Source: Fibrobacterota bacterium (GTDB lineage Bacteria; Fibrobacterota; Chitinivibrionia; Chitinivibrionales; FEN-1185). From it: a stretch of DNA of 64,000 nucleotides. Where the stretch lies: positions 112,308-176,307 of the forward strand of contig PLWQ01000036.1 in NCBI GenBank assembly GCA_003165595.1, read 5' to 3'. Both the position numbers and the translations under genes were made by a program. Positions 1 through 64,000 of the stretch are shown one piece after another. The notes under the pieces were generated by a model that worked only from the letters and a program-made list of their open reading frames with translations, had not been told where the DNA came from and did no database searches. The stretch's first letter is position 1. Every line of letters begins with the position of its first letter.

Positions 1-1
1 T

Positions 2-568
2 GCGCGGGACATCCGAAGGACGCTTTCCGACCCGACCATTTTTCCCATGGGAATTTCGGCGGGGGGCGGGGCGGAGAACGGCCGGATAACCTTTGAAGGC
101 GTGGAAAACTGCACCGGCGTGTATTTCTTCCTGGCGGACGCAAAGTCCATCACCCAGGTTGCCGCCGCGCAACCGTACCCGATTGAAAAATCGGACAAGG
201 TGGTTTACAAGACGCTCTTCGTCACGCGCGACAAGGATTTTCTCAAACGGTATCCCAGGACCTTCGAACTCGCAGCGCCCTATCCGAACCCCGCGCGGCA
301 AATTGCAAATGTAAAGTACACACTTCCCTACCGGTTCGGGGCCAACGGTGAGTTTTCCCCGGCGCCCTACACGGTAAACCTCGCGCTCTACGATGCTTCG
401 GGCCGCACCGTGCGGCAGCTGGTGTATTCGTCGAAAAACCCGGGGCAGTACAGCGCCCTGTGGGACGGCAAGAACAACTCGGGGCTGTATGTATCGGCAG
501 GGATCTATTTCCTGCGGCTGGAGGCCGGCGAATTGTCCGGCACGAAACGGATCATTATTGTCAAGTAG
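2..568 (+). CDS. Secreted protein, C-terminal part with FlgD-like sorting domain (5' end outside window)
   Basis: The reading frame is open to the left edge, so only the last ~188 residues are seen; the first in-window ATG (47) is probably internal. The last ~90 residues form a FlgD-like Ig fold typical of por/type IX secretion C-terminal signals: an AAPYPNPAR segment, then YTVNLALYDASGRTV, a WDGKNNSG turn and a VSAGIYFLRLEAG strand ending in a short basic tail (KRIIIVK). In that family the domain directs export across the outer membrane and is often removed. The function of the main body cannot be told. A FecR-type surface protein follows on the same strand 92 bp downstream. Confidence 0.75.
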   Translation, partial: ARDIRRTLSDPTIFPMGISAGGGAENGRITFEGVENCTGVYFFLADAKSITQVAAAQPYPIEKSDKVVYKTLFVTRDKDFLKRYPRTFELAAPYPNPARQIANVKYTLPYRFGANGEFSPAPYTVNLALYDASGRTVRQLVYSSKNPGQYSALWDGKNNSGLYVSAGIYFLRLEAGELSGTKRIIIVK

Positions 569-660
569 TATACCCGCCGGCCGGTAGGCCCGCAATTTGT
601 GATGTCAGGCCGGCAGTGGTCATGATACAATGAAATGATCGCACGACTCAAGGGATTCCT

Positions 661-2991
661 ATGCGCATAACTTCACGAATATGGATGATCGCCGTTCTTG
701 TCTCCGTCTTCTCGGCAACGGCGCTATGTGCGGAGGATGCATCCCTCCAAATGAACGGAATCATCAAATCGATGGTGGGCAAGGTGGAGGTGAACTCCAA
801 CGGCGCGGCAAAGTGGCGGGCGGCGCACGCGGGCATGGTGGTGAAGATGGGCTGGGATCTGCGGACCTATATCGAATCGAGCGCCGAGATCGAACTCGAC
901 AACGGCACCGTGCTGCGGGTGGGCGAGAACAGCGTTGTCACACTGTCGAAGCTGTTGCTCGACAAGCGCGGCAACGTGGAAAACTCCGACATCAAGGTGG
1001 CTACGGGCAAGATGTGGGCCAATGTCAAGAAGTTGACAAATACGCAATCGACCTTCGAGTTTGAGACACCCACCGCGGTCGCGTCGATCCGGGGCACCAG
1101 GCTCGGCATCAGCGTAAACCAGGGCGGCACGGAGATAGACGTGTACGAAGGCCTCGTTCTGGTTCGGTCCAAGGGCGCGGGCAAGGATGTTGCGGTTTCC
1201 TCGCGCAACCGTGCCGTGATAACCCAAGGGACCCACGCGATCCGGCTCGTAAATTTCGCCGCGGACAAAGACACGATCCGGGGCCAGGCGCCCATGCACG
1301 ATCCGTTCAAGGACTCCACGGGCACAAAGAAGATTGACGCGCTGCTCGACACTACGAGGCTTGCCTCTTCCGCAGACACGTCCCTCCGGCTTGATGTTGC
1401 TTCTCCGGCGTCAGGCTCTTCGGTAAAGGAAACGCCGGTGCTGGTGAAAGGGAAGGCGAGCAGGGACGCGGTGCTCGACATCGGCGGCAAAGACATTGTG
1501 CTCGACCGCGACGGATCGTTCTCGTCACTGGTGGACCTGACGCTCGGCAGCAACATCATCGTGGTAACCGTGCGACGCGGCGCCGCGTGGAAAACCGCAA
1601 ACCTTGCCGTCGAATATCATCCGTCGCTCGCGCTCAACATTGCCAATATTGTTGACAACATGCAAATAACATCGTCCGACATGACACTAGACATCGAGGT
1701 ATCCGAAGGCGCGAAGTTCTCGGTAAACGGCGCGGAGGGGCAAACCAGAGTCTCACTATCTCCCGGGAGGAACGTGGTGACGGTGAAAGCGTGGGACCAG
1801 TGGAACACTGTGCTGGAAAAGTCGTTCGTGGTAAATTATGCCAAGTCCGCCGGTTTTACGCTTATCGTGACCACGCCCAAAGACCAGAGCGTCGTGCAAA
1901 CCCCCACGATTCCCGTGAGCGGCAGTACGGCGCCCGGAGCCAAGGTAACGGTCAACGGCACGCCCGTTTCGGTGAGCCCGGCCGGCTTCTTTACGTATAC
2001 GATTCCTCTTGCGGATGAGGCGCAGGATGTAACGGTGCATGTCGTGGCCGCGTTGGGGGATAATGATGCAACCGAAGACCGTACGGTAACCTACACCCCG
2101 CCCAGGCCGCCGCTGTTTCTCACTATTACCACGCCGGTTGACGGACAGGCCGTCCGGCAGAACGTGTTCCGGGTCCAGGGCAAAACCAGTCCGCGTGCCA
2201 AGGTGACGGTCAACGGCACGCAGGCGAACGTCTCGTCTACGGGCGTCATCACCTTCGACCAGCAGTTTACAGAACGCGATATCGGCGACTTCATATTCGA
2301 GATATCCGCCGCCGACGACACGTCGGAGATCACCAAGTCCTTTACCGTCAAGATAGACCCGTCGTCACCGCAAATCAATACAACGGCGCCCGTGCTTTCC
2401 ATCCCCCTGCTCGAAGGCATGCTGGTTACCAAAGTGCAGAGACTTCTTGTCAATGTAACCGACAAGACTCCCGAGGACCAGATAACGCTGGAGATCCGGA
2501 ACAACGGCGCCCACGAGGAAATGACGTTCAATCCCGGCGAGCAACAGTATTTCAATCTTGAGGAAGGTAAAAACACCTATTCAATAACGGCCTACGACAT
2601 GGCCAAGAATCCTTCACGTCAATATCAAGGCACCATCTATTACGTGCCGAGCGTGTTCTCAATTGACATAATAGAGCCCTCCGACAACTCGCTTTCCGTA
2701 GAAGATTTGCCGCCCATGCCCCCGCCCGGAGGCGGTGCCGGGAAATCGTACGCCGGGCCAAAAATGGACGTGCAGGTGGAAATCGACGACGGCGTCCATA
2801 CGATCCCGGAGGTGATCCGGGACGTGCGCCTCCTCTACGGCAGCAACGCGTCCCTCATGCTCGACCGGAAGAACTACCAATACTACCTGCAGGTGCCCAT
2901 TACCAGGGGCCTCACGCGGTACACGGTGGTGGTCACCGATATCGCCGGGAATGAAGAGGGGCGCAAGACGTTCGACATGAACGTCCGCTGA
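661..2991 (+). CDS. FecR-domain secreted protein with repeated Ig-like modules
   Basis: 776 aa. AAGGGA lies 5 nt before the ATG. Residues 1-24 are a signal peptide (hydrophobic core, then ALCAED). Residues ~40-175 are a FecR-like domain with the hallmark PTAVASIRGT (137-146), a fold used for sensing or binding at the envelope. After a linker come at least three Glucodextranase-B/Ig-like modules, two sharing a near-identical VTVNGT strand (around residues 430 and 520), and a C-terminal Ig-like module. There is no lipobox and no sorting domain, so it is probably periplasmic or surface-attached through the modules. FecR-plus-Ig architecture is common in spirochaetes and Fibrobacterota-like genomes. 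The ligand is unknown. Confidence 0.75.
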   Translation: MRITSRIWMIAVLVSVFSATALCAEDASLQMNGIIKSMVGKVEVNSNGAAKWRAAHAGMVVKMGWDLRTYIESSAEIELDNGTVLRVGENSVVTLSKLLLDKRGNVENSDIKVATGKMWANVKKLTNTQSTFEFETPTAVASIRGTRLGISVNQGGTEIDVYEGLVLVRSKGAGKDVAVSSRNRAVITQGTHAIRLVNFAADKDTIRGQAPMHDPFKDSTGTKKIDALLDTTRLASSADTSLRLDVASPASGSSVKETPVLVKGKASRDAVLDIGGKDIVLDRDGSFSSLVDLTLGSNIIVVTVRRGAAWKTANLAVEYHPSLALNIANIVDNMQITSSDMTLDIEVSEGAKFSVNGAEGQTRVSLSPGRNVVTVKAWDQWNTVLEKSFVVNYAKSAGFTLIVTTPKDQSVVQTPTIPVSGSTAPGAKVTVNGTPVSVSPAGFFTYTIPLADEAQDVTVHVVAALGDNDATEDRTVTYTPPRPPLFLTITTPVDGQAVRQNVFRVQGKTSPRAKVTVNGTQANVSSTGVITFDQQFTERDIGDFIFEISAADDTSEITKSFTVKIDPSSPQINTTAPVLSIPLLEGMLVTKVQRLLVNVTDKTPEDQITLEIRNNGAHEEMTFNPGEQQYFNLEEGKNTYSITAYDMAKNPSRQYQGTIYYVPSVFSIDIIEPSDNSLSVEDLPPMPPPGGGAGKSYAGPKMDVQVEIDDGVHTIPEVIRDVRLLYGSNASLMLDRKNYQYYLQVPITRGLTRYTVVVTDIAGNEEGRKTFDMNVR

Positions 2992-3098
2992 CTTCGACAG
3001 AAAAACGCTGAGGCGGGACACTATCCGCGATGCTATTGGCGCTCTTATTGAAAGAATCCCGGGTTATATACTATTTTGGTGTCAAAGGAACTCTGCTC

Positions 3099-3398
3099 AT
3101 GAACGGAGAAAGGAAGTCGCCGAAGAAGCACGAAACCGGCAAACCCGTATTCGGCAACGATGTCGACGACGTTCTCACGAAGAAAATCATGGGGCATTCC
3201 ACCGGCACGGGCGACGCTCCCGCGTTGTCAACTCGAAACTCCGGAAAAGAATCCGCTTCTTCGGCTTCCCCGCTGGCCTACAGGACGCCGGAGGAAAAAC
3301 GCGCAGCCAAACGGACGGGGTACGGCGTTGCCGCCCTCGTCTGCCTGGTTCTCCTGGGCGCAATAACCTACCTGTGGGCAAGATTCCGCAGCGAATAA
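3099..3398 (+). CDS. Small C-terminally anchored membrane protein, unknown function
   Basis: 99 aa from ATG 3099, chosen because AAAGGAA sits 8 nt upstream; an upstream ATG at 3030 has no ribosome site. The first ~70 residues are hydrophilic, rich in Lys, Ser and Gly and probably disordered. Residues ~74-94 form one transmembrane segment (GVAALVCLVLLGAITYLW) followed by a short basic tail, so it is likely a tail-anchored protein with its N-terminus in the cytoplasm. The downstream phosphoesterase begins 4 nt after the stop, suggesting co-transcription. No family recognised. Confidence 0.55.
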   Translation: MNGERKSPKKHETGKPVFGNDVDDVLTKKIMGHSTGTGDAPALSTRNSGKESASSASPLAYRTPEEKRAAKRTGYGVAALVCLVLLGAITYLWARFRSE

Positions 3399-3402
3399 CC
3401 CC

Positions 3403-4062
3403 GTGATCCTCCTCGCGCTCACCGACATCCATTCGAAAATCGCTCTGCTCAAATCAATTGCCGCCGATATCGAAGCCGCCGACGCGGTGCTGATTGCCGG
3501 CGATATCACGCATTTCGGCGGCAGCGGCGAGCTGGTAACCGTCCTTGACGAAGTGAAAAAGTACGGCCGGCCCGTGTATGGTGTGTGCGGAAACTGCGAC
3601 CGGCCGGAGGCGATCATTGCTCTTGCACAATCCGGGGCTGGCATCGATCGGAAAGCCGCGGTCGTTGGCGGCATGACAGTAGTCGGCATCGGCGGATCGC
3701 TGCCTGCGCCGGGAGGCACCCCCAACGAATTCAGCGAGGCCGATTACAAGCGTTTCTTGGGACTGGAGCCGTTTGCGTCGCTTGCGCCGGGTTCATTTAT
3801 CCTCGTCTCACATCAGCCGCCGGCGAACACCGCAGTCGACAAGGTATGGATCGGAACACACGTCGGCAGCAGCGAGATTCGCAGCTTCATCGAAACGAAG
3901 AAGCCGCTATTGTGCATAACCGGGCACATTCACGAGGCGCTCGGGCTTGACACAATAGGATATACGCGCATCGTTAACCCGGGGCCGCTAAAGAGCGGAA
4001 ACTACGCGATGATTGAGATCGAAGGGGCGAAGGTGAAGGGGATAGAATTGAAGAGGGGGTGA
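3403..4062 (+). CDS. Calcineurin-like metallophosphoesterase
   Basis: 219 aa from a GTG start. The five metal-binding blocks of the family are visible in order: LTDIHS (D8, H10), AGDIT, GNCD, SHQPP and GHIHE, giving a dinuclear metal centre for phosphoester hydrolysis. Length and compactness fit the YfcE/MJ0936-like stand-alone phosphodiesterases, which are cytoplasmic; the natural substrate is not predictable. It starts 4 nt after the small membrane protein gene. Its 3' end overlaps the convergent TAG glycosylase gene by 89 bp. Confidence 0.85.
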   Translation: MILLALTDIHSKIALLKSIAADIEAADAVLIAGDITHFGGSGELVTVLDEVKKYGRPVYGVCGNCDRPEAIIALAQSGAGIDRKAAVVGGMTVVGIGGSLPAPGGTPNEFSEADYKRFLGLEPFASLAPGSFILVSHQPPANTAVDKVWIGTHVGSSEIRSFIETKKPLLCITGHIHEALGLDTIGYTRIVNPGPLKSGNYAMIEIEGAKVKGIELKRG

Positions 4063-4639
4063 CCGGACACCGAAAACACCCCCTCACATGATCGTTCACC
4101 ATGCCCACAGCCTGCATATGTGAATAGCAAATGACCGATCCCGCAAAGGTGAACCCCCGCTTCCGGAGGTCCGCGCTCATCGCGTCCGAAATCGGCGACG
4201 TGCAGGGCACATCTTTCCAGGACGCGTACGGTTTCTCCGGAAGCACCGTTGCGTTGTCTGTAAACCGCCACATATAGCGGGAGAACGTACCGAATTCCTT
4301 CCGGATTTCCTCGAAGCGTTTTGCGTTGTTGATTGCAGACACGATCTTGAGCCGGTTACGGATGATGCCGGCGTCTCCCATGAGCCGCGAAACGTCGGCG
4401 CCTTTGTACGCCGCGATAACACGCCAGTCCCAATTGTCAAATGCAACGCGAAATAGCTCGCGCCGTTTGAGGATGGTTATCCAGCTCAGTCCCGCCTGGA
4501 AACCTTCGAGGATCAGGAATTCAAACAGCTTCTTGTCGCGGTGAACAGGCACGCCCCATTCGTTGTCGTGGTAGGCACGGTAGATAGGGTCGGTGCCGGC
4601 CCAGGGGCAGCGGACTATCGGGCGGATTGTCTTTGGCAT
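3974..4639 (-). CDS. tag: DNA-3-methyladenine glycosylase I
   Basis: 221 aa from the ATG giving MPKTIRPIVRCPW; the frame continues upstream but the extra residues look non-coding. TAG removes 3-methyladenine from alkylated DNA. Family marks: RCPW at the N-terminus, AYHDNEWG, the EGFQAGLSW helix-hairpin-helix start, and the C-terminal NDHVRGCFRC. The Cys, His, His and Cys of the TAG zinc snap are all present. It is ~30 residues longer than usual because a Ser/Pro/Arg-rich tail runs antisense into the 3' end of the phosphoesterase gene; the tail has no family support and may reflect a lost stop codon. Confidence 0.9.
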   Translation of the reverse strand: MPKTIRPIVRCPWAGTDPIYRAYHDNEWGVPVHRDKKLFEFLILEGFQAGLSWITILKRRELFRVAFDNWDWRVIAAYKGADVSRLMGDAGIIRNRLKIVSAINNAKRFEEIRKEFGTFSRYMWRFTDNATVLPEKPYASWKDVPCTSPISDAMSADLRKRGFTFAGSVICYSHMQAVGMVNDHVRGCFRCPVTPSSILSPSPSPLRSQSSRSFRSLAAPG

Positions 4640-4712
4640 GGTAACAAAATACGCCGGGGAGAAGATTCTGTCGAGGAGTTTTGACCACGAGGCGCAACCC
4701 CGGGGGCGACTC

Positions 4713-5522
4713 TCACGGCCGCAGCGCAAGCCTGCAATGGGCGGCCGTGGCCCGGTACACCGCGGTTGCATCGTCCCGGGAAAGCGTCACGGCCAGGCAA
4801 ATCCTGGGACACGGCAGCGAGTCGTGAGCAAGCGCCGCGGCAGCGTCGTGCGCCGTGTAGCCCGCTTTGCGCCCTTCAAACAAAATCCGTTGTAGAGCAT
4901 ACCGGATCGAAGGCAATTCAATTTGCCTTATATCAAGTTGCAGAGAGTTCCCAAAGTACATCACGCAATTCACGTCGCACTTTTCGAAAGGTGCCGGCAT
5001 GTCGGACGCGGCAGTGGCGGCAACGGTGTCTTTCGGCGCGCGCTTCACTTTAGACGGTATCTTTACAATCGTTGCAAACTCCATCTGCTTCACAAGCGGG
5101 CTCGATGTCAGGACAGATAGGCCTTGGCTGCGGCGCAGGGCTTCCACTGTGGAGCAGGTCCGGAATCCGAGCAAGGGACATTGTCGAACCGTGCAGCCAC
5201 GTATGACTAGGCACAAACGCCCTGCGGGGGCGTCGAGCACCATGTCCACCGAATCGTCGCCTGCCATGGCGCAAACGGATTGCAGAAACGACGCTTCAAG
5301 CCGCTTTGATGCCAGTGTGTCAAGTACCGGTGAACCCGTTGTAGCGGCCGGCCTCACAAGCGTGCCTGGCAAGGCAGGCGAATACCGAAACGCAAAGGCC
5401 GGAATCGCCACGCAGAAGACAAACGTCACCAGCGGAAATACGGCGCAGCAGACCAGAAACGCCGCGAGAAGCGGACGATCCTTTTGCAAAACCATCAGTT
5501 CGCTCCGGACCCGACTTATCAT
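4713..5522 (-). CDS. Single-pass membrane protein, third gene of the L,D-transpeptidase operon
   Basis: 269 aa. The start (MISRVRSELM) overlaps the stop of the preceding L,D-transpeptidase as TGATG, so translation is coupled. Residues ~15-45 form one transmembrane segment with several Cys; the rest is probably periplasmic and holds about ten further Cys, consistent with disulfides. No catalytic motif or known family was recognised. Position as last gene after two L,D-transpeptidases suggests a role in peptidoglycan remodelling or as their partner, but this is inference from context only. Confidence 0.65.
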   Translation of the reverse strand: MISRVRSELMVLQKDRPLLAAFLVCCAVFPLVTFVFCVAIPAFAFRYSPALPGTLVRPAATTGSPVLDTLASKRLEASFLQSVCAMAGDDSVDMVLDAPAGRLCLVIRGCTVRQCPLLGFRTCSTVEALRRSQGLSVLTSSPLVKQMEFATIVKIPSKVKRAPKDTVAATAASDMPAPFEKCDVNCVMYFGNSLQLDIRQIELPSIRYALQRILFEGRKAGYTAHDAAAALAHDSLPCPRICLAVTLSRDDATAVYRATAAHCRLALRP

Positions 5523-6274
5523 CAATACATGTACACTTTCGATCCCACGTGCATGTTTGCATATACGGCCTTCAAATCTTCGTCGCCGAGCCGGACGCAG
5601 CCGTGCGTAACGGGCAGCCCCAGAAACCGCTGATATATGGTGCCGTGAATCATATATCCGTGTCCAAGCATAAGCGCGTAATCTCCGAGAACGCCGGGCT
5701 CGAAACGCTCTTCTGCATTGGCGGGAGGAACCGGCTTGCCGTCTTCGACAAACGCCCAGTCCGGCATTCGCCACACCGGAGATTCTATCTTGGTAAGGAC
5801 GGTGAACATGCCTCGCGGGGTCTCAAAGATCCAAGAGCGCTTGTCGTTTGCCTTGAGGAGAACGTAACTTCCGCTTGAACACTTGCCCCTCCGAAGATCG
5901 GCTTGACCGTTTGTGAGATCGAATTGATTGTCGATGGTGTTGACAATAAGATAAGGATCGTCGCTCCTGCCGCCGGAAATGCTCGCGGCGAGCTTGGCGA
6001 TTGTCCTGTTGAGCGTTGCGCGTTCCCTTCGCAGGTCCGCGGCCGTCGTCATCCGGACGGCTGGGGGTGCACACACAAGCCGGGTGAGGATAATGAAGTC
6101 TTGAAGCGCCGGGGCGAGAGCAAGGATCGCGGCGGAAAGAACCAATCCCGCCAGGGCGCCAAGCGCCGGGAAAAGGATCGTGCGCAGCGTGTCGACACGG
6201 CTATGTTCACCAACTGAACCCTGCGGTACCTGTTGCGCCTGATTTACTGCCGCTGGCAAGGGGGGGGCGTTCAT
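5522..6274 (-). CDS. L,D-transpeptidase (YkuD fold), membrane-anchored
   Basis: 250 aa. The ATG (MNAPPLPAAV) overlaps the stop of the upstream gene as ATGA. A transmembrane anchor at ~35-55 is followed by a YkuD domain at ~110-250. The catalytic signature is clear: HGTIYQRFLG, then VTHGCVRLGDEDL, giving the His and the Ser/Thr-His-Gly-Cys nucleophile used to form 3-3 peptidoglycan cross-links or to attach proteins. It acts in the periplasm. It differs from the neighbouring transpeptidase, which has the SGGRG/NGC variant, so the operon holds two distinct subfamilies. Confidence 0.88.
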   Translation of the reverse strand: MNAPPLPAAVNQAQQVPQGSVGEHSRVDTLRTILFPALGALAGLVLSAAILALAPALQDFIILTRLVCAPPAVRMTTAADLRRERATLNRTIAKLAASISGGRSDDPYLIVNTIDNQFDLTNGQADLRRGKCSSGSYVLLKANDKRSWIFETPRGMFTVLTKIESPVWRMPDWAFVEDGKPVPPANAEERFEPGVLGDYALMLGHGYMIHGTIYQRFLGLPVTHGCVRLGDEDLKAVYANMHVGSKVYMY

Positions 6275-7383
6275 TTGATGTCCGTTCTTGTTGTGTGTGC
6301 AAACGCATTCCCCGTATCGACGGAGCCGACGATGGCCATGGGTGTACCGATTTCCGCGAGGTCGAACAAGCGTTTCATGTCGCCGTTGCAGAGCGCAATG
6401 CATCCGTTTGTCCAGTCCGCGCCCCTGCCGCCGCTGCCGTGAATTTCCACCAGATCCCCCAAAGATGCGCCGGGCGGCAGCAAGCCGGCACTTCGCAGAT
6501 TGCAAAAAGCGATCCGATCCTGCGAATTCGGGTAATTAAGGACGAGTGCCTTGTAATATTTTGATTGCCCCTGATTCTTCTTCCGGCAAATGGAGTATCG
6601 GCCTTCCGGCGTGGCTTTATCTCCACAATGGGTCTTCTGTCCCAACCACTGGGGCCCCAATTCTGCACGCGCGCAAAAAATGCATTTGCCGCAGCTGTAC
6701 ACGCGAAGCGAATGGGCGAGCTTGTCCACAACGATAGCGGTATTTCCGCTTTTGCCGGACCATGCAATGGTTTGCGCCACCCATTGTCGCCACTGTGCCG
6801 CCTTTTCCAGATAGTGAGAAAGTGTCTGAGCAACAGCGTCGTTTGCGTCGCGAATGATCTCGTGTGCACGATTTATTCTGGCATAGGCGTCTTGTGTTCT
6901 GCCTGATGCCAGCGCAGCCTTGCCTTCGGCGAGCGCGATCGCAGCCCGGGCGAAGTGCACGCGTGCGGTATCGGCCAGAGGGAGATTCCGGTATCGTGCG
7001 GCGTAGTCTGCAAGGCATTGCTCGGTTTCCGCGACAAGCGCCGGGACACGCCGCGCCATCGAATCCCTTGCCCCGACGGATTCGTGTTTCGCAATGCGCG
7101 CCAGCGAGTCGGTGCGTTGTGCAAGCAGTTTCAGGCTGTCGAAATTGCGTGCAAGGAAGAAAGCGGAATTTTGCAACGCCCATGCGCGCAGCAAGTGCTC
7201 GAAGCAGGAGTCCGCCTGAAGGTAAGGACCAGGGGCGAAAATAGCGGAACCGCTGTTGCGTGCGTCAATGAGCGACTGCTGGCAGCGCTTTATGGACGCC
7301 ATTGGCGGACGCGGGGCAACAGCAAGGCAAAGCATCGCCGCTGCCGGCGCACAGGCAAGAGCAAAGATCCTTGCTGTTTTCAT
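6271..7383 (-). CDS. Secreted L,D-transpeptidase with helical N-terminal domain (YafK-like)
   Basis: 370 aa. Residues 1-22 are a signal peptide. Residues ~30-210 are helical, Ala/Arg-rich and look like a coiled-coil or TPR-like spacer. Residues ~215-365 are a YkuD catalytic domain with the YafK/ErfK-type active site: VEIHGSGGRG then WTNGCIALCNGDM (catalytic Cys in NGC). KATPEGRYSI is the usual substrate-loop block. First gene of the three-gene operon; the others follow with 4-bp and 1-bp overlaps. The gene before it on this strand ends in a strong terminator only ~22 bp upstream, so the operon promoter must overlap that terminator or rely on read-through. Confidence 0.85.
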   Translation of the reverse strand: MKTARIFALACAPAAAMLCLAVAPRPPMASIKRCQQSLIDARNSGSAIFAPGPYLQADSCFEHLLRAWALQNSAFFLARNFDSLKLLAQRTDSLARIAKHESVGARDSMARRVPALVAETEQCLADYAARYRNLPLADTARVHFARAAIALAEGKAALASGRTQDAYARINRAHEIIRDANDAVAQTLSHYLEKAAQWRQWVAQTIAWSGKSGNTAIVVDKLAHSLRVYSCGKCIFCARAELGPQWLGQKTHCGDKATPEGRYSICRKKNQGQSKYYKALVLNYPNSQDRIAFCNLRSAGLLPPGASLGDLVEIHGSGGRGADWTNGCIALCNGDMKRLFDLAEIGTPMAIVGSVDTGNAFAHTTRTDIK

Positions 7384-7405
7384 GGTGGTTTCCCCAAAGC
7401 ATGGA

Positions 7406-7452
7406 CAAAAAAAAGAAAGCCGGCGCCCAGGCTGACCTCGGGCACCGGCTTT
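7406..7452 (-). terminator. Rho-independent terminator of the lipoprotein gene
   Basis: On the minus strand AAAGCCGG...CCGGCTTT (arms 7445-7452 and 7416-7423, with inner GCCC/GGGC pairs) is followed by CTTTTTTTTG. It lies 18 bp past the stop of the 7470-8090 gene and just upstream of the L,D-transpeptidase operon. Confidence 0.85.
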
Positions 7453-7469
7453 GCGAAATGCCGAATCGG

Positions 7470-8090
7470 CTACTTCTTTTTCTTTCCGACAGGTTTGGCC
7501 GTTTTCGCAATTGCCGTGTTCAGCTCATTTTTGAGCGAGTCGAGTTTGGCGATCCCCGCATTCACCTTGTCGCGCGCTCCAATAAAATCACCGCTCGCCT
7601 TGAGCGTCTTTGCATCGTTGATCGCGGCTTCGGTGGTCGATACTTCACTCTCCATGGCATTCAGAGCCGACTTCCCTTCCTTGCCTTTGGGCGCTCTTTT
7701 GAGCAGGTCCTTCGTTTCGGAAAGCATTGCCTGAGACTGTGTGAAGAGAGAGTCGAGTTCTGCTCCAACCTTGGCTTTTTCCGCCGCTGCCTTTGCCTTT
7801 GCATCGAGTGCAAGAGCATTGGCAGAGGCAATAAGCGCCTTGGCATGGTCATAATTGATGCCGAAGATTCCCGAGGATTTCTGCTTCTCGATTTCCACGT
7901 TTGCGGCTTTCAGCGAATCCGAAGCCGCCAAATACACCTGCGCCACATAGATGTCGGCTTGCGCGGCTTTGGCCGAATCGAGCGCTGCTTTGGCTGAACT
8001 AAGCTCGGTTTGCGGTGCTTTTGCGCAGCCGGTTATGAGCGCGGCGGCGACGGCGGCGGTACACAGCGAGAGAAACGAACGATACGACAT
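7470..8090 (-). CDS. DUF4398-like envelope lipoprotein, coiled coil
   Basis: 206 aa from the ATG preceded by AGGAGG at 7 nt; an in-frame upstream ATG lacks this site. The N-terminus is a lipoprotein signal with lipobox LITGC. The mature part is Ala/Lys/Asp-rich: a DUF4398-like stretch (SAKAALDSAKAAQADIYVAQ, then YLAASDSLKAA) and heptad-like helices to the C-terminal GKKKK. Such proteins sit in the periplasm on the outer or inner membrane and often accompany cell-wall enzymes; the L,D-transpeptidase operon lies directly downstream beyond a terminator. Exact role unknown. Confidence 0.75.
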   Translation of the reverse strand: MSYRSFLSLCTAAVAAALITGCAKAPQTELSSAKAALDSAKAAQADIYVAQVYLAASDSLKAANVEIEKQKSSGIFGINYDHAKALIASANALALDAKAKAAAEKAKVGAELDSLFTQSQAMLSETKDLLKRAPKGKEGKSALNAMESEVSTTEAAINDAKTLKASGDFIGARDKVNAGIAKLDSLKNELNTAIAKTAKPVGKKKK

Positions 8091-8186
8091 ACGAAGGCCT
8101 CCTGTTGATGTGAGTGGATGAAAAGACATATTGCCTAAAATCAATCTATAACGGTTTACACAATCCGGGTTCTGGTGCGCGGCGGT

Positions 8187-9131
8187 TCAAGCTGCGGCAG
8201 TCGATCTGCGGCTCCCGGCCGGGAATTCCTCCTTCCCGAAAAAAACGGGTTGCGCGCCCACGGAAAAACCGCGCAAGATGTCCGTTGCGGGAGACAGGTG
8301 TTCCCGCGAGGCCGGAGCCGGCGCGCAGTCCGCAAGTATCGCTTTATCTCCAAGGCGGGCGGCGAGGAACCGAAGGTCCGGCGCCGAAGGCCGTGGCGCG
8401 CCTCCCTGCAAGCGGCGGTTTGCTCCGCTTTGCAAAAAGATCTTGTCTGCCCGTATCTTTCTGAGCCTTTGTGCCAGCTTCCCGCAGTGATCGTCGGAAC
8501 TGTTGATGTTGGTTGTCAATGTAACATGAATCCAGAATCTCCCTTTAAAAAGGCGGCTGAACTCCGCGACGCCGGTACAGAAACGGCCAAACGGCACCAG
8601 GGCGCTGGGTCGGTTCATGGTTTGAAAGGTGGCCTTATCGGCGGCGTCGAACGAGGCGAGCACTACATCCGCGCCTTGGAGATCGTGCTGGACATCGTGT
8701 CGCCACAAGAGCCCCCCGGAAGTGTGAACGGCGACCGGGATATTTGTCAAGCTCTTGGCGAGGTTGATTAGCGCCGGAAGGCTTTTGTTAAGGGTAGGGT
8801 CGCCGGTTCCGCCGAAAACAATAAAATCGGGAGCGGGACTTTTCCTCGACAGGCCGGCGATCTCCGGTCTTAGGCTGTCGAGGGACACGCAATCGTCAAA
8901 GCGGTCGATGCTCAGCCGAGTCGTTTTTCCATGGGGGCAGTACACGCAGTCAAAAGGACATGCCTTGCAGGTTGTCGCGGCTATTTCCATGGCGCAGCCG
9001 AAGAAGGGAGAACGAACCAGCCGGCCTGCGGGCCGGTGCGGGGCGATACGGGGCACGGCGGCGTCCTTGCCTGTGTAGGCGAGAAAAATTCGGTGAACCA
9101 GGTTCTCTATGACAGCCATAGGTTGCTCCAT
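8187..9131 (-). CDS. Radical SAM protein (uncharacterised, MoaA-like core)
   Basis: 314 aa. The [4Fe-4S]-SAM motif CPFDCVYC (CxxxCxxC) is near residue 58, preceded by an extra Cys in TTCKAC; FGGTGDPTLN matches the GGE-like SAM-binding strand. There is no SPASM or B12 domain. The C-terminal ~50 residues look like a winged-helix or loose tail. The start ATG lies 24 bp after the stop of the nitroreductase gene on the same strand, so both are probably transcribed from the sigma-54 promoter at ~9.73 kb. The family resembles archaeal/anaerobic radical SAM proteins of unknown substrate. Confidence 0.8.
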   Translation of the reverse strand: MEQPMAVIENLVHRIFLAYTGKDAAVPRIAPHRPAGRLVRSPFFGCAMEIAATTCKACPFDCVYCPHGKTTRLSIDRFDDCVSLDSLRPEIAGLSRKSPAPDFIVFGGTGDPTLNKSLPALINLAKSLTNIPVAVHTSGGLLWRHDVQHDLQGADVVLASFDAADKATFQTMNRPSALVPFGRFCTGVAEFSRLFKGRFWIHVTLTTNINSSDDHCGKLAQRLRKIRADKIFLQSGANRRLQGGAPRPSAPDLRFLAARLGDKAILADCAPAPASREHLSPATDILRGFSVGAQPVFFGKEEFPAGSRRSTAAA

Positions 9132-9155
9132 TCTGTACGATACGTCAAGGGCTGG

Positions 9156-9680
9156 TCAGCCCTGCGACTTTTTCCATTGCTCGTAATGCACCCGGCATTC
9201 GTCGTACCGTGAGATCGGGTATTTGCGTTCGGCCGGATGTCCCACAGCCACAATTGAGAACGGGACCACGTGTTGCGGCGCACCGGTAACAAGCCGAACC
9301 TTCTGGATGCGGCCTTCAACGGGATAAATGCCGAGCCACACGGCGCCAAGTCCGATCAGGTTGGCTTCCAAAAGGATGTTTTCCGTTGCCGCCGAACAGT
9401 CGAGCATCCAGCATCCATGCTGTTTTTGCAACGATTCGTCACCGCAAACGAGAATCGCGACCGGTGAATCTTTGACAACGTAGGTGTATGCCGAAACCTG
9501 CGATAGGGTAAGCCGTATCGACGGGTCGGTAACAACCACAAAATGCCATGGCCGCTCGTCGTCCGCCGAAGGAGCGCACATGCCCGCGCTCAGAAGGGCG
9601 CGAACCTGGGCTTCGTCGACTTTTTCATGCGTAAACCGGCGAATGCTTCTTCTGCTGAGTATCGGATCGGTGCGGGGCAT
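9156..9680 (-). CDS. Nitroreductase-family flavoprotein
   Basis: 174 aa from [16 protein letters not shown]. Nitroreductase (FMN-dependent NAD(P)H oxidoreductase) marks: [13 protein letters not shown] at the N-terminus, [17 protein letters not shown] and [16 protein letters not shown] with the C-terminal Arg-rich FMN-phosphate region. This compact form is common in anaerobes and probably works as a dimer in the cytoplasm. It is led by a strong sigma-54 promoter (9725-9740) and lies divergent to a sigma-54 activator, so expression is likely inducer-dependent. Confidence 0.88.
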
Positions 9681-9724
9681 GTTTACTTCTCGCTGTTTAT
9701 CTTCTAAAGAAGAGGTATTACCAA

Positions 9725-9740
9725 CGCATGTTTCGTGCCA
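9725..9740 (-). promoter_or_regulatory. Sigma-54 (-24/-12) promoter for the nitroreductase/radical SAM operon
   Basis: Reading the minus strand from 9740: TGGCACG, 4 nt, then ATGCG. The essential GG and GC dinucleotides are exactly 10 nt apart, matching the consensus TGGCACG-N4-TTGCW in the whole -24 block. The predicted transcription start is ~12 nt beyond the GC, near 9714, leaving a ~34-nt leader before the ATG at 9680. Confidence 0.85.
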
Positions 9741-9803
9741 ACGCTCCAATAGGGCGCCTTGTATATTAAATACGCTTGGCTATCAAGAAAACAGAGTAGT
9801 TCG

Positions 9804-9839
9804 CTGTCTATTTGACAGGACTGGCTGTCAATTTGAAAG
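9804..9839. promoter_or_regulatory. Two 15-bp palindromes 21 bp apart: likely enhancer/operator sites of the divergent activator
   Basis: Site 1 (9804-9818) is CTGTC-TATTT-GACAG, a perfect 5-bp inverted repeat; site 2 (9825-9839) is CTGTC-AATTT-GAAAG, one mismatch. Start-to-start distance is 21 bp, two helical turns, so both face the same side of the DNA. Relative to the sigma-54 start near 9714 they centre at about -97 and -118, the usual place for upstream activator sites. Site 2 also covers the ribosome site of the activator gene, suggesting autoregulation. Confidence 0.7.
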
Positions 9840-9846
9840 GTTCTCT

Positions 9847-11472
9847 GTGAGAGCGAAAGACCTGAACATCGCCGAACTTGTCCAATTTTCCCCGGGATAT
9901 GTTGGTTTGCAGGGACGGCGTCTTTTGATCCACGATCTTTTTGCGCTTGGACAGTTTCGGCGCGATCTGATAGAAACCGTGGGTGAGGACATGGGGCGCC
10001 GCATTCTCACGCGCAAGGGCTTCTTCTGGGGCCAGGCCGATGCGGCCGGCATGCAGCGCCTGTACCAGTGGGACAGCCTTGGAGAATGGATTGCGGCGTC
10101 GGCGGCATTGTCCCAGATCTCCGGAAGAGCGCAAATGTCAACAAACATTACCTTGCTTGATGAGGCCACGGGCCGCATAGAGGTCGAAATGACGACCGAC
10201 AATTCGGCTGAGGTGGAAGAATACCGCAACGAGCTTGGCAAGGCGTCAAAGCCGGTCTGCTGGGTAACGGTCGGGTACGCCAGCGGCTATGTTTCGTACT
10301 GCATGGGGAAAAGCGTTTACTTTGTGGAGGCGCACTGCCAGGCGGCGGACGCCCCCGGCTGCGTCTTTGTCGGCAAGGATGTCGATTCGTGGGGGAGTGT
10401 CATAGAAAAAGACAAGCCATATTTTCTGGCGGCCGATATACAGAAAAAAGTGCTCGAACTCTCACGGCGGATCAGAAATCAACAGCGCACGCTTGTCCAG
10501 CAGCGCAACCAACTTAAGACGTCGCTCCAGCCGGGCGTGCTTTCCGGGATAGAAGTAAAAAGCAAGTCCTTCCGCGCCGTGCTGGATCTCGCCGAACGTG
10601 TGGCGGCATTCGACACAACGGTGCTGATCACCGGGGAGACCGGCACGGGCAAGGAAGTGCTTGCCCGTCATATCCACGCCTGTTCCGCGCGCAAGGACGG
10701 CCCGTTTCTCGCTGTAAACTGTTCCGCATTGCCCGAAAATCTGCTCGAAAGCGAATTGTTCGGCCACAAGGCCGGATCGTTTACCGGCGCGAAGACCGAT
10801 CAGATCGGTCTCTTCAAGGCTGCGGAAAAGGGCACCATTTTTCTGGACGAAATCGGAGACATCTCTCCCCAATTACAGGCCAAGTTGTTACGCGTTATTC
10901 AATCCAGGGAAATCAAGCCGGTCGGCGACACAAGGACGCAGCAGATAGATGTTCGAGTCATTTCGGCCACGAACCGCGATCTGGATCAGCTTGCCGAAGA
11001 AGGAGCGTTTCGGAAGGATCTGCTTTACAGATTGAGAGTTGTCCTCGTCGCGGTGCCGCCCCTGCGGGACCGGCGGGACGATATCCTGCCCCTCACGAGG
11101 CATTTCCTTGACCAGTTCAAGCGCCGCCACAAAATCGCGAACCTCCGCCTTTCTCCGGCGGTTGCCGACGTACTTACCAAATACGATTGGCCGGGAAACG
11201 TGAGGGAGCTGGAGAACGCACTCGAACATGCTGCGGTGTTGTGCGCAGACGGCCTTGTTACGCCGGACATCCTCCCGCGGGATGTTGCAGGAAGCATTCC
11301 GGAAAAAGGAGTGGCGGATCGGCACGGGACGCTGGAAAGTCTGGAGCGTCAGCACATACGACGCGTTCTGGATCAGACCGGCGGCAATCGAGCCGAAGCT
11401 GCGCGGAGCCTTGGCATAAGCGAATCAACGCTGTACCGCAGATTGCGTGATTTGCCCGGGTCCAGGACATAG
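9847..11472 (+). CDS. XylR_N/V4R sigma-54-dependent transcriptional activator
   Basis: 541 aa from GTG 9847, chosen because AAAGG lies 6 nt upstream and the domain starts there; upstream in-frame ATGs lie inside the divergent nitroreductase gene. Order: XylR_N-like sensor (~1-105), V4R domain (~110-175) with four Cys (C in KPVCW, YCMG, EAHC, PGC) as in DmpR/XylR zinc-bound sensors, linker helix, AAA+ domain with Walker A GETGTGKE, sigma-54 contact loop GSFTGA (usual form GAFTGA), Walker B IFLDEIGD, and a Fis-type HTH at ~495-535. This family senses aromatic or hydrophobic small molecules. It probably activates the divergent nitroreductase operon. Confidence 0.9.
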
Positions 11473-11546
11473 ACCGGCGCGATCCTGCGAATGCGGCCGT
11501 ACCCTTACATCTCGTATTGTATCGTAACCAATCCGGAGGTCCAACA

Positions 11547-12371
11547 ATGTCCCAAAAAACTATTGATCAGTCCCGCTGCACGCGGTGCAATCGCTGCATC
11601 GAGATTTGTCCCCTCGAAATTTTTGAAATCGACCCGTTAACATCCTTCCCAGCCGTCTCGCGCCCAAAAGACAAACGCTGCACGGCATGCGGCCATTGCG
11701 CGGCAATATGCCCGCAGAACGCCATCGACCTTCAGGATGATTCCCTGCAGGGGCCGCCGGGCCGCGAGGCCGAGCCGGCACTTTCTCCCGACCAGGTCGC
11801 TGCGTACTTTGTGCGTCGCCGGTCAACCCGCCGTTTCCGGCCCGAGCCCGTAGAAAAGGGGACGCTGGAAAAACTCCTCGACATCGCGCGGTATGCGCCG
11901 TCCGGTGTCAATCGCCAGCCCGTCTCATGGAGCATCGCGTACTCGCCGGGGGCCGTGGGCAAACTTGCCGCGCTATCGGTCGACTGGATGCGCTCGCAGA
12001 TTCCCCTCAAGACGCCGCTTTCCCTTGGCCTGCGGTTCGATATCCTCCTTGAGGCATGGGAAAAAGGCAAGGACCCGCTCTGCCGGCACGCACCTCACTG
12101 CATCTTCGCCCATGCTCACAAGGAAGACCGCATGGCGGTCACCGACGGAACCGTTGCGCTGGCACAGGTGGAGCTGGCTGCGGCGGCCTTCGGCCTCGGC
12201 GTCTGCTGGGCCGGCTATTTGAATATTGCGACAAACTCGTATCAGCCGCTTAAGGCTGCCGCGGGAATACCGGATGACAATGCTTGTCTGGGAGTCCTGA
12301 TGATCGGACGGCCCCAGTATGCTTTTGCAGGAATTCCCAAAAGGAAAGCGGCAAGGGTGGGTTGGGTGTGA
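11547..12371 (+). CDS. Ferredoxin-nitroreductase fusion protein
   Basis: 274 aa. Start ATG (MSQKTIDQ) follows GGAGGT; an ATG 30 nt upstream has no such site. Residues ~5-70 carry two 4Fe-4S motifs, CTRCNRCIEICP and CTACGHCAAICP. Residues ~90-270 are a nitroreductase domain: RRSTRRFRPEPV, IARYAPSGVNRQPVSW and FGLGVCWAGY. The ferredoxin part can feed electrons straight to the FMN centre, as in clostridial NADH-independent nitroreductases. It starts 74 bp after the sigma-54 activator gene, on the same strand; I saw no GG-N10-GC element in that gap. Confidence 0.88.
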   Translation: MSQKTIDQSRCTRCNRCIEICPLEIFEIDPLTSFPAVSRPKDKRCTACGHCAAICPQNAIDLQDDSLQGPPGREAEPALSPDQVAAYFVRRRSTRRFRPEPVEKGTLEKLLDIARYAPSGVNRQPVSWSIAYSPGAVGKLAALSVDWMRSQIPLKTPLSLGLRFDILLEAWEKGKDPLCRHAPHCIFAHAHKEDRMAVTDGTVALAQVELAAAAFGLGVCWAGYLNIATNSYQPLKAAAGIPDDNACLGVLMIGRPQYAFAGIPKRKAARVGWV

Positions 12372-12412
12372 TGGACGAACCGGGACTAGGTTCGTGTCGC
12401 CCGACGGGGAGC

Positions 12413-13126
12413 TTACGTGCGTGGCGGCTTTTTGCGGCCGGGACGCCGTTTCTCCCACAGCGCTTCCGCCAGTTCCAGATCCCCTTGTGTCGTGATCTTG
12501 AAGTTGAGCGCATCCCCCTGCGAAATGCCCACTGCAGCGCCCGAGGCCTCCAACAGCAGTGCCTCGTCGGTAGGAGGGGACGAAAGGCGCGCCGCGGCGT
12601 CGAACGCAAGGAGAAGCTTGCCGCGGAGAAACAGCTGGGGGGTTTGCACGCGGACAATGGCGCTTCTGTCAAGAGTTTCGCCGGCGCGGTCGCCCGAGAA
12701 CCTTCGTATCGTGTCCACTTCGGGGATTGCGGCGATGACCGCATCGAATTTCCTTGACGCGCGCAGGACTCCGTCTATCACGGCCGTGGCAACGAACGGC
12801 CGTGCGGAATCGTGGATCATCACCCACGTCGCTTCCGACGCTTCCACGCCGTTTCTCACGGATTGCCACCGGTGCTCGCCGCCCGGGACAACAGTGACCT
12901 CTTTGTGCAGGCAAAGCCCGTTCACGATGCGCCGTGTCTGCGGTACCATGGCCGGGGGCGCCACCACAATCAGGCTGCCCACTGCTTTGTGTGCGACGAA
13001 CGTGAGGAGCGAATGCACGAAGAGCGGCCGCCCACCAAGCCGGACGAACGCCTTGGGAACTTTCGCGCCCAGCCGTTTTCCGCTTCCCGCGGCAACAATA
13101 ATGCAATCTACCGAAGCTCGATTCAT
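12413..13126 (-). CDS. ispD: 2-C-methyl-D-erythritol 4-phosphate cytidylyltransferase
   Basis: 237 aa from MNRASVDCII; a TTG seven codons earlier is possible. IspD makes CDP-ME in the non-mevalonate isoprenoid pathway. Marks: the CTP-binding loop VAAGSGKRLG, KAFVRLGGRPL, HDSARPFV and TDEALLLEASG. The C-terminus is a basic tail (RRPGRKKPPRT). It begins 24 bp after argG on the same strand, so it probably shares the arginine transcript; no ispF follows. Confidence 0.93.
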   Translation of the reverse strand: MNRASVDCIIVAAGSGKRLGAKVPKAFVRLGGRPLFVHSLLTFVAHKAVGSLIVVAPPAMVPQTRRIVNGLCLHKEVTVVPGGEHRWQSVRNGVEASEATWVMIHDSARPFVATAVIDGVLRASRKFDAVIAAIPEVDTIRRFSGDRAGETLDRSAIVRVQTPQLFLRGKLLLAFDAAARLSSPPTDEALLLEASGAAVGISQGDALNFKITTQGDLELAEALWEKRRPGRKKPPRT

Positions 13127-13150
13127 GGTCGCGTTGTTCCCTGTCAACTG

Positions 13151-14371
13151 TCAACTTTGAACTCTTGACCTCTTTCTTCTTTCCACAATTCCCGCAACTT
13201 TCATAGGCAACCCGAAGATCCTTATGAACCCGCGCGCATCCTTCTGGTCGTAGAAATCGGTGTCGGTAAATGATGCGAGGTCGTTCAGATACAACGAATT
13301 CGGCGACTGCGAGCCTGCCGGGTAAATGCCGCCCTTGTAGAGCTTGAGCTTTGCCGTGCCGGAAACGTTTTCCTGGGTGGAATTTACAAACGCGTCGAGC
13401 GATTCGCGGAGCTTGGAAAACCACTGGCCGTTGTACACAAGGTCGGCATATTTGAGGCTCATCATTTCCTTGTAATGCAGAGTTTCGCGGTCGAGTACGA
13501 GGCGTTCGAGCTCACGGTGGGCTGCATAGAGAATGGAACCGCCGGGCGTTTCGTACACGCCCCGCGACTTGATCCCCACAAGCCTGTTCTCCACCATGTC
13601 AACGTGCCCGACGCCGTGGGCCGCGCCGATTCGGTTGAGCTCCGAAAGAAGCTTGATAGGAGTGAGCGCCTTGCCGTTCACCGAAACGGGCGTTCCTTTT
13701 TCGAAACCGACGGTAACGTACACAGGTCTTGCCGGCGCCTTTTCTACGGTGCTGGACAGGGTAAAGACATTGTCCGGCGGCATTTTCGCCGGATCTTCTA
13801 GAATGCCGCCTTCGTGGCTGATATGCCAGATGTTTCGGTCTTCCGAATAAATGCGCTTCTTTGACTGGCTCACGGGAATGTTGCGCTCCGCCGCGTAGGC
13901 CAGGCAGTCTTCGCGCGAGTGGAGCGTCCACTTGGGGTCTTTCCACGGAGAGATAATGCCGAGCGAGGGGTCAAGCGCCATCACGGTGAGTTCGAAACGA
14001 ACCTGGTCGTTTCCCTTGCCCGTTGCGCCATGGGCCACGGCATCGGCGTTCTCTTTGTGCGCGATTTCAACGGCGCGCTTTGCAATAATGGGCCGCGCAA
14101 AGCTGGTGCCGAGCAGGTAACTTCCCTCGTACACGGCGCCGGCCCTGAGCGTGGGATATATGTAGCCGGTAATGAACTCCTCGCGAAGATCTTCGAGGTA
14201 ATACTTCGATGCGCCCGTCCTTATTGCTTTCTGCTTGAGACCGCTCGTTTCTTCGGCCTGGCCGACGTCCGCGCACATGGCGATAACCTGGCAATGGTAG
14301 TTCTCCTTGAGCCACGGAATCATGATGGAGGTGTCGAGACCGCCTGAGTACAGCAATACTACCTTCTTCAT
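13151..14371 (-). CDS. argG: Argininosuccinate synthase
   Basis: 406 aa from [15 protein letters not shown]; a TTG seven codons upstream was discarded because MKK matches the family start. It joins citrulline and aspartate using ATP. The PP-loop [25 protein letters not shown] and SPWKDPKW blocks are all intact. It lies downstream of argC, argB, argD and an esterase gene on the same strand; argH, argF and argJ are not in this window. Confidence 0.95.
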
Positions 14372-14437
14372 AGGTGTGAGCCTTTCGAACAATGTCTATG
14401 GAACAGGTTGATTATTGGGAAAACGCGAACCGTTGCA

Positions 14438-15679
14438 TTACCTTGCGCTCAAAAATACCGGCACGGATTTCGGTTCCCTGTTCAAATTATCAAAAAGGTA
14501 ATACATCCCCGAGGCGTACCTTCCCACTGGAGTTATGGTTCGCGTGTGTTCGTTGCAGATAAGTCGTACAGGCGCCGATCGGCCCGCGCAGTCGACCACG
14601 CGAAGGCTCGCAGGATGCACATCGCCAACAAAAACGTAGGATGCTTGAGAGGCCCTTATCCGCCACCCGGAAGCAGCTCCACGCGATGCGGAACTCGCAA
14701 ATTTCACCGCTGCGGCGCCTGAGTCGCAGTTGACAATACTTGCCAGGAAATCGGAGATCATGTCAACGGTTGTGTCCATTTTCGGGTCGACAGCCGGGAA
14801 GCCATGTCCCGTGCTGTCGAACAGCTTGAGCCTGCTGTAAATCCCCAAATCTTGGGCGCGCTTGTAGATCGGCGCGCTGCCGAAGACCCTCAAGATGTCG
14901 TATCCCAAGCCCGAGAAGATGCTGCCGTAATTGTAGGGCACGACATCGTCCGATAGCCCGTGGAAACTGATGATGGGCACGTTGCCCCGCGCCATCCACA
15001 GCGTGTCCCCGATGGCGCCCCAGCAGTTGACAACCGCGCTGATTCGCGAGGAATAGCCGGGCGTACCGCTGTTGCCTTCGATGTTCCCCAGAACGACAGT
15101 GTCGACGGATGCGGGCACTTCGCTTTGGTCAAGATAGGCGTGGTGGATGGCGGCAAACGCCCCGGCCGAGGTGCCGCCTTCGAATATCAGGCTCGTATCG
15201 ATCCGGTACTCGATCGCGTGCGCGCGGAAGAACCGGACGGCTGCCTTTGCATCCTGCACGGCGCGATAGTTTGCGCGTTCGAAATAGGCTCCCTGGGGAG
15301 GGAAAAGCGACTCGACGCCGAGACGATAGTCTATGGAAGTGGTAACATAGCCTCGCCGGGCAAACTCCGCGCAGAGCCTGAGGATCACGTCGTCGGATTG
15401 CCTGGTACCGGTGATGAAGGCCCCACCGTGAATCAAAACGACAAGCGGCCGCCGTTTCGAGGTATCGCCCGACGGCCGATACACGTCGCATTTGAGCGTG
15501 TCAAGGAGACCTGTCAGGTCGGTATTCATACCGTACACGATATCACGTGTCGTATCGATAGCCGGGAATACCGGCTTTGCGAATCGGTCCGAACACGATG
15601 CTTGCGCGCCGGCACATGCTGCGCATAGCAGCGCCGCGACGACCGCAACAACGGCGGACCTCGTGGTCACAGTTTGCAT
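14438..15679 (-). CDS. Secreted alpha/beta hydrolase (carboxylesterase, BD-FAE/lipase-like)
   Basis: 413 aa. Residues 1-27 are a signal peptide. The hydrolase domain (~45-310) shows VVLIHGGAFITG (oxyanion HGG), the nucleophile elbow GGTSAGAFAA, SDDVVPY (acid) and STGHGFP (catalytic His). The ~80 C-terminal residues (VHPASLRVVDCAGR... ASGMYYLFDN) resemble a degenerate type A sorting module. Likely esterase on plant or microbial acylated glycans, inferred from fold only. Its first codons overlap the 3' end of argD by 13 bp, an odd place for a secreted esterase between argD and argG. Confidence 0.82.
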   Translation of the reverse strand: MQTVTTRSAVVAVVAALLCAACAGAQASCSDRFAKPVFPAIDTTRDIVYGMNTDLTGLLDTLKCDVYRPSGDTSKRRPLVVLIHGGAFITGTRQSDDVILRLCAEFARRGYVTTSIDYRLGVESLFPPQGAYFERANYRAVQDAKAAVRFFRAHAIEYRIDTSLIFEGGTSAGAFAAIHHAYLDQSEVPASVDTVVLGNIEGNSGTPGYSSRISAVVNCWGAIGDTLWMARGNVPIISFHGLSDDVVPYNYGSIFSGLGYDILRVFGSAPIYKRAQDLGIYSRLKLFDSTGHGFPAVDPKMDTTVDMISDFLASIVNCDSGAAAVKFASSASRGAASGWRIRASQASYVFVGDVHPASLRVVDCAGRSAPVRLICNEHTRTITPVGRYASGMYYLFDNLNREPKSVPVFLSAR

Positions 15680-16851
15680 TGGACAAGTACCTGTTCGAAC
15701 ATGGCGAGAGCGGCTTTGATGTTCTTTTCCTCAACGATGAGCGGCGGCATGAACCTAACGGTGTTTTGCTCGGCCTTGATCAGAAGGAGGCCTTTCTCTT
15801 TGCAAAGGGGTATAAGCTCCTTGGGGTCCTTGTTCATCTCCACGCCCACGAGCAGGCCCCGGCCCCGCACCTCCTTGATGCCGGCGTGCGATGCGGCCAA
15901 AGCCGCGAGTCCGTTTTTCAATGCCGCACCGTTGTTCACAACAGCGGACAGAAAAACGGGCTGAGAAATGATATTGAGCACCACGCACCCCAGGGCGCAT
16001 GCGAGGGGGTTGCCGCCGAACGTTGTCCCGTGATTGCCGGGCGAAATGGCGCGCGCGATGTGATCCTTGCAGACCACGGCGCCCAGCGGGAGTCCTCCGC
16101 CGAGCGGTTTTGCCGCCGCGAGAATATCGGGGACAATGCCGTATTGCTCGCAGCACCAGAGCGTGCCGGTGCGGCCCATGCCGCACTGGATCTCGTCGAA
16201 CACCAGCGCTATGTTCTTTTCGTTTGCATAGTCCCGCAGGAATTGGAGAAATTCCCGCGACGCGGGGTTCACGCCGCCTTCACCCTGCACCGGCTCCACG
16301 ATAATGGCCGCATAATCGTGTTTGTCAAGAATCGCCTTCGTCGCGGCACTATCGTTGAACGCCGCGTAATGAAACCCGGCGAGCATCGGGCCGAAGCCTT
16401 CTTGAAACTGCTCCTGGGCCGTTGCCGCCAACGCACCGTAGGTGCGGCCGTGAAAGCCCCGGAAGAAAGAAAGAATGTGGTATTTTTCCTTGCTGGTTTG
16501 CGCGGCCCATTTTCTGGAGAACTTGATGGCAGCCTCAATGGCCTCGGTGCCGCTGTTGCAGAGGAACACCTTTCCGCCGAACGTCTTTGCAGAGAGCGCC
16601 GTGGCAAGCTCGAGCTGGGGCTGGGTGAAATACAGGTTCGACGAATGGATAAGGAGTGAACCTTGCTCCCGCAGGGCCGCGACAATTGCCGGGTGACCGT
16701 GGCCGAGCGCATTGACCGCAATGCCGGAGCCGAAATCGAGGTAGCGCTTTCCATCCGCGTCGAACAGGTACATACCTTCGCCCCGCACGAGCGGAGAACC
16801 GCTCCGCGAAAACGTGGGAACGAAAACGTCGTTGGGATCTGTCGATGCCAT
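15667..16851 (-). CDS. argD: Acetylornithine aminotransferase
   Basis: 394 aa. PLP-dependent class III aminotransferase of arginine (and possibly lysine) synthesis. Visible marks: FGSGIAVNALGHGHP, FLCNSGTEAIEAAIK, VEPVQGEGGVNPAS, FDEIQCGMGRTG and the PLP-lysine block AAAKPLGGGLPLGAVV. Length is normal. It follows argB by 40 bp in the argC-argB-argD order and overlaps the esterase start. Confidence 0.94.
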   Translation of the reverse strand: MASTDPNDVFVPTFSRSGSPLVRGEGMYLFDADGKRYLDFGSGIAVNALGHGHPAIVAALREQGSLLIHSSNLYFTQPQLELATALSAKTFGGKVFLCNSGTEAIEAAIKFSRKWAAQTSKEKYHILSFFRGFHGRTYGALAATAQEQFQEGFGPMLAGFHYAAFNDSAATKAILDKHDYAAIIVEPVQGEGGVNPASREFLQFLRDYANEKNIALVFDEIQCGMGRTGTLWCCEQYGIVPDILAAAKPLGGGLPLGAVVCKDHIARAISPGNHGTTFGGNPLACALGCVVLNIISQPVFLSAVVNNGAALKNGLAALAASHAGIKEVRGRGLLVGVEMNKDPKELIPLCKEKGLLLIKAEQNTVRFMPPLIVEEKNIKAALAMFEQVLVQCKL

Positions 16852-16891
16852 AATTCTCTGTGTCCTCTGTGTCTCTGTGGTGAGTCTTTTC

Positions 16892-17671
16892 TTAAGCCAG
16901 GATCACGGTGCCGCTGGCCGTCGCGGGCGCAAGCTCCCGCGCAAAAGTTTCCGGCCCGTTCCATCCGCAGATGTGGACCTGCAATACGCCGTTTCCAACC
17001 GATTCCGCCGCCCCGCGCACCTTGGGCACCATGCCGCCCTTGATGTGACCCGAAGCGATGAGGCCCTCTATGTCGGCCGTCCTGATGCTGCGCATTACCG
17101 ATCCGTTCACCAGCACGCCCGGCACATCGGAAACGAATACCAGGTGGTCGGCGGCCAGCGCCGTCGCAAGTTCGCTCGCCGCGACATCGGCATTGACATT
17201 ATAGACATTGCCGTCGTCGTCGCGGGAGATTGGGGATACTACCGGCACAATGCGGTTGGTCCGGCACAGGTCGATAATCTTTTTGTCAACATGTTGTATC
17301 GCGCCTACAAACCCGATGTCCTTGCCCCGGATCGTCATGCGCGTCGCCGACAACAGGTTGCAGTCCACGCCGCTGATACCCAGCGCCGTGAGACCGGCGG
17401 TCTGCAGCGCGTTCACCAACCGCTTGTTGACGTGGCCCGACAGCACCATCTGCACCGTGAACACGGTCTCGGCGTCGGTCACGCGCATTCCCTCGACAAA
17501 GGTGTATTCCTTCTTGAGCAGGTTAAGCTGGCGCGCAATGTCTTTGCCGCCCCCATGAACAACCACGGGGAAATAGTCCGTGGCAATGGCGGCCAGGCTC
17601 TTGCCGAAGTCGGAGAAGAATCCGGCGGCGTCCAGCGTCGCGCCTCCGATTTTGATGCACACTGTTTGCAT
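16892..17671 (-). CDS. argB: Acetylglutamate kinase
   Basis: 259 aa. Amino-acid kinase fold: KIGGATLD at the N-terminus, VVHGGGKDIARQL, VNADVAASELA and VSDVPGVLV. It phosphorylates N-acetylglutamate, the second committed step. It is of the short type without the N-terminal helix seen in arginine-inhibited hexameric forms, which would suggest arginine-insensitivity (inference). It starts 18 bp after argC. Confidence 0.94.
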   Translation of the reverse strand: MQTVCIKIGGATLDAAGFFSDFGKSLAAIATDYFPVVVHGGGKDIARQLNLLKKEYTFVEGMRVTDAETVFTVQMVLSGHVNKRLVNALQTAGLTALGISGVDCNLLSATRMTIRGKDIGFVGAIQHVDKKIIDLCRTNRIVPVVSPISRDDDGNVYNVNADVAASELATALAADHLVFVSDVPGVLVNGSVMRSIRTADIEGLIASGHIKGGMVPKVRGAAESVGNGVLQVHICGWNGPETFARELAPATASGTVILA

Positions 17672-17689
17672 GGGAATCGTTCCTTCAGA

Positions 17690-18715
17690 TCACAGAAGCC
17701 CGGTGGTTTCCGGGAAACCGAACATGATGTTCATGTTCTGCACCGCCTGACCGCTGGCGCCTTTCACCAGGTTGTCGAGCGCCGCCACTGCAATCACCGG
17801 CTGGCCCTTCTCGCCGCCAGCAAACGTGATGTCGCAAAAGTTCGTATGCGCCACGCCGGCTATTGAAGGCAGGTCGGAAGGCTCGCGCATCCTTACAAAC
17901 GGCTCGTTGCTGTATGCTTTTTTCACAATGGCCAGGCATTGCGCCGCGGTCCGGTTTGTAACCAGGTAGATGGTGGACAAGATCCCGCGATTCGTGGGCA
18001 GCAGATGCGGAGAGAAGGTGATTGTAACGGGTTTGCCGCACGCCTTTGAGAACTCCTGTTCGATTTCGGCGATGTGCCGGTGCGTATGGCCAATGGAATA
18101 TGCACTGAAGTTCTCGTGCACTTCCACGAAATGGCTCGTTAGTTTGAGAGACCTGCCCGCTCCGGTCACCCCGGATTTTGAGTCGGCGATAACCAGCGAA
18201 ATGGTGGTATCCTTGTCCTTGAACAGGGGCAACAGCGGCAGCATGATGCTCGATGAATAACAGCCGGGATTTGCCACGATCCGGGCTCCGGCGATTTCGC
18301 TTCTGTAGTGTTCGCACAGCCCGAACACGGCGTCTTTCAGCAACTCGGGGCAGGGGTGCTCGGTCTTGTACCACGCGGTGTATTCCTCGGGATTCTTGAT
18401 CCGGAAATCGGCGCTCAGGTCGATAACCTTCACCAGGTTATTAATAAATGGCAAGAGCAAGCCGGCGGATGTGGCATGGGGCAGGCACGAAAAAACGCAG
18501 TCAACCGGCACGTCCACGGTTTTATCGGGCGCAAGCAACACCTTGTCGCATGTGCCTTTTACCAAGGGGAAAACATCGCTCAGTTTCTGGCCGGCGTACG
18601 ATTGGGATGACACGAACGCGATGGATACCTGGGGGTGTTTCGCAAAAATCCGGACCAGTTCAACGCCCGTATATCCTGTTGCGCCCAGAATGCCGACATT
18701 CAGTTTTTTTGACAT
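17690..18715 (-). CDS. argC: N-acetyl-gamma-glutamyl-phosphate reductase
   Basis: 341 aa. NADP-binding GILGATGYTGVELVRI at the start and the catalytic block VANPGCYSSS with the nucleophile Cys; HRHIAEIEQE and GFPETTGL at the end fit type 1 ArgC. AAAGGA lies ~10 nt before the ATG. First gene of the minus-strand arginine cluster; its leader is in the 333-bp region shared with flagellin. Confidence 0.95.
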   Translation of the reverse strand: MSKKLNVGILGATGYTGVELVRIFAKHPQVSIAFVSSQSYAGQKLSDVFPLVKGTCDKVLLAPDKTVDVPVDCVFSCLPHATSAGLLLPFINNLVKVIDLSADFRIKNPEEYTAWYKTEHPCPELLKDAVFGLCEHYRSEIAGARIVANPGCYSSSIMLPLLPLFKDKDTTISLVIADSKSGVTGAGRSLKLTSHFVEVHENFSAYSIGHTHRHIAEIEQEFSKACGKPVTITFSPHLLPTNRGILSTIYLVTNRTAAQCLAIVKKAYSNEPFVRMREPSDLPSIAGVAHTNFCDITFAGGEKGQPVIAVAALDNLVKGASGQAVQNMNIMFGFPETTGLL

Positions 18716-18832
18716 GGCCGCAGTCCTTTCGGAGAATGCTCCGGTCGTAAGTCACGTCATAAAATAATTTACCCAGTCTCCCGGAGTGCTACCGAATAAT
18801 CCGTGCCGGTCGGCAGCGGCGAAAAAAGGTTC

Positions 18833-18859
18833 TCAAGCAACAGCGATTTATGCCGATAC
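18833..18859 (+). promoter_or_regulatory. Candidate sigma-28 (FliA) promoter, distal, for flagellin
   Basis: TCAAGCAA - 11 nt - GCCGATAC. The -10 block matches GCCGATAA at 7 of 8 positions and the spacing is the expected 11; the -35 block is weak (4 of 8 to TAAAGTTT). It would give a ~180-nt leader. Confidence 0.5.
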
Positions 18860-18934
18860 TAATATTGGGATAGGTGTGCTCAGTCGCATTTAAACGAGGC
18901 GATTGGCGAACCGTGCTTAAAATTGCTTAATTTT

Positions 18935-18961
18935 TGAAGTGCTCGCTGTCTTTGCCGAACA
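18935..18961 (+). promoter_or_regulatory. Candidate sigma-28 (FliA) promoter, proximal, for flagellin
   Basis: TGAAGTGC - 11 nt - GCCGAACA; 5 of 8 and 6 of 8 matches to the consensus with correct spacing. The leader would be ~80 nt. Together with the distal candidate, these are the only clear signals in the 333-bp stretch between argC and flagellin; no arginine-repressor-like box was recognised. Confidence 0.5.
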
Positions 18962-19048
18962 ATATTAATAGGCGGAAATCTCTTCCGCCGGCAGGCACAG
19001 GGACGAAACAAGCTTGCCAGATCTCTTGTTCCAACATGGACGTTGGTT

Positions 19049-20260
19049 ATGAGAATCAACAGCAACATCTCCGCAATGGTCACGCAGGGCGCACTGTATC
19101 AGGTGGGCAATGCGATGTCCAAATCCCTCCAACAGCTATCAACCGGGCTCAGGATAAACAGCTCTTCAGACGACGCCGCAGGCCTCGGCGTTTCCGAGAA
19201 CCTGCGCGCCCAGTACAACGGCATGAATCAGGCTATCAGGAACACCCAGGACGCGATCGCAATGTTGAATATCGCGGACGGTGCCCTGAGCGAGGAGGGG
19301 AGTATCCTGCAGAGAATGCGGGAAATAATCATTCAGGCGAAAAACGACACCTACACATCCACCGAGCGCTCGTATATGTACCAGGAGTTCTCCAGCGACA
19401 TGCAGGAGTTGGACAGGATTGACAGGACTACGAATTACAACGGAATGACCATTTTCGCCGATCCGGCGAATAATCCGGCGGTGAATGGAGATGAGCTGTA
19501 CCCAGTGAATACCGCCACGGCTCCAGACGAGGCCAATCACGCCAACACGGTTTTTGCAAATCCCGCTGAGGGAATTTTCGGGGCCACCGAACTATCTAGT
19601 TCGAATCATTTCAATATGATGATCGGCCAGAACTATACCGCGCAAGACGCCGCCGCATACAATAATGCCGTTATCCTCGGCGCATCCCAGAATTCATACG
19701 AACCATCCGCGCCGGACATGGAGACCATTCAATTTGGTCAGATGGATGCCAACGGCATTCTTAATCCGGGGCCGGGGATACAGGATATTTACAGTTTTGT
19801 GACAAGCTTCGATATGCATTCCAGCTTTGCGGATCCGAAGTTTAACGCATACGATTTCACCATTGATCATTACATGACCGACAACGGCGACCCTAACAAC
19901 CATGATGAGAATGTTCAGAAGAAGTTGGATTTCCTTTTAAGACTTATTGACGACACGCCACTCCCGGCTGCGATGACTGCCAACACCTTTCAAGGACGGG
20001 ACAATACCACGGGTATCCCTCGGATCAACCAGATGAGGGCCTACATCGGCGCTACCACCAATCAATTGCAGCATACCCTAAACAACCTGATGAATCAGTC
20101 CACAAATACTCAGGCCGCCGAATCAACGATTCGAGACGTGGACTTTGCGCAAGCTACCTCGACGTTCGCAAAGAATCAAATCCTCATGCAGTCCGCTACG
20201 GCAATGCTTGCCCAGGCCAATTCTCAGCCAAAGGCAGTTCTGCAATTACTCAAGTTCTAA
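19049..20260 (+). CDS. fliC: Flagellin
   Basis: 403 aa from ATG 19049. Conserved N-terminal D0/D1 (MRINSNISAM, QLSTGLRINSSSDDAAGLG, LRAQ...NTQDAIAMLNIADGAL) and C-terminal D1/D0 (AAESTIRDVDFAQATSTFAKNQIL, ending QPKAVLQLLKF) frame a 200-residue variable surface region that looks unlike D2/D3 domains I know. The TLR5 and self-assembly helices are intact, so it should build a filament. No strong ribosome site precedes the ATG. No other flagellar gene is in the window. A RiPP-like cluster follows on the same strand, with the kinase ATG 125 bp after this stop. Confidence 0.95.
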   Translation: MRINSNISAMVTQGALYQVGNAMSKSLQQLSTGLRINSSSDDAAGLGVSENLRAQYNGMNQAIRNTQDAIAMLNIADGALSEEGSILQRMREIIIQAKNDTYTSTERSYMYQEFSSDMQELDRIDRTTNYNGMTIFADPANNPAVNGDELYPVNTATAPDEANHANTVFANPAEGIFGATELSSSNHFNMMIGQNYTAQDAAAYNNAVILGASQNSYEPSAPDMETIQFGQMDANGILNPGPGIQDIYSFVTSFDMHSSFADPKFNAYDFTIDHYMTDNGDPNNHDENVQKKLDFLLRLIDDTPLPAAMTANTFQGRDNTTGIPRINQMRAYIGATTNQLQHTLNNLMNQSTNTQAAESTIRDVDFAQATSTFAKNQILMQSATAMLAQANSQPKAVLQLLKF

Positions 20261-20385
20261 AAATCGGTCCGGTAGTCTTGTCTGATTTCTTGTTCCGCTC
20301 GGATGCGCAAGGTTATTTTTGTTGGTCTGCGGCGCAGAGACGCCTCCTGACGAATCTTCTCCCCTGCGTGTCTGAATGGCGAACA

Positions 20386-21231
20386 ATGGTAATTGAAATT
20401 GCCTCAATCCGTTTCGAAATTGATTTTGAAAGCGACACAGTTCACTTTTCCCCATATTTATCTCAATTCGTTGACAGATGCAAGACCGGCCCTGGTGTGG
20501 TTGATTGTACGATCGACTTCTCAAAAGGCGCGCTGGAATTCCCGAATCGCAAAGAGGCAACGACGATCAATGGGATTTCGTACCAGGAAATCTCCAAATC
20601 GGTCTTTCTGTTCGGGTTGCCCCGTGCGCTTTTCCGCGTATGTCTTGAGAGCCACTTTGCTGAGGTGCAATGCAAGGACGGGCGGGCAATTCCTGGTTTT
20701 ACTTTTGTGACGATTCTCAAGCTGCTTGCAAGTTTGCTTGTCCTTGACAAAGGTGGTCTCGCTCTTCATTGCTCCGCAGCATTCGACCACAGGAATGGGT
20801 ATGTTTTTTGCGGCAAATCCGGCAGCGGGAAAAGTACGATTGCGTTCGGACTTCGGCCCAGATATACAGTCCTGGGGGACGAATTCAATGCGCTTATCCC
20901 GTCGGGGGTGGCCGGGTACACATGCCACGGTTCTCCATTCACGAAACCGGAGAACGTGGAGCTCTGTTCCCCCGGATGCGCATTGGTCACCACGCTTTTT
21001 TTGCTTTCGCCGGGGGCGGAAGCTAGTTTTGCCGATAGCGGAAGCGTCGCGAGGTCATTGCTTCCAGTGATACTCGATAATGTGTTCACCTTTCCAACGT
21101 CGGACGAGTACGCCGGCAAGCTGTTCGAAAATACCGCTGCCCTTATCCGCGCTGTCCCCATAGAGGTGATCACCGATCGGGACTGCCTGGTTTCTCGGCT
21201 TCAGCGTAAGGAACTCAACAATGAAATATGA
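20386..21231 (+). CDS. HprK-like serine kinase of a RiPP cluster
   Basis: 281 aa from ATG 20386 (MVIEIASIRF); the frame stays open upstream to a TTG at 20278, but family members start near the EIASIRF strand. Walker A GKSGSGKST is at 143-151, preceded by GLALHCSAAF and followed by GDEFNAL, as in HPr kinase/phosphorylase relatives found beside lasso and other RiPP genes. The N-terminal 110 residues are not HprK-like. No HPr is nearby, so the substrate is more likely the precursor or another cluster protein. It overlaps the PqqD-like gene by 11 bp. Confidence 0.8.
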   Translation: MVIEIASIRFEIDFESDTVHFSPYLSQFVDRCKTGPGVVDCTIDFSKGALEFPNRKEATTINGISYQEISKSVFLFGLPRALFRVCLESHFAEVQCKDGRAIPGFTFVTILKLLASLLVLDKGGLALHCSAAFDHRNGYVFCGKSGSGKSTIAFGLRPRYTVLGDEFNALIPSGVAGYTCHGSPFTKPENVELCSPGCALVTTLFLLSPGAEASFADSGSVARSLLPVILDNVFTFPTSDEYAGKLFENTAALIRAVPIEVITDRDCLVSRLQRKELNNEI

Positions 21232-21487
21232 GAAGAACAAAAGTGTATCAGTCAAGAAGGTTGACAACGAGGTCTTTGCCTACAATAGGTCGACCGGAAA
21301 GATACACGCATTTAACGAAACCGGGTCTTTCCTACTTTCGGCAATGGACGAAAAGGTTTCACCGGAATCGATGGCGCCGGTCTTAGCCCGGGAGTATGAC
21401 GTCGATGAGAAGACAGCCAAAAAGGACATCGAAGAGTTCTTACAGGAACTGGCCATCAAGGGGTTGCTGAGTGAGTGCGACGACTAA
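21221..21487 (+). CDS. PqqD-like RiPP recognition element protein
   Basis: 88 aa. PqqD/RRE fold pattern: DNEVFAYNRSTGKIHAFNETGSFLLSAM (winged-helix start), VLAREYDVDEKTAKKDIEEFLQEL, then GLLSE. Stand-alone PqqD proteins bind the leader of a precursor peptide and present it to the modifying enzyme. It overlaps the kinase gene by 11 bp and the radical SAM gene by 17 bp, so the three are translationally coupled. The expected leader motif (YxxPxI) is present in the peptide gene at 22962. Confidence 0.85.
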   Translation: MKYEKNKSVSVKKVDNEVFAYNRSTGKIHAFNETGSFLLSAMDEKVSPESMAPVLAREYDVDEKTAKKDIEEFLQELAIKGLLSECDD

Positions 21488-22526
21488 GACGCCGGTTATG
21501 GACAAGTTTGTTGATCTCGGAAATCGACTCTATCCCACGGGCGCGTTCTTCGAGTTGACTCACCGATGTAACGGGAGATGTGAGTACTGCTATGTCCCGG
21601 ACAAGGAAAACGCGAAAGATCTTGACACAGCTTCTGTTCTTTGCGCCATCGACAAATTGTCTGACGCCGGCGTTCTGCATGTCACTTTCACCGGCGGCGA
21701 GATCTTTATCCGGCCCGACATCCTCGAGATTCTCGGGCACGCAATCGAACGGGAATTCTGGTTCGTGGGGCTCATGACAAATGGTACCTTGCTTACAAAA
21801 CAGCATATGGATTTTATCATAGATAACAGGCTCAGGCTTGGCGGCGCGGTCTCAATGACGGTGTTCTCGCATATTCCCGAGGTCAACGATTCTTATTTTG
21901 GAATTCAAGGAGATCTCTCAAAGATACTTGCCAACGGGGAATATCTGCAAAGAGGCGGCGTCAAGGTAGGCGCCAAGATAAATGTGATGGATTTCAACCT
22001 GGAAACCTTTATCGAAACCCACCAATTTCTTGCCGGCCGGGGGTTTCTTGTAATGCATTTTGTGGGGACCTTGTGCTATTCAACTCCGGGAAGCCCGAAT
22101 CTCAAAAGATATAATGAAAAGGAGTTTATCAAGGAGTATCTCAAGAGATTGCCAAATGATGATCTCCAGAAACGAAAGGATACTTTGGCGTCCAAATTAT
22201 CCGCTGCAAACGCCGGCGATTTCTGCGTTGGCCGGTCCACAGGGATTTGTATTGGACATACCGGAATAATCAAACCGTGCGTGGGATTCAGGGACTCCGG
22301 AACCTGCAATATTTTTGACAAAGGAAATCTCAGGGATATCCTTGTGAAGTCGCAATCAATTGCCGAGGCCAGAGCAATTTCACAAGAGGATGTTGCCAAA
22401 TGCAGGGAATGCCAATATCTCGCGTATTGCGCGCCCTGCCCGGCAGATATGAGGGCGGAGCATGATGATTTTTCCTCTCCTCCTTCAAAAACGTGCAACT
22501 GGGTTCACGCATTGCTCGAGGTCTGA
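21471..22526 (+). CDS. Radical SAM/SPASM peptide maturase
   Basis: 351 aa from GTG 21471 (ATG 21498 possible). CNGRCEYC gives the CxxxCxxC cluster at C33, C37, C40; FTGGEIFIRPD is the SAM-binding strand. The C-terminal ~110 residues hold a Cys-rich SPASM-like region (CVGRSTGICIGHTGIIKPC, CRECQYLAYCAPCP, KTCNW) for auxiliary Fe-S clusters. Such enzymes make thioether, C-C or other crosslinks, or epimerise residues, in ribosomal peptides. With the adjacent RRE protein and a three-Cys precursor, a sactipeptide/ranthipeptide-type thioether reaction is plausible but not proven. Confidence 0.88.
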   Translation: MSATTKTPVMDKFVDLGNRLYPTGAFFELTHRCNGRCEYCYVPDKENAKDLDTASVLCAIDKLSDAGVLHVTFTGGEIFIRPDILEILGHAIEREFWFVGLMTNGTLLTKQHMDFIIDNRLRLGGAVSMTVFSHIPEVNDSYFGIQGDLSKILANGEYLQRGGVKVGAKINVMDFNLETFIETHQFLAGRGFLVMHFVGTLCYSTPGSPNLKRYNEKEFIKEYLKRLPNDDLQKRKDTLASKLSAANAGDFCVGRSTGICIGHTGIIKPCVGFRDSGTCNIFDKGNLRDILVKSQSIAEARAISQEDVAKCRECQYLAYCAPCPADMRAEHDDFSSPPSKTCNWVHALLEV

Positions 22527-22534
22527 AGGGCAAA

Positions 22535-22978
22535 ATGGGAACAATTACAGGCTACATAGTCGGCAGCTGCCTCTTTGAGAATGCCGAAAGCGCAACGTTC
22601 TCAATTTTGGGAGATTCAATGAAACCGCTACTAAAGGAGGGTCAGAAGGTTTCTCTAAGACCGCTCGAAAAGGAAGAACGGCTTATCAGTGGGAATCTCT
22701 ACGCTTTCAGGCGCGGGCCTAACCTTGTTCTCCACCGGCTTATTTGTTACAGGAAGGGAAGTTATTTGTTTGTGGGAGACAACCGAATGAGTCCGGAACT
22801 GGTGGAAAGATGCGAGGTAGTGGGACGATGCGAAATTCGGCAGAATCCGATTCTACGCCTCATTATCACGGCCTTTAGCGTTGCAGCCTATACGTCTCCC
22901 TGCTTGAGGAAACCCCTATTCATGTTAAAGAACAAGTTGAATTCTCATATTGGAGGATTTTGTGAAGAAAAAGTATGA
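22535..22978 (+). CDS. S26-type serine peptidase without N-terminal anchor (candidate leader peptidase)
   Basis: 147 aa; GAAGGG lies just upstream of ATG 22535 (a GTG at 22493 inside the maturase gene is less likely). Box B ILGDSMKPLL places the nucleophile at S28; the next box reads LVLHRLI, placing His67 where bacterial enzymes have Lys, i.e. the Ser-His dyad of SipW/archaeal/ER signal peptidases. GDN (94-96) follows. There is no N-terminal membrane helix; a weak hydrophobic stretch lies at ~115-130. Probable role: cleaving or exporting the modified peptide. It overlaps the precursor gene by 17 bp. Confidence 0.8.
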   Translation: MGTITGYIVGSCLFENAESATFSILGDSMKPLLKEGQKVSLRPLEKEERLISGNLYAFRRGPNLVLHRLICYRKGSYLFVGDNRMSPELVERCEVVGRCEIRQNPILRLIITAFSVAAYTSPCLRKPLFMLKNKLNSHIGGFCEEKV

Positions 22979-23132
22979 TCCACCTAAGATTTTGACAGAT
23001 GAGGTTGCTGCTTCAACCCTCATGGCAGGCGGCATAGATCCAACTTACCCAACGGGGGGCTGTGATTCACCTGAAGTCGCCGGGGGATGTACGCCACAAA
23101 ACTGCACCCAGGGGTCAGGCCCGGCAAAATAG
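22962..23132 (+). CDS. Candidate RiPP precursor peptide (Cys/Gly/Pro-rich core)
   Basis: 56 aa from GTG 22962, chosen because GGAGG sits 5 nt upstream; a TTG at 22950 would put the ribosome site inside the gene. The leader begins KKKYDPPKILTDEV, containing YDPPKI, which fits the YxxPxI motif bound by RRE proteins. A Met-Ala-Gly-Gly at 21-24 resembles a double-Gly cleavage site. The presumed core (25-56) has Cys34, Cys43 and Cys48 in two GGC steps plus QNC, and five Pro. It is the last gene of the five-gene plus-strand unit, 17 bp inside the peptidase gene. Confidence 0.8.
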   Translation: MKKKYDPPKILTDEVAASTLMAGGIDPTYPTGGCDSPEVAGGCTPQNCTQGSGPAK

Positions 23133-23199
23133 TTCGTGGCTCCATCGCTCCTGACCAGGGTCATCTGGGCGCTGGCTGGGTGACCCCAGCACGAAAAGG

Positions 23200-23997
23200 T
23201 TACTTTTCTCTTTCGAACCTTTCAAACATTAGCCCCCACCGATCCCTCACAAACGCCATCTCCAGCATCACCTTCCTGACCATCACCGGTAACCGCCGGT
23301 ACACCCCCGGCCGTATCATCGGTGATAGCACCCTTGACCGCAGCCCCGGCTTCGGCAGCGGAATGTCCCGTTTGCAAACCTTTGCGTAGCGCGCCAGTAT
23401 CATCCCCACATACTCAACGATCCCAGTGCCCTTAGCTAACTCCCAGAATTTCTCCCACGAGAACCCGGCCTGCCCGCTGACCAGCGACACTTCCTCAAAC
23501 AGCGTGCCCCGCATTTCATAGGCGATATGGACGAGCGAATGACAAATCAGAATAAGCAGGCCGTCTTCGGGGCAGGGAATCACCTGCACAGTGCCCGTAT
23601 TCGTGCCGCGCGTGAACAGCTCGCGTGCCGGCAGCAGGAACCGCTGCGGATAGTTGAGCTGCCGGTGAAGCTCCACGTATAAGGCTGCGCCCGCGGTTTC
23701 ATAGGTGAAGGACATTTCGAAGGGCCAGTAATTCCGGTCGGGCCGCGAGCGAGGATGGTGCGAGAAATGCCGGGTTGCCTTCTCGAAATCTTCGGGCAAG
23801 AGCAACAGGTCCAGATCGAGCATCTTGCGCGCACGCATGTGTGACGCTAGGCCGGATGCAATGAGGTAAGCGCCCTTGATGGGCATGAACCGAACCGACA
23901 TCGCTGCAAATTCTTTTTCGAGGTCTTCCAGCGCAGCGGCGAACACCATCTGTTGCAGCGCCCATTGCTTTTCGAGAGAAACGGCGAGCGGCGTCAT
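23200..23997 (-). CDS. NTP_transf_5-type nucleotidyltransferase associated with the RiPP cluster
   Basis: 265 aa from ATG 23997 (a TTG just before is less likely). FMPIKGAYL and MRARKMLDLDLLL match the K-G...R-x-x-D-x-D pattern of the uncharacterised nucleotidyltransferase family often seen beside PqqD, HprK-like and lasso genes. ELHRQLNYP and GLLILICHSLVH are further family-like blocks. It is convergent to the precursor gene, 67 bp away, in the only other orientation, so it needs its own promoter. It may add a nucleotide to the peptide or to a partner, inferred by context. Confidence 0.8.
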   Translation of the reverse strand: MTPLAVSLEKQWALQQMVFAAALEDLEKEFAAMSVRFMPIKGAYLIASGLASHMRARKMLDLDLLLLPEDFEKATRHFSHHPRSRPDRNYWPFEMSFTYETAGAALYVELHRQLNYPQRFLLPARELFTRGTNTGTVQVIPCPEDGLLILICHSLVHIAYEMRGTLFEEVSLVSGQAGFSWEKFWELAKGTGIVEYVGMILARYAKVCKRDIPLPKPGLRSRVLSPMIRPGVYRRLPVMVRKVMLEMAFVRDRWGLMFERFEREK

Positions 23998-24049
23998 CAA
24001 AAGGTTCCGGGATACGCCGGGCCTGCGAACGGCGGGTATGCGTGAAGGG

Positions 24050-24601
24050 TCACGGCCGTCTTCTCGAATAGGTTCCTATGAGTTCGCCCGAAGCGATCAC
24101 ATGCCCCTTCATGGCGTGCTCAATGTCCTTTTTCGTTTTTCCTTTTGAAAGATTGAGCATAACGTCAAGTGCGTAGACCTTGAAAAAGTACCGGTGAGTC
24201 CCGCCGGGCGGGCATGGCCCTCCGTAGCCGGGCTTTCGGAAATCGTTAATTCCCTGGCTGCCGCCGCAGGGAAGCGCGCCGGCGGCGGAAACGTCCTCGG
24301 CCAGTGAATCGACTGAGGCCGGGATGTCGTAGCAAACCCAGTGCACCCATGTGCCTGCGGGCGCGTCGGGATCGTCGCATATCTGCACGATGCTTTTTGC
24401 ATTTGCCGGCACGCCGCTCCACGATAACGGCGGAGAGATATTCTCGCCGTCGCAGGTGTATTTTGAAGGGATCGCCTGCATGGCAGCGAACGCCAAACTT
24501 GTGACCGTGATGGTCATGGGACCTCCTTTGTGACCGCAGAGCGTCGTTTGGCACGCCAGTGCGATCATAACGCAGGCAAGACGGTACGAGGCTTTTTTCA
24601 T
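24050..24601 (-). CDS. YbhB/YbcL-type PEBP-family protein, exported
   Basis: 183 aa. Residues 1-22 look like a signal peptide. The rest is a phosphatidylethanolamine-binding protein fold: KYTCDGENISPPLSW, CDDPDAPAGTWVHWV, NDFRKPGYGGPCPPGGTHRYFF (ligand pocket) and the helical C-terminus. Bacterial members are annotated Raf-kinase-inhibitor-like, with no proven role. A shorter start at ATG 24517 (MTITVTS) would give a cytoplasmic 155-residue form, the usual size of the family, so localisation is open. Confidence 0.88.
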   Translation of the reverse strand: MKKASYRLACVMIALACQTTLCGHKGGPMTITVTSLAFAAMQAIPSKYTCDGENISPPLSWSGVPANAKSIVQICDDPDAPAGTWVHWVCYDIPASVDSLAEDVSAAGALPCGGSQGINDFRKPGYGGPCPPGGTHRYFFKVYALDVMLNLSKGKTKKDIEHAMKGHVIASGELIGTYSRRRP

Positions 24602-24642
24602 GAGGAACCCCGCTGCTCAAAGGGTCAATATACAAACCGAGA

Positions 24643-24683
24643 CCGAAAAAGAAAAGCCCTTTTGGCAATCGTGACAAAAGGGC
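24643..24683 (-). terminator. Rho-independent terminator of the tandem-HTH gene
   Basis: GCCCTTTTG (24656-24664) pairs with CAAAAGGGC (24675-24683), 10-nt loop; on the minus strand it is followed by a T-rich run (CTTTTCTTTTTC). It lies ~38 bp past the stop of the 24721-25014 gene. Confidence 0.8.
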
Positions 24684-24720
24684 GAACGTGATTGAGCCGG
24701 AACTGCCGGAGACGGGTGAG

Positions 24721-25014
24721 CTATTTTTTGCGCTTCTTGCCAGACATCGCTGCCGCTCCGCGGATAATGCGGTACACCTGCGATACCGACATTTTGAATT
24801 TCTTGGATAGTTTGGTTCCCGGAATGCCCGATTTGTATGCCTGGGCGATTTCGGTGTCGCGATCGGCGTGCTTGTCCGACAGCGGACCGACTGAGTATTT
24901 GTTTCGGAGCTGGTGAACAGCCTGCCTGGTAATTCCGAACAGGTTTCCGATAGCGTCATCCGTCTTGTACTTGGCCTGCAATTTTATCAACTGCTGCTTA
25001 GATATTCTTGCCAT
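24721..25014 (-). CDS. Small tandem helix-turn-helix protein (paralogue of 51965-52243)
   Basis: 97 aa made of two HTH units: residues ~5-40 (LIKLQAKYKTDDAIGNLFG then TRQAVHQLRNKY) and ~55-85 (IPGTKLSKKFKMSVSQVYRI), with a basic tail GKKRKK. The second half resembles the HTH_7/Hin recombinase DNA-binding helix. A related 92-residue gene at 51965-52243 has the same layout and matching positions in both units. Probably a DNA-binding protein; no partner gene is evident. It has its own terminator. Confidence 0.75.
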   Translation of the reverse strand: MARISKQQLIKLQAKYKTDDAIGNLFGITRQAVHQLRNKYSVGPLSDKHADRDTEIAQAYKSGIPGTKLSKKFKMSVSQVYRIIRGAAAMSGKKRKK

Positions 25015-25167
25015 GGCAAGGGCTCCCTTCGAATGGATAAGACAAATTGATCGTGCGCTGTAATTTGATTAGTACGAGAAAATAGCTTTGTGGTAATCGA
25101 CGGGCAAGAAAATAGTGCCTGCCCTGTTTGACAAAGGATCGGGCTCCAAGGGAAACAACGGGAAACG

Positions 25168-25737
25168 TCACTGGGCCGCCGCCTCCGACGCACACGACAG
25201 GACGCCGTCAATCTGCTCTCTTGACAATGTGGTACGCAGGCTCACCGTGTACCCGTTGTCGCGCGTGCGGCCCTGCCGGACGGTTACAAACCTTGCAGAA
25301 AGCCCGGCGCAGCGGATAAGCGATTCCCGGGAAACCGAGAGCGTGTCGGTCTTGGGGCGAAGCTGGTCGGCGATTTTTCCAAGCGCGGACATGCGCGCAG
25401 CCTCGCGCGCCTCATCGAGCGTTGCGCGGGCGGCCGTTGCCGTTGCCGAAACGGACGTGAGCCGGGCGATTTTGCGTGGGGCCGCGTGGCCGCTGGAGTC
25501 TGCAAAGTCCCAGCTCCTGTCTTCGTGCAACACGATGTTCTTGTCGCCGTATACGTTGACGGTGATTTCACCGTCCAGTTTCGAACTTTTGCCGCCCTTG
25601 ATGCTCCACGTATAGTCGTCGTGGAGCACGAGCGTGCGACCGTCCGACAGGGTTACCAGTTCGTCGCCGCCCCGCGCAGCGAGCGCCGCTCCCGCGACAA
25701 AAAGGAACGCCGCGAGGCATGCCGTCCGGATTCGCAT
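25168..25737 (-). CDS. DUF3157-like exported protein
   Basis: 189 aa from MRIRTACLA, with AAAGGA 6 nt upstream; the frame continues 21 codons further without a ribosome site. Residues 1-20 are a signal peptide. Two similar strands, LSDGRTLVLHDDYTWSI and VYGDKNIVLHEDRSWDF, are the DUF3157-type beta repeats. The C-terminal ~100 residues are helical and end in LRTTLSREQIDGVLSCASEA. Function unknown; probably periplasmic. Confidence 0.65.
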   Translation of the reverse strand: MRIRTACLAAFLFVAGAALAARGGDELVTLSDGRTLVLHDDYTWSIKGGKSSKLDGEITVNVYGDKNIVLHEDRSWDFADSSGHAAPRKIARLTSVSATATAARATLDEAREAARMSALGKIADQLRPKTDTLSVSRESLIRCAGLSARFVTVRQGRTRDNGYTVSLRTTLSREQIDGVLSCASEAAAQ

Positions 25738-25898
25738 AGAAGTCCTTTCGTGGATAACAAAGGTTCTCTCAAAATAGGTTGCCGGATGTTGCGCGTGCAA
25801 ATGGGCGAGCGCGAGCGGCGTCGCGTCAAAGGGGAATGCCCGTATGAATCACAAAGTTGTCCTCTTGTTCCTGCAATCCGCCCATCGCATAATGGATA

Positions 25899-25945
25899 GA
25901 CTTATTTTCGACCAGTCCAAATCTTCGTCAATCCACAAATAAGTC
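25899..25945 (+). promoter_or_regulatory. Inverted repeat in the leader of the kinase-transacylase fusion gene
   Basis: GACTTATTT (25899-25907) pairs with AAATAAGTC (25937-25945) across a 29-nt loop. The second arm abuts the ribosome site GAGGA (25946-25950) ahead of ATG 25957. It could be an operator or an RNA hairpin that affects initiation; nothing more can be said from one copy. Confidence 0.35.
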
Positions 25946-25956
25946 GAGGAATAGCC

Positions 25957-28281
25957 ATGGATTCGCAAACGATGTATACGTTTCTGCGGGAAAAAGTCGA
26001 GCTGTTCAAGGGTTTCCCGGTTCCCCGCATCAAGGAACTCATTGCCGGTTCGCGCGTGACAACCTTTGAGGGCAACGAGGCGGTAATCAAGTTCGGTGAA
26101 GAAGGCCGGTTCCTGGGCGTGATACTTTCCGGGCAGGCGGAAGCCGCGGTCACCGACAATACCGGCCGCAAAATCCGGCTTTCCCTGCTTGAGGCCGGCA
26201 GCATTTTCGGCGAAATATCCCTGATGACGGGGAACCAGACGATCGCCAGTATCATCGGCATCACCCGCTGCGAAGCGCTCCTCATACCGCAGCAACTTTT
26301 TGCCACGGCACTCATCACGTATCCGCCGGCCATCCATTATCTCTCCCGGACCATCACCAAGCGCACCACGGAATGGTCGCTCATGGCCAATCTAGCCGAA
26401 GAGGCCATGCAAAAAAGCGATGACCCCTACGGCCTCAAGCTTAAGACGGAACAGCCCGCAAAAATCCTCATTATCAATTGCGGATCATCGTCTCTGAAAT
26501 ATGCCCTTTTCGACTCAACCGACGAAAGCAAAGTGGTGCGGGGATCAATAGAGCGTGTTGGCGGATCGGAGACCATGAAGCATACGTGTCGCTTCGGCGG
26601 CAATGAGGTAGAGGTGCCCGTCACCGGGAGCGGAGGCCACCGCGAGGCGTTCCTCGCCATGATCGAAGCTCTCATGTCAAAAAGCATCGGCGCGATCCGT
26701 CGCGTTGAGGACATAACCGCGGTCGGACACCGGATAGTGCACGGCGGGGACAAGCTCACCCAGCCGGTTGTCGTCACCGATGAGGTGATCAAGGAGATCG
26801 AGAATGTCGCCTCGCTCGCCCCGCTGCATAACCACGTGCATCTCATTGGCATACGGGAGGCGCGCGCGTTGTTTCCCCACGTTCCCCACGTGACGGTTTT
26901 CGATACCGGATTCCATAATTCGCTTCCGCCGTACGCCTACATGTACGGACTGCCCTATGAATATTACAAGCAGAAGAAAATCAGACGCTACGGGTTTCAC
27001 GGCACGTCTCACTTGTACGTTTCGCTTCGGGCCGCCGAATTTCTCAAACGGTCGTTTACCGCCCTCAACATCATTTCGTGCCACCTGGGCAACGGCGCGT
27101 CACTGTGCGCCGTCGATCACGGACGGTCGGTCGATACGACAATGGGCTTTACGCCGACGGCGGGGCTTCTCATGGGCACCCGTACCGGAGACATCGATCC
27201 CTCGGTTCTCATTTACCTCATGCGAACCGAGCACATGGGCGCCGACGAACTGGAAAAGCTCATCAACTTCCAGAGCGGCTTCAAGGGGATTTCCGGCTTG
27301 TCAAACGACATGCGGGAGATCGAAAAAGCGTCCCAGCAGGGTGTCCACCGGGCGCTCCTTGCATACAAGACCTTCTGCTACCAGATTCGCAAATACATCG
27401 GATCATACGTCGCCGCCATGCAGGGCCTCGACGTCGTCATATTTACCGGCGGCATAGGCCAGGGCAGCGCGGGTGTGAGGGGCCTTGCCTGTCAGGGGCT
27501 CGCCCACATGGGAATAAGCCTTGACGAAAAGAAAAACCTGAGCGCGAAGGGCTTTTCCGGGGTGAGCGACATTTCGGTGGACGGATCTCCCGTGCGGATA
27601 CTGGTTGTTCCCACCGACGAAGAGCGCATGATTGCGCGCGAAACCATCCGGACCATCGCGTCGAGCTACATCGGCGCCATTATTGAGGCACAGAAGAAAA
27701 CCCCGGTGCCCATCGAGGTGTCGGCGCATCATGTTCATCTCTCGGCGGAACACGTGGAATCGCTGTTCGGAAAAGGCCATACGCTTACGCCGGCGCACGA
27801 ACTGTCTCAGACCGGACAGTTCGCGTGCAAGGAGACCCTCAATCTTGTCGGCCCCAAGGGCCGCGTGGACCGCGTGCGCGTGCTTGGGCCAGTGCGCAAG
27901 GAAACCCAGGTGGAGATCGCCATGACCGAGCAGTTCAAGCTCGGCATTCATCCGCCCATCCGCGAGTCCGGCGACCTGGAAAATACGCCCGGCATTACCA
28001 TAGAGGGCGACGCCGGATCGGTTGTTATTCCCAAGGGTGTGATCTGCGCGCTGCGGCATATCCACATGTCGGCGGAGGACGCGCTGCGGTTCGGGCTGCG
28101 CGACAAGTTCAAGGTGCGCGTGCGCGTGGAAGGAGACCGCGAGCTTGTTTTTGGCGACGTCCTGATCCGCGTCAATCCCGAGTATCGGCTGGCAATGCAC
28201 ATCGACACCGATGAGGCGAATGCGGCGAATATCGGACCGGGTGCGATCGGGCATATCGAGGCGGTGCAGACAAGAGATTGA
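25957..28281 (+). CDS. Fusion: cNMP-binding-like domain + acetate kinase + PduL phosphotransacylase
   Basis: 774 aa; GAGGAA precedes the ATG. Residues ~15-135: Crp-type cyclic-nucleotide-binding fold (VILSGQAEA, GSIFGEISLM), but the phosphate-binding Pro-Arg is Gln-Thr (95-96 region), so the ligand may not be cAMP. Residues ~168-570: acetate kinase with INCGSSSLKY, VGHRIVHGGD, IRRYGFHGTSH, HLGNGAS, MGTRTGDIDP and FTGGIGQGS. Residues ~583-770: PduL-type phosphotransacylase with SAHHVHLS and LRHIHMS zinc histidines. It joins both steps acetyl-CoA + Pi to acetate + ATP in one chain, with a built-in sensor. No HTH. Confidence 0.92.
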   Translation: MDSQTMYTFLREKVELFKGFPVPRIKELIAGSRVTTFEGNEAVIKFGEEGRFLGVILSGQAEAAVTDNTGRKIRLSLLEAGSIFGEISLMTGNQTIASIIGITRCEALLIPQQLFATALITYPPAIHYLSRTITKRTTEWSLMANLAEEAMQKSDDPYGLKLKTEQPAKILIINCGSSSLKYALFDSTDESKVVRGSIERVGGSETMKHTCRFGGNEVEVPVTGSGGHREAFLAMIEALMSKSIGAIRRVEDITAVGHRIVHGGDKLTQPVVVTDEVIKEIENVASLAPLHNHVHLIGIREARALFPHVPHVTVFDTGFHNSLPPYAYMYGLPYEYYKQKKIRRYGFHGTSHLYVSLRAAEFLKRSFTALNIISCHLGNGASLCAVDHGRSVDTTMGFTPTAGLLMGTRTGDIDPSVLIYLMRTEHMGADELEKLINFQSGFKGISGLSNDMREIEKASQQGVHRALLAYKTFCYQIRKYIGSYVAAMQGLDVVIFTGGIGQGSAGVRGLACQGLAHMGISLDEKKNLSAKGFSGVSDISVDGSPVRILVVPTDEERMIARETIRTIASSYIGAIIEAQKKTPVPIEVSAHHVHLSAEHVESLFGKGHTLTPAHELSQTGQFACKETLNLVGPKGRVDRVRVLGPVRKETQVEIAMTEQFKLGIHPPIRESGDLENTPGITIEGDAGSVVIPKGVICALRHIHMSAEDALRFGLRDKFKVRVRVEGDRELVFGDVLIRVNPEYRLAMHIDTDEANAANIGPGAIGHIEAVQTRD

Positions 28282-28320
28282 CAATACAAAATAGATGCGG
28301 AAGGCGTCGGCGCACGATCG

Positions 28321-28698
28321 CTATTTGTCCGGTCCGTGCTCCGGCGGCAGCGGTATTTTGTTTCCGTTGTTGTCAACAGAAACGAATGAGACGTGGGTCG
28401 AAAACACGGCCTCCTCTTCCCTGGATGATTGATTTGAAGCGAAGACCACGGCGGCGTAGGTGACCGACGTCGTGCCCCTCTTCTGCTGCTGGATTTCGAA
28501 TCTGAGAATGGCCCCGTTGCTCACCCGCTTTCTAAACTGGATATTGTCCATGGCTCTGGTCACCAGAATTGTGCCGGGATAGTCCCGCGCCGCGGCCAGC
28601 CATGTGAATTCGTCAATCCATTTGAGGAGCTGGCCGCCAAAGAGAAAGCCCTGGTGGCTGAGGTGCTCGGGTCTCACAAAGCAGAAGTTGTTCATCAT
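28321..28698 (-). CDS. Acyl-CoA thioesterase, hotdog fold
   Basis: 125 aa. YciA/BFIT-type hotdog thioesterase: RPEHLSHQGFLFGGQLLKWIDE holds the catalytic segment (Gly-Gly before the Asp/Glu helix), then VTRAMDNIQFRKRV and the Ser/Thr strand. AAGGGAAA lies upstream; either of two adjacent ATGs may start it. It is tail-to-tail with the acetate kinase fusion (39 bp gap), and its substrate could be acetyl-CoA or longer acyl-CoA. Confidence 0.85.
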   Translation of the reverse strand: MMNNFCFVRPEHLSHQGFLFGGQLLKWIDEFTWLAAARDYPGTILVTRAMDNIQFRKRVSNGAILRFEIQQQKRGTTSVTYAAVVFASNQSSREEEAVFSTHVSFVSVDNNGNKIPLPPEHGPDK

Positions 28699-28723
28699 GA
28701 TTTCCCTTTACCAATATTCGGCG

Positions 28724-29752
28724 CTACGCCTTCTCCGCCAGTTCCTTCACCAGCCGCTCCGTATCTCCCCATCCCAGACACGGATCGGTAATAGACTTCC
28801 CATACACATTGCCGTCGGGCTTCTGCATCCCCTCTTCGATGAAGCTTTCGATCATGAGCCCGCGCACGATTTTCCGGAGCACAGGGGAGTGCCTTCTGCT
28901 TTCCATTATTTCGAGCGCGATACGCGACTGCTCTTTGTATTTCTTGTTCGAGTTTGAGTGGTTTGTGTCAACGATGATTGCCGGATTCGCAAGTCCGCGT
29001 TTGTCGTATTTTTCCGCGCACAGCATGAGATCCTCGTAGTGGTAATTGGGGATGTTCCGGCCGTAGTGGTTCACGGCGCCGCGGAGTACCGCGTGCGCAT
29101 GGGGATTGCCGCTGGTGCTCACTTCCCACCCGTTGTAGAGAAACACGTGGCCCGCTTGCGCAGCGGCAATGGCGTTGAACATCACTTCCAGGTCGCCGCT
29201 GGTGGGGTTCTTGGCGCCTACCGGAATGTCAAGCCCGCTCACGGTGAGCCGGTGGGCCTGGTTTTCCACCGAACGCGCGCCTATTGCCACATAGGAAAGC
29301 AGGTCTTCGAGGTACGGATAGTTTTCCGGGTACAGCATTTCGTCGGCGGCCGAAAGGCCCGTTTCCGAAAGAGCGCGAATGTGCATGCGCCGTATCGCGC
29401 GCAGGCCTTCCACGATGTTGGGTTCCTTCTGCGGATCGGGCTGATGCGCCATGCCCTTGTAGCCGACGCCCATGGTGCGCGGCTTGTTGGTGTAGATGCG
29501 AGGCACCAGGATGAGCCGGTCGCCTACGCGCTCGCCAAGTTTTGCAAGGCGGGTTATGTAGTCGCACACCGCGTCTTCGTCGTGGGCCGAGCACGGGCCG
29601 ATAATGAGCACGAAGCGATCGGTCTCGCCGGACAACGCGGCAATGATCTCCCGGTCGCGCTCCTTTTTGATGTGAGTGCATGCTTTGGACACGGGCATTT
29701 GCGAAATGATTTCCTTTACGGTTGGGACTTTCTTGAGTTTCTTGAAGCTCAT
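28724..29752 (-). CDS. 3-deoxy-7-phosphoheptulonate synthase (DAHP synthase, class I)
   Basis: 342 aa from MSFKKLKKV (GGAAT upstream); an in-frame ATG four codons earlier lacks a ribosome site. First step of the shikimate pathway. Class I AroF/G/H marks: FVLIIGPCSAHDE, PRIYTNKPRTMGVGYKG, SVENQAHR, SGLDIPVGAKNPTSGD and VDTNHSNSNKKY. The N-terminal regulatory extension is shorter than in E. coli enzymes, so the feedback amino acid cannot be assigned. It stands alone; the thioesterase gene starts 26 bp downstream. Confidence 0.93.
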   Translation of the reverse strand: MSFKKLKKVPTVKEIISQMPVSKACTHIKKERDREIIAALSGETDRFVLIIGPCSAHDEDAVCDYITRLAKLGERVGDRLILVPRIYTNKPRTMGVGYKGMAHQPDPQKEPNIVEGLRAIRRMHIRALSETGLSAADEMLYPENYPYLEDLLSYVAIGARSVENQAHRLTVSGLDIPVGAKNPTSGDLEVMFNAIAAAQAGHVFLYNGWEVSTSGNPHAHAVLRGAVNHYGRNIPNYHYEDLMLCAEKYDKRGLANPAIIVDTNHSNSNKKYKEQSRIALEIMESRRHSPVLRKIVRGLMIESFIEEGMQKPDGNVYGKSITDPCLGWGDTERLVKELAEKA

Positions 29753-29825
29753 GGGCAATTCCATTGTGCAAAGGGTTAAGCAGGAGCTTTCGTCACCAAG
29801 AATATACAACGTGCGGTAGCTCGGG

Positions 29826-30584
29826 TCAGTCGGCCCTGCCGGCGATTACAACCTTCCTCGACAAAGGGCCAAGGAAGGGAAAATGTCTAAAGAGCCACTT
29901 GTCCGCGGTATGCCCGGCACGAGTCAACCAGTTGACCGGTGTACGACAGAGGAAATGCGACATAATGCCGGCCGGCACCAAGGCGAGTTGCGCATAAGAG
30001 AATGTTGTATGGGGGAAAACGGCCCTTATCATTGCAAGTTCCCTTGGTCCCAGCGGTCTCTCGCTTCTTGTACGCGCGTTCGGCGTAAGGCTGCGGATGC
30101 ATGCTGCGAGAGGATTGAAGGCCAGCGGTTCAACGAAGAGAATACCGCCTTTGGGACGCAAAACCCGGCGAATCTCCGGAAGAGCGCGCGCCAAGTCGAG
30201 GTGGTGGAGCACGGCGGTGCCGAACACAAAATCGAACGTCCGGTCGCTAAAGTCCAGTCGATGGGCGTCCATGCGGACGAAATCCACGTTCAAGTCGGGG
30301 GTGAGAAAGCTCTTCATTGCGCCGAAGGTAAGCTCTTTTGACGATATGTTCACGCAGGTGAGGCGGGAGGGCCGGACTCCTTCTTTATACAAATAGGAAT
30401 ACCACGAGTCCGAGCCTATGGAAAGAACGTCTTTCCCGTGCGCGGGTGAAAGAAGCTCCTTGAGGCGTGCCCCGGAGAGCGATCGCCAGGTGCTGTCGGC
30501 GTGGTCGAGCAGGTTGGCAAGCAAATGGAGTCGATGCGCGGGGTCGTCCCAGAATGCGCGTTCCTCTGTTGGAGAAGCAGTCAT
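29826..30584 (-). CDS. Class I SAM-dependent methyltransferase
   Basis: 252 aa. Methyltransf_11 pattern: VLSIGSDSWYSYLY replaces the usual motif I glycines in part, followed by VDFVRMDAHRLDFSDRTFDFVFGTAVLHHL and LRPKGGILFVEPL. The C-terminal 80 residues are basic and aromatic (LFRHFPFLGPLSRKVV), perhaps membrane-associated. The substrate is unknown; quinone, lipid and sugar methylases share this fold. Confidence 0.8.
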   Translation of the reverse strand: MTASPTEERAFWDDPAHRLHLLANLLDHADSTWRSLSGARLKELLSPAHGKDVLSIGSDSWYSYLYKEGVRPSRLTCVNISSKELTFGAMKSFLTPDLNVDFVRMDAHRLDFSDRTFDFVFGTAVLHHLDLARALPEIRRVLRPKGGILFVEPLAFNPLAACIRSLTPNARTRSERPLGPRELAMIRAVFPHTTFSYAQLALVPAGIMSHFLCRTPVNWLTRAGHTADKWLFRHFPFLGPLSRKVVIAGRAD

Positions 30585-30605
30585 AGGTCTGGTTCTTTTG
30601 AAAAT

Positions 30606-30686
30606 CGCCTCACCCTCAGGCCGTGCTGCTACCCGTTTTTCCTTTCAACAAGGTTGAAAAAAGAGGCATTGAGAAAGGGTGAGGCG
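30606..30686. repeat. 11-bp inverted repeat between the SecA-like and methyltransferase genes
   Basis: CGCCTCACCCT (30606-30616) pairs with AGGGTGAGGCG (30676-30686), enclosing a smaller TTTCAAC/GTTGAAA hairpin. It lies in the 142-bp gap after the SecA-like stop and before the methyltransferase start (both minus strand), so it may be a transcript-end structure of the SecA-like gene. Confidence 0.5.
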
Positions 30687-30726
30687 CACAAAAAGGTTGT
30701 GAATGTATCTTGCGCAGCTGCCGACG

Positions 30727-33153
30727 TCATTCCGCCTTGCGCCTCTTCTTTGCTATGGCCCTCAAGAGAAAATACAACCCCGTCAGCGGCCACAACAGCC
30801 CGGCCCACGCGCTCAGCCCGATATTGCCCTTGAGCTGAATTTCCAGCATGGGGTCAAACGGACTGTCGTTGATGAGGTAGGTCCACGTGGCCGAGGGGGC
30901 TCCGGGGCCGCAGGGGGCACGTGACTGATCTTCGCCAAAAGCAATCTGTCGGCAGCGCCCAAGGATCTCATCATCAATTGCCGCCGTCATTGCGTCGAAC
31001 ATGCCGATAATCAGCTTCTGGAATTCGAACAAGGGGTCCTGGCCGCCAATGCGGCGCAGGTGTATGCCGTCGCGGATGTCGGCGGCAGTCGCCAGGTGGC
31101 GCGACCAATGCCGGTCGATGCACGGCAGCGCAATGTTTCTGCAAAGCGCCGCGGCGCCGGGCATCCCATGCTTCAGAACAAGATGCTGTTCGCACGTCGG
31201 GTCACGCTGCCGCAGAAATGCCAGCGCGCCGTCTGACGCGAGAATGCCCCATCGTTTTGCAAACAGGATGCTGCGCTGTTTTTCAAGCAGTACCGAATAC
31301 CGGAGCAGCGTGGTCTTGATCTCGGCATTTTGCCCTTCGATGATCCGCTGCACGCGGTTGACCTCGCTTCTCACCAGGGGATTGTCGATTGCGCCGGATT
31401 CGTCGGGCCGGGCGCGGCCGCCGGGCAGCAGGTCGCGAAGGCGGTACTTTACAAAGAGGTCATCCTCCAGGCTCACGAAGAAGCGGGAGCATCCTGGATC
31501 GCCTTGCCTGCCGGCCCTGCCCCTAAGCTGGCTGTCGATACGGGCGCTTTCATGCTTGTTTGTACCGATCACATACAGCCCGCCAAGCGAAAACACCGCG
31601 TCTCTGGTCTCGCCGGTTGCGCCGCCCAGCTTGATGTCGGTGCCGCGGCCCGCCATGTTGGTTGAGATTGTCACCGAGCCGAGCGCACCCGCTTCGGCGA
31701 TAATCGTGGCCTCGTGCTCGTCATTTTTTGCGTTGAGAATGCTGCATGAAACGCCCCTACGTGTGAGGTCGGCGGCAAGGTCGTCCGATTCCCGAACAGT
31801 CCGTGTTCCTACAAGGATGGGACGGCCGGTCTCGTGCACAGCCGTAATTTCCCGGACAAGCGCGCGGTGTTTTGCCTGCTGCGTTGAAAAAATCCTGTCG
31901 TTATTGTCAATGCGGATGCAGGGCTTGTGCGGCGGTACTGCCACGACCCGCAGGTTGTAGAGCTTCCGGAACTCCTCTTCGGCGGCCTGTGCGGTGGCGG
32001 TCATGCCGCAGAGCTTGGGATACAGGCAAACAAAATGCTGCAGCGTGATGGAATTCAGGATAACCCCGTTTGACATTACAGAAATGCTCTCTTTTGCCTC
32101 TATGGCGGCCTGCAGACCGTCGGGCCAGCGCCGCCTGTCGGCCACGCGGCCGGTAAATTCGTCGACAAGTTCGATGCGTCCGTCCCGGACAAGGTAATCT
32201 TCGTCGGCACGGAGGAGGTGCTGGGCGTGAAGCGCATAGCTCAAGCGCGCCAGATTCTCGAAATTCTCTTCCGCATACAAATTGCCGCAGCACAGCAGCG
32301 CCTCGCTGTTGAGTTCTCCTTCTTCGGTAAGGTGGATAGCGCGGGCATACTCGTCGAACTGGAAATCCCTCCCCTCGACAAGCCGGCGCGCAACCGCGGC
32401 AATGGCGAAAAGCTCGTTCTCATTTCCGATCCCCGCGCAGGGATCGTTTCCGGCAATCACGAGCGGGACTCTTGCCTCGTCGATAAGAATAGAGTCCGCC
32501 TCGTCGACGATGGCAACGCTCAAGGGCCTGTGAACGATGTCGTTTGCCGACGAGCACAGGCTGTCGCGCAGGAAATCGAATCCCGCCTCTTTGGCCGTTA
32601 CGTAGGTGACGTCGGCGCCGTATGCGGCTTTACGTTCGGCAATACTCATGCCTTCCTGCACGCAGCCTGCGCTCACGCCCAGAAACCGGTACACCGGGCC
32701 CATCCATTCGGCGTCGCGTCGCGCAAGATAGTCGTTGAAGGTGAGCACATGAACGCCTTTGCCCCAAAGCGCGTTGAGGTAGGCCGGGAATACCGCTGCA
32801 AGCGTTTTCCCTTCGCCGGTCTGCATTTCCGCGCACGCAGCCGCCTCAAGCACGATGGCGGCCAGGATCTGCTCGTCGAAGGTCGAAAGGCCCAGGGTTC
32901 TGTTCACTGCCTCGGATACAAGGGAATAGGCTTCGGCCAGAAGATCGCCCGGCGTTTCGCTGGCGCGCGCCCGGGAAACCAACCGGGCTGATGCGGCGCG
33001 CAGCGCGTCGCCGGATTTTCCTTTGAGTTCCCTGCCTCGCCGCTTGATTTCGGCCAGGGTGGGAAAGTATGGCGAACAATCGTATTCTATGGTGCAGCCG
33101 TTGAGGCGGCGCAGATACCGTGACAGTCTGACGTGCATTGCAGTGTGGGTCAT
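30727..33153 (-). CDS. SecA-like ATPase (accessory/paralogous form) with hydrophobic C-terminus
   Basis: 808 aa from MTHTAMHVRL; AAAGGAAG lies ~6 nt upstream, and the ORF's ~130 extra upstream residues have no SecA match. Walker A QTGEGKTLAA (111-120), VDEADSILIDEA (216-227, usual form DEVDS), GMTATAQAAEEEF, VGTRTVRESDDLA, NMAGRGTDIKLGG and QLRGRAGRQGDPG are all present, so it should hydrolyse ATP. The SEC-C zinc tail is missing; instead the last 35 residues hold a membrane-like segment (AWAGLLWPLTGLYFLL) and KKRRK. This points to a SecA2-type or dedicated exporter motor. Confidence 0.85.
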   Translation of the reverse strand: MTHTAMHVRLSRYLRRLNGCTIEYDCSPYFPTLAEIKRRGRELKGKSGDALRAASARLVSRARASETPGDLLAEAYSLVSEAVNRTLGLSTFDEQILAAIVLEAAACAEMQTGEGKTLAAVFPAYLNALWGKGVHVLTFNDYLARRDAEWMGPVYRFLGVSAGCVQEGMSIAERKAAYGADVTYVTAKEAGFDFLRDSLCSSANDIVHRPLSVAIVDEADSILIDEARVPLVIAGNDPCAGIGNENELFAIAAVARRLVEGRDFQFDEYARAIHLTEEGELNSEALLCCGNLYAEENFENLARLSYALHAQHLLRADEDYLVRDGRIELVDEFTGRVADRRRWPDGLQAAIEAKESISVMSNGVILNSITLQHFVCLYPKLCGMTATAQAAEEEFRKLYNLRVVAVPPHKPCIRIDNNDRIFSTQQAKHRALVREITAVHETGRPILVGTRTVRESDDLAADLTRRGVSCSILNAKNDEHEATIIAEAGALGSVTISTNMAGRGTDIKLGGATGETRDAVFSLGGLYVIGTNKHESARIDSQLRGRAGRQGDPGCSRFFVSLEDDLFVKYRLRDLLPGGRARPDESGAIDNPLVRSEVNRVQRIIEGQNAEIKTTLLRYSVLLEKQRSILFAKRWGILASDGALAFLRQRDPTCEQHLVLKHGMPGAAALCRNIALPCIDRHWSRHLATAADIRDGIHLRRIGGQDPLFEFQKLIIGMFDAMTAAIDDEILGRCRQIAFGEDQSRAPCGPGAPSATWTYLINDSPFDPMLEIQLKGNIGLSAWAGLLWPLTGLYFLLRAIAKKRRKAE

Positions 33154-33250
33154 GGAGCTTCCTTTTGTAAACACGTAGTTTTGCAGGTTAATCCGGAGGA
33201 CCGATACGGCATCTGCCTTCGCGGAGAACCGGATACGACAGGACCGGGAA

Positions 33251-33673
33251 CTAGCAAGCGGGCAGGAAGCTGGGTTCGGAAGCGTGAGGGGAACCGGAGC
33301 ACTTTCGAATGATGGAGATGAGGCGTGCGGAAACCGGAACTGCGGGAACAAGAAGCCCGGGCATGCGCAGCGCATACCGGTCGAAATCGGTCTGGAGGTA
33401 CTCATTGATATGCCGGACAACGGCGAGGGCCGCTTCGATACAGGGATCGTTTGATGATGTGCCCGGCGTGCACAGTATCGGAGCGGCAAGTCCCGGGGCG
33501 CCGGGCACGACAAGCTCGACAAATGGACGGTCGGCGAGCGGTGCATGGCCGATCGGAGCGGCCAGGCAGGAATCCAGCCTTACGATGCAGACAAAGATAT
33601 TGAGGAGAAAGGCCGCGCGCAGCAGGGCCGCCATCGACCGGGAAACGAGTGGGATGTGCAGAGATCGGTTCAT
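33251..33673 (-). CDS. Small secreted protein, unknown function
   Basis: 140 aa. A hydrophobic N-terminus (SMAALLRAAFLLNIFVCIV) followed by CLAAP resembles a signal peptide. The mature part is Pro/Ala-rich with four Cys. It sits 97 bp upstream of the SecA-like gene on the same strand and could be its partner or substrate (inference). No clear ribosome site precedes ATG 33673 and no family is recognised, so the gene call is tentative. Confidence 0.45.
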   Translation of the reverse strand: MNRSLHIPLVSRSMAALLRAAFLLNIFVCIVRLDSCLAAPIGHAPLADRPFVELVVPGAPGLAAPILCTPGTSSNDPCIEAALAVVRHINEYLQTDFDRYALRMPGLLVPAVPVSARLISIIRKCSGSPHASEPSFLPAC

Positions 33674-33866
33674 GAGAGACAATATACAACGGTTGTTCCG
33701 GCAAAGCAATTTTCCTTTGGTGTGCCGGTCCCGCACAATTCGGCGAACATACAAGGCAAATGCGGGGACGATGCCAAATTTCGTGCGCCCGTGGCGCAGC
33801 GAGTGTATTTTATCGAAATCGTCCGAGCCCGAGTGCTCTGCAACGGCAACGCAGGAAGGGTTTTGC

Positions 33867-34784
33867 ATGAACGCCGCAATTGTCGCCAAAGACCTTACCA
33901 AGAAATTCGACGAATTCACGGCTGTAAAGGGCATTTCGTTTGAAATAGGCGAAGGCGAGTGCTTCGCGTTCCTGGGTCCCAACGGCGCGGGAAAGACAAC
34001 CACGGTGAGGATGGTGCACTGTGTGTCGCCGATTTCCGGCGGCTCGGTGACGGTGTTCGGGGAGTCCGCCGGTCTTGACAACAGAAAAATCAAGGCCGTC
34101 ACGGGCGTCATTCCGCAGGAAATCAATCTCGACTCCGGCCTCACGGTGCACGAGAACCTCATGGTCTTCGCCCGCTTCTTCGACATTCCCGGCCGCGAGG
34201 CGGCCAAACGGGTGGATGAGCTGCTGGCGTTCGTGGAGCTCGAGGGAAAGAAGAAGAGCAGGATCGACGAGCTGTCCACGGGCATGAAGCGCAGACTGCT
34301 TGTCGCACGCGCATTGCTCAACAAGCCCAGGCTCATCATCGCCGACGAGCCCACCACCGGGCTGGATCCTCAGGCGAGGCATCTCATCTGGCAGCGGCTG
34401 CGGCTGCTCAAGAGCCAGGGTGCGACACTCATCCTCACGACGCAGTACATGGAAGAGGCGGAACAGCTCTGCGACCGGCTCGTGGTGATGTATGACGGAC
34501 GCATTCTCAAAGAAGGTTCGCCGCGCCGGCTTGTTGAGGATGAAATCGGCAAGGAAGTGGTGGAGATACGGGTTGCCAAAGAGGAAGACGGCCGGCTCAT
34601 TGCGCTTGCCGCCGACTGCAGCTGCGGCCATGAGCGCGCCGGCGATACCCTGTATTTCCACTGTGCGAACGGCCATGACCTTGTCAAGCGGATGGTGGAT
34701 CGCGGCATGGCAAATGTCCGGAACCGCCCCGCAACGCTTGAAGATGTTTTCCTGAAACTCACGGGCCGGAGCCTGGTGGAATAA
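33867..34784 (+). CDS. ABC transporter ATPase, NodI/CcmA-like
   Basis: 305 aa from MNAAIVAKDL with AGGAAGGG upstream. Walker A FLGPNGAGKTTTV, Q-loop VIPQEINLD, signature ELSTGMKRRLLVARAL, Walker B LIIADEPTTGLDP and the His loop near LILTTQYMEEAEQL are intact. The C-terminal ~90 residues are a NodI-type extension. It pairs with the ABC-2 permease 42 bp downstream to form a polysaccharide, lipid or drug exporter in the inner membrane. Confidence 0.92.
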   Translation: MNAAIVAKDLTKKFDEFTAVKGISFEIGEGECFAFLGPNGAGKTTTVRMVHCVSPISGGSVTVFGESAGLDNRKIKAVTGVIPQEINLDSGLTVHENLMVFARFFDIPGREAAKRVDELLAFVELEGKKKSRIDELSTGMKRRLLVARALLNKPRLIIADEPTTGLDPQARHLIWQRLRLLKSQGATLILTTQYMEEAEQLCDRLVVMYDGRILKEGSPRRLVEDEIGKEVVEIRVAKEEDGRLIALAADCSCGHERAGDTLYFHCANGHDLVKRMVDRGMANVRNRPATLEDVFLKLTGRSLVE

Positions 34785-34826
34785 TCCGCCGGGCTGCGGC
34801 GGCACACGCAGGGAAAAGAGCGACTC

Positions 34827-35594
34827 ATGAACCTCTCGTATCGAATATGTTACGTCCTCCTTCGCAACATCATCTCGTACAAGCGGTTTATTCTCCCCAC
34901 GTTCGTTGTGAGCCTGGGCCAGCCGCTGTTCTACCTGATAACCTTCGGCATCGGCATGGGCGCGTACATGGGATACATCGGCGGGAAACCGTATCTCCAG
35001 TTTCTCGTTCCGGGTGTTCTCATTTCCTCGGTAATGCTGTCGTCGACCTTCGAATGCCTATACGACACATTTGTCAAGATGGTCCACGAACGGCTGTACG
35101 ATTCGCTCATCGCCACGCCGGTCTCGGCCGAAGACGTGGTTGCCGGCGACATCGCCTGGGGCGCGCTGCGCGGCCTCCTGAGCGGCGTGCTCATGCTCGT
35201 GGTTGCGATGTTCATGGGCGTGCACCCGAGCTCGGCGGCTGGCGTGCTGATCCTTGTCGTCGTGATGGCCTTTGTGGGAGTCTTGTTCAGCTCGCTTGCC
35301 ATGATTGTGACCTCGGTCGCCCCGAATTTCGATTTCTTCAACTACTACACCGAACTCGTTATCACGCCCATGCTATTCTTCTCCGGAGTGTTTTTCCCCC
35401 TCGACAAGTTTCCCCACTGGCTCAAGGTCTTTTCACTTTTCATGCCGCTCACGCATGCCGTCAACATCTCCCGCGCCGCATTTTCCGGCGAGCCCATACC
35501 GGGCGTGTGGTGGAGTGTTCTCGTATTGCTCGGTCTGGAGATCGCGGCGTTCGTGGTGGGCATCAAGATGATGAAACGAAGACTGATCGGGTAG
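34827..35594 (+). CDS. ABC-2 type permease, NodJ-like
   Basis: 255 aa, six predicted membrane helices; FLVPGVLISSVMLSSTFECLYDTF, a YDSLIATPVSAEDVVAGDI cytoplasmic loop and FFSGVFFPLDKFPHWLKVFSLFMPLTHAV are NodJ/ABC-2 signatures. It is the membrane partner of the ATPase just upstream. Substrate unknown; the nearby surface-polysaccharide genes make a glycan or lipid plausible. Confidence 0.9.
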   Translation: MNLSYRICYVLLRNIISYKRFILPTFVVSLGQPLFYLITFGIGMGAYMGYIGGKPYLQFLVPGVLISSVMLSSTFECLYDTFVKMVHERLYDSLIATPVSAEDVVAGDIAWGALRGLLSGVLMLVVAMFMGVHPSSAAGVLILVVVMAFVGVLFSSLAMIVTSVAPNFDFFNYYTELVITPMLFFSGVFFPLDKFPHWLKVFSLFMPLTHAVNISRAAFSGEPIPGVWWSVLVLLGLEIAAFVVGIKMMKRRLIG

Positions 35595-35734
35595 CCGGCG
35601 GTAATCGAGCCCTATCGCAGAGGCGCAAAGCCCGCAGAGCAAAATATCCCCATTGAGGCAAAAAGAAATTCTTCTTCCTTGCGTCCTTAGCGCCTTTGCG
35701 GCGGAATTTCTTCGTACGACGGGAATCGGGTGTT

Positions 35735-35968
35735 TTATCGCCCCTGCTGCAGAATCCAGTTGAGCACGGTGATGAGCCGATAGAAAAGCGCGATAAACGC
35801 GATGATAAGGGCATAAACGGCAGAAAGAACAAAACCCTGGCGCGTGAGGAAGGCGTTCAGTTTCTTCCGGTTGCGATACAGGAGAAACCCGCCCGCGACA
35901 AAGCCCACAATCTTTACAATGCGTATGAGAATTCCGGCAGATAAGCGGAGGGGGGTAAATTTGTTCAT
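35735..35968 (-). CDS. Small membrane protein
   Basis: 77 aa from MNKFTPLRLS; the frame extends upstream through a dispersed repeat but the first part is not protein-like. Two hydrophobic segments (LIRIVKIVGFVAGGFLLY and SAVYALIIAFIALFYRLITVL) separated by a basic NRKKLNAFLTRQ loop. No known family. The ABC permease gene ends 140 bp away, convergent. Confidence 0.55.
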   Translation of the reverse strand: MNKFTPLRLSAGILIRIVKIVGFVAGGFLLYRNRKKLNAFLTRQGFVLSAVYALIIAFIALFYRLITVLNWILQQGR

Positions 35969-36040
35969 AGGGCCAGCCTGTTTGTTACATCCAAAATAAT
36001 GGATGCATGCCGTGTTTGCCTGTGAATCCCAAAGTTTGCC

Positions 36041-36064
36041 AACCCCCGAAGCAAGCTTCGGGGT
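36041..36064. repeat. REP-like hairpin, copy A1
   Basis: CCCCGAAGC-AA-GCTTCGGGG, flanked by matching AA/TT, is a perfect 9-bp stem. The same core recurs at 62469-62490, and a variant with one compensated pair (A:T to C:G) at 62402-62421. Confidence 0.7.
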
Positions 36065-36084
36065 TAGCAAACGACTATAAACTT

Positions 36085-36180
36085 CTTCTTCCTTAGGGAT
36101 GGAAGATGCCCCGCAGGTTCGCAAGAGCGTCTACTCCTGTAGTGCTGTGTGCGGTAGTAGTCGTGGTGCCGCGGGGTTCT
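36085..36180. repeat. Dispersed ~95-bp repeat, copy B1
   Basis: 92 of ~95 positions can be aligned with 38117-38213, with seven substitutions. Outer arms GCCCCGC/GCGGGG, an inner CTAC-TCCT-GTAG hairpin and a CTG/CGG stem fold it as a multi-hairpin structure. It lies in the gap upstream of the 35735-35968 gene and covers most of this >300-bp gene-free stretch together with A1 and C1. Confidence 0.75.
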
Positions 36181-36189
36181 TCAATCCAA

Positions 36190-36260
36190 CAGCGAGCACA
36201 TTGCAGGCTGCTCACTGGGGTGTACATCCGGTTGTAATCGCGGTGCAGGCTGCTCACTGG
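36190..36260. repeat. Dispersed repeat C1 with 42-bp internal duplication
   Basis: TGCAGGCTGCTCACTGG occurs at 36202 and again at 36244 (42-bp period). Positions 36190-36244 are repeated at 62348-62401 with few changes; there the neighbouring B-type segment is inverted relative to this copy. Confidence 0.7.
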
Positions 36261-36292
36261 CGCCGCGAAAGAGTTTCCGGTCGGGGCGTCAG

Positions 36293-36610
36293 TTACAGTT
36301 TTAGCTTGCTCCAGAGCACCAGGAAGACGACAATGACGACGAGGCTTGCTATATTCGCCCCGATCTTCACGTTTACCAACCGCTCGAACAGCCGCCTGTT
36401 CCTGAAATAGGACAAATTGGTCACCGCATCCGTCACGATGCTCAGAGCGATAATGAGCAGCACAACCGAGCGCAGAACCGGACCGTACGCAAAATTCCAG
36501 ATGACGTAACCCAAAATTCCTGCGGAGAGCGCAAGCCAGAAGTACTGAACCCGCTCGGGTTGCGGCTTTTTGGCAAGCAGGTATTCTCTGTACTCTTTGA
36601 GGAAATTCAT
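36293..36610 (-). CDS. Small membrane protein, three to four helices
   Basis: 105 aa from MNFLKEYREYLL. Hydrophobic segments at ~22-40, ~46-62 and ~85-102 (IASLVVIVVFLVLWSKL) with the Arg-rich loop YFRNRRLFERL between. It follows the B12/radical SAM gene on the same strand (76 bp). No family recognised. Confidence 0.6.
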   Translation of the reverse strand: MNFLKEYREYLLAKKPQPERVQYFWLALSAGILGYVIWNFAYGPVLRSVVLLIIALSIVTDAVTNLSYFRNRRLFERLVNVKIGANIASLVVIVVFLVLWSKLKL

Positions 36611-36686
36611 GGAAGATTCCTTTCCTTTGCGCACAGGGTAAAGAGCCGCTGGGGGCACAATCGGGACCCGCAGGCCGTCACGCGGC

Positions 36687-38084
36687 TCAAGAGTGCTTGA
36701 TTTGCATCGCCGCCCGGAGTTTTCTGTGCAGGAAACGCGCGGCCTTTCCCGGTGTGTTTATCCTCATCAACCGAGTGCGCCATCTTTGATTGCGTTCCCT
36801 GGTTATCAAGAGCGTGGTTATTCGGTCGAGGTGTTTCTTAAGTGTTGCCCTGTCCAGGCAGTCAGACATTATTGGAACAGCCGGGTCGAGAACATTCTCG
36901 GAATCGAATGTTGCCCAATCGTCCGGAGTGTCGGTCACTAAGTGGCGTTGCTTTGCCTCTTCCCACAAAGCCGTGCCGGGCAGCGGTTTGAGAATTCCCG
37001 CTGTCCCGCCGGAAATAGGAAGGCTTCTGAGGAAATCGCAGGTGGATTCAATGTCGGCCTCTGTTTCACCGGGAGCTCCCACGATGGCGGAGGAGTAGAC
37101 CAGCAATCCGTTTTTATGTGCCAGCTCAATAGCCCGCTTGTTGTCTGCAGGAGTATTCCACGTTCCTTTTAGATATTCGTATACGCGGGGAACGGCGCTT
37201 TCAACGGCAATATTGACGGCAAAGAAGTTCATTTCCTTGAGCATGTCAATGACGTCTTGAGTGAAGATATTCGCGGCTACCCAACACGAGAACGAGGCCC
37301 TGCGGTGCAGTTTTTTTGCGATCATCAGGTCCCTGATTTCGGACAGATGTTTTCTGTTTGCAATAAACAGGTCATCGAAAACAAAAATGACCTCCGGGTC
37401 GAAACGCCTTTGGATATACTCAATTTGGCCTGCGACGCTCTGTGGAGAATGGAGCCGGACCTTGCCCCAGAAAGGAGAAGAAGAGCAGAACCGGCACTTA
37501 TGCGGACAGCCCCGCGAGGCGATAATGTGGAAAGTTGAGCGCCTCTTGATCTTGAAGGAACACACGTCATAATTGTCGACAATCGGGATTTCCTCGGGTT
37601 TCAAGAACGTCTCACCCCGGGGATTCAGCTGCAGTTTTCCATTGTGCCAATAAACGATTCCCGCAATTTTCGAAAGATCATCAGCGCCGAATCTGCCGCT
37701 CTTTTCAAATGCGGTGCAGAGTTGCAGGAATGTTCTTTCGCCCTCGCCAAGGACGCCGACGGAAACGCTTCCGGGAAGATTGTTCGGCAAATAGGTAATA
37801 TGGTGGCCGCCAAATACGATAGGCAGATCGGGGTACCCTTGCCTTATAGCAGATGCCATCGCGCATCCCATGGTGAAGAAACCCGTGAGCAGAGACATCC
37901 CGATGATGTCCGGTTTGTATGACTCGACGTCTTTGCAACCAATATCACCGACAATAATTTTAACCTCAATCCCTGCCATGCGGGCGCTCAGGAACTTGGC
38001 AATTGACATCAACCCCAGAGGGTAGCAGTTGGTCGGGTATTTGTCGATTTGCACGGAGGTAATTTGGGCAAGAAGAATTCTCAT
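36687..38084 (-). CDS. B12-binding radical SAM protein
   Basis: 465 aa from MRILLAQITS; upstream in-frame residues come from repeat B2. Residues ~1-140 are a B12-binding domain (YPLGLMSIAKFL, GMSLLTGF; the classical DxHxxG is not clear). Radical SAM motif CPHKCRFC at ~residue 200, then FVFDDLFIANRKH and VGAPGETEADIE. BchE/HpnR-type proteins methylate or cyclise lipids, hopanoids or antibiotics. Its place beside flippase and glycosyltransferase genes hints at modifying a surface lipid or glycan. Confidence 0.85.
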   Translation of the reverse strand: MRILLAQITSVQIDKYPTNCYPLGLMSIAKFLSARMAGIEVKIIVGDIGCKDVESYKPDIIGMSLLTGFFTMGCAMASAIRQGYPDLPIVFGGHHITYLPNNLPGSVSVGVLGEGERTFLQLCTAFEKSGRFGADDLSKIAGIVYWHNGKLQLNPRGETFLKPEEIPIVDNYDVCSFKIKRRSTFHIIASRGCPHKCRFCSSSPFWGKVRLHSPQSVAGQIEYIQRRFDPEVIFVFDDLFIANRKHLSEIRDLMIAKKLHRRASFSCWVAANIFTQDVIDMLKEMNFFAVNIAVESAVPRVYEYLKGTWNTPADNKRAIELAHKNGLLVYSSAIVGAPGETEADIESTCDFLRSLPISGGTAGILKPLPGTALWEEAKQRHLVTDTPDDWATFDSENVLDPAVPIMSDCLDRATLKKHLDRITTLLITRERNQRWRTRLMRINTPGKAARFLHRKLRAAMQIKHS

Positions 38085-38116
38085 GATGTTCCAGGGTTGA
38101 ACTGTGCCTTGACAGT

Positions 38117-38213
38117 CTTCTTCCTTAGGGATGGAAGATGCCTCGCAGGTTCGCAAGAGCGTCTACTCCCGTAGTGCTGTATGCAGTCGTAGTCGTGGTG
38201 CTGCGAGGCATCT
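38117..38213. repeat. Dispersed ~95-bp repeat, copy B2
   Basis: Outer arms GATGCCTCGCAG and CTGCGAGGCATC are perfectly complementary (12 bp). Compared with B1, the C:G pair in the arm has become T:A on both sides, and other changes fall in loops or keep G-T pairing. The repeat lies 32 bp upstream of the B12/radical SAM start. The rest of this gap (38214-38421) holds nothing I can recognise. Confidence 0.75.
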
Positions 38214-38421
38214 TCACTGCGGGCAGACGTTTGGGTCGACCACCATACTCAGAAAATATAGGGTATGCCCCCTCGTTTTGCCACTGTTGCCGGGGGAAAG
38301 GCGATCTCGATGGACGAACTTGCACAAACAACCGAGCCGGGCTCGGACTGGGGCGTCGCATGTCGTTTCGCCGCCGAAGGGCTCACCGCTCAAAGGCCGC
38401 CCGTTGATTGATTTTCACGAT

Positions 38422-39903
38422 TCACCCGAGAAGGGAACGGATCCCGGAAATGCCGCGGTTCTTCACCAGGTGCAGAATTTCGCACAGCAGCGGATCCTTT
38501 GCGCAGAAGAGAATCCCTGCATACACCAGAACGCCGCAAACGGTCGACACAAGTATCGAGAGCAGCGGATTAGGCAGAACCTTCATGATAAAGTAAAGCG
38601 AGGCTCCCATTGCCGCACTCGCAAAAAGGTAGGTGAGTGTTTGCCGGTTCACGAGCCGAAATGTCCGGTATTGCTTCTTTGTGAACAGAACGAACAGTAC
38701 AAGCGTCGTTATCTCCGTTCCCAGTGAGGCCAAGGCCGTGCCCCTGAAGCCGAACGGGCGGATCAAGGCAAGGTTGAGCCCTATGTCAACGGCTGCGGCG
38801 CACAGAGCTGCAATGAGCATCTTGTTTTCCTGGCCGTTCGGGTAAAGAATCTGCAGAGAGTAAAAATTTGAGATTCCCACCACAACAAGGAGCGGCGCCA
38901 TGATGTGGACGGCAGCCGCTGCGTCGAGAAATTGTCTGCCCGCGAAGATCATTACGATGCCGGGAGCCAGGAAATAGAGTCCTACCGAAAGCGGAAGCGC
39001 CAGGAAGAGAATGACATGGGCCGATTTCTGGATAATCTTTCGGTATTCATCGACAAGATTATTCCTGACATAAAAAGAGATTCTTGGAACCAGGACAAGA
39101 CTCAGGGAGGTTATCACAACAATGACGGATCTCGTTATCTTGCTGGCTGCGGAGTAGAGCCCCACTGCTTTATCGTCTGCGAGAAACCCCAGCATCACGC
39201 TGTCGAGGTATGTGTAGACATACGTCGTGAGCGCCGTGCCAAAGAGGACGAGGATAGGACGCACATGGGAGTGCAGCGAAAGCCCGGTAATCCGCAGGCC
39301 CACAATATCCTTTCTCAACATAAATCCTGCAATATTCGAGCCGCCGGTGACGATTACGCCGATTGCCGCGTACCAGAGATAATCCGATTCGGTCCGGACA
39401 AACAGAAACAGGATCGCGAGCCCGATGCTTTTGAAGCACAAGGACCGCAGGGTGATATTCCTGTAGTTCTCCAGGCCCTGAAAGAGCCAGTCCACGGAAA
39501 AGAAGTTTGTAAGGATTATGCTGCCTGTCACCAGAAAGAGAACCGTTTCCTGGCGCAGCTTGTCGACCAACAAAAGCGGAATCAGAAACAGAATCAGGGA
39601 CGCAACCGTTGAGCACAGGTTAAGAAAAAAGAGTTCCGAGAACAGACGCGAAAGGTCCTCCCGGGTTCCGCTGCGCACCCGGGCGATTTCCCTGCTGCCG
39701 TAGATTGGAATTCCGAGACACGCGAGCAGCAGGAAGTAGCCTACAAACGATGAGGCGAATGCCACCTTGCCAAACGTAGCCGGGCCCAGCACGCGCGAAA
39801 CATAGGTGAAGGTTACCAGGGGAAACGCGATGTTGCTTACATTAAGTACGGTGTTGTAGAAGTAATTCTTCTTGACGGAAGCAACTGCGAGGTGGGAAGT
39901 CAT
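38422..39903 (-). CDS. Wzx-like O-antigen/polysaccharide flippase
   Basis: 493 aa from MTSHLAVASVKKNYFYN; upstream residues lack family likeness. About 14 membrane helices; YFYNTVLNVSNIAFPLVTFTYVSRVLGPATFGKVAFA is cut here only to its key YVSRVLGPATFG block, the Wzx/RfbX start; GGTALAS-type loop FRGTALASLGTEI near the end is also typical. It moves lipid-linked oligosaccharide across the inner membrane. It is divergent to the GT4 gene, sharing a 270-bp intergenic region. Confidence 0.88.
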   Translation of the reverse strand: MTSHLAVASVKKNYFYNTVLNVSNIAFPLVTFTYVSRVLGPATFGKVAFASSFVGYFLLLACLGIPIYGSREIARVRSGTREDLSRLFSELFFLNLCSTVASLILFLIPLLLVDKLRQETVLFLVTGSIILTNFFSVDWLFQGLENYRNITLRSLCFKSIGLAILFLFVRTESDYLWYAAIGVIVTGGSNIAGFMLRKDIVGLRITGLSLHSHVRPILVLFGTALTTYVYTYLDSVMLGFLADDKAVGLYSAASKITRSVIVVITSLSLVLVPRISFYVRNNLVDEYRKIIQKSAHVILFLALPLSVGLYFLAPGIVMIFAGRQFLDAAAAVHIMAPLLVVVGISNFYSLQILYPNGQENKMLIAALCAAAVDIGLNLALIRPFGFRGTALASLGTEITTLVLFVLFTKKQYRTFRLVNRQTLTYLFASAAMGASLYFIMKVLPNPLLSILVSTVCGVLVYAGILFCAKDPLLCEILHLVKNRGISGIRSLLG

Positions 39904-40173
39904 GAGACCGCTTTCCGGTTCGGGCCGGCATCGGCGCGGGGCGGGCAAAGAGCCCCGGCGCAATCTGAATGGGGACTGGCGCTTGACATATTGGGACTGT
40001 CCGTGGCACAAAGAATATAGATTATTTCCACCGGCCGCCGGCTTAAATATCCCACCGCGCACCCCGCGAGTCCGATGCGATGCCACCTTCAGATCAACCG
40101 AACCCCGGCATTCCCGTTTCTATTATTTTAAGGGCAGCGTCCTCGCGTGAGGGCAAAGGAAATCGCGGCACGC

Positions 40174-41274
40174 ATGAACATCGGCATCGACATCAAGGCC
40201 CTCTACGCCGGAAAGGCCGGCATTGCGGCCTACATCAGAAACACGCTCGACAGGCTTCAGCGGATCGACACCGCCAACCGGTATTTCCTGTTTGAAAAGA
40301 AATCGTCGTCGTACCGCGTGGTCAATCCGCGTTGGGAAAAAGTCCTGCTGCCCTCACGACTTCCCGGCACCCTGTGGCTGATGTTTTCGGTGCCCCCGCG
40401 ACTTTCTCGGTATGACATAGACGTGTTCTGGGGCCCGGAGCAGATCATTCCCTGCGTCCTGCCGATGGGCCGCGCCGTCATGGTATCGACGGTGCTCGAC
40501 GTTGCCCTCAAGCGCTATCCGGAAACCATGCAAACCACCAATTACTTTGTCAACAGGATCTTCCTCAAGAGAAGCGTGGGTCGCTCGCGAACCATCCTCA
40601 CTATTTCCAGGTGCATCAAGCAGGATATTTGCCGGTTCTTCCCGCGCCAGGCGCCGGCAACCAAGGTGGAGGTCACCTATCCGGGGCGGCCGCAGCCTGG
40701 AGCCGAATCCGGGATGTCAATGGCTCGCGGCGAGCACCTGCTTTTTGCAGGCAGCTTTGAGCCGAGAAAGAACCTCCTTGCCCTGTTGAAGGCGCTGGCT
40801 CTACTTAAGAACGAGAAGAAGCTACGGGTGCCCCTGCGGATCGCCGGTCCCGGTGGTTGGAAAAACAGTTCCATCCGCCGCTACATAGAAACCAGCGGGC
40901 TCAAAGACCAGATAACGTTTTTGGGGTATCTGAGCAACCATGACCTTGCGGCAGAATACGCCAGGTGCAGGGCATTTGTCTATCCATCCTTATACGAAGG
41001 ATTCGGCCTGCCGGTACTCGAAGCGCTCTCGGCAGGCACGCCCGTGCTTTCGTCGAAAGGCACATCGATGGAAGAAATCGCCGGCGAGTGCCTCGTGCTT
41101 TTTGATCCAACCGATCCGCGGGATATTGCAGAGAAGACGGCCTCGGTATGGGCACGGGATTTCGACGCGCAGGCGCTGCTGAAGAACAGGGACTCGGTGC
41201 TTTCGAGGTTTTCCTGGGACGCCACGGCCCGGCAGACTCTCGAAGCGTTGACAAAAGCGTACCGGGCGCGCTAG
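40174..41274 (+). CDS. GT4-family glycosyltransferase
   Basis: 366 aa from ATG 40174 (MNIGIDIKALYAG); GTG 40147 is possible. GT-B fold: GKAGIAAYIRN at the donor/acceptor cleft, LLFAGSFEPRKN, ITFLGYLSNHDLAAEY and the E-x7-E block YPSLYEGFGLPVLEAL typical of GT4. A cytoplasmic enzyme adding a hexose or similar sugar to a lipid-linked glycan. It is the only plus-strand polysaccharide gene here besides the barrel gene that follows. Confidence 0.9.
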   Translation: MNIGIDIKALYAGKAGIAAYIRNTLDRLQRIDTANRYFLFEKKSSSYRVVNPRWEKVLLPSRLPGTLWLMFSVPPRLSRYDIDVFWGPEQIIPCVLPMGRAVMVSTVLDVALKRYPETMQTTNYFVNRIFLKRSVGRSRTILTISRCIKQDICRFFPRQAPATKVEVTYPGRPQPGAESGMSMARGEHLLFAGSFEPRKNLLALLKALALLKNEKKLRVPLRIAGPGGWKNSSIRRYIETSGLKDQITFLGYLSNHDLAAEYARCRAFVYPSLYEGFGLPVLEALSAGTPVLSSKGTSMEEIAGECLVLFDPTDPRDIAEKTASVWARDFDAQALLKNRDSVLSRFSWDATARQTLEALTKAYRAR

Positions 41275-41470
41275 AATAGGAATTGGCATGTTGAGACGGA
41301 TCCAGCAGAGATTCCCGATGCCTGCCTGCCCGACAAGCCCCGCGCGCAGAAAACCGTCGACTGTTAAAGAAAAAAGACAAAAAACGGGCGGTTGAGGAGT
41401 CTAATGATGCTGACGAGGAAGAGGCCTTTTCGGAAACGGATCACCTAGCTGGCGCGAAGGGAGGATTGGT

Positions 41471-42409
41471 ATGAAAGGCATTGCAACCACACTTTGGCTG
41501 TTGTCGGTCTCAAGTCTTGTTTTTTCGCAGGGAGCATTCCTGGACAAGGATGTGAGCGGCCTGGAAATAGGGGCTGCGCTTTCCGGTCAATTGGACAAGT
41601 CGTATGCGGGGCAAGTCCAATTTGGTTACTCCTTTCTCGGCTTTTTTGACGCTGGATTGGCGCTGGGGCCGGGCAAAACAAATCAGGGCAAGGTCGGCCT
41701 GTCTGCCGGACAAAGGTATCTTTCGTTCTCTCCGTCTTTGGCGCTCTATGCTTTGAAACAGGATGCTCACATGCCTCTTTCACTTGCCTTGAACGCCTCG
41801 TACGAAGCGGACTCCTACTATTCGGATTACCTGAATCAAAACAACATGGCCTTGGGAGGCTCCACCTATTCTCTGGGCGCTTCCGTTTACAGGAATTTTC
41901 CGATATCCAAGAGGGTAAAGCTGGTTGCGAATGTCGGATTGAAATACCGTATGGAACGGGATGTGCTGGAAAGCGACGAGGGCATCATGGCCACTTCTTA
42001 CAACGATTATCCCATGGTGACCGTGGGATGCGACGCGCTTTTCAAACAGTTAAACAATAACTTTCTGAGGATCGGGGCGGGCATAGGATATGACCAGAGC
42101 AACAATCAGAACAATGTTACAATAAGCGCGGTGGTGAGTGTTGTGGTGCCGAGGGTTGCCCGAATTTTCGGCTATCATCCCCGCCGCTATATTGTAGTGC
42201 CGGCCGACATGATTGAACATCCAAGGACCATCGTGACTCAACCGGCAAGCCCTGAGCCGGACACCATCGTCATCAATGTGCCCAGTTCAAAAGGCGGGTT
42301 TGTTCCCGTCAGGCTGGTGAGAACCAGGGACGGATATATCGGCCCGCAAGGTGAGCTCTATCCCAATCGCCCGACGGTTGAGCAGCTTGAGGCGTTGTAC
42401 GGCGATTGA
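41471..42409 (+). CDS. Outer-membrane beta-barrel protein with GPQGE-type C-terminal tail
   Basis: 312 aa. Residues 1-19 are a signal peptide. Residues ~30-215 are alternating amphipathic strands (LEIGAALSGQL, GQVQFGYSF, LALNASYEAD, VANVGLKYRM, LRIGAGIGYD) of an 8-10-stranded barrel. The last ~48 residues (VPSSKGGFVPVRLV, GYIGPQGELY, PTVEQLEALYGD) are a soluble tail nearly the same as the end of the 52333-53019 protein. The tail probably faces the periplasm. Weak GGAGG-like site before the ATG. Confidence 0.75.
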   Translation: MKGIATTLWLLSVSSLVFSQGAFLDKDVSGLEIGAALSGQLDKSYAGQVQFGYSFLGFFDAGLALGPGKTNQGKVGLSAGQRYLSFSPSLALYALKQDAHMPLSLALNASYEADSYYSDYLNQNNMALGGSTYSLGASVYRNFPISKRVKLVANVGLKYRMERDVLESDEGIMATSYNDYPMVTVGCDALFKQLNNNFLRIGAGIGYDQSNNQNNVTISAVVSVVVPRVARIFGYHPRRYIVVPADMIEHPRTIVTQPASPEPDTIVINVPSSKGGFVPVRLVRTRDGYIGPQGELYPNRPTVEQLEALYGD

Positions 42410-42426
42410 GCGGGGTGCAAAGAGGA

Positions 42427-43386
42427 TTATTCTTGGCGCGCAGGAGTGGAAGAAACGGGGACTTGATTTGGAGGCACGAAAGCGCTCTTCCATCCCCGTG
42501 CCAGTGCCTCTTTGTGCAGCAGGAAACTTGCGGACGAGTCAAACGGTAGTTTCGTAAGGATTGCGAAGTAAAGCCTTAACATGTTCTTGAGAAAAATGCC
42601 TGCCACAACGCCGTGATTTTTTACGGTGTATTTCATCCAACTGTTATACGACAGGGTTTCCTGCTGCAGCGCTTTATCCGGCGTTGAACTTCCTCCTCCC
42701 AGATGCACGACCCGGACACGGGGGAGAAGGACGACGGCATAGCCCCTTCGTTTCGCCCGCAATGCCAGGTCCGTCTCTTCGTAGTACATAAAGAACGATT
42801 CGTCGAGTAATCCAGTTGCGTCCAGATATTTCCTTTTTATCAAGAAAAATGCGCCGCAGGGAAAGTCAATGGGTACAACGTCGGGAAGTCCGCGGTCCGG
42901 AACAATCGCTCGCAATCGGGTAAACTTGTTGCCGGCTATTTCCTTCACCACCGTCCACGGCGACGGGAACTCACCATACGAGACCGCCGGGCGCAAGCGC
43001 TCGTCTACCAGGCAGCAGCCGCAACCGAAAGTATCTTCAGTCGCATCCAAGTAGGCAATCGCCCCAAGGAGAGAGTCGTCGATGAGATACGTGTCGCTGT
43101 TGAGCAACAGGACATAGTCGCTGTTCGACCTCCTGATGCCGACATTGTTCGCATAAGCAAAGCCGGTATTTGAGGGAAGGAACTCCGTTTCGAGCCAGTC
43201 GTGGTTCTTATTATATATGGAAAGCATTTCACGGGTACCGTCGGTGGAATTGTTGTCCACGACCCGGACGCCGAAACTTGCCTTTCCAACCAGAAATTTC
43301 TCAATACTGTCCAGGCACTGTTTCAAGAGCGAGGCCGTATTGTGGCTCACAACGATTATCGAAAGAGTCTTCCCGCCGCTGGACAT
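42427..43386 (-). CDS. GT2-family glycosyltransferase
   Basis: 319 aa from MSSGGKTLSI with AAGG upstream. GT-A fold: LSIIVVSHNTASLL, VRVVDNNSTDGT, NTGFAYANNVGI, LLLNSDTYLI (DXD-like) and FFMYYEETDLALRAKRRGY. Closest in pattern to rhamnosyl-/WcaA-type transferases. The C-terminal ~80 residues are probably membrane-associated. It is 37 bp after the polymerase gene and part of the minus-strand polysaccharide run. Confidence 0.88.
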   Translation of the reverse strand: MSSGGKTLSIIVVSHNTASLLKQCLDSIEKFLVGKASFGVRVVDNNSTDGTREMLSIYNKNHDWLETEFLPSNTGFAYANNVGIRRSNSDYVLLLNSDTYLIDDSLLGAIAYLDATEDTFGCGCCLVDERLRPAVSYGEFPSPWTVVKEIAGNKFTRLRAIVPDRGLPDVVPIDFPCGAFFLIKRKYLDATGLLDESFFMYYEETDLALRAKRRGYAVVLLPRVRVVHLGGGSSTPDKALQQETLSYNSWMKYTVKNHGVVAGIFLKNMLRLYFAILTKLPFDSSASFLLHKEALARGWKSAFVPPNQVPVSSTPARQE

Positions 43387-43423
43387 AAACCACACCTTGC
43401 GATGAACACGATTCTCTTCATAA

Positions 43424-44707
43424 TCAGGTGGCGATCTTTACCCGCCTGTGGGCGATCAGCATGACGACAATATTCAAGTAGATAAACCAGAATTCCCACA
43501 ACGGGACGCTGTAACTGAGGATGATGACCGGCGCAATGAGCGCCCACATCGAAAACCTGAAAAGGGTCGGGGTATTCATGGAATTGACATAGAAGGAGGT
43601 GGTTATCATGCCGAACACAAGCGGCAGGAAATAGGCGCCAAAGGCCCCGAAATCCTTGAAGAAATGCCAGGTGTAAACTATCGTATTGAGCCCCTTTACC
43701 CTCGCCACCGATTCGTTCATGATGGTGTCGAACCTGAATGATTCCTCCAGCGCCCTTTCGACGTGGGCAAGACCCAAGAATGCTCTGGAAAGATCAAAGC
43801 CCCATCCTAGCGGAACCGACGCTGTGCCGTCGACAAACTTCCGGAAGGCAAAATCCATGTTCCAGAAGTTGTTGACGACATAGGCGTAAATGCTTGCGCA
43901 CCAGATAAAATCCTTGTGCATGCGGAGCTTTTGCATTTCCAGCAACATGCTGATGGAATTGTATTTGACCCTGATGAGAAAAAATGCGAAGAAGAACAGA
44001 ATGGAAAAACCGAAAACGCCGAGAATTTGGACCGTGCCGAGTTTTTTTTTGCCGTAATGGTACAAGATAATTGCGAAAAGGGAGAAACGGAAGAGGTCGA
44101 GCCGGGTGAGAATGGTAACATACAGCAGCAGAGTGGCAACGGCGGCGATGAGAATTGCAATCCGCCGCTTGCCGCGAAACGAGCCGAAGAAAAGCAGCTC
44201 CGTTACCAGGATAAGGGAAAGCGGGCCAAAGAACAGGCCGTAATTCGAAGGCCCGGTTGCGCCGAAAAACTTCACGCGAAACTTGTCCCCATCGGGAGAA
44301 AAGAGAGGAATTCCGCCGGAAACGACAGCGGAGGTAATGTAGCTGACCAGAAAAACCATGGTACAAAACAACCATACCCCGCAAAACCATTTCCAGTCCG
44401 CAACGTCGGCGTCCGCCTGTATGCCGCCCCGAATACGGCTAAAGTCGATCGCGCCGTCCGGGTTGACGACCCTGTTGACAAGCAGCATGAGGCAGCAGCC
44501 GGCGATAAAGAAGAACGAGCCGCCCCAGAACAGAAGGTTCGTGGTAACCGACCAGGGCGTCTGCAAGCCGCTCAGATTCAAAAAGTTTATCGCCAGAAGG
44601 AGCGAATACGTGCAGATGTAAATTCTGACCGGAGAGAATACGTCCTTGTTGTAGTAAGATGCCGAAAAAACCGTGGCGCAGAGTACGATAAGAAGTAGAG
44701 GTGTCAT
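43424..44707 (-). CDS. Wzy-like oligosaccharide repeat-unit polymerase
   Basis: 427 aa with about ten membrane helices and one long periplasmic loop (~245-335) rich in aromatic residues, the usual shape of O-antigen polymerases, whose sequences diverge strongly. Position between chain-length protein and glycosyltransferases supports the call. Sequence signatures alone are weak. Confidence 0.7.
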   Translation of the reverse strand: MTPLLLIVLCATVFSASYYNKDVFSPVRIYICTYSLLLAINFLNLSGLQTPWSVTTNLLFWGGSFFFIAGCCLMLLVNRVVNPDGAIDFSRIRGGIQADADVADWKWFCGVWLFCTMVFLVSYITSAVVSGGIPLFSPDGDKFRVKFFGATGPSNYGLFFGPLSLILVTELLFFGSFRGKRRIAILIAAVATLLLYVTILTRLDLFRFSLFAIILYHYGKKKLGTVQILGVFGFSILFFFAFFLIRVKYNSISMLLEMQKLRMHKDFIWCASIYAYVVNNFWNMDFAFRKFVDGTASVPLGWGFDLSRAFLGLAHVERALEESFRFDTIMNESVARVKGLNTIVYTWHFFKDFGAFGAYFLPLVFGMITTSFYVNSMNTPTLFRFSMWALIAPVIILSYSVPLWEFWFIYLNIVVMLIAHRRVKIAT

Positions 44708-44737
44708 GATCTGTCGTGCAAACTGCCCGGTTGACGG

Positions 44738-45949
44738 TTATACGGTTCTCTTGCGAAAGGAAAGCAGCGCGATCGTCTGTTTGATCTTCAGGTACTGCGG
44801 CGTCTGCAGCCGGGATTGTATGCCGTACCATTTGTCGACCAGGATGTATGTTGACATTGCGACAAAGCCGCCGAACAGAAACAGAAGGCAGACGATTGAT
44901 CGTTTCGGCCTGATTTTTTTCTGCGGGCTCACGGCATATTCGAGCATCTGTACCGAAGGTACACTGTTGGCTTCGGAGATTTTTGCCTGTTCATAGAATT
45001 GAAGGACGAATTCGTACAGCGTTTGCTGAATTTTAACGTTGCGCATCAAATCGCCGTATTCGACGGTCTTTTCGGGTGCGTTCCTGAGCGACACAATAAG
45101 GTTGCCGCCACCTCGGTCCATGTAGCCGGCTATTTTTCGCTCGATCACGCTTTTCTGCCTCAACAGTTCTGACGCCTGCCGATTGTTTGCGCCGAATTGG
45201 TTCTGCATCTGCGCGATCTGGAGGTCGAGCGCCATTTTTTGGCCTTCGAGTTGCGCCATTACCTCGATCGATGATTTGACCTGCTGTTCCAGGTCGATGT
45301 ATTTGTTGTCGGTTTTGAATTTGACAAGGCTGCGGCCGGCGGAATCCAGGTCGCGTTTGATTATCCCGAGACGGTCTTCAAAGAACAGGCGTGAATTCCG
45401 GGCGCTTTCCTTGGACAATTGAGAGACAATCGTGTCGAGCCGGCACGCCATGAAGTTGGCCATGGCGGCGGCCTGGGCAGGGCTTGAGTCGGTGACAGTG
45501 ATCTCGATATTGCCGTAATCGTTCTCCACAATATCAACATTGCGGTACAGCGTCTTGAGCACGTCTTCGTAATAGAATTGTCGCCGTTTGTCAAAACCGT
45601 AGTCATGGATGAGGTCGAATTTCCGGACGACGGAGTCCGCAAGCCTCCGGCTCGTTAGAATACTCAAAAAGTTGTCCGCATCGTCGGTTCCAAGGATGTC
45701 TATGGTCTTAAGAAGTCCGTTGGTGGGCGCATCCTTTCCGAGGAGCGAGCCGAGTCCCGAGGTCATCTTCTGCGTCGGCTTCATTATCACCGCTCTTGCC
45801 GCGTAGTATTTGGTGAGGCACAGGCTGGTGACCAGACCCGCAACGCAGAAAAGCAGCAATCCGACGGCAAAGAGCCATTTGCGTTCAAGAATAATAATGG
45901 CGAGGTCGAGAATTCCAACCCTTTTCACGTCGCTGCGCTCCGTGTTCAT
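44738..45949 (-). CDS. Wzz-like chain-length determinant / polysaccharide co-polymerase
   Basis: 403 aa from MNTERSDVKRVG. Membrane helix at ~22-45, long periplasmic coiled-coil region (~130-330, including DLEQQVKSSIEVMAQLEGQK), the Pro-rich segment AVSPQKKIRPKRS and a second membrane helix (IVCLLFLFGGFVAM). No Walker kinase domain, so it is PCP1/2a-like. It sets polymer length with the Wzy-like protein encoded 30 bp downstream. Confidence 0.82.
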   Translation of the reverse strand: MNTERSDVKRVGILDLAIIILERKWLFAVGLLLFCVAGLVTSLCLTKYYAARAVIMKPTQKMTSGLGSLLGKDAPTNGLLKTIDILGTDDADNFLSILTSRRLADSVVRKFDLIHDYGFDKRRQFYYEDVLKTLYRNVDIVENDYGNIEITVTDSSPAQAAAMANFMACRLDTIVSQLSKESARNSRLFFEDRLGIIKRDLDSAGRSLVKFKTDNKYIDLEQQVKSSIEVMAQLEGQKMALDLQIAQMQNQFGANNRQASELLRQKSVIERKIAGYMDRGGGNLIVSLRNAPEKTVEYGDLMRNVKIQQTLYEFVLQFYEQAKISEANSVPSVQMLEYAVSPQKKIRPKRSIVCLLFLFGGFVAMSTYILVDKWYGIQSRLQTPQYLKIKQTIALLSFRKRTV

Positions 45950-46040
45950 CTCTTTGATACCTGAGATTGAAACGGAATGCCGCCTTCTCCGGCATTGCCA
46001 CGAGAGCTTTTGCCCCCAAGAAAATATGCGATCTGCATTG

Positions 46041-46070
46041 AAAAAATATAGTTCAAGGGAACCCCTGAAC
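46041..46070 (-). terminator. Rho-independent terminator, minus strand
   Basis: GTTCAaGGG and CCCcTGAAC (46051-46070) form a stem; on the minus strand it is followed by TATATTTTTTC. It lies in the 341-bp gap between lspA and the Wzz-like gene and probably ends the lspA transcript; nothing else recognised in the gap. Confidence 0.65.
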
Positions 46071-46290
46071 CTTGCCCGGAATCGATGCCGGGGCGGCATC
46101 CGGAAGTGACGCGGTCCCGCACAGGATCGGGACGTTCCGATCGACTAAGCCGGAGCCGTGATGCCAGGGAACCTGCGTGGTCACCGGAAGCATTTTGGAG
46201 GATTCGGGCAAGCGCCATTTCCGGGGTCAAGAACACGAGGACTTCACTCGCCTATGCGGGAAACCGCACCGGCCCCAAACGCCGCACTTG

Positions 46291-46806
46291 TCAGGCGTGC
46301 ACGCGTTTCAGATTGCCGAATGCAGATTCTTCTCTGTGCAGGAGGAGCAGTAGCATCCCCATGGTAATGAACGCATCCGCCATGTTGAAGTAGAAAGGCC
46401 AGTCGAGCACATTTCCCATGTGGATGTGTATGAAGTCAACCACATACCCATACACGAACGGGTCGATCAAATTGCCTGCCGCGCCAACCCAGAAGAGCAG
46501 AAAAGGCAATAGAAAAAGAAACGACTTCTTGCGATTGATCCCGATGAACAGCGCCAGCGCAATGAGGATAAGCACCCGAAAAACCACGGCGGTGATCCTG
46601 GCGCACTGAGGCATCTTGCCATTAAGGATTCCAAATATAACTCCTCTGTTCTCCGTGAACCCAAGGTCGATGAAATTCTTTACAACAGTTATGGTTGGTT
46701 TGTTCTCGAGATTGTCCTTTGCCCAGCTCTTGGAGTGGAAATCCGCGCTGCACCCACCAAGCGTAACCAACAAGATCGCCGCGTACTTCATCAACTGTCT
46801 TCTCAT
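46291..46806 (-). CDS. lspA: Lipoprotein signal peptidase (signal peptidase II)
   Basis: 171 aa from MRRQLMKYAAIL. LspA blocks: ENRGVIFGIL, GAAGNLIDPFVYGYVVDFI (first catalytic Asp region) and FNMADAFITMG (second Asp). Four membrane helices. It removes prolipoprotein signal peptides. Oddly, the first helix ends in VTLGGCS, which looks like a lipobox, and the segment between helix 1 and the Asn motif is longer than usual. It ends in the divergent-family tail NLKRVHA. No ileS neighbour. Confidence 0.88.
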   Translation of the reverse strand: MRRQLMKYAAILLVTLGGCSADFHSKSWAKDNLENKPTITVVKNFIDLGFTENRGVIFGILNGKMPQCARITAVVFRVLILIALALFIGINRKKSFLFLLPFLLFWVGAAGNLIDPFVYGYVVDFIHIHMGNVLDWPFYFNMADAFITMGMLLLLLHREESAFGNLKRVHA

Positions 46807-46931
46807 TACATTGTCCTTGCGGAAAGCGAATGGTAAAAGGACCACGCTGTCTGCCGGTCTTCCTGGTCCATAAGGAACGTTTCTCTGTGAGTGATGGCTC
46901 CAGCCCTTCATTCACGTGCAAAAAATAACTC

Positions 46932-48854
46932 TCACCGCAGGAAAAGCACGTTTTGACTAAACATCCTCCCGGCCGCGCCAACCTGCAGAACATAGTTGCC
47001 TTGCGCAAGATGCGCTTCGTTGAAGTCGAAGTAAGCACCGCCGCTTCGGCTGTGCATCGTAACGCTGCAGCACTGCCGTCCCTGCAAGTTATAAATTGAC
47101 AAGTGGGGCAGCTCGTTCTTTGCGCCAAGGCCGAACGATATCGTTACAATGCCGCGGTTGAAACGCATGGAAGGCCCTGCGGCAATTGCGGCACGGGCGC
47201 CGCCGAGAACTCCGGCCGAAAGCGCAAGAACAGTGTCGAATCTCGCTTCGAAATTTGGGTTGCAGGCATAGAAGGTGAATTTGAATTTGTCGCCTTTGAA
47301 ATTCGCCGGTATTTGTGCGGTTACTGGGCCGGAGAGCAGCCCTTCTTTTGTTGCAAGAATCGAGTCCGACAGATATTGTGGCGGCGGTCCCGCCACCGTA
47401 TCGATGCAGGTGGTGGTTTCCGGATAGGAAATTTCACATCGGTACTTCATTTGCCCGTTGTTTGAGGGGGCGTCATTTGCGGAAAAGGTGACCATGCCGT
47501 TCGCATCCACCGTAACAGCAGGGGAAAGTGCGGCTTTCTTTTTCAGAAATGTGAGCGCCGGGTCGCCGAGAATCTCGTACCACCGCATGTTGTCGTCCAT
47601 GGAAAGGGCATACGCGTTGGACACGGCCTGACCGAGGGAAAGGCGCTCCGTGCCCGACAGCTGGGAGAACAGATCGAACGCAAGTTTCTCGTTGTCGGAG
47701 GCATAGGTTTCCTGAGTCGCTGCAAAATAGGAAATGCATCCGCCCGCGGGTTTGAACAGGTAGGCCCTCGACATCTGCTGAACCGGCTTGCGGAGAAAAT
47801 CGCCGTTACTGCAGGAAAAGGAAAAGAACATCGTGGGCGTGGTATCGTTAGTGAACCGCGAGACATCGCCGTTTCTCAGGAAACCTTCGTCGGAAAGGGA
47901 ATCGGGATGCCCATGACCGAAATAAACGCACCAGCGGGCGCCGGCATTGACATCGGCGAAATAGGCGTTTCGGGCGTTATCGTGGGAACCGGCAGGCGAC
48001 ACCAGGAAGGAAGAGAGGTAGATTTTTGTCTGAAAGAATCCCATGAGCGTTTTGTCCGAAATCGTTTCGCACGTTTCGAGATGCTGCGAGCCCAGCGGAT
48101 CAAGGTTCTTGCCCTGCATCCTGTCGTCTGCGCAGAGGATCGCATTATTATACCAGAGCCTGGCGCCGTTCCCGTTTTCAAAGGCAATGACTTTTTCAAC
48201 GTAGACACTGCATTCAGCGGCGGTCCGTGCCGGTATCCGGCCGACCGAAATGGGCGCCAAATTCGTGTTATAGATCGACAAATACCGGTATGCGCCGTTC
48301 ATCTTTCCCAAGGCGCTCGAGTCGCAGGCAGTGTGATAGAGAAAATCCCCGTAGGTCACGAGGGTGTCGAACTCCGGTTTGCCATAGATGGTGGCGGTGG
48401 TAGTCTCCGCATACATGTAACACGTGGGCATGATTCCCGCGCTCTTGGGAAACGACAGTGAATCGAACCCGGAAATTGCCACAGAATCGTCGCCCAGCAG
48501 AACAAGATATTTCGGTTTGATCGTCCATTGCTGCAATGCATAATTCACGGCATACCAGATTTCGTCGCAGCGGGGGATGGTGTCGCCGGTTGGAAACTCG
48601 GCGTCGAGGGTTGCAATATCCACCACCTTGGCATAGGAGACATCGTCGCCGGTATAGGCGTTCCTGAACGCGGCGAGTCGCTCCGCGGCGGCAAGAAACT
48701 GCCTCGGACTCACGATCAGATAGTCGCAGGTTACCGAAGGGGACTTAAAAACGGAAAGGAGGGTGCTTTGCGCTGCTGCGGAAAGCGAAAACAGAGAGAG
48801 AAAACTCAACGCATGAATAAACTTCCGCTGCCGTGGCCTGTCTGATGCGGTCAT
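46932..48854 (-). CDS. Gingipain-like peptidase C25 with C-terminal sorting domain
   Basis: 640 aa from MTASDRPRQR (GGAGG upstream). Signal peptide at ~10-29. C25 domain ~40-470: VSPRQFL, YLVLLGDDSVAI, ISVGRIPARTAAE, the catalytic His in YFGHGHPDSLSD and Cys in FFSFSCSNGDF. Then an Ig-like linker and a ~80-residue type A-like C-terminal module (LSIYNLQGRQ, LAQGNYVLQVG, FSQNVLFLR) for type IX-like export. PorU, the T9SS sortase, is also C25; here length and tail suggest a secreted protease, but a sortase role is possible. Confidence 0.85.
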   Translation of the reverse strand: MTASDRPRQRKFIHALSFLSLFSLSAAAQSTLLSVFKSPSVTCDYLIVSPRQFLAAAERLAAFRNAYTGDDVSYAKVVDIATLDAEFPTGDTIPRCDEIWYAVNYALQQWTIKPKYLVLLGDDSVAISGFDSLSFPKSAGIMPTCYMYAETTTATIYGKPEFDTLVTYGDFLYHTACDSSALGKMNGAYRYLSIYNTNLAPISVGRIPARTAAECSVYVEKVIAFENGNGARLWYNNAILCADDRMQGKNLDPLGSQHLETCETISDKTLMGFFQTKIYLSSFLVSPAGSHDNARNAYFADVNAGARWCVYFGHGHPDSLSDEGFLRNGDVSRFTNDTTPTMFFSFSCSNGDFLRKPVQQMSRAYLFKPAGGCISYFAATQETYASDNEKLAFDLFSQLSGTERLSLGQAVSNAYALSMDDNMRWYEILGDPALTFLKKKAALSPAVTVDANGMVTFSANDAPSNNGQMKYRCEISYPETTTCIDTVAGPPPQYLSDSILATKEGLLSGPVTAQIPANFKGDKFKFTFYACNPNFEARFDTVLALSAGVLGGARAAIAAGPSMRFNRGIVTISFGLGAKNELPHLSIYNLQGRQCCSVTMHSRSGGAYFDFNEAHLAQGNYVLQVGAAGRMFSQNVLFLR

Positions 48855-49262
48855 TGCGTCCTCCGGAATGATTGTTGGATTTGCAAAAAGGGAATCTGCA
48901 ATGTGAAAATTACGCACTTGTTGACATTTTATTAACTTGTTTATTGTGACGTGAAAGTTCTTGTTTCGAAAGGGTCTTCACGACCAGGTTCTTTTCGGTC
49001 TTCTCTGCGGCCCTTGGCCCTTGTTCCAAAATATGCACAGGGCAAGGGCTGTCTGTCAAGTTTTCCGCATTTTTTTCGTGCCGTTGAAAACAGTCAATTG
49101 TCCTCTTTGGCATCATGGGGCGATGGCGAGCGAAAAGGCCGGATTGATGAAGAAGAGAAACACTTCGTTTCCTAATTGTTCGCTACTTCTCTTTTAACTA
49201 TTTTTCGCTTGCGCAGTTATGTTTTGGCCGGTTCTAAACTCTTAACAAGGGGGAGGAGTTTC
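48855..49262. other. 408-bp AT-rich intergenic region upstream of the C25 gene
   Basis: No gene seen. One candidate sigma-70-like promoter reads on the minus strand: TTGACA (49059-49054), 18 nt, CATATT (49035-49030), which would drive the C25 peptidase gene with a ~170-nt leader. The rest shows no clear structure. Confidence 0.35.
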
Positions 49263-49610
49263 ATGAACATTTACAGGCTTGCCGCCGCAGGGGTGGTGTT
49301 TTTTGCGCTGTCCCTGGGCGTTAGTGCCGCGATCCCGGCCGGATATGCCGGGAAACCCTATTGCTGCGACACGCTCAAGGGGCATTACCAGCAGATTCCC
49401 GGACAGGTACTATGCGTATTTTTCGACTCGGGCGGGGAGGGCGTGGGATTCCATTATCCCGGGAATTCCAATTCGGGCGGATCAATGCGCATGAATGCCG
49501 CCGGTCAGCAAATCCAGGCTGATTTCATTGTAAGCATGCAGGCATTTGGCGGCAATGACTACATATTCGGGTCGAACCCCGGATTGCAAGAAGTGGGGGA
49601 GAGTGAGTAA
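49263..49610 (+). CDS. Short secreted protein, possibly truncated by frameshift
   Basis: 115 aa from ATG 49263 with AGGAG upstream. Residues 1-23 are a signal peptide; PYCCDT and GQVLCVFF give three Cys, then Gly/Asn-rich sequence. It ends at TAA 49608-49610, while the +1 frame stays open to 49833 and carries protein-like sequence. Either two overlapping genes or one ~190-residue protein split by a frameshift. Unknown function; first gene of the AT-richer patch. Confidence 0.55.
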   Translation: MNIYRLAAAGVVFFALSLGVSAAIPAGYAGKPYCCDTLKGHYQQIPGQVLCVFFDSGGEGVGFHYPGNSNSGGSMRMNAAGQQIQADFIVSMQAFGGNDYIFGSNPGLQEVGESE

Positions 49611-49833
49611 GCAAATTCTCTCCCTCCTCTCAGTGCTTCACCAGACATATCCAAGAGTAACGGAGCATATTTTGCAGTCCGGAAGTGACATAACGTTTAG
49701 GAGGGTGACAAATGGGAACATCAGCGAAGCGGCTCTCAAGGATCAGGGCATCCCCGGAAAATGGAATACTGGCGAGATGCCGGTGGTGACGGGAGATTTC
49801 AAATACGTGACAAGCTTTACACTTGAGAAATAG
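49603..49833 (+). CDS. Short ORF overlapping the previous gene (frameshifted C-terminus or separate gene)
   Basis: 76 aa from GTG 49603, right after GGGGGAGA. The first 20 residues are mildly hydrophobic; the rest (VTNGNISEAALKDQG, MPVVTGDFKYVTSF) is soluble and beta-rich. It overlaps the previous gene's stop by 8 bp in the other frame, so it may be the lost C-terminal half of that protein. No family recognised. Confidence 0.4.
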   Translation: MSKQILSLLSVLHQTYPRVTEHILQSGSDITFRRVTNGNISEAALKDQGIPGKWNTGEMPVVTGDFKYVTSFTLEK

Positions 49834-49901
49834 AAGGCCGATAAGAAGCGAATGAAACACTTTGCACCAAATTGCCAAGCTGTTGAAGTGATGGGGATTT
49901 T

Positions 49902-51284
49902 ATGCACGTTCTAAGACCGTTGCTCATTGGAATATTTGCAGTTTCGGTGTGTGCGGCTCAGAGCGTCAATATCAGCGGACGAGTAACCGACACAAGAGGC
50001 ACGCCCTTGCCTGGAGCGATGGTAAAGCTGGTGAACGCCGGATTGACGGCAACCACCGGGGTTGATGGGGATTTTACGCTGACTTCCACCGATGTCCACG
50101 GACAAAACAATCAATCGCCGGCACATAGGCTTTCCGCTGCGATATACAACGGCATATTGCATGCAAATCTTCAGGAAGAGTCGGACGTTGAGATGACAAC
50201 TTTTACCCTTCAAGGGAAGGTGATAGCAACGCTGAGAAGAACACTGGGAGCCGGAACCAATTCTTGGGCGCTTCCCCGGATGGGAGCGGGTGTGTATCTT
50301 TACAAGGTGAAATTTGGCGGCAGCGAGTTCATGATAAAGAGTCCTTTTGTCGATGGCATATCGCACGGAACCGCAACATCCGTTCAAGGCTCATCATCCA
50401 AAGCATTGACGAAACGGACAAAGAGTACTGCGGGGTTCAATGATGCTGTTTTGGTCACGAAAGACGGTTTTTTGAAATACCTGGTGAGGGTAACAACCGC
50501 CGATACAAACGGCATAGAGATACAAATGCCGGTTGGTACAGGTTTAATGCTGTTCGGGCTGCAAAGGCAGATAGTGATGAAGGATATTCCAGCCGGGACG
50601 TTCACCATGGGATCGGATAGTTCGGTTGATTATGGAGCACAACCGCCTCATCAGGTAACGTTGAGCGCGTTTGCAATGCAGGAGACCGAGGTCACGCAGG
50701 AGCAATATCTGGCGGTAACAGGGACGAATCCATCGAATTTTAATACGGGAACGGATTCCTCACTCAGGCCGGTTGAAACAGTAGGTTGGTTCGATGCTGC
50801 GAAATACTGCAACGCTTTAAGCCTGGTTTCCGGCCTTACCGCAGTATATGATACGTCAGCGTGGACGGCGGACTTTTCGAAAACCGGATACCGGTTGCCA
50901 ACTGAAGCGCAATGGGAATATGCCTGTCGCGCAGGGTCAATTACGGAATACTGGTGGGGTCCCGATACAAATGGCATGGGAACGCGTACATGGTCGGCCT
51001 ATAACAGCGGCGGCACAACGCAACCTGTTGCAACAACGCTGGCAAATGCGTACGGGTTATATGATATGACGGGGAACGTGTGGGAGTGGTGTAACGATTG
51101 GTATGGGACCTATACGGCAGGAGCGGCAACTGATCCGACCGGCCCTTCAACTGATACGTACCGCGTTCTGCGCGGGGGCTCGTGTTTCTACTTCAGCGAC
51201 GACTTCCGTTCAGCGTTCCGCTACTACGGCAACCCGGATTACAGGTACTACGGCTTCGGGTTTCGTGTGGTGCTGCCCAAGTAG
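49902..51284 (+). CDS. SUMF1/FGE-domain secreted protein with carboxypeptidase-regulatory-like N-terminus
   Basis: 460 aa. Residues 1-19 signal peptide; ~23-60 CarboxypepD_reg-like (ISGRVTDTRGTPLPGAMV, TTGVDGDFTL); ~90-150 a type A sorting-like module placed internally (TFTLQGKVIATL, GAGVYLYKVKFGG); ~222-460 an FGE-sulfatase/SUMF1 domain: GTFTMGSDSS, QETEVTQEQYLAV, YRLPTEAQWEYACR, GNVWEWCNDWYG, RVLRGGSCF and FGFRVVLPK. The catalytic Cys pair of true formylglycine enzymes is not evident, so it is more likely a structural or binding SUMF1 form. Confidence 0.8.
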   Translation: MHVLRPLLIGIFAVSVCAAQSVNISGRVTDTRGTPLPGAMVKLVNAGLTATTGVDGDFTLTSTDVHGQNNQSPAHRLSAAIYNGILHANLQEESDVEMTTFTLQGKVIATLRRTLGAGTNSWALPRMGAGVYLYKVKFGGSEFMIKSPFVDGISHGTATSVQGSSSKALTKRTKSTAGFNDAVLVTKDGFLKYLVRVTTADTNGIEIQMPVGTGLMLFGLQRQIVMKDIPAGTFTMGSDSSVDYGAQPPHQVTLSAFAMQETEVTQEQYLAVTGTNPSNFNTGTDSSLRPVETVGWFDAAKYCNALSLVSGLTAVYDTSAWTADFSKTGYRLPTEAQWEYACRAGSITEYWWGPDTNGMGTRTWSAYNSGGTTQPVATTLANAYGLYDMTGNVWEWCNDWYGTYTAGAATDPTGPSTDTYRVLRGGSCFYFSDDFRSAFRYYGNPDYRYYGFGFRVVLPK

Positions 51285-51449
51285 AATTTTTGTGTATTTC
51301 TCCTTTGCCCTCATGAATCCGGTGCGGTTTGCCGAGACCATGTGACGTTCGCGGATTCGATATTGCGGCCTTCCCGCCAGGTTTGTAAATTTATTAATGC
51401 AACATACACGGGAACCCTGCAGAATGCATGATTCCAAGAAGGAGGTCTC

Positions 51450-51770
51450 ATGAAGAATGTTCTGGTTATTGCATTCATTCTGGTCCTTTCCGGCTGTTCC
51501 AGCAAGCCGCCGAAGGCCCGGGTACAAAACAATGCCAACGACACCGCGAATGTTCTCTTTAAGGCGGCAGGTGGCGGTACAGTCAGTATCAACAGTGTTG
51601 GGCCGGGTACCACAAGCCCACTCTCCGAAATCAGCAAAGGCGGCAACACGGTGATTTCGGAGACAAAATCGGTTGATGATACTGATGCTATCACCTGTGC
51701 AACGGCCAAAGAATATACCGCGGTGGTAGATTCCATCGGGAAACTTACCATTCGTGAGAGCAACCAATAA
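51450..51770 (+). CDS. Small lipoprotein
   Basis: 106 aa with AGGAGG ahead of the ATG. Lipobox LVLSGCSS at ~13-20; the mature part is Ser/Thr/Gly-rich beta sequence (TVSINSVGPGTTSPL, YTAVVDSIGKLTI), probably one small beta sandwich on the membrane surface. No family recognised. Confidence 0.6.
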   Translation: MKNVLVIAFILVLSGCSSKPPKARVQNNANDTANVLFKAAGGGTVSINSVGPGTTSPLSEISKGGNTVISETKSVDDTDAITCATAKEYTAVVDSIGKLTIRESNQ

Positions 51771-51773
51771 GAT

Positions 51774-51900
51774 ATGCACAAGGGCCAAGTGACCAGGGTT
51801 GGTGCCGACGCACCGGCTGTGAGTGGAACAAGCATATACGTAGGAGGGAATTTCACCAGCATCGGGGGCCAAACCCAAACTGAAGCCCACAAAATGAAAG
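51774..51900 (+). pseudogene. Remnant of a beta-propeller (delta-60-like) repeat gene
   Basis: In this frame the text VSGTSIYVGGNFTSIGGQT has the shape of one blade of repeat proteins found in secreted surface proteins. It has no ribosome site or signal peptide, and beyond ~51900 the frame only crosses the antisense HTH gene. I read it as a single leftover blade of a deleted gene. Confidence 0.45.
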
Positions 51901-51964
51901 GCGAGCATCTTCAATGTCAAAGGAATCCACAGCCAGCGAAGAACAATAGAACAGGCTCTACCAA

Positions 51965-52243
51965 TTACGATTTTTTCCCTCTCGTCTCGCCTATCAACCG
52001 ATACGTCTGCGAACGCGACACGCCGAATTTCTTTGCTATTTCACGCCCTGTCTTTCCCGCCTTGAAAAGTGAAACCATTTCTTTATTGCGCTGTGGGTTA
52101 TTTGCATATCGGGAGTCGATGCCATATTTTTGCCGGAATTGTTGAATGGCCTGTCGAGTCACCTTAAATTTCTTGGCAATGGCCAAATCTGTTCCCAGTG
52201 ACTTCTGCAGCTTGATCAGTTCGTTCTTGCTAACCACAGCCAT
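51965..52243 (-). CDS. Small tandem helix-turn-helix protein (paralogue of 24721-25014)
   Basis: 92 aa from MAVVSKNELIKLQ; the ORF runs 31 codons further upstream without support. Two HTH units: residues ~5-40 (TDLAIAKKFKVTRQAIQQFR) and ~55-85 (AGKTGREIAKKFGVSRSQTY, then RLIG). It matches the 97-residue protein at 24.7 kb in both units (SK..LIKLQ, TRQA..Q.R.KY, KKF..S.SQ.YR). Likely DNA-binding; it lies in the AT-richer patch beside tRNA-Lys. Confidence 0.75.
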   Translation of the reverse strand: MAVVSKNELIKLQKSLGTDLAIAKKFKVTRQAIQQFRQKYGIDSRYANNPQRNKEMVSLFKAGKTGREIAKKFGVSRSQTYRLIGETRGKKS

Positions 52244-52332
52244 AGGATTTCCCCACGCAAAAAAGGAACAGTGGTTGTTGGATAAAAGTAGTGTACTGGT
52301 AAGAAAACACATTTCCCTTCGGATTGGGACTA

Positions 52333-53019
52333 TCAATCCCCGTACAGCACCTTGAGCTGACCTAGTGTCGGATGACCAGCATAGAATTCACCCTGAGGCC
52401 CAATATACCCATTCTTGTGCTTTACAAGTCTCACAGAGGTGAATCCGCCCTTTGAATTCGGGATGCCAATCGCGATCGTGTCAGTAGATGTGGATTGTGA
52501 AGTGATAGAAGTAGTTGGCGCGGAAGACAAAGAGGACTCCTCAGGTGGTTCCTGGACTTGGGGTGCTGCAGACGCCGGCTCGGGTACAACCACATAACCG
52601 TTAGAGTAGGGGCTGAAGTAATAGCCATCGCCATAGAAATACGGGTTTCCGTCTACATAGATCGTAGTGTAATCGTCTGGAAGATAAGGAACGAAAGCGC
52701 CAATAGACCAATAGGGATAATAGGAGCCCCATCCGTAATAGCCATGATGATGATATCCTTGATGGTAACCGCCGGAATAGTGACCCCCGCCTCCACGAGA
52801 TCCGCTCCAGTTGGAAATGCTGCCGCGAGCTTCGACCTTGGGAGATCCTACTCTGGGAGCCGATACCCTGGAAGGCCTTTGAACTACGCTTGAACGAGCC
52901 TGAACATTTGTGGCTCGGGAAGTCGTGGTGGCAGCAGCATCCTTGTCGCGTGCATCAACAGCGGACAGCGTCAAAATGAGGGCACACCCGAAGACGAAGC
53001 AGCACGTCTTGTTTTTCAT
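52333..53019 (-). CDS. DUF6515-like exported protein with GPQGE tail
   Basis: 228 aa from MKNKTCCFVF with GGAAGG upstream. Signal peptide 1-23; a Ser/Arg linker; a His/Gly/Tyr-rich stretch (~75-100: GGGHYSGGYHQGYHHHGYYG); then DUF6515-like beta sequence (TIYVDGNPYFYGDGYYFSPY, then NGYVVVPEPA). The last 48 residues (IPNSKGGFTSVRLV, GYIGPQGEFY, HPTLGQLKVLYGD) match the tail of the barrel protein at 41471-42409. Periplasmic or surface; role unknown. Confidence 0.75.
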   Translation of the reverse strand: MKNKTCCFVFGCALILTLSAVDARDKDAAATTTSRATNVQARSSVVQRPSRVSAPRVGSPKVEARGSISNWSGSRGGGGHYSGGYHQGYHHHGYYGWGSYYPYWSIGAFVPYLPDDYTTIYVDGNPYFYGDGYYFSPYSNGYVVVPEPASAAPQVQEPPEESSLSSAPTTSITSQSTSTDTIAIGIPNSKGGFTSVRLVKHKNGYIGPQGEFYAGHPTLGQLKVLYGD

Positions 53020-53137
53020 ATAATTACCCTTCCTTCCACAATGAATATACGGTAAAAGAAGGAATAAAGTCACAAGAAAAGCCAATGCAGTTCCAACCTG
53101 TTCTATCTGCGGTCTCAGGTTCGAATCAGACCGAAAT

Positions 53138-53174
53138 ACAAAGAGCCCTCCTGAAAGCAGGAAGGCTCTTTGTA
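53138..53174 (-). terminator. Second terminator-like hairpin beside the tRNA duplication
   Basis: CAAAGAGCC...GGCTCTTTG with inner CTCCTG/CAGGAAG pairs. It resembles the tRNA terminator at 53312-53348 in layout (both keep CTGAAAG at the loop) but has a weak T-run, as expected for a decayed copy. Confidence 0.45.
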
Positions 53175-53190
53175 TACACCATTCAGGATT
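53173..53190 (-). repeat. 18-bp copy of the tRNA-Lys 3' end
   Basis: TATACACCATTCAGGATT at 53173-53190 is repeated at 53348-53365, where it is the 3' end of tRNA-Lys and its flank. The sequence to the right does not continue as tRNA. A T-arm-like block in inverted orientation (GGTTCGAATC with CGGTCT/AGACCG arms) lies at 53110-53133. Remnant of a duplicated tRNA or of an att site. Confidence 0.55.
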
Positions 53191-53311
53191 GGCTCGTGTG
53201 GCGGCTAATGCGGTCTTATTCGCCTCTGCTTTGAAAGCAAAATTGCAGTCGTAGCGCAGTCGAACCTGGAATGGTCCTTCGGACCATGCAGTTTCTTGTC
53301 CAGCACGAAAT

Positions 53312-53348
53312 AAAAAAACCTCCCCTGAAAGACAGGGAAGGTTTTTTT
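53312..53348 (-). terminator. Rho-independent terminator of tRNA-Lys
   Basis: AACCTTCCCTG...CAGGGGAGGTT stem; on the minus strand it is followed by TTTTTTTA, 2 nt after the tRNA. The plus strand also has a T-run, so it may act both ways. Confidence 0.85.
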
Positions 53349-53349
53349 A

Positions 53350-53422
53350 TACACCATTCAGGATTCGAACCTGAGACCTACTGATTAAGAGTCAGTTGCT
53401 CTACCAGCTGAGCTAATGGTGC
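53350..53422 (-). tRNA. tRNA-Lys (CTT anticodon)
   Basis: 73 nt. Cloverleaf read on the minus strand: acceptor GCACCAT/ATGGTGT (first pair G-U), D arm GCTC..GAGC, anticodon stem ACTGA/TCAGT with loop CTCTTAA (anticodon CTT), T arm with GGTTCGAATCC, discriminator A. CCA is not encoded. Confidence 0.96.
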
Positions 53423-53556
53423 GAAAACGGACGCGGAAGAATATACATCTTTTGGGCGGGGCAGGGCAATAGTTGCGCGCTCATGCGGGCGAACGCGTAT
53501 CAAAATCTTCCAGGGTCTAAATCCGGATAATCTGTTTCTTATCCTGAGAGTCCTGA

Positions 53557-54954
53557 TCAGAACCCGTGCATGATATCAAGCCCCGGCATCTTGGTGGCTT
53601 CGATCGCTTTTATAATCTGAAGGTTCTGGTTCTTCGAAAGGTCGACCTGGTATATCTTGTCTTTGGAGAGAAGGCTGCCCCCGGAGTCGGCGATGATGCT
53701 CAGGACGGGCTTGGTATAGTGAAGTTCGTTCGCCTGGACCACTTTTCCCACGGTGTGATCGTTGAGCTCCACCAAGCTGCCCACCGGGAACAGCGACATG
53801 TAGGCGATAAAGCACTTTACGAGATCGCTTGCCAGCAGATCCTTGCGGGACATCTTGATGATGATCTCCATAGCGCGATAGGGCATGTACGCGTTGCGGT
53901 ATTCGCGCGGCGACGATAGCGACTCGAAGACGTCCGCGATCTGAACGACTTTTGAATATTTGTGAATGAGGCGTGAATTACGCTGCTTCGGGTAGCCCTG
54001 CCCGTTTTCCCGCTCGTGCGTCTGGTAGGCGATGTACGGCGCGCTCTCCGGCAATTTAGAGACTTTTTCGAGAATGTGGAGGCCCAGCACCGAGTGCTTC
54101 TGCACCTCGTACCACTCATCTTTTGTCAATCTTCCCTTCTTGAGGCGGATCTCTTTGGGTACCAGCAGCATGCCCACGTCGTGCAGCGCCGCGCCTATGC
54201 CGATGTCGATCACCTGTTTCTCGCTGTACCCGGCCGCGGCCGCGATATTGATGGAGAGGAGGCTCACGTTGAGGGAATGATGATACAGGTATTCTTCGTC
54301 GGTCGATTTGAGGTTGATGACATTGAGGAGAATGCTGCGGTCGGCAAGCCACGTTCGGACAAAGCTTTCCACGATATTCCTTATGATCGACCCATCGACG
54401 GATTTTGAATCCGCAAGAGCGGTGAGTATGTACTTGATGTTCTGGATGGCCTCGGCGTATGTCGTCTTTACTTCAGCCTTGTACGCATCGGTCCTCTGGC
54501 CATCCGGTGTTTGAGCGGCCCTGCTCTTGAGCGGCGGGCCTACAGGCCTGTCGGGAAAAAAGCCGTCCTTGATGGTGGCATCGAATTCGCGGACCTTGTC
54601 GGACTGCAATAATTGCAGCAGTCCTTCCTGGCCTGTCTTTACTTTTGAAAGCTGAAGGGTTTCGTAGGCCCTGGGCGCCGGCGCGGTTCTCGGTTTGTTG
54701 AGGACGCTGTGCGACGGATCGTCGAAATGGAGTTCTCCAAGCTCCTCAAAATCCCTGGTGAGGATTTTGTGGATCTCCTCGTCCTCCTCCTGGAGCTTGA
54801 CATATACTTCAAAAATATTGCGCCGTTGCAGGACGTTCAGGTGCTTTTCGGTAATGGTGACGCCTCGCGACACCAGAAGCTCTCCGCCTTCCGTGTACAG
54901 ATCGGCGTGTGCAACGGCACCTGGTGACAGTGTTGACAGGTCGATTTTTTTCAT
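53557..54954 (-). CDS. HD-GYP-domain cyclic-di-GMP phosphodiesterase
   Basis: 465 aa. Residues ~1-60 are a DUF3391-like N-terminal module (LSPGAVAHADLYTEGGELLV). HD-GYP domain ~215-400: HH at 225-226, HD at 258-259 (AALHDVGMLL), QTHERENGQGYP (GYP at 320-322) and IADVFESLSS. All metal ligands are present, so it should degrade c-di-GMP. Cytoplasmic, no membrane helix. The next gene on this strand upstream encodes a HDOD protein, 146 bp away. Confidence 0.9.
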   Translation of the reverse strand: MKKIDLSTLSPGAVAHADLYTEGGELLVSRGVTITEKHLNVLQRRNIFEVYVKLQEEDEEIHKILTRDFEELGELHFDDPSHSVLNKPRTAPAPRAYETLQLSKVKTGQEGLLQLLQSDKVREFDATIKDGFFPDRPVGPPLKSRAAQTPDGQRTDAYKAEVKTTYAEAIQNIKYILTALADSKSVDGSIIRNIVESFVRTWLADRSILLNVINLKSTDEEYLYHHSLNVSLLSINIAAAAGYSEKQVIDIGIGAALHDVGMLLVPKEIRLKKGRLTKDEWYEVQKHSVLGLHILEKVSKLPESAPYIAYQTHERENGQGYPKQRNSRLIHKYSKVVQIADVFESLSSPREYRNAYMPYRAMEIIIKMSRKDLLASDLVKCFIAYMSLFPVGSLVELNDHTVGKVVQANELHYTKPVLSIIADSGGSLLSKDKIYQVDLSKNQNLQIIKAIEATKMPGLDIMHGF

Positions 54955-55100
54955 GAGATCGCGACTACCGGAAACCGATATTCACCATGGTTGTTCTCCC
55001 GCAGTTTCGGCCCGCGCAGAGCAAGGCCGAAGCGGGAACGAAGTAAAAATACTATGACTCGATGGACACCCAGTACGATTTCGGGTTTCCCCAAGCAGTC

Positions 55101-57047
55101 CTATTTTCTTGCCGGATCCGGTCCGGGTTTTGCGGTCTGCGTTTGACCCTGTTTCCCGATTTCGGCGGACTTTTTCACCTCGGCCGGGGCCGCTGCCTCC
55201 GAGCCGGCGGCTCCGGGCACGGCCGGCTCGGGAAGTGCCGGCTGGCTGTCGAGGGCGTGAGCTCCCTGAACCGAGGGCGCTTCCGTCTCCGAAAGTGACA
55301 CCGTTTTCCCCAGGAACATAGTAGTCAAATGCTTATCGAGCTGCCGAAGGTCCATGCTGGTGTACGAAAAAGAGACCGTCTTGCACGCTTCGGCAGCCGC
55401 CAGGCCTTCGGCCTCCTTGGCGACGAGGGCAAGCACCGGCGCAAATGCGGGCTGTTTTCCCGCCTCGGGCGGCGTCTCGGAATACTTGACAATATGGGTA
55501 TGCTTGCCGATGTCCTCGGCCGCGGACTGGCCGCCGGCCCAGACCACCACCGCGTCGAACGCGGCGTCGTACTTGGAAAGCGGCGTCGACGCTAGAATCT
55601 GGTTGACGGCATGTCCCTCTTTGCCGAGGTAGTACAGCGGCGGCACGAACACGCTGCTGGTGAGATTTATAATACCGATGCGCTTTTTGTCGCCCGGCGC
55701 CGAGCCTTCGGCGGTCCCGCTCGCGTCGGGAACGTCCATCTTGAGGAATTCACGGTACAGGTTCATTTCCGCGTACACGTCGTCGATAAAGGATTTTGTA
55801 AATCCGGCCTGCATCTTTATAAAAGAGAAGAACGAGTTGTCCAGCGGCGTCACGTACATATCGCATTCCTTGCCGAGGATCAATGCCTTGGCGAGAAAAT
55901 TTCCCATGGCAACACATACCGCGTATTTCTTTTCGGGAGAGTCGATGGCGTCCTTGAACGACTCGATATCGTACTGCTTTACGATACCCTCCCTCACGAC
56001 CTCGGGCAGTTTCCACTTGGAAAAGAGCTCCTTGACGACATCGTTGTGGTTTATGCCGAGCAGCGCGGTTTCGCGGTCGATAAAGAGCGCGCCGCGGTTG
56101 GCGGTTTCTTCCAGAACCCGGAGCAGAAGGGTGGGAAAGAATTCGTCCAGAACGATGATCCCGAAATCGTGGAGCAGTCCCGAAAGAAACACCTCTTCGG
56201 TGTTCACCGTGCCCACGCGGCGCGCGAGCCGCTCCGCGATCACGCCGGTTGCCAGCGAATGGTACCAGAACCCCACCCTGTCGAAGCCGGCGCTCTTGTT
56301 TTCCTCTTTGAAAAGTTTCATCACCGACATGCTCATCACGAGACGCTTTGTCTCTCGGAACCCGATGCGGACGATGGCGTCCTTGATGGAGGAAATCCGC
56401 CGGTTGAGGCTCGCGAACAGCACCGAGTTGGAAAGCTTGAGAATCTGGGTGGACAGGACCGGATCGGCCTCAATGACCCGCGCCAGGTCGGCCGCCGCCG
56501 ACTTGATGCTCTCGGCAAGACTCAGCACTTTCGCAACCGTAAATGGAAAGGCCAGCAATTGCGAAACGTAGCCGGTCATGATCTCGATCTTCTTCATGGG
56601 AGGAGTTTCGGTCGCCAGCAGCAGCTCGATGTCGCGATCCTTGTCCTGCGTCACGTCGTCCTGCGTGTCAAGCTTCTTGTCGAACTGCTTGAGCAGGTTC
56701 TCGATGAGCTTGATGAGCTGCGAAAACCGGACGGGCCGTTCAAAATAGGACGTGAAGCCGATTTTGAGTATGCCGTTTTTTTCGACCGTGTCTATCGCGT
56801 CTCCATACCCGATCATGGGGATTCGCTTGCCTTTCTTGTGGCTCTTGATGAGGCTGGCGAAATGGAGCTGCTGCATGTGCGGCCGGGGCATTTCCATGAG
56901 GATGATGTCCGGCATGAACTGCAGGGTCTTGATGTAATTCTGGTATTCCGCCTTTGACAAGAGGACCTTTATGCCGCGCTGCTCGAACGCCATTTTGAGG
57001 ATTTGCGTTTCGCGCTCGTTCTGGGATACCAGCATCAAGGAGACCAT
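55101..57047 (-). CDS. HDOD protein with degenerate receiver domain
   Basis: 648 aa. Residues 1-125 have receiver-like folding (SLMLVSQNERET, PDIILMEMPRPHM, YFERPVRFSQL) but the phospho-Asp is Glu52, the acidic pair is absent and the usual Lys is Arg: a pseudo-receiver. Residues ~165-365 are an HDOD domain (VIEADPVLSTQILKLSNS, SIKDAIVRIGFRETKRLV, SGLLHDFGIIVLDEF). The C-terminal ~180 residues include an unassigned alpha/beta part and a Pro/Ala/Glu-rich tail. HDOD proteins act in signalling without enzyme activity; probably a partner of the HD-GYP protein. Confidence 0.85.
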   Translation of the reverse strand: MVSLMLVSQNERETQILKMAFEQRGIKVLLSKAEYQNYIKTLQFMPDIILMEMPRPHMQQLHFASLIKSHKKGKRIPMIGYGDAIDTVEKNGILKIGFTSYFERPVRFSQLIKLIENLLKQFDKKLDTQDDVTQDKDRDIELLLATETPPMKKIEIMTGYVSQLLAFPFTVAKVLSLAESIKSAAADLARVIEADPVLSTQILKLSNSVLFASLNRRISSIKDAIVRIGFRETKRLVMSMSVMKLFKEENKSAGFDRVGFWYHSLATGVIAERLARRVGTVNTEEVFLSGLLHDFGIIVLDEFFPTLLLRVLEETANRGALFIDRETALLGINHNDVVKELFSKWKLPEVVREGIVKQYDIESFKDAIDSPEKKYAVCVAMGNFLAKALILGKECDMYVTPLDNSFFSFIKMQAGFTKSFIDDVYAEMNLYREFLKMDVPDASGTAEGSAPGDKKRIGIINLTSSVFVPPLYYLGKEGHAVNQILASTPLSKYDAAFDAVVVWAGGQSAAEDIGKHTHIVKYSETPPEAGKQPAFAPVLALVAKEAEGLAAAEACKTVSFSYTSMDLRQLDKHLTTMFLGKTVSLSETEAPSVQGAHALDSQPALPEPAVPGAAGSEAAAPAEVKKSAEIGKQGQTQTAKPGPDPARK

Positions 57048-57184
57048 GGCGGCCTGGCGCTTTCTCGGAGGAACAATGAAGAATCACCGGAAACGGACTG
57101 GATTTTTAGCCTATCTATTATATCAAGGGTGAGTGGATTATTCAACAAGGAAGATGGGTTTTAATACGGCTCGGTTCGACAGGC

Positions 57185-58252
57185 TTATCGTGACGAGCTG
57201 ATAAAAGCGGCGTAGCCGAGGGTAATTTCCAGCCCCTTGGACGTGCGCTGCGAGGATATACTGCGCCACACATCAAGCCGCATTCTGCCCATGCGCATGG
57301 ACCCGACGGGCAGCAGATACGACGCCTTTCGCCCGTCAAACACAAACCGCGGCAGCACGGGGCCGGACACGAGCATGGTATGCAGGGCGGCAACATATTT
57401 GAGGATTGAATCGTTGTCGGTTGTTGCGGCGACCGGAGCGTTGAGCGCCGCGCTCAGCGCCGACGCAAGGTCGCCGGCGTTCTGGGCGCGGGTCGACTTC
57501 GCCACGCTGTCGACAACCCGGGCAATCCATTGCTGCTCTTCGGCCGCCCGGGGAAACACGGGGGCATACACGGCGCCCAGATCGTTGGGGTTGAACGAAC
57601 GGCTCACGAGGATCGGGAGAAGCTCAAAGCGGCTGTCGAATGCGTCTATGGGTTCGACGTCCGAAACGGCAACGTTGAGATAGCGCCTGCCGGAGGTTAC
57701 CGAGGTGAATTTGACGCGGATCTGGGCGGTGGTAAACGCGGTGTCGGAGTCGAACCAGAGCACGCATTGGCGCATGTTGACGCCCGAGTAAACAAGGCCG
57801 TCGTTGCCCCATTCCCAGCCCACGCTCCGGTCCACGGCATCCTTTTCGTCAAGTTTCACGCGGACGCCGGTAGGGATCCCGAACTCGGCAAGGCTCTGGT
57901 AGTCGGCGCGGCAGCCGAGCCCGAAAATTATCCCGCGGAAGCGCTTTTGTTCCTGAAAGGAAATGTCGAACCACCGGCCCGCGAGACTGTCGGCCTCGCC
58001 TTCTATCCAGCAGGTGGTCGAATCGTTGTCGAACAGGTTTGCTAGTGAGAAAACCCGCGGCCCCTGGAGGCAGGACGAAGCCCGAACGGTAACTCTTGCG
58101 CCCCGGACCATAACCGTTTCGACCTGCATATGAGCAAGGGCAAAGGCCGCGCAGAGTGCGCCGGCTGCTGCCGCAAAGAGCAGGCTGGCCGCAATTATGC
58201 GGGCCGCCCGTGGGGATCTAAACCGAAATGGCGATGGACAATCATGTGGCAT
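57185..58252 (-). CDS. Membrane-anchored protein with NADase-type glycan-binding (discoidin-like) domain
   Basis: 355 aa. One membrane helix at ~16-42. Residues ~55-205 are a discoidin-like domain: LANLFDNDSTTCWIEGEAD and IIFGLGCRADYQSLAEFGIP match the NADase-type glycan-binding family; RYLNVAVSDVEPIDAF closes the sandwich. The C-terminal ~140 residues are unassigned. Likely periplasmic, binding glycan or peptidoglycan. Confidence 0.65.
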   Translation of the reverse strand: MPHDCPSPFRFRSPRAARIIAASLLFAAAAGALCAAFALAHMQVETVMVRGARVTVRASSCLQGPRVFSLANLFDNDSTTCWIEGEADSLAGRWFDISFQEQKRFRGIIFGLGCRADYQSLAEFGIPTGVRVKLDEKDAVDRSVGWEWGNDGLVYSGVNMRQCVLWFDSDTAFTTAQIRVKFTSVTSGRRYLNVAVSDVEPIDAFDSRFELLPILVSRSFNPNDLGAVYAPVFPRAAEEQQWIARVVDSVAKSTRAQNAGDLASALSAALNAPVAATTDNDSILKYVAALHTMLVSGPVLPRFVFDGRKASYLLPVGSMRMGRMRLDVWRSISSQRTSKGLEITLGYAAFISSSR

Positions 58253-58323
58253 GAGACACCGTTACCTATAAAATAGCATTTACCCAGAGGAGCGGCGCTA
58301 TTCGAAGAAGGAAGGCCGACGGG

Positions 58324-59874
58324 CTAGGATTTTCCTGCAATCTTCCTGCGGTAAACGTCCAGAAGAATCAATATTCCCGCAGCAACGAGGTAGATCAGCG
58401 CAAAGTCGCCGGCGGCGCCGGGCCGCAGGTTGTTTATAACGCCTGCCTGCGGCACGAGCTGGTACGCGTGCATCAGGCCGAAATACGACAGCGCCGAGCC
58501 GGCCAGCATCCAGCCCGCCGCCTTGACAAACTGCCGCTCTACCACGAACACCATCATGGACGCGAGCACCATGCTGGTGAGCATGAAGCCCTGGCTCAGG
58601 GAGATAATGCCGTAAATAAAGAGGTCACTGCCGAATTTCGGGGCAACGTCAAAAAGTCCCGTCCCGGCTTTTGCCAGCGCCGTGTTGATAAGCAGTAATG
58701 CCCACGAGGCAAGGGCCGGTACCAGGCCGAGCGCGACGGCGAGGGCGTGTTTCCTTGGTACCTCCGCGAATGCTTGGGCGGTGATGATGATGCCGATCCA
58801 CAAGAGGATGCCGATCATCGCCTCCATGGGAACCACCTTGAGGACCAGGGTGACGCCGCCGATGAGACACAGGACGGTGATGACCGCGCCGTTCAATATC
58901 GAGTAACCCCAGCGCGCGCCCATGGCTTTCCATCCGGGATGGCCGATGTAAATGGTGGTGGGGAACGGGCTGCCAAGGCACGCCGCAACCGCCGACCCGA
59001 GCGCGTTTACAAGAAGCGACGACCTGGTGTTGTAGGTGTCGCCGGCGGCCTCCGCGCTTTCGAGGTTCTGCAGCGAGCCCACCACGTTGAACAGGGCCAT
59101 GGGAAAAATCACGGAGAAATATTTCCAGCCTTGGCCGTCCCGCAGGAAGACCAGCATGTCGCCGAACGCGGTATGCGGATAATACAGCCGGAAGTGGTAA
59201 GGATCGGCGAGCGGGTGAAAGTACCCAAGGCCGCACCATTTGAGGACCCAGGCGATTATCGCTCCAACGACGACCGCGACGAACCCGCCGGGAAGCCCCA
59301 GGGGCAGCTTGAGGCGGCTCCCATAGGTAAAGAGGATGAGCAGCATGGGAAGCAGGGCGAGGACGGGTGTGGCGAATATCTGAAAAACGAACCCCATGGA
59401 AATAAACGTGATCGCGATGCCGGCCAATGTTGATAAAAGCGCAGCACGCGGGGTGTGCTTTCGCACCCAGTCGCCCACAAAGGCGCCGATAGCCTCCAGA
59501 ACCGCGCTTGCCAGGCAGGCAAACAGCCCTGCCCGCCAGGCGAGCGATGCGTCTTTGGTGGCAAGGTAAATGGGCATGATAATAAGGAAAACATAGGCGA
59601 TGAGGCTCACCGTGTTGATGCCGTAGGGAAGCGCGGTAACGTCGTCGCGCCTGGTTCGCATCGCCAGCTTGCGGGCTTGCCAGGCGTAGAAGATATTGCC
59701 GAACAAAATGGAGAGCGCTGCGCCCGGCATTATTTTGCCGTAGACCAACGCGCCCGGCATGCCGCAAAACCGGGTGCAGAAAACTGCAATGAGCATCAGT
59801 TGAAGCAGGTTGTCCACGAACAGGCCAAAGAATCCGTCGATGTCGCCTCGGCAGAACCATCGTGCATTCATCAT
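58324..59874 (-). CDS. NCS2-type (nucleobase/xanthine-like) permease
   Basis: 516 aa, ~13 membrane helices. LLQLMLIAVFC, GNIFYAWQARKL, ALPYGINT, FNVVGSLQNLESAEAAGD and GSPFPTTIYIGHPGWKAMGARWGY are shared with NCS2/AzgA-like and sulfate-like permease relatives; the substrate is not predictable. GGAGACGCC precedes two adjacent ATGs. Confidence 0.75.
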   Translation of the reverse strand: MMNARWFCRGDIDGFFGLFVDNLLQLMLIAVFCTRFCGMPGALVYGKIMPGAALSILFGNIFYAWQARKLAMRTRRDDVTALPYGINTVSLIAYVFLIIMPIYLATKDASLAWRAGLFACLASAVLEAIGAFVGDWVRKHTPRAALLSTLAGIAITFISMGFVFQIFATPVLALLPMLLILFTYGSRLKLPLGLPGGFVAVVVGAIIAWVLKWCGLGYFHPLADPYHFRLYYPHTAFGDMLVFLRDGQGWKYFSVIFPMALFNVVGSLQNLESAEAAGDTYNTRSSLLVNALGSAVAACLGSPFPTTIYIGHPGWKAMGARWGYSILNGAVITVLCLIGGVTLVLKVVPMEAMIGILLWIGIIITAQAFAEVPRKHALAVALGLVPALASWALLLINTALAKAGTGLFDVAPKFGSDLFIYGIISLSQGFMLTSMVLASMMVFVVERQFVKAAGWMLAGSALSYFGLMHAYQLVPQAGVINNLRPGAAGDFALIYLVAAGILILLDVYRRKIAGKS

Positions 59875-60146
59875 GGCGTCTCCTCATTTTCGTGGGGCTT
59901 TTGCATTGATAATATGAATCCGTCCGCCGCCTCAAAGCAAATTTCCCCTTGCCAGGCTCGGCGGGCGATCGGTCATTTCTTTCTTGATTTTGCAATCACG
60001 AGGGCCTTTCAGAAAGCGGTGGAAACCGCGTTGGATTCCGCGCTTGGGAAATAGCCGGGCGGGTCGCGATGCCCATGAGCACATAGTATTTTGCAATGGC
60101 CGAAACTGTCGATTAAAAACAAATACGTTTTCCGGAGGAGGTTCTT

Positions 60147-61775
60147 ATCAAGCAGCTCTTTACGATCGCGGTTGCTCTCTCGCTTACGGTGCTGGGACTC
60201 TATTCCGTCGGTAGGGCGGCACAGGAGTCAACCGACCAGGCTGCCGATCTCATAAGCATGGCAAGGTCCGGGGTTGACGAAACCGTTCTCCAGACCTACA
60301 TAGAGACTTCCCCTATGCCATACGATCTGAGCGCCGACGACATCGTCACGCTCAAGGATCTGGGCGTTTCGTCAAAGGTCATCAGGGCGGCGCTGCTTCA
60401 TGGCCGCGCCATGGACTCGGCAACGGCGCGCGAAACCGTCAAGGGAGCGACGCAGGACCCGGGCACCGCCGATATGGCGCTTGCGACATCCTCGGCCGTT
60501 GCGCCGCCGTCAGACAGTCTCAACGTATCGTTCTTTTACCAATCGCTGTATCCCTACGGCAACTGGGTCGATGTAGACGGTGTCTGGTGCTGGCAGCCGA
60601 ATGCAGCGGTCGTGAGTACCGATTGGGCGCCCTACTGCAATCGCGGCCATTGGGTTTATACCGATTGGGGCTGGTGCTGGGCATCCGACTATTCCTGGGG
60701 CTGGGCGCCATTCCACTATGGACGATGGCTCCGTCACCGCCAGTATGGCTGGTGCTGGGTTCCGGACACCCAATGGGGACCGGCATGGGTTTCCTGGCGA
60801 AGGGGAGACGACTACTGCGGATGGGCGCCATTGCCGCCCGGCTCGCAATATGTTGACGGCCAGGGATTCTACTTCGGAGGATCGCTCGCGGGCGACGACA
60901 ATGAGTTCAACCTGACGCCCGATGACTACTGCTTTGTGCCCGCCGACCATTTCTGCGATTCTCGTCCGTGGGGCCACACGGTGCCCGCGGTCCGCGTTGC
61001 GCAAGTGTACCGGAATACTGCTTTTGTCAAGAACAGCTACGGTGTTGAACGCGGACACGTGATTGATCGCGGACTGCCCGTGGATTTTGTCGCGTCGGCG
61101 ACCGGCAGGAAGGTGGTAACTGTTGCCGTGGCTCCCCAGAATCCCGCTCCGAGTCAACCCATTCAGCGCACGCTGGTGAAGGACGGCCGCTTGACAATTT
61201 ACAAGCCTGCGCTCTCGTCGAGAGTGCCGGAGACTCCCGCGGTAATCAAGGCGCGTTTCGAAAAGACGCCGCAAATCATAGTTTCCCGAGGCAGCATTGC
61301 CAAGCGTCAACAGGAAGCGGTTGCGCAAACAATAAGCAATCAGGAGACGGAAGCGCATACGGCCAAATTGGAAGAGACGAATCTGGAAAGCGCGGCGAAA
61401 CTCGAGGCCGATTCCAGAAAACGAGCCGATATGCAGGCGGAGGCCGGCGTTCGCGAAATGAGGACGCAACAGGCACAAGCCCACATTGCCCAGATAAAGA
61501 AGTGGAGCCCGCCCACCGCGCCGGTGATGGTGCCGAAATCAAGAGTGGTGCAGCAACAAACGCCGGTAAATAGAGAACAGGTGCGGACGCAGGCCAAATC
61601 CATGGTTCAGCAGGAAGCCCGGGAAGAACAGCAGCGGCAGCAGACCATGGAAGAAATGGTCAGGAAGCCCTTGGTTGCGCAATCGCGTGTGGCGCCTGCA
61701 CGCATTGAGCAAAAGAACAATGCCGGACTGCGTAAAACAGAAGAAAAGCCCGTTGGGGCAGGCAGCCCCAAATAG
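60147..61775 (+). CDS. DUF6600-like exported protein, apparent ATC start codon
   Basis: 542 aa if translation starts at ATC 60147. GGAGGAGG (60134-60141) is 5 nt upstream and the frame then reads like a complete signal peptide (KQLFTIAVALSLTVLGLYSV); the first canonical start in frame, GTG 60189, would cut that signal in half. Residues ~115-240 form the W/Y-rich DUF6600 repeat (YGNWVDVDGVWCWQP, GHWVYTDWGWCW, HRQYGWCWVPD, SWRRGDDYCGWAPLPP). The C-terminal ~200 residues are Gln/Glu/Lys-rich coiled coil. Cell-surface role unknown. Confidence 0.75.
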   Translation: MKQLFTIAVALSLTVLGLYSVGRAAQESTDQAADLISMARSGVDETVLQTYIETSPMPYDLSADDIVTLKDLGVSSKVIRAALLHGRAMDSATARETVKGATQDPGTADMALATSSAVAPPSDSLNVSFFYQSLYPYGNWVDVDGVWCWQPNAAVVSTDWAPYCNRGHWVYTDWGWCWASDYSWGWAPFHYGRWLRHRQYGWCWVPDTQWGPAWVSWRRGDDYCGWAPLPPGSQYVDGQGFYFGGSLAGDDNEFNLTPDDYCFVPADHFCDSRPWGHTVPAVRVAQVYRNTAFVKNSYGVERGHVIDRGLPVDFVASATGRKVVTVAVAPQNPAPSQPIQRTLVKDGRLTIYKPALSSRVPETPAVIKARFEKTPQIIVSRGSIAKRQQEAVAQTISNQETEAHTAKLEETNLESAAKLEADSRKRADMQAEAGVREMRTQQAQAHIAQIKKWSPPTAPVMVPKSRVVQQQTPVNREQVRTQAKSMVQQEAREEQQRQQTMEEMVRKPLVAQSRVAPARIEQKNNAGLRKTEEKPVGAGSPK

Positions 61776-62145
61776 CGTCCATATGCGTTTCGACGTTGCC
61801 GTTTCAAAGATCGCGTGCCGACTCGACGCAGCGAAAGGTCTGCGTTAAGACGCGATTTTCTGTCAAGGATCACGAAAAGGACACCTTTCCAATTGTTCGC
61901 AATGGTATAATGCATGTAATGCGGGAGACACCAGGGTTGCGGAGTTGGGCCCAATTGACTTGCGTTTTGCAACGTCTAAATGTATGTTATTCAACAGGTT
62001 ATTCCAGCCCGGGTTTGTAATATTTGTGTAACAAGTCGGCGCTCGTTGCAAAAGCGCACACACACCTCGGTCTCGTAGAAATCTTTTCTTAAAGTACCGA
62101 AAACGCTCCAGGCTTTCTGCCGGCGTTGTTCGCCAACCAAAGACA
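61776..62145. other. 370-bp intergenic region with no recognised gene
   Basis: A TATAAT at 61906-61911 has no good -35 partner, so it is not called a promoter. No terminator-like hairpin or repeat was seen. Confidence 0.3.
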
Positions 62146-62340
62146 ATGAAAAGCAAGCGCGCATATTTTCTGGTAGCCGGCCTTTTTCTTTCGCTCGCAC
62201 TCATGGTGAGCCGGAGTATTCTTTCACCCTTATGGGTGGCCTTTTCCTTGTTTGCAATATGCATATTGGTACTGCTCGGGCTGGGATGGATTTCCAAAAA
62301 GGCAACGCGCCCGGAGTCTCTCCAGTTGAAGCCAAAGTGA
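62146..62340 (+). CDS. Small membrane protein
   Basis: 64 aa. Two hydrophobic segments (YFLVAGLFLSLALMVSRSIL and WVAFSLFAICILVLLGLGWI) with a basic N-terminus and polar tail, a credible two-helix protein. The ribosome site is weak (AAAG). The stop is immediately followed by repeat C2, so this may be part of a decayed region. No family. Confidence 0.4.
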   Translation: MKSKRAYFLVAGLFLSLALMVSRSILSPLWVAFSLFAICILVLLGLGWISKKATRPESLQLKPK

Positions 62341-62347
62341 AACCCAA

Positions 62348-62447
62348 AGCGAGCGCATTCCTGGCTGCTCACTGGGGCGTACATCCGGTTGTAATCGCGG
62401 TCCCCGCAGCAAGCTGCGGGGAATCCTTCCATCCCTAAGGAAGAAGA
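62348..62447. repeat. Dispersed repeat cluster, copies C2 and partial B3 with a hairpin
   Basis: 62348-62401 repeats 36190-36244. CCCCGCAGC-AA-GCTGCGGGG (62402-62421) is a perfect 9-bp stem. 62426-62447 is the edge of the B repeat in the opposite orientation, its inner ~70 bp missing. Confidence 0.7.
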
Positions 62448-62468
62448 AATAGTTGTATTCGCGCGCTA

Positions 62469-62490
62469 CCCCCGAAGCAAGCTTCGGGGG
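62469..62490. repeat. REP-like hairpin, copy A2
   Basis: CCCCCGAAGC-AA-GCTTCGGGGG, a perfect 10-bp stem with flanking TA/TA pairing. Same core as 36041-36064; upstream of the WecA-like gene. No further gene is seen in the rest of 62341-62596. Confidence 0.7.
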
Positions 62491-62596
62491 TATGGCAACA
62501 ACTACAACGATTGGTGCAAAGCACCATTACCATACCATAAGGAAACGAAGTGACAATGCGCTCGCTGTGGGATTCATCTCTTCCGGGTAAATCCGC

Positions 62597-64000
62597 ATGA
62601 TCAGTTCGATCTTCACGATTGCGACCCTCATTTTTTGTCTGTCGGCCATTCTGGTTTTTGACTTCGTATGGTTGCTGCTCAAGTCTCCGCTTATCCGCTT
62701 TTTCACAGACAAGCCGGGAACCCGAAAGATTCACCAGCAAACAATTCCCCGCGCAGGGGGCATGTGCATTGCCGTTGTGTTCTGCGGCATGCTGTGCCTG
62801 TGGAAATTCTGGGCATTCGGCGGCTTCACGCAGCTTCCGCAGTTGTGCTTTGAGATTTGCCTGGTGATTGCGGCCGGAATGTTCGTTGTCGGGTTTTTCG
62901 ACGATACCACGTCGTTCGCGATTCTTAACAGAGCGAAATTCCTGCTTGAGTTCGTGATTGCCGCGGAAGTGGTATGCCTGTTCGGCATCAAATTCCCTGA
63001 GATCAACTTTTTCGGCATTGTTGCAATAAAGAACGAGGTCCTTTTGAGCGTGATCTCGATTTTCTGGATGGTGGGTGTCGCCAACGCCCTCAACATCATA
63101 GATGGGCTCGACGGCCTCGCGGGCACGTTCGTCTGCATCAGTTTCGCAACCGTCGCCATTCTTGCCGCACATGCGCACGCCGATGTCGTCGCGATCCTGA
63201 GCATCATCGTCGTCGGCTGCACCATCGGCTTTCTGATACACAACGTTTCGCCGGCGCGCGTTTTCCTGGGAGATACCGGGTCGTTGTTTCTCGGAATGAT
63301 GCTTGCCCTGTTTCTCATGTACATGGCGGCACTTCCCAGAGAACCTTTTTCAATCTATACTGCTTTACTCATAGCAGGTTACCCTATTCTCGACGTGGCT
63401 GTGGCAATGGGCAGAAGATTTTTCAAGGCGCGGCTGGCGGGTTCGGGATGGATTCGGAGCTTTCGGGCGATTGCCGTTGCCGACAGCGAGCATACGCATC
63501 ACCGTCTTGTGTACCGCGGTCTCAGCCACTCGCAAGCCACGCTCATTATCGCCACCCTGAGCGCAACGCTATGCGTTACCGCCATCTACACCTACCTGTT
63601 CAGGGAATTCAAGTTTGCGCTCGTGGTCTATATGTTTGTCGTTGTTTCCCTGTTTTTGTATGAACTCAATTTCTTCGACCGGTTCATCATTTACATACGG
63701 TATATCCTGCACCGGACGTCAAAAAAGCGGCCGTACAGGATCGGGGTGGTGGATGCGGATCCGATTCTTCATCACGCGCTGATCCGTTTTAAACAACGGA
63801 AGTTCTCCTTTGATTTCTTTAGTGAGCAGGATCTTCTCAAATCCCGCGATGCTATCGAGAAATTGCAGTTGCAGGCGATAACAAACGGCGACGAGCAGTT
63901 CTTCGTCACCGCGACGTGGGCAAGCGACACCCGCAAATATTCCCGTGATATGATACGATCCGTTCTTAGTGAATGGGCTAGTACAGTGTCCAGGCTAAAG
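62597..64000 (+). CDS. WecA/TagO-like undecaprenyl-phosphate sugar-1-phosphate transferase (3' end outside window)
   Basis: At least 468 residues, open to the right edge. MraY/WecA blocks: IPRAGGMCIAV, GFFDDTTSF, NALNIIDGLDGLAG, GFLIHNVSPARVFLGDTGSLFLGM and the WecA-type HTHHRL (EHTHHRLVYRGLSH). About ten membrane helices to residue ~355. It makes undecaprenyl-PP-sugar, the first step of surface polysaccharide synthesis. The ~115 soluble residues after the membrane core are unusual: WecA proteins normally end near 340-370, so this may be a fusion. Confidence 0.88.
   Translation, partial: MISSIFTIATLIFCLSAILVFDFVWLLLKSPLIRFFTDKPGTRKIHQQTIPRAGGMCIAVVFCGMLCLWKFWAFGGFTQLPQLCFEICLVIAAGMFVVGFFDDTTSFAILNRAKFLLEFVIAAEVVCLFGIKFPEINFFGIVAIKNEVLLSVISIFWMVGVANALNIIDGLDGLAGTFVCISFATVAILAAHAHADVVAILSIIVVGCTIGFLIHNVSPARVFLGDTGSLFLGMMLALFLMYMAALPREPFSIYTALLIAGYPILDVAVAMGRRFFKARLAGSGWIRSFRAIAVADSEHTHHRLVYRGLSHSQATLIIATLSATLCVTAIYTYLFREFKFALVVYMFVVVSLFLYELNFFDRFIIYIRYILHRTSKKRPYRIGVVDADPILHHALIRFKQRKFSFDFFSEQDLLKSRDAIEKLQLQAITNGDEQFFVTATWASDTRKYSRDMIRSVLSEWASTVSRLK

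Follow-up and report, generated by a model that had tools for sequence, protein, structure and literature searches.

What would a bacterium make with a compact gene cassette that combines an HprK-like kinase, a PqqD-type recognition protein, a radical SAM enzyme, a signal-peptidase-like enzyme and a nucleotidyltransferase, and where might the product act? We addressed this question in a stretch of 64,000 nucleotides (the window) from a Fibrobacterota genome, in which a sequence-only reading had called a RiPP cluster. We favour, with moderate confidence, the view that the locus is a RiPP cassette of the kinase/RRE/S26-peptidase kind with a radical SAM enzyme in addition, and that it is dedicated to a single flagellin. 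The flagellin gene directly upstream was absent from the sequence-only reading and is the most informative feature of the locus.

Organisation of the locus

Open reading frames and family searches recovered all six genes at the positions and in the families called previously, within 3.6 kb. The features of the locus are as follows.

19031..19046, plus strand: proposed CsrA-type hairpin CCAACATGGACGTTGG, whose loop contains GGA, immediately 5' of the flagellin ATG
19049..20260, plus strand: long flagellin of 403 aa (Pfam Flagellin_N and Flagellin_C) with an extra central domain
20386..21231, plus strand: HprK/PEPCK-superfamily kinase with a Walker A motif, supported by an AF2 model; alternative TTG start at 20278
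21221..21487, plus strand: PqqD-type RiPP recognition protein (Pfam PF05402, 9e-15)
21471..22526, plus strand: radical SAM/SPASM peptide maturase (Pfam, 9e-18)
22535..22978, plus strand: S26B-type (Ser-His-Asp) signal-peptidase-like leader peptidase (Pfam S24/S26, 1.8e-5); alternative GTG start at 22493
22962..23132, plus strand: precursor peptide of 56 aa with a GTG start and a YxxPx[IV] leader
23028..23129, plus strand: predicted core GGIDPTYPTGGCDSPEVAGGCTPQNCTQGSGPAK after the putative cut at Ala22
23200..24000, minus strand: NTP_transf_5 nucleotidyltransferase-like protein, convergent (Pfam, 4e-16)

The kinase, PqqD, radical SAM and peptide genes show overlaps of 11-17 nt on the plus strand, and the peptidase gene overlaps the gene upstream or, if it starts at ATG, nearly abuts it. 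None of the cassette genes encodes an exporter. The proposed AT-richness of the genes was borne out for the cassette (46-53% GC against 56% in the rest of the window) and failed for the NTP_transf_5 gene (58%), while the upstream flagellin (51%) shares the drop. Recent horizontal transfer, which had been offered as the source of the low GC, is not supported: the tree of the flagellin and that of the radical SAM protein are congruent in their supported parts, and the cassette is lower in GC in several relatives too.

The enzymes of the cassette

The kinase is identified by its fold, since sequence matches are weak (ScmC at 7e-5, PEPCK below the cut-off): the AF2 model, with a pLDDT of 86, matches the structures of PEPCK (2e-7) and HprK (2e-5). 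Its Walker A motif reads GKSGSGKST, and residues K149, D165 and E166 are conserved. The PqqD protein scores 3e-10 against the NCBIfam model of lasso PqqD proteins, below the cut-off of that model. Both the CxxxCxxC motif of the radical SAM enzyme (CNGRCEYC) and its SPASM cysteines are kept in full-length relatives, and its best match among solved structures is SkfB (7e-27), which bears out its assignment as a peptide maturase. The peptidase is a distant match to Sec11 with S28, H67 and D82 invariant across 11 aligned sequences; in the NTP_transf_5 protein the KG and D62-x-D64 motifs are invariant.

The precursor peptide and its predicted cut

A gene for a small peptide lies 3' of the S26 gene in all 11 homologous loci where this position can be read, as expected of the RiPP precursor that the 56-residue peptide had been taken for. 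The peptides of the order are 53-80 aa long, and all 11 carry the leader motif YxxPx[ILV]. Exactly 17 residues past the leader Tyr stands an Ala in 10 of the 11 loci, replaced by Asp in G002. In these ten, position -3 before the predicted cut holds a small or aliphatic residue (A, V, L or M), within AGA, VGA, LSA, LQA, MHA, LRA, LNA or LMA. Such residues conform to the -3/-1 pattern known from signal peptidases and fit the neighbouring Ser-His-Asp peptidase. Cutting there would leave a core of 30-36 residues, or of 58 in G002, and most cores contain 3-4 Cys. More distant peptides vary at this site: the residue is Gly in L182 (genome G166) and Ala in L071 (Elusimicrobia), and the peptide of L080 (Nitrospirae) fits the cut rule with an offset of one. 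The reading of the locus as a RiPP cluster thus holds, because the peptide gene is kept and the radical SAM protein is closest to peptide maturases.

Distribution of the cassette

A search for the same neighbourhood elsewhere, as the sequence-only reading had suggested, recovered the cassette of kinase, PqqD, radical SAM, S26B peptidase and peptide in 11 further genomes, all from one Fibrobacterota order. In the resulting set of 12 genomes the gene order is kept as far as the contigs reach; the kinase, PqqD and radical SAM genes are present in all 12 and the S26 gene wherever the contig extends to it. The radical SAM proteins of these relatives are 29-37% identical to that of the window, so the recurrence of the arrangement with such diverged proteins excludes chance. 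The NTP_transf_5 gene adjoins the cassette on the opposite strand in eight of the 12 genomes; in G033 it is 5 kb distant, and in G025 it does not adjoin the cassette. In one relative (L028, G039) a single TAG interrupts the kinase frame in the MAG, which may be an assembly error or decay.

Elsewhere in the phylum, a single-sequence radical SAM search found one match, which was weaker and lacked the cassette. The scan of genome contigs yielded matches with an alignment query and none with a single-sequence query. A related kinase-PqqD-radical SAM-S26-peptide cassette occurs in another family of the phylum (L182), with no flagellin beside it; it adjoins an open frame that exceeds 2000 aa and has no assigned role. 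Radical SAM versions of the kinase/RRE/S26 machinery recur across several phyla, and we found no characterised one. At L080, L086 and L088 (Nitrospirae, Acidobacteria), PqqD, radical SAM, kinase and S26 genes stand beside large C25-peptidase (gingipain/PorU-like) proteins, and in L088 and L086 S26 and C25 apparently share one open frame. The window's own genome (G000, contig 6) carries another kinase/S26 pair; some 10 kb separate it from a PqqD/radical SAM pair, and polysaccharide-type genes lie nearby (L179).

Association with a long flagellin

In nine loci, including the window, a long flagellin of 380-411 aa lies directly upstream of the cassette on the same strand, and in G023 the kinase follows this flagellin directly on a contig that ends there. 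Flagellin and cassette are thus adjacent in 10 of the 12 genomes; G002 and G003 retain both, unlinked. Genomes of the order carry up to 19 flagellin matches each, and apart from the long one most are about 290 aa in length. Full-length orthologues of the long flagellin were found in the 12 cassette genomes, and a further copy in G020 ends at the contig end. The central domain of the long flagellin contains conserved motifs, and its profile, searched against 167 genomes of the phylum, detects the 12 cassette genomes and G020 and nothing in the other 154. The co-occurrence is significant by Fisher's test when shared descent is ignored (p 2e-17). In G020, whose contig ends inside the flagellin gene, no cassette was found. 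The restriction of the cassette to genomes with the long flagellin, usually adjoining it, suggests a role for the peptide on or with the flagellum.

Flagellin and cassette occupy at least three addresses: the coaD locus, a site by argC in the window and one by an epimerase gene in G039. We considered coaD as the sole address and rejected it, as G000 and G039 differ. Nine genomes without the cassette also lack the long flagellin at the coaD locus. Apparent intrinsic terminators follow the flagellin in some loci, so co-transcription with the cassette does not seem to be general. Neither Cys nor a leader motif occurs in the long flagellins of this group. The predicted structure of the flagellin (pLDDT 68, weak in its central part) matches only ordinary flagellins, and a structure search with it found no special fold for the central insert.

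The hairpin before the flagellin start resembles a CsrA site over the ribosome-binding region, and we propose it as such from its sequence. It occurs only once in the window's genome when up to one mismatch is allowed, and a CCAACAAGGATGTTGG-type hairpin also precedes the flagellin start in the other loci whose sequence extends to this point. The genome encodes CsrA and FliW, at sites other than that of the hairpin. Our search of open-access papers returned none linking RiPPs to flagellin, which is weak evidence of absence.

Comparison with known systems

The closest tested system is that of the linear polyphosphorylated peptides (LPP; PMC13381572, Nat Commun 2026), which shares four of the five enzyme types: a discrete RRE with a YxxP leader, an HprK-like kinase, an NTP transferase and a leader-cutting Ser-His-Asp peptidase of the archaeal signal-peptidase type. 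The YxxP-type motif is bound by the recognition proteins of lasso and LPP systems, and LppS cuts the LPP leader with help of its RRE by means of the same triad, shown to be essential (S29, H68, D93 against S28, H67, D82 in the cassette; PMC13381572). The description of LPP mentions no radical SAM gene, whereas the cassette lacks the MsbA-like transporter of LPP clusters; ABC-2 type transporters lie near the NTP gene in only two loci. The LPP leader is YxxPxVLxHQxIxFETxxS, of which the cassette peptides match only YxxPx[ILV]. A polyphosphorylated serine in the core is a further mark of LPPs. LPP clusters belong to Bacillota, often in capsule loci and with no flagellin reported, unlike the cassette of Fibrobacterota.

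The SynChlorMet cassette (NCBIfam TIGR04248-TIGR04251) likewise combines PqqD, radical SAM/SPASM and HprK-like kinase proteins. Its models score far below their cut-offs in the window (ScmE 81 of 400 bits, ScmC 22 of 125, ScmD 17 of 100), while a positive control, L095, passes those for ScmE and ScmC, and true SynChlorMet cassettes among the examined loci carry a second radical SAM gene. No open-access paper naming SynChlorMet was found, which is again weak evidence of absence. Filing the cassette under either system was rejected, as defining features are missing: given the SynChlorMet scores and the differences from LPP in radical SAM gene, transporter and leader, it is a variant that belongs to neither.

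In the pseudomycoidin/paeninodin lasso clusters (PMC9266682) a PqqD-bound peptide is tailored by a kinase and an NTP_transf_5-type protein, as proposed for the cassette. The cassette has a radical SAM enzyme and an S26-type peptidase where they have a cyclase and a B2 peptidase; family scans of the six genes and their neighbours found neither a lasso macrolactam synthetase nor a B2 protease. The sequence-only reading was mistaken in placing these families together mainly beside lasso genes, since LPP clusters and SynChlorMet cassettes hold most of them. Sactipeptide maturases of the SkfB/AlbA type are also radical SAM/SPASM enzymes acting on a Cys-containing peptide, with low identity to the cassette enzyme, from which they differ further in that its PqqD is separate and its partners are others.

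Proposed pathway and function

From homology and conserved anatomy we propose the following pathway. PqqD very probably binds the 56-aa precursor at its YxxPx[IV] leader, given the homology of PqqD and the conserved motif. The radical SAM/SPASM enzyme is then likely, at only slightly lower confidence, to modify the Cys-bearing core, most likely through thioether or other cross-links, with the prospects of a thioether evenly balanced. We lean slightly towards phosphorylation of the core by the HprK-like kinase and addition of a group by the NTP_transf_5 protein. That these two form a peptide modification path had been suggested before; by analogy it has experimental precedent in LppK of the LPP system (PMC13381572) and in PsmK and PsmN of pseudomycoidin (PMC9266682). 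The Ser-His-Asp peptidase probably cuts after Ala22 to release a 34-aa product.

The tie between this product and the long flagellin, on or with which it would act, is drawn from genomic association, and we regard a functional link as somewhat favoured. It might take the form of co-assembly or co-export with flagellin, or of attachment to the special central domain, which we think rather unlikely. The lack of an exporter in the cassette fits a product that leaves with flagellin or stays on it. That a radical-SAM-modified, phosphorylated peptide joins the filament as a new kind of flagellin decoration is a still more doubtful proposition. Counting against the flagellin tie are the cassette of G166 without a flagellin, the flagellin of G020 without a detected cassette, the absence of Cys and leader motif from the flagellin and the apparent terminators behind the flagellin gene in some loci.

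The peptide might instead be an ordinary secreted RiPP (a signal, metallophore or antimicrobial) whose only link with motility is common regulation or export through the flagellar type III system, flagellin being a neighbour and not a target. Related cassettes without flagellin in other phyla, the missing exporter and the apparent terminators that separate flagellin from kinase in some loci would all suit such a peptide; we nevertheless judge it unlikely, because one of several flagellins per genome tracks the cassette even when unlinked. Conserved synteny, in which the two were simply inherited side by side without sharing a function, would explain why the trees agree and why several genomes have the coaD locus or its neighbour in common, but it accounts poorly for at least three addresses, for retention of both in G002 and G003 and for their joint absence from the coaD locus elsewhere, and we consider it improbable. 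Equally improbable is that flagellin itself is the substrate of the enzymes, with the small peptide serving as a guide or accessory. FliB is a precedent for iron-sulfur modification of flagellin (PMC8598068) and the co-occurrence is strict, yet the leader motif and the cut site are on the peptide, and these flagellins contain no Cys.

We therefore retain, at moderate confidence, a RiPP cassette dedicated to one flagellin. The role of LPPs and paeninodins is not known (PMC13381572), and a cassette that follows one flagellin out of several in diverse genomes is a strong clue to the role of peptides of this kind. If the peptide does decorate or join the filament, flagellar modification would gain a new class, and RiPPs of the kinase/RRE/S26/NTP-transferase type a testable function.
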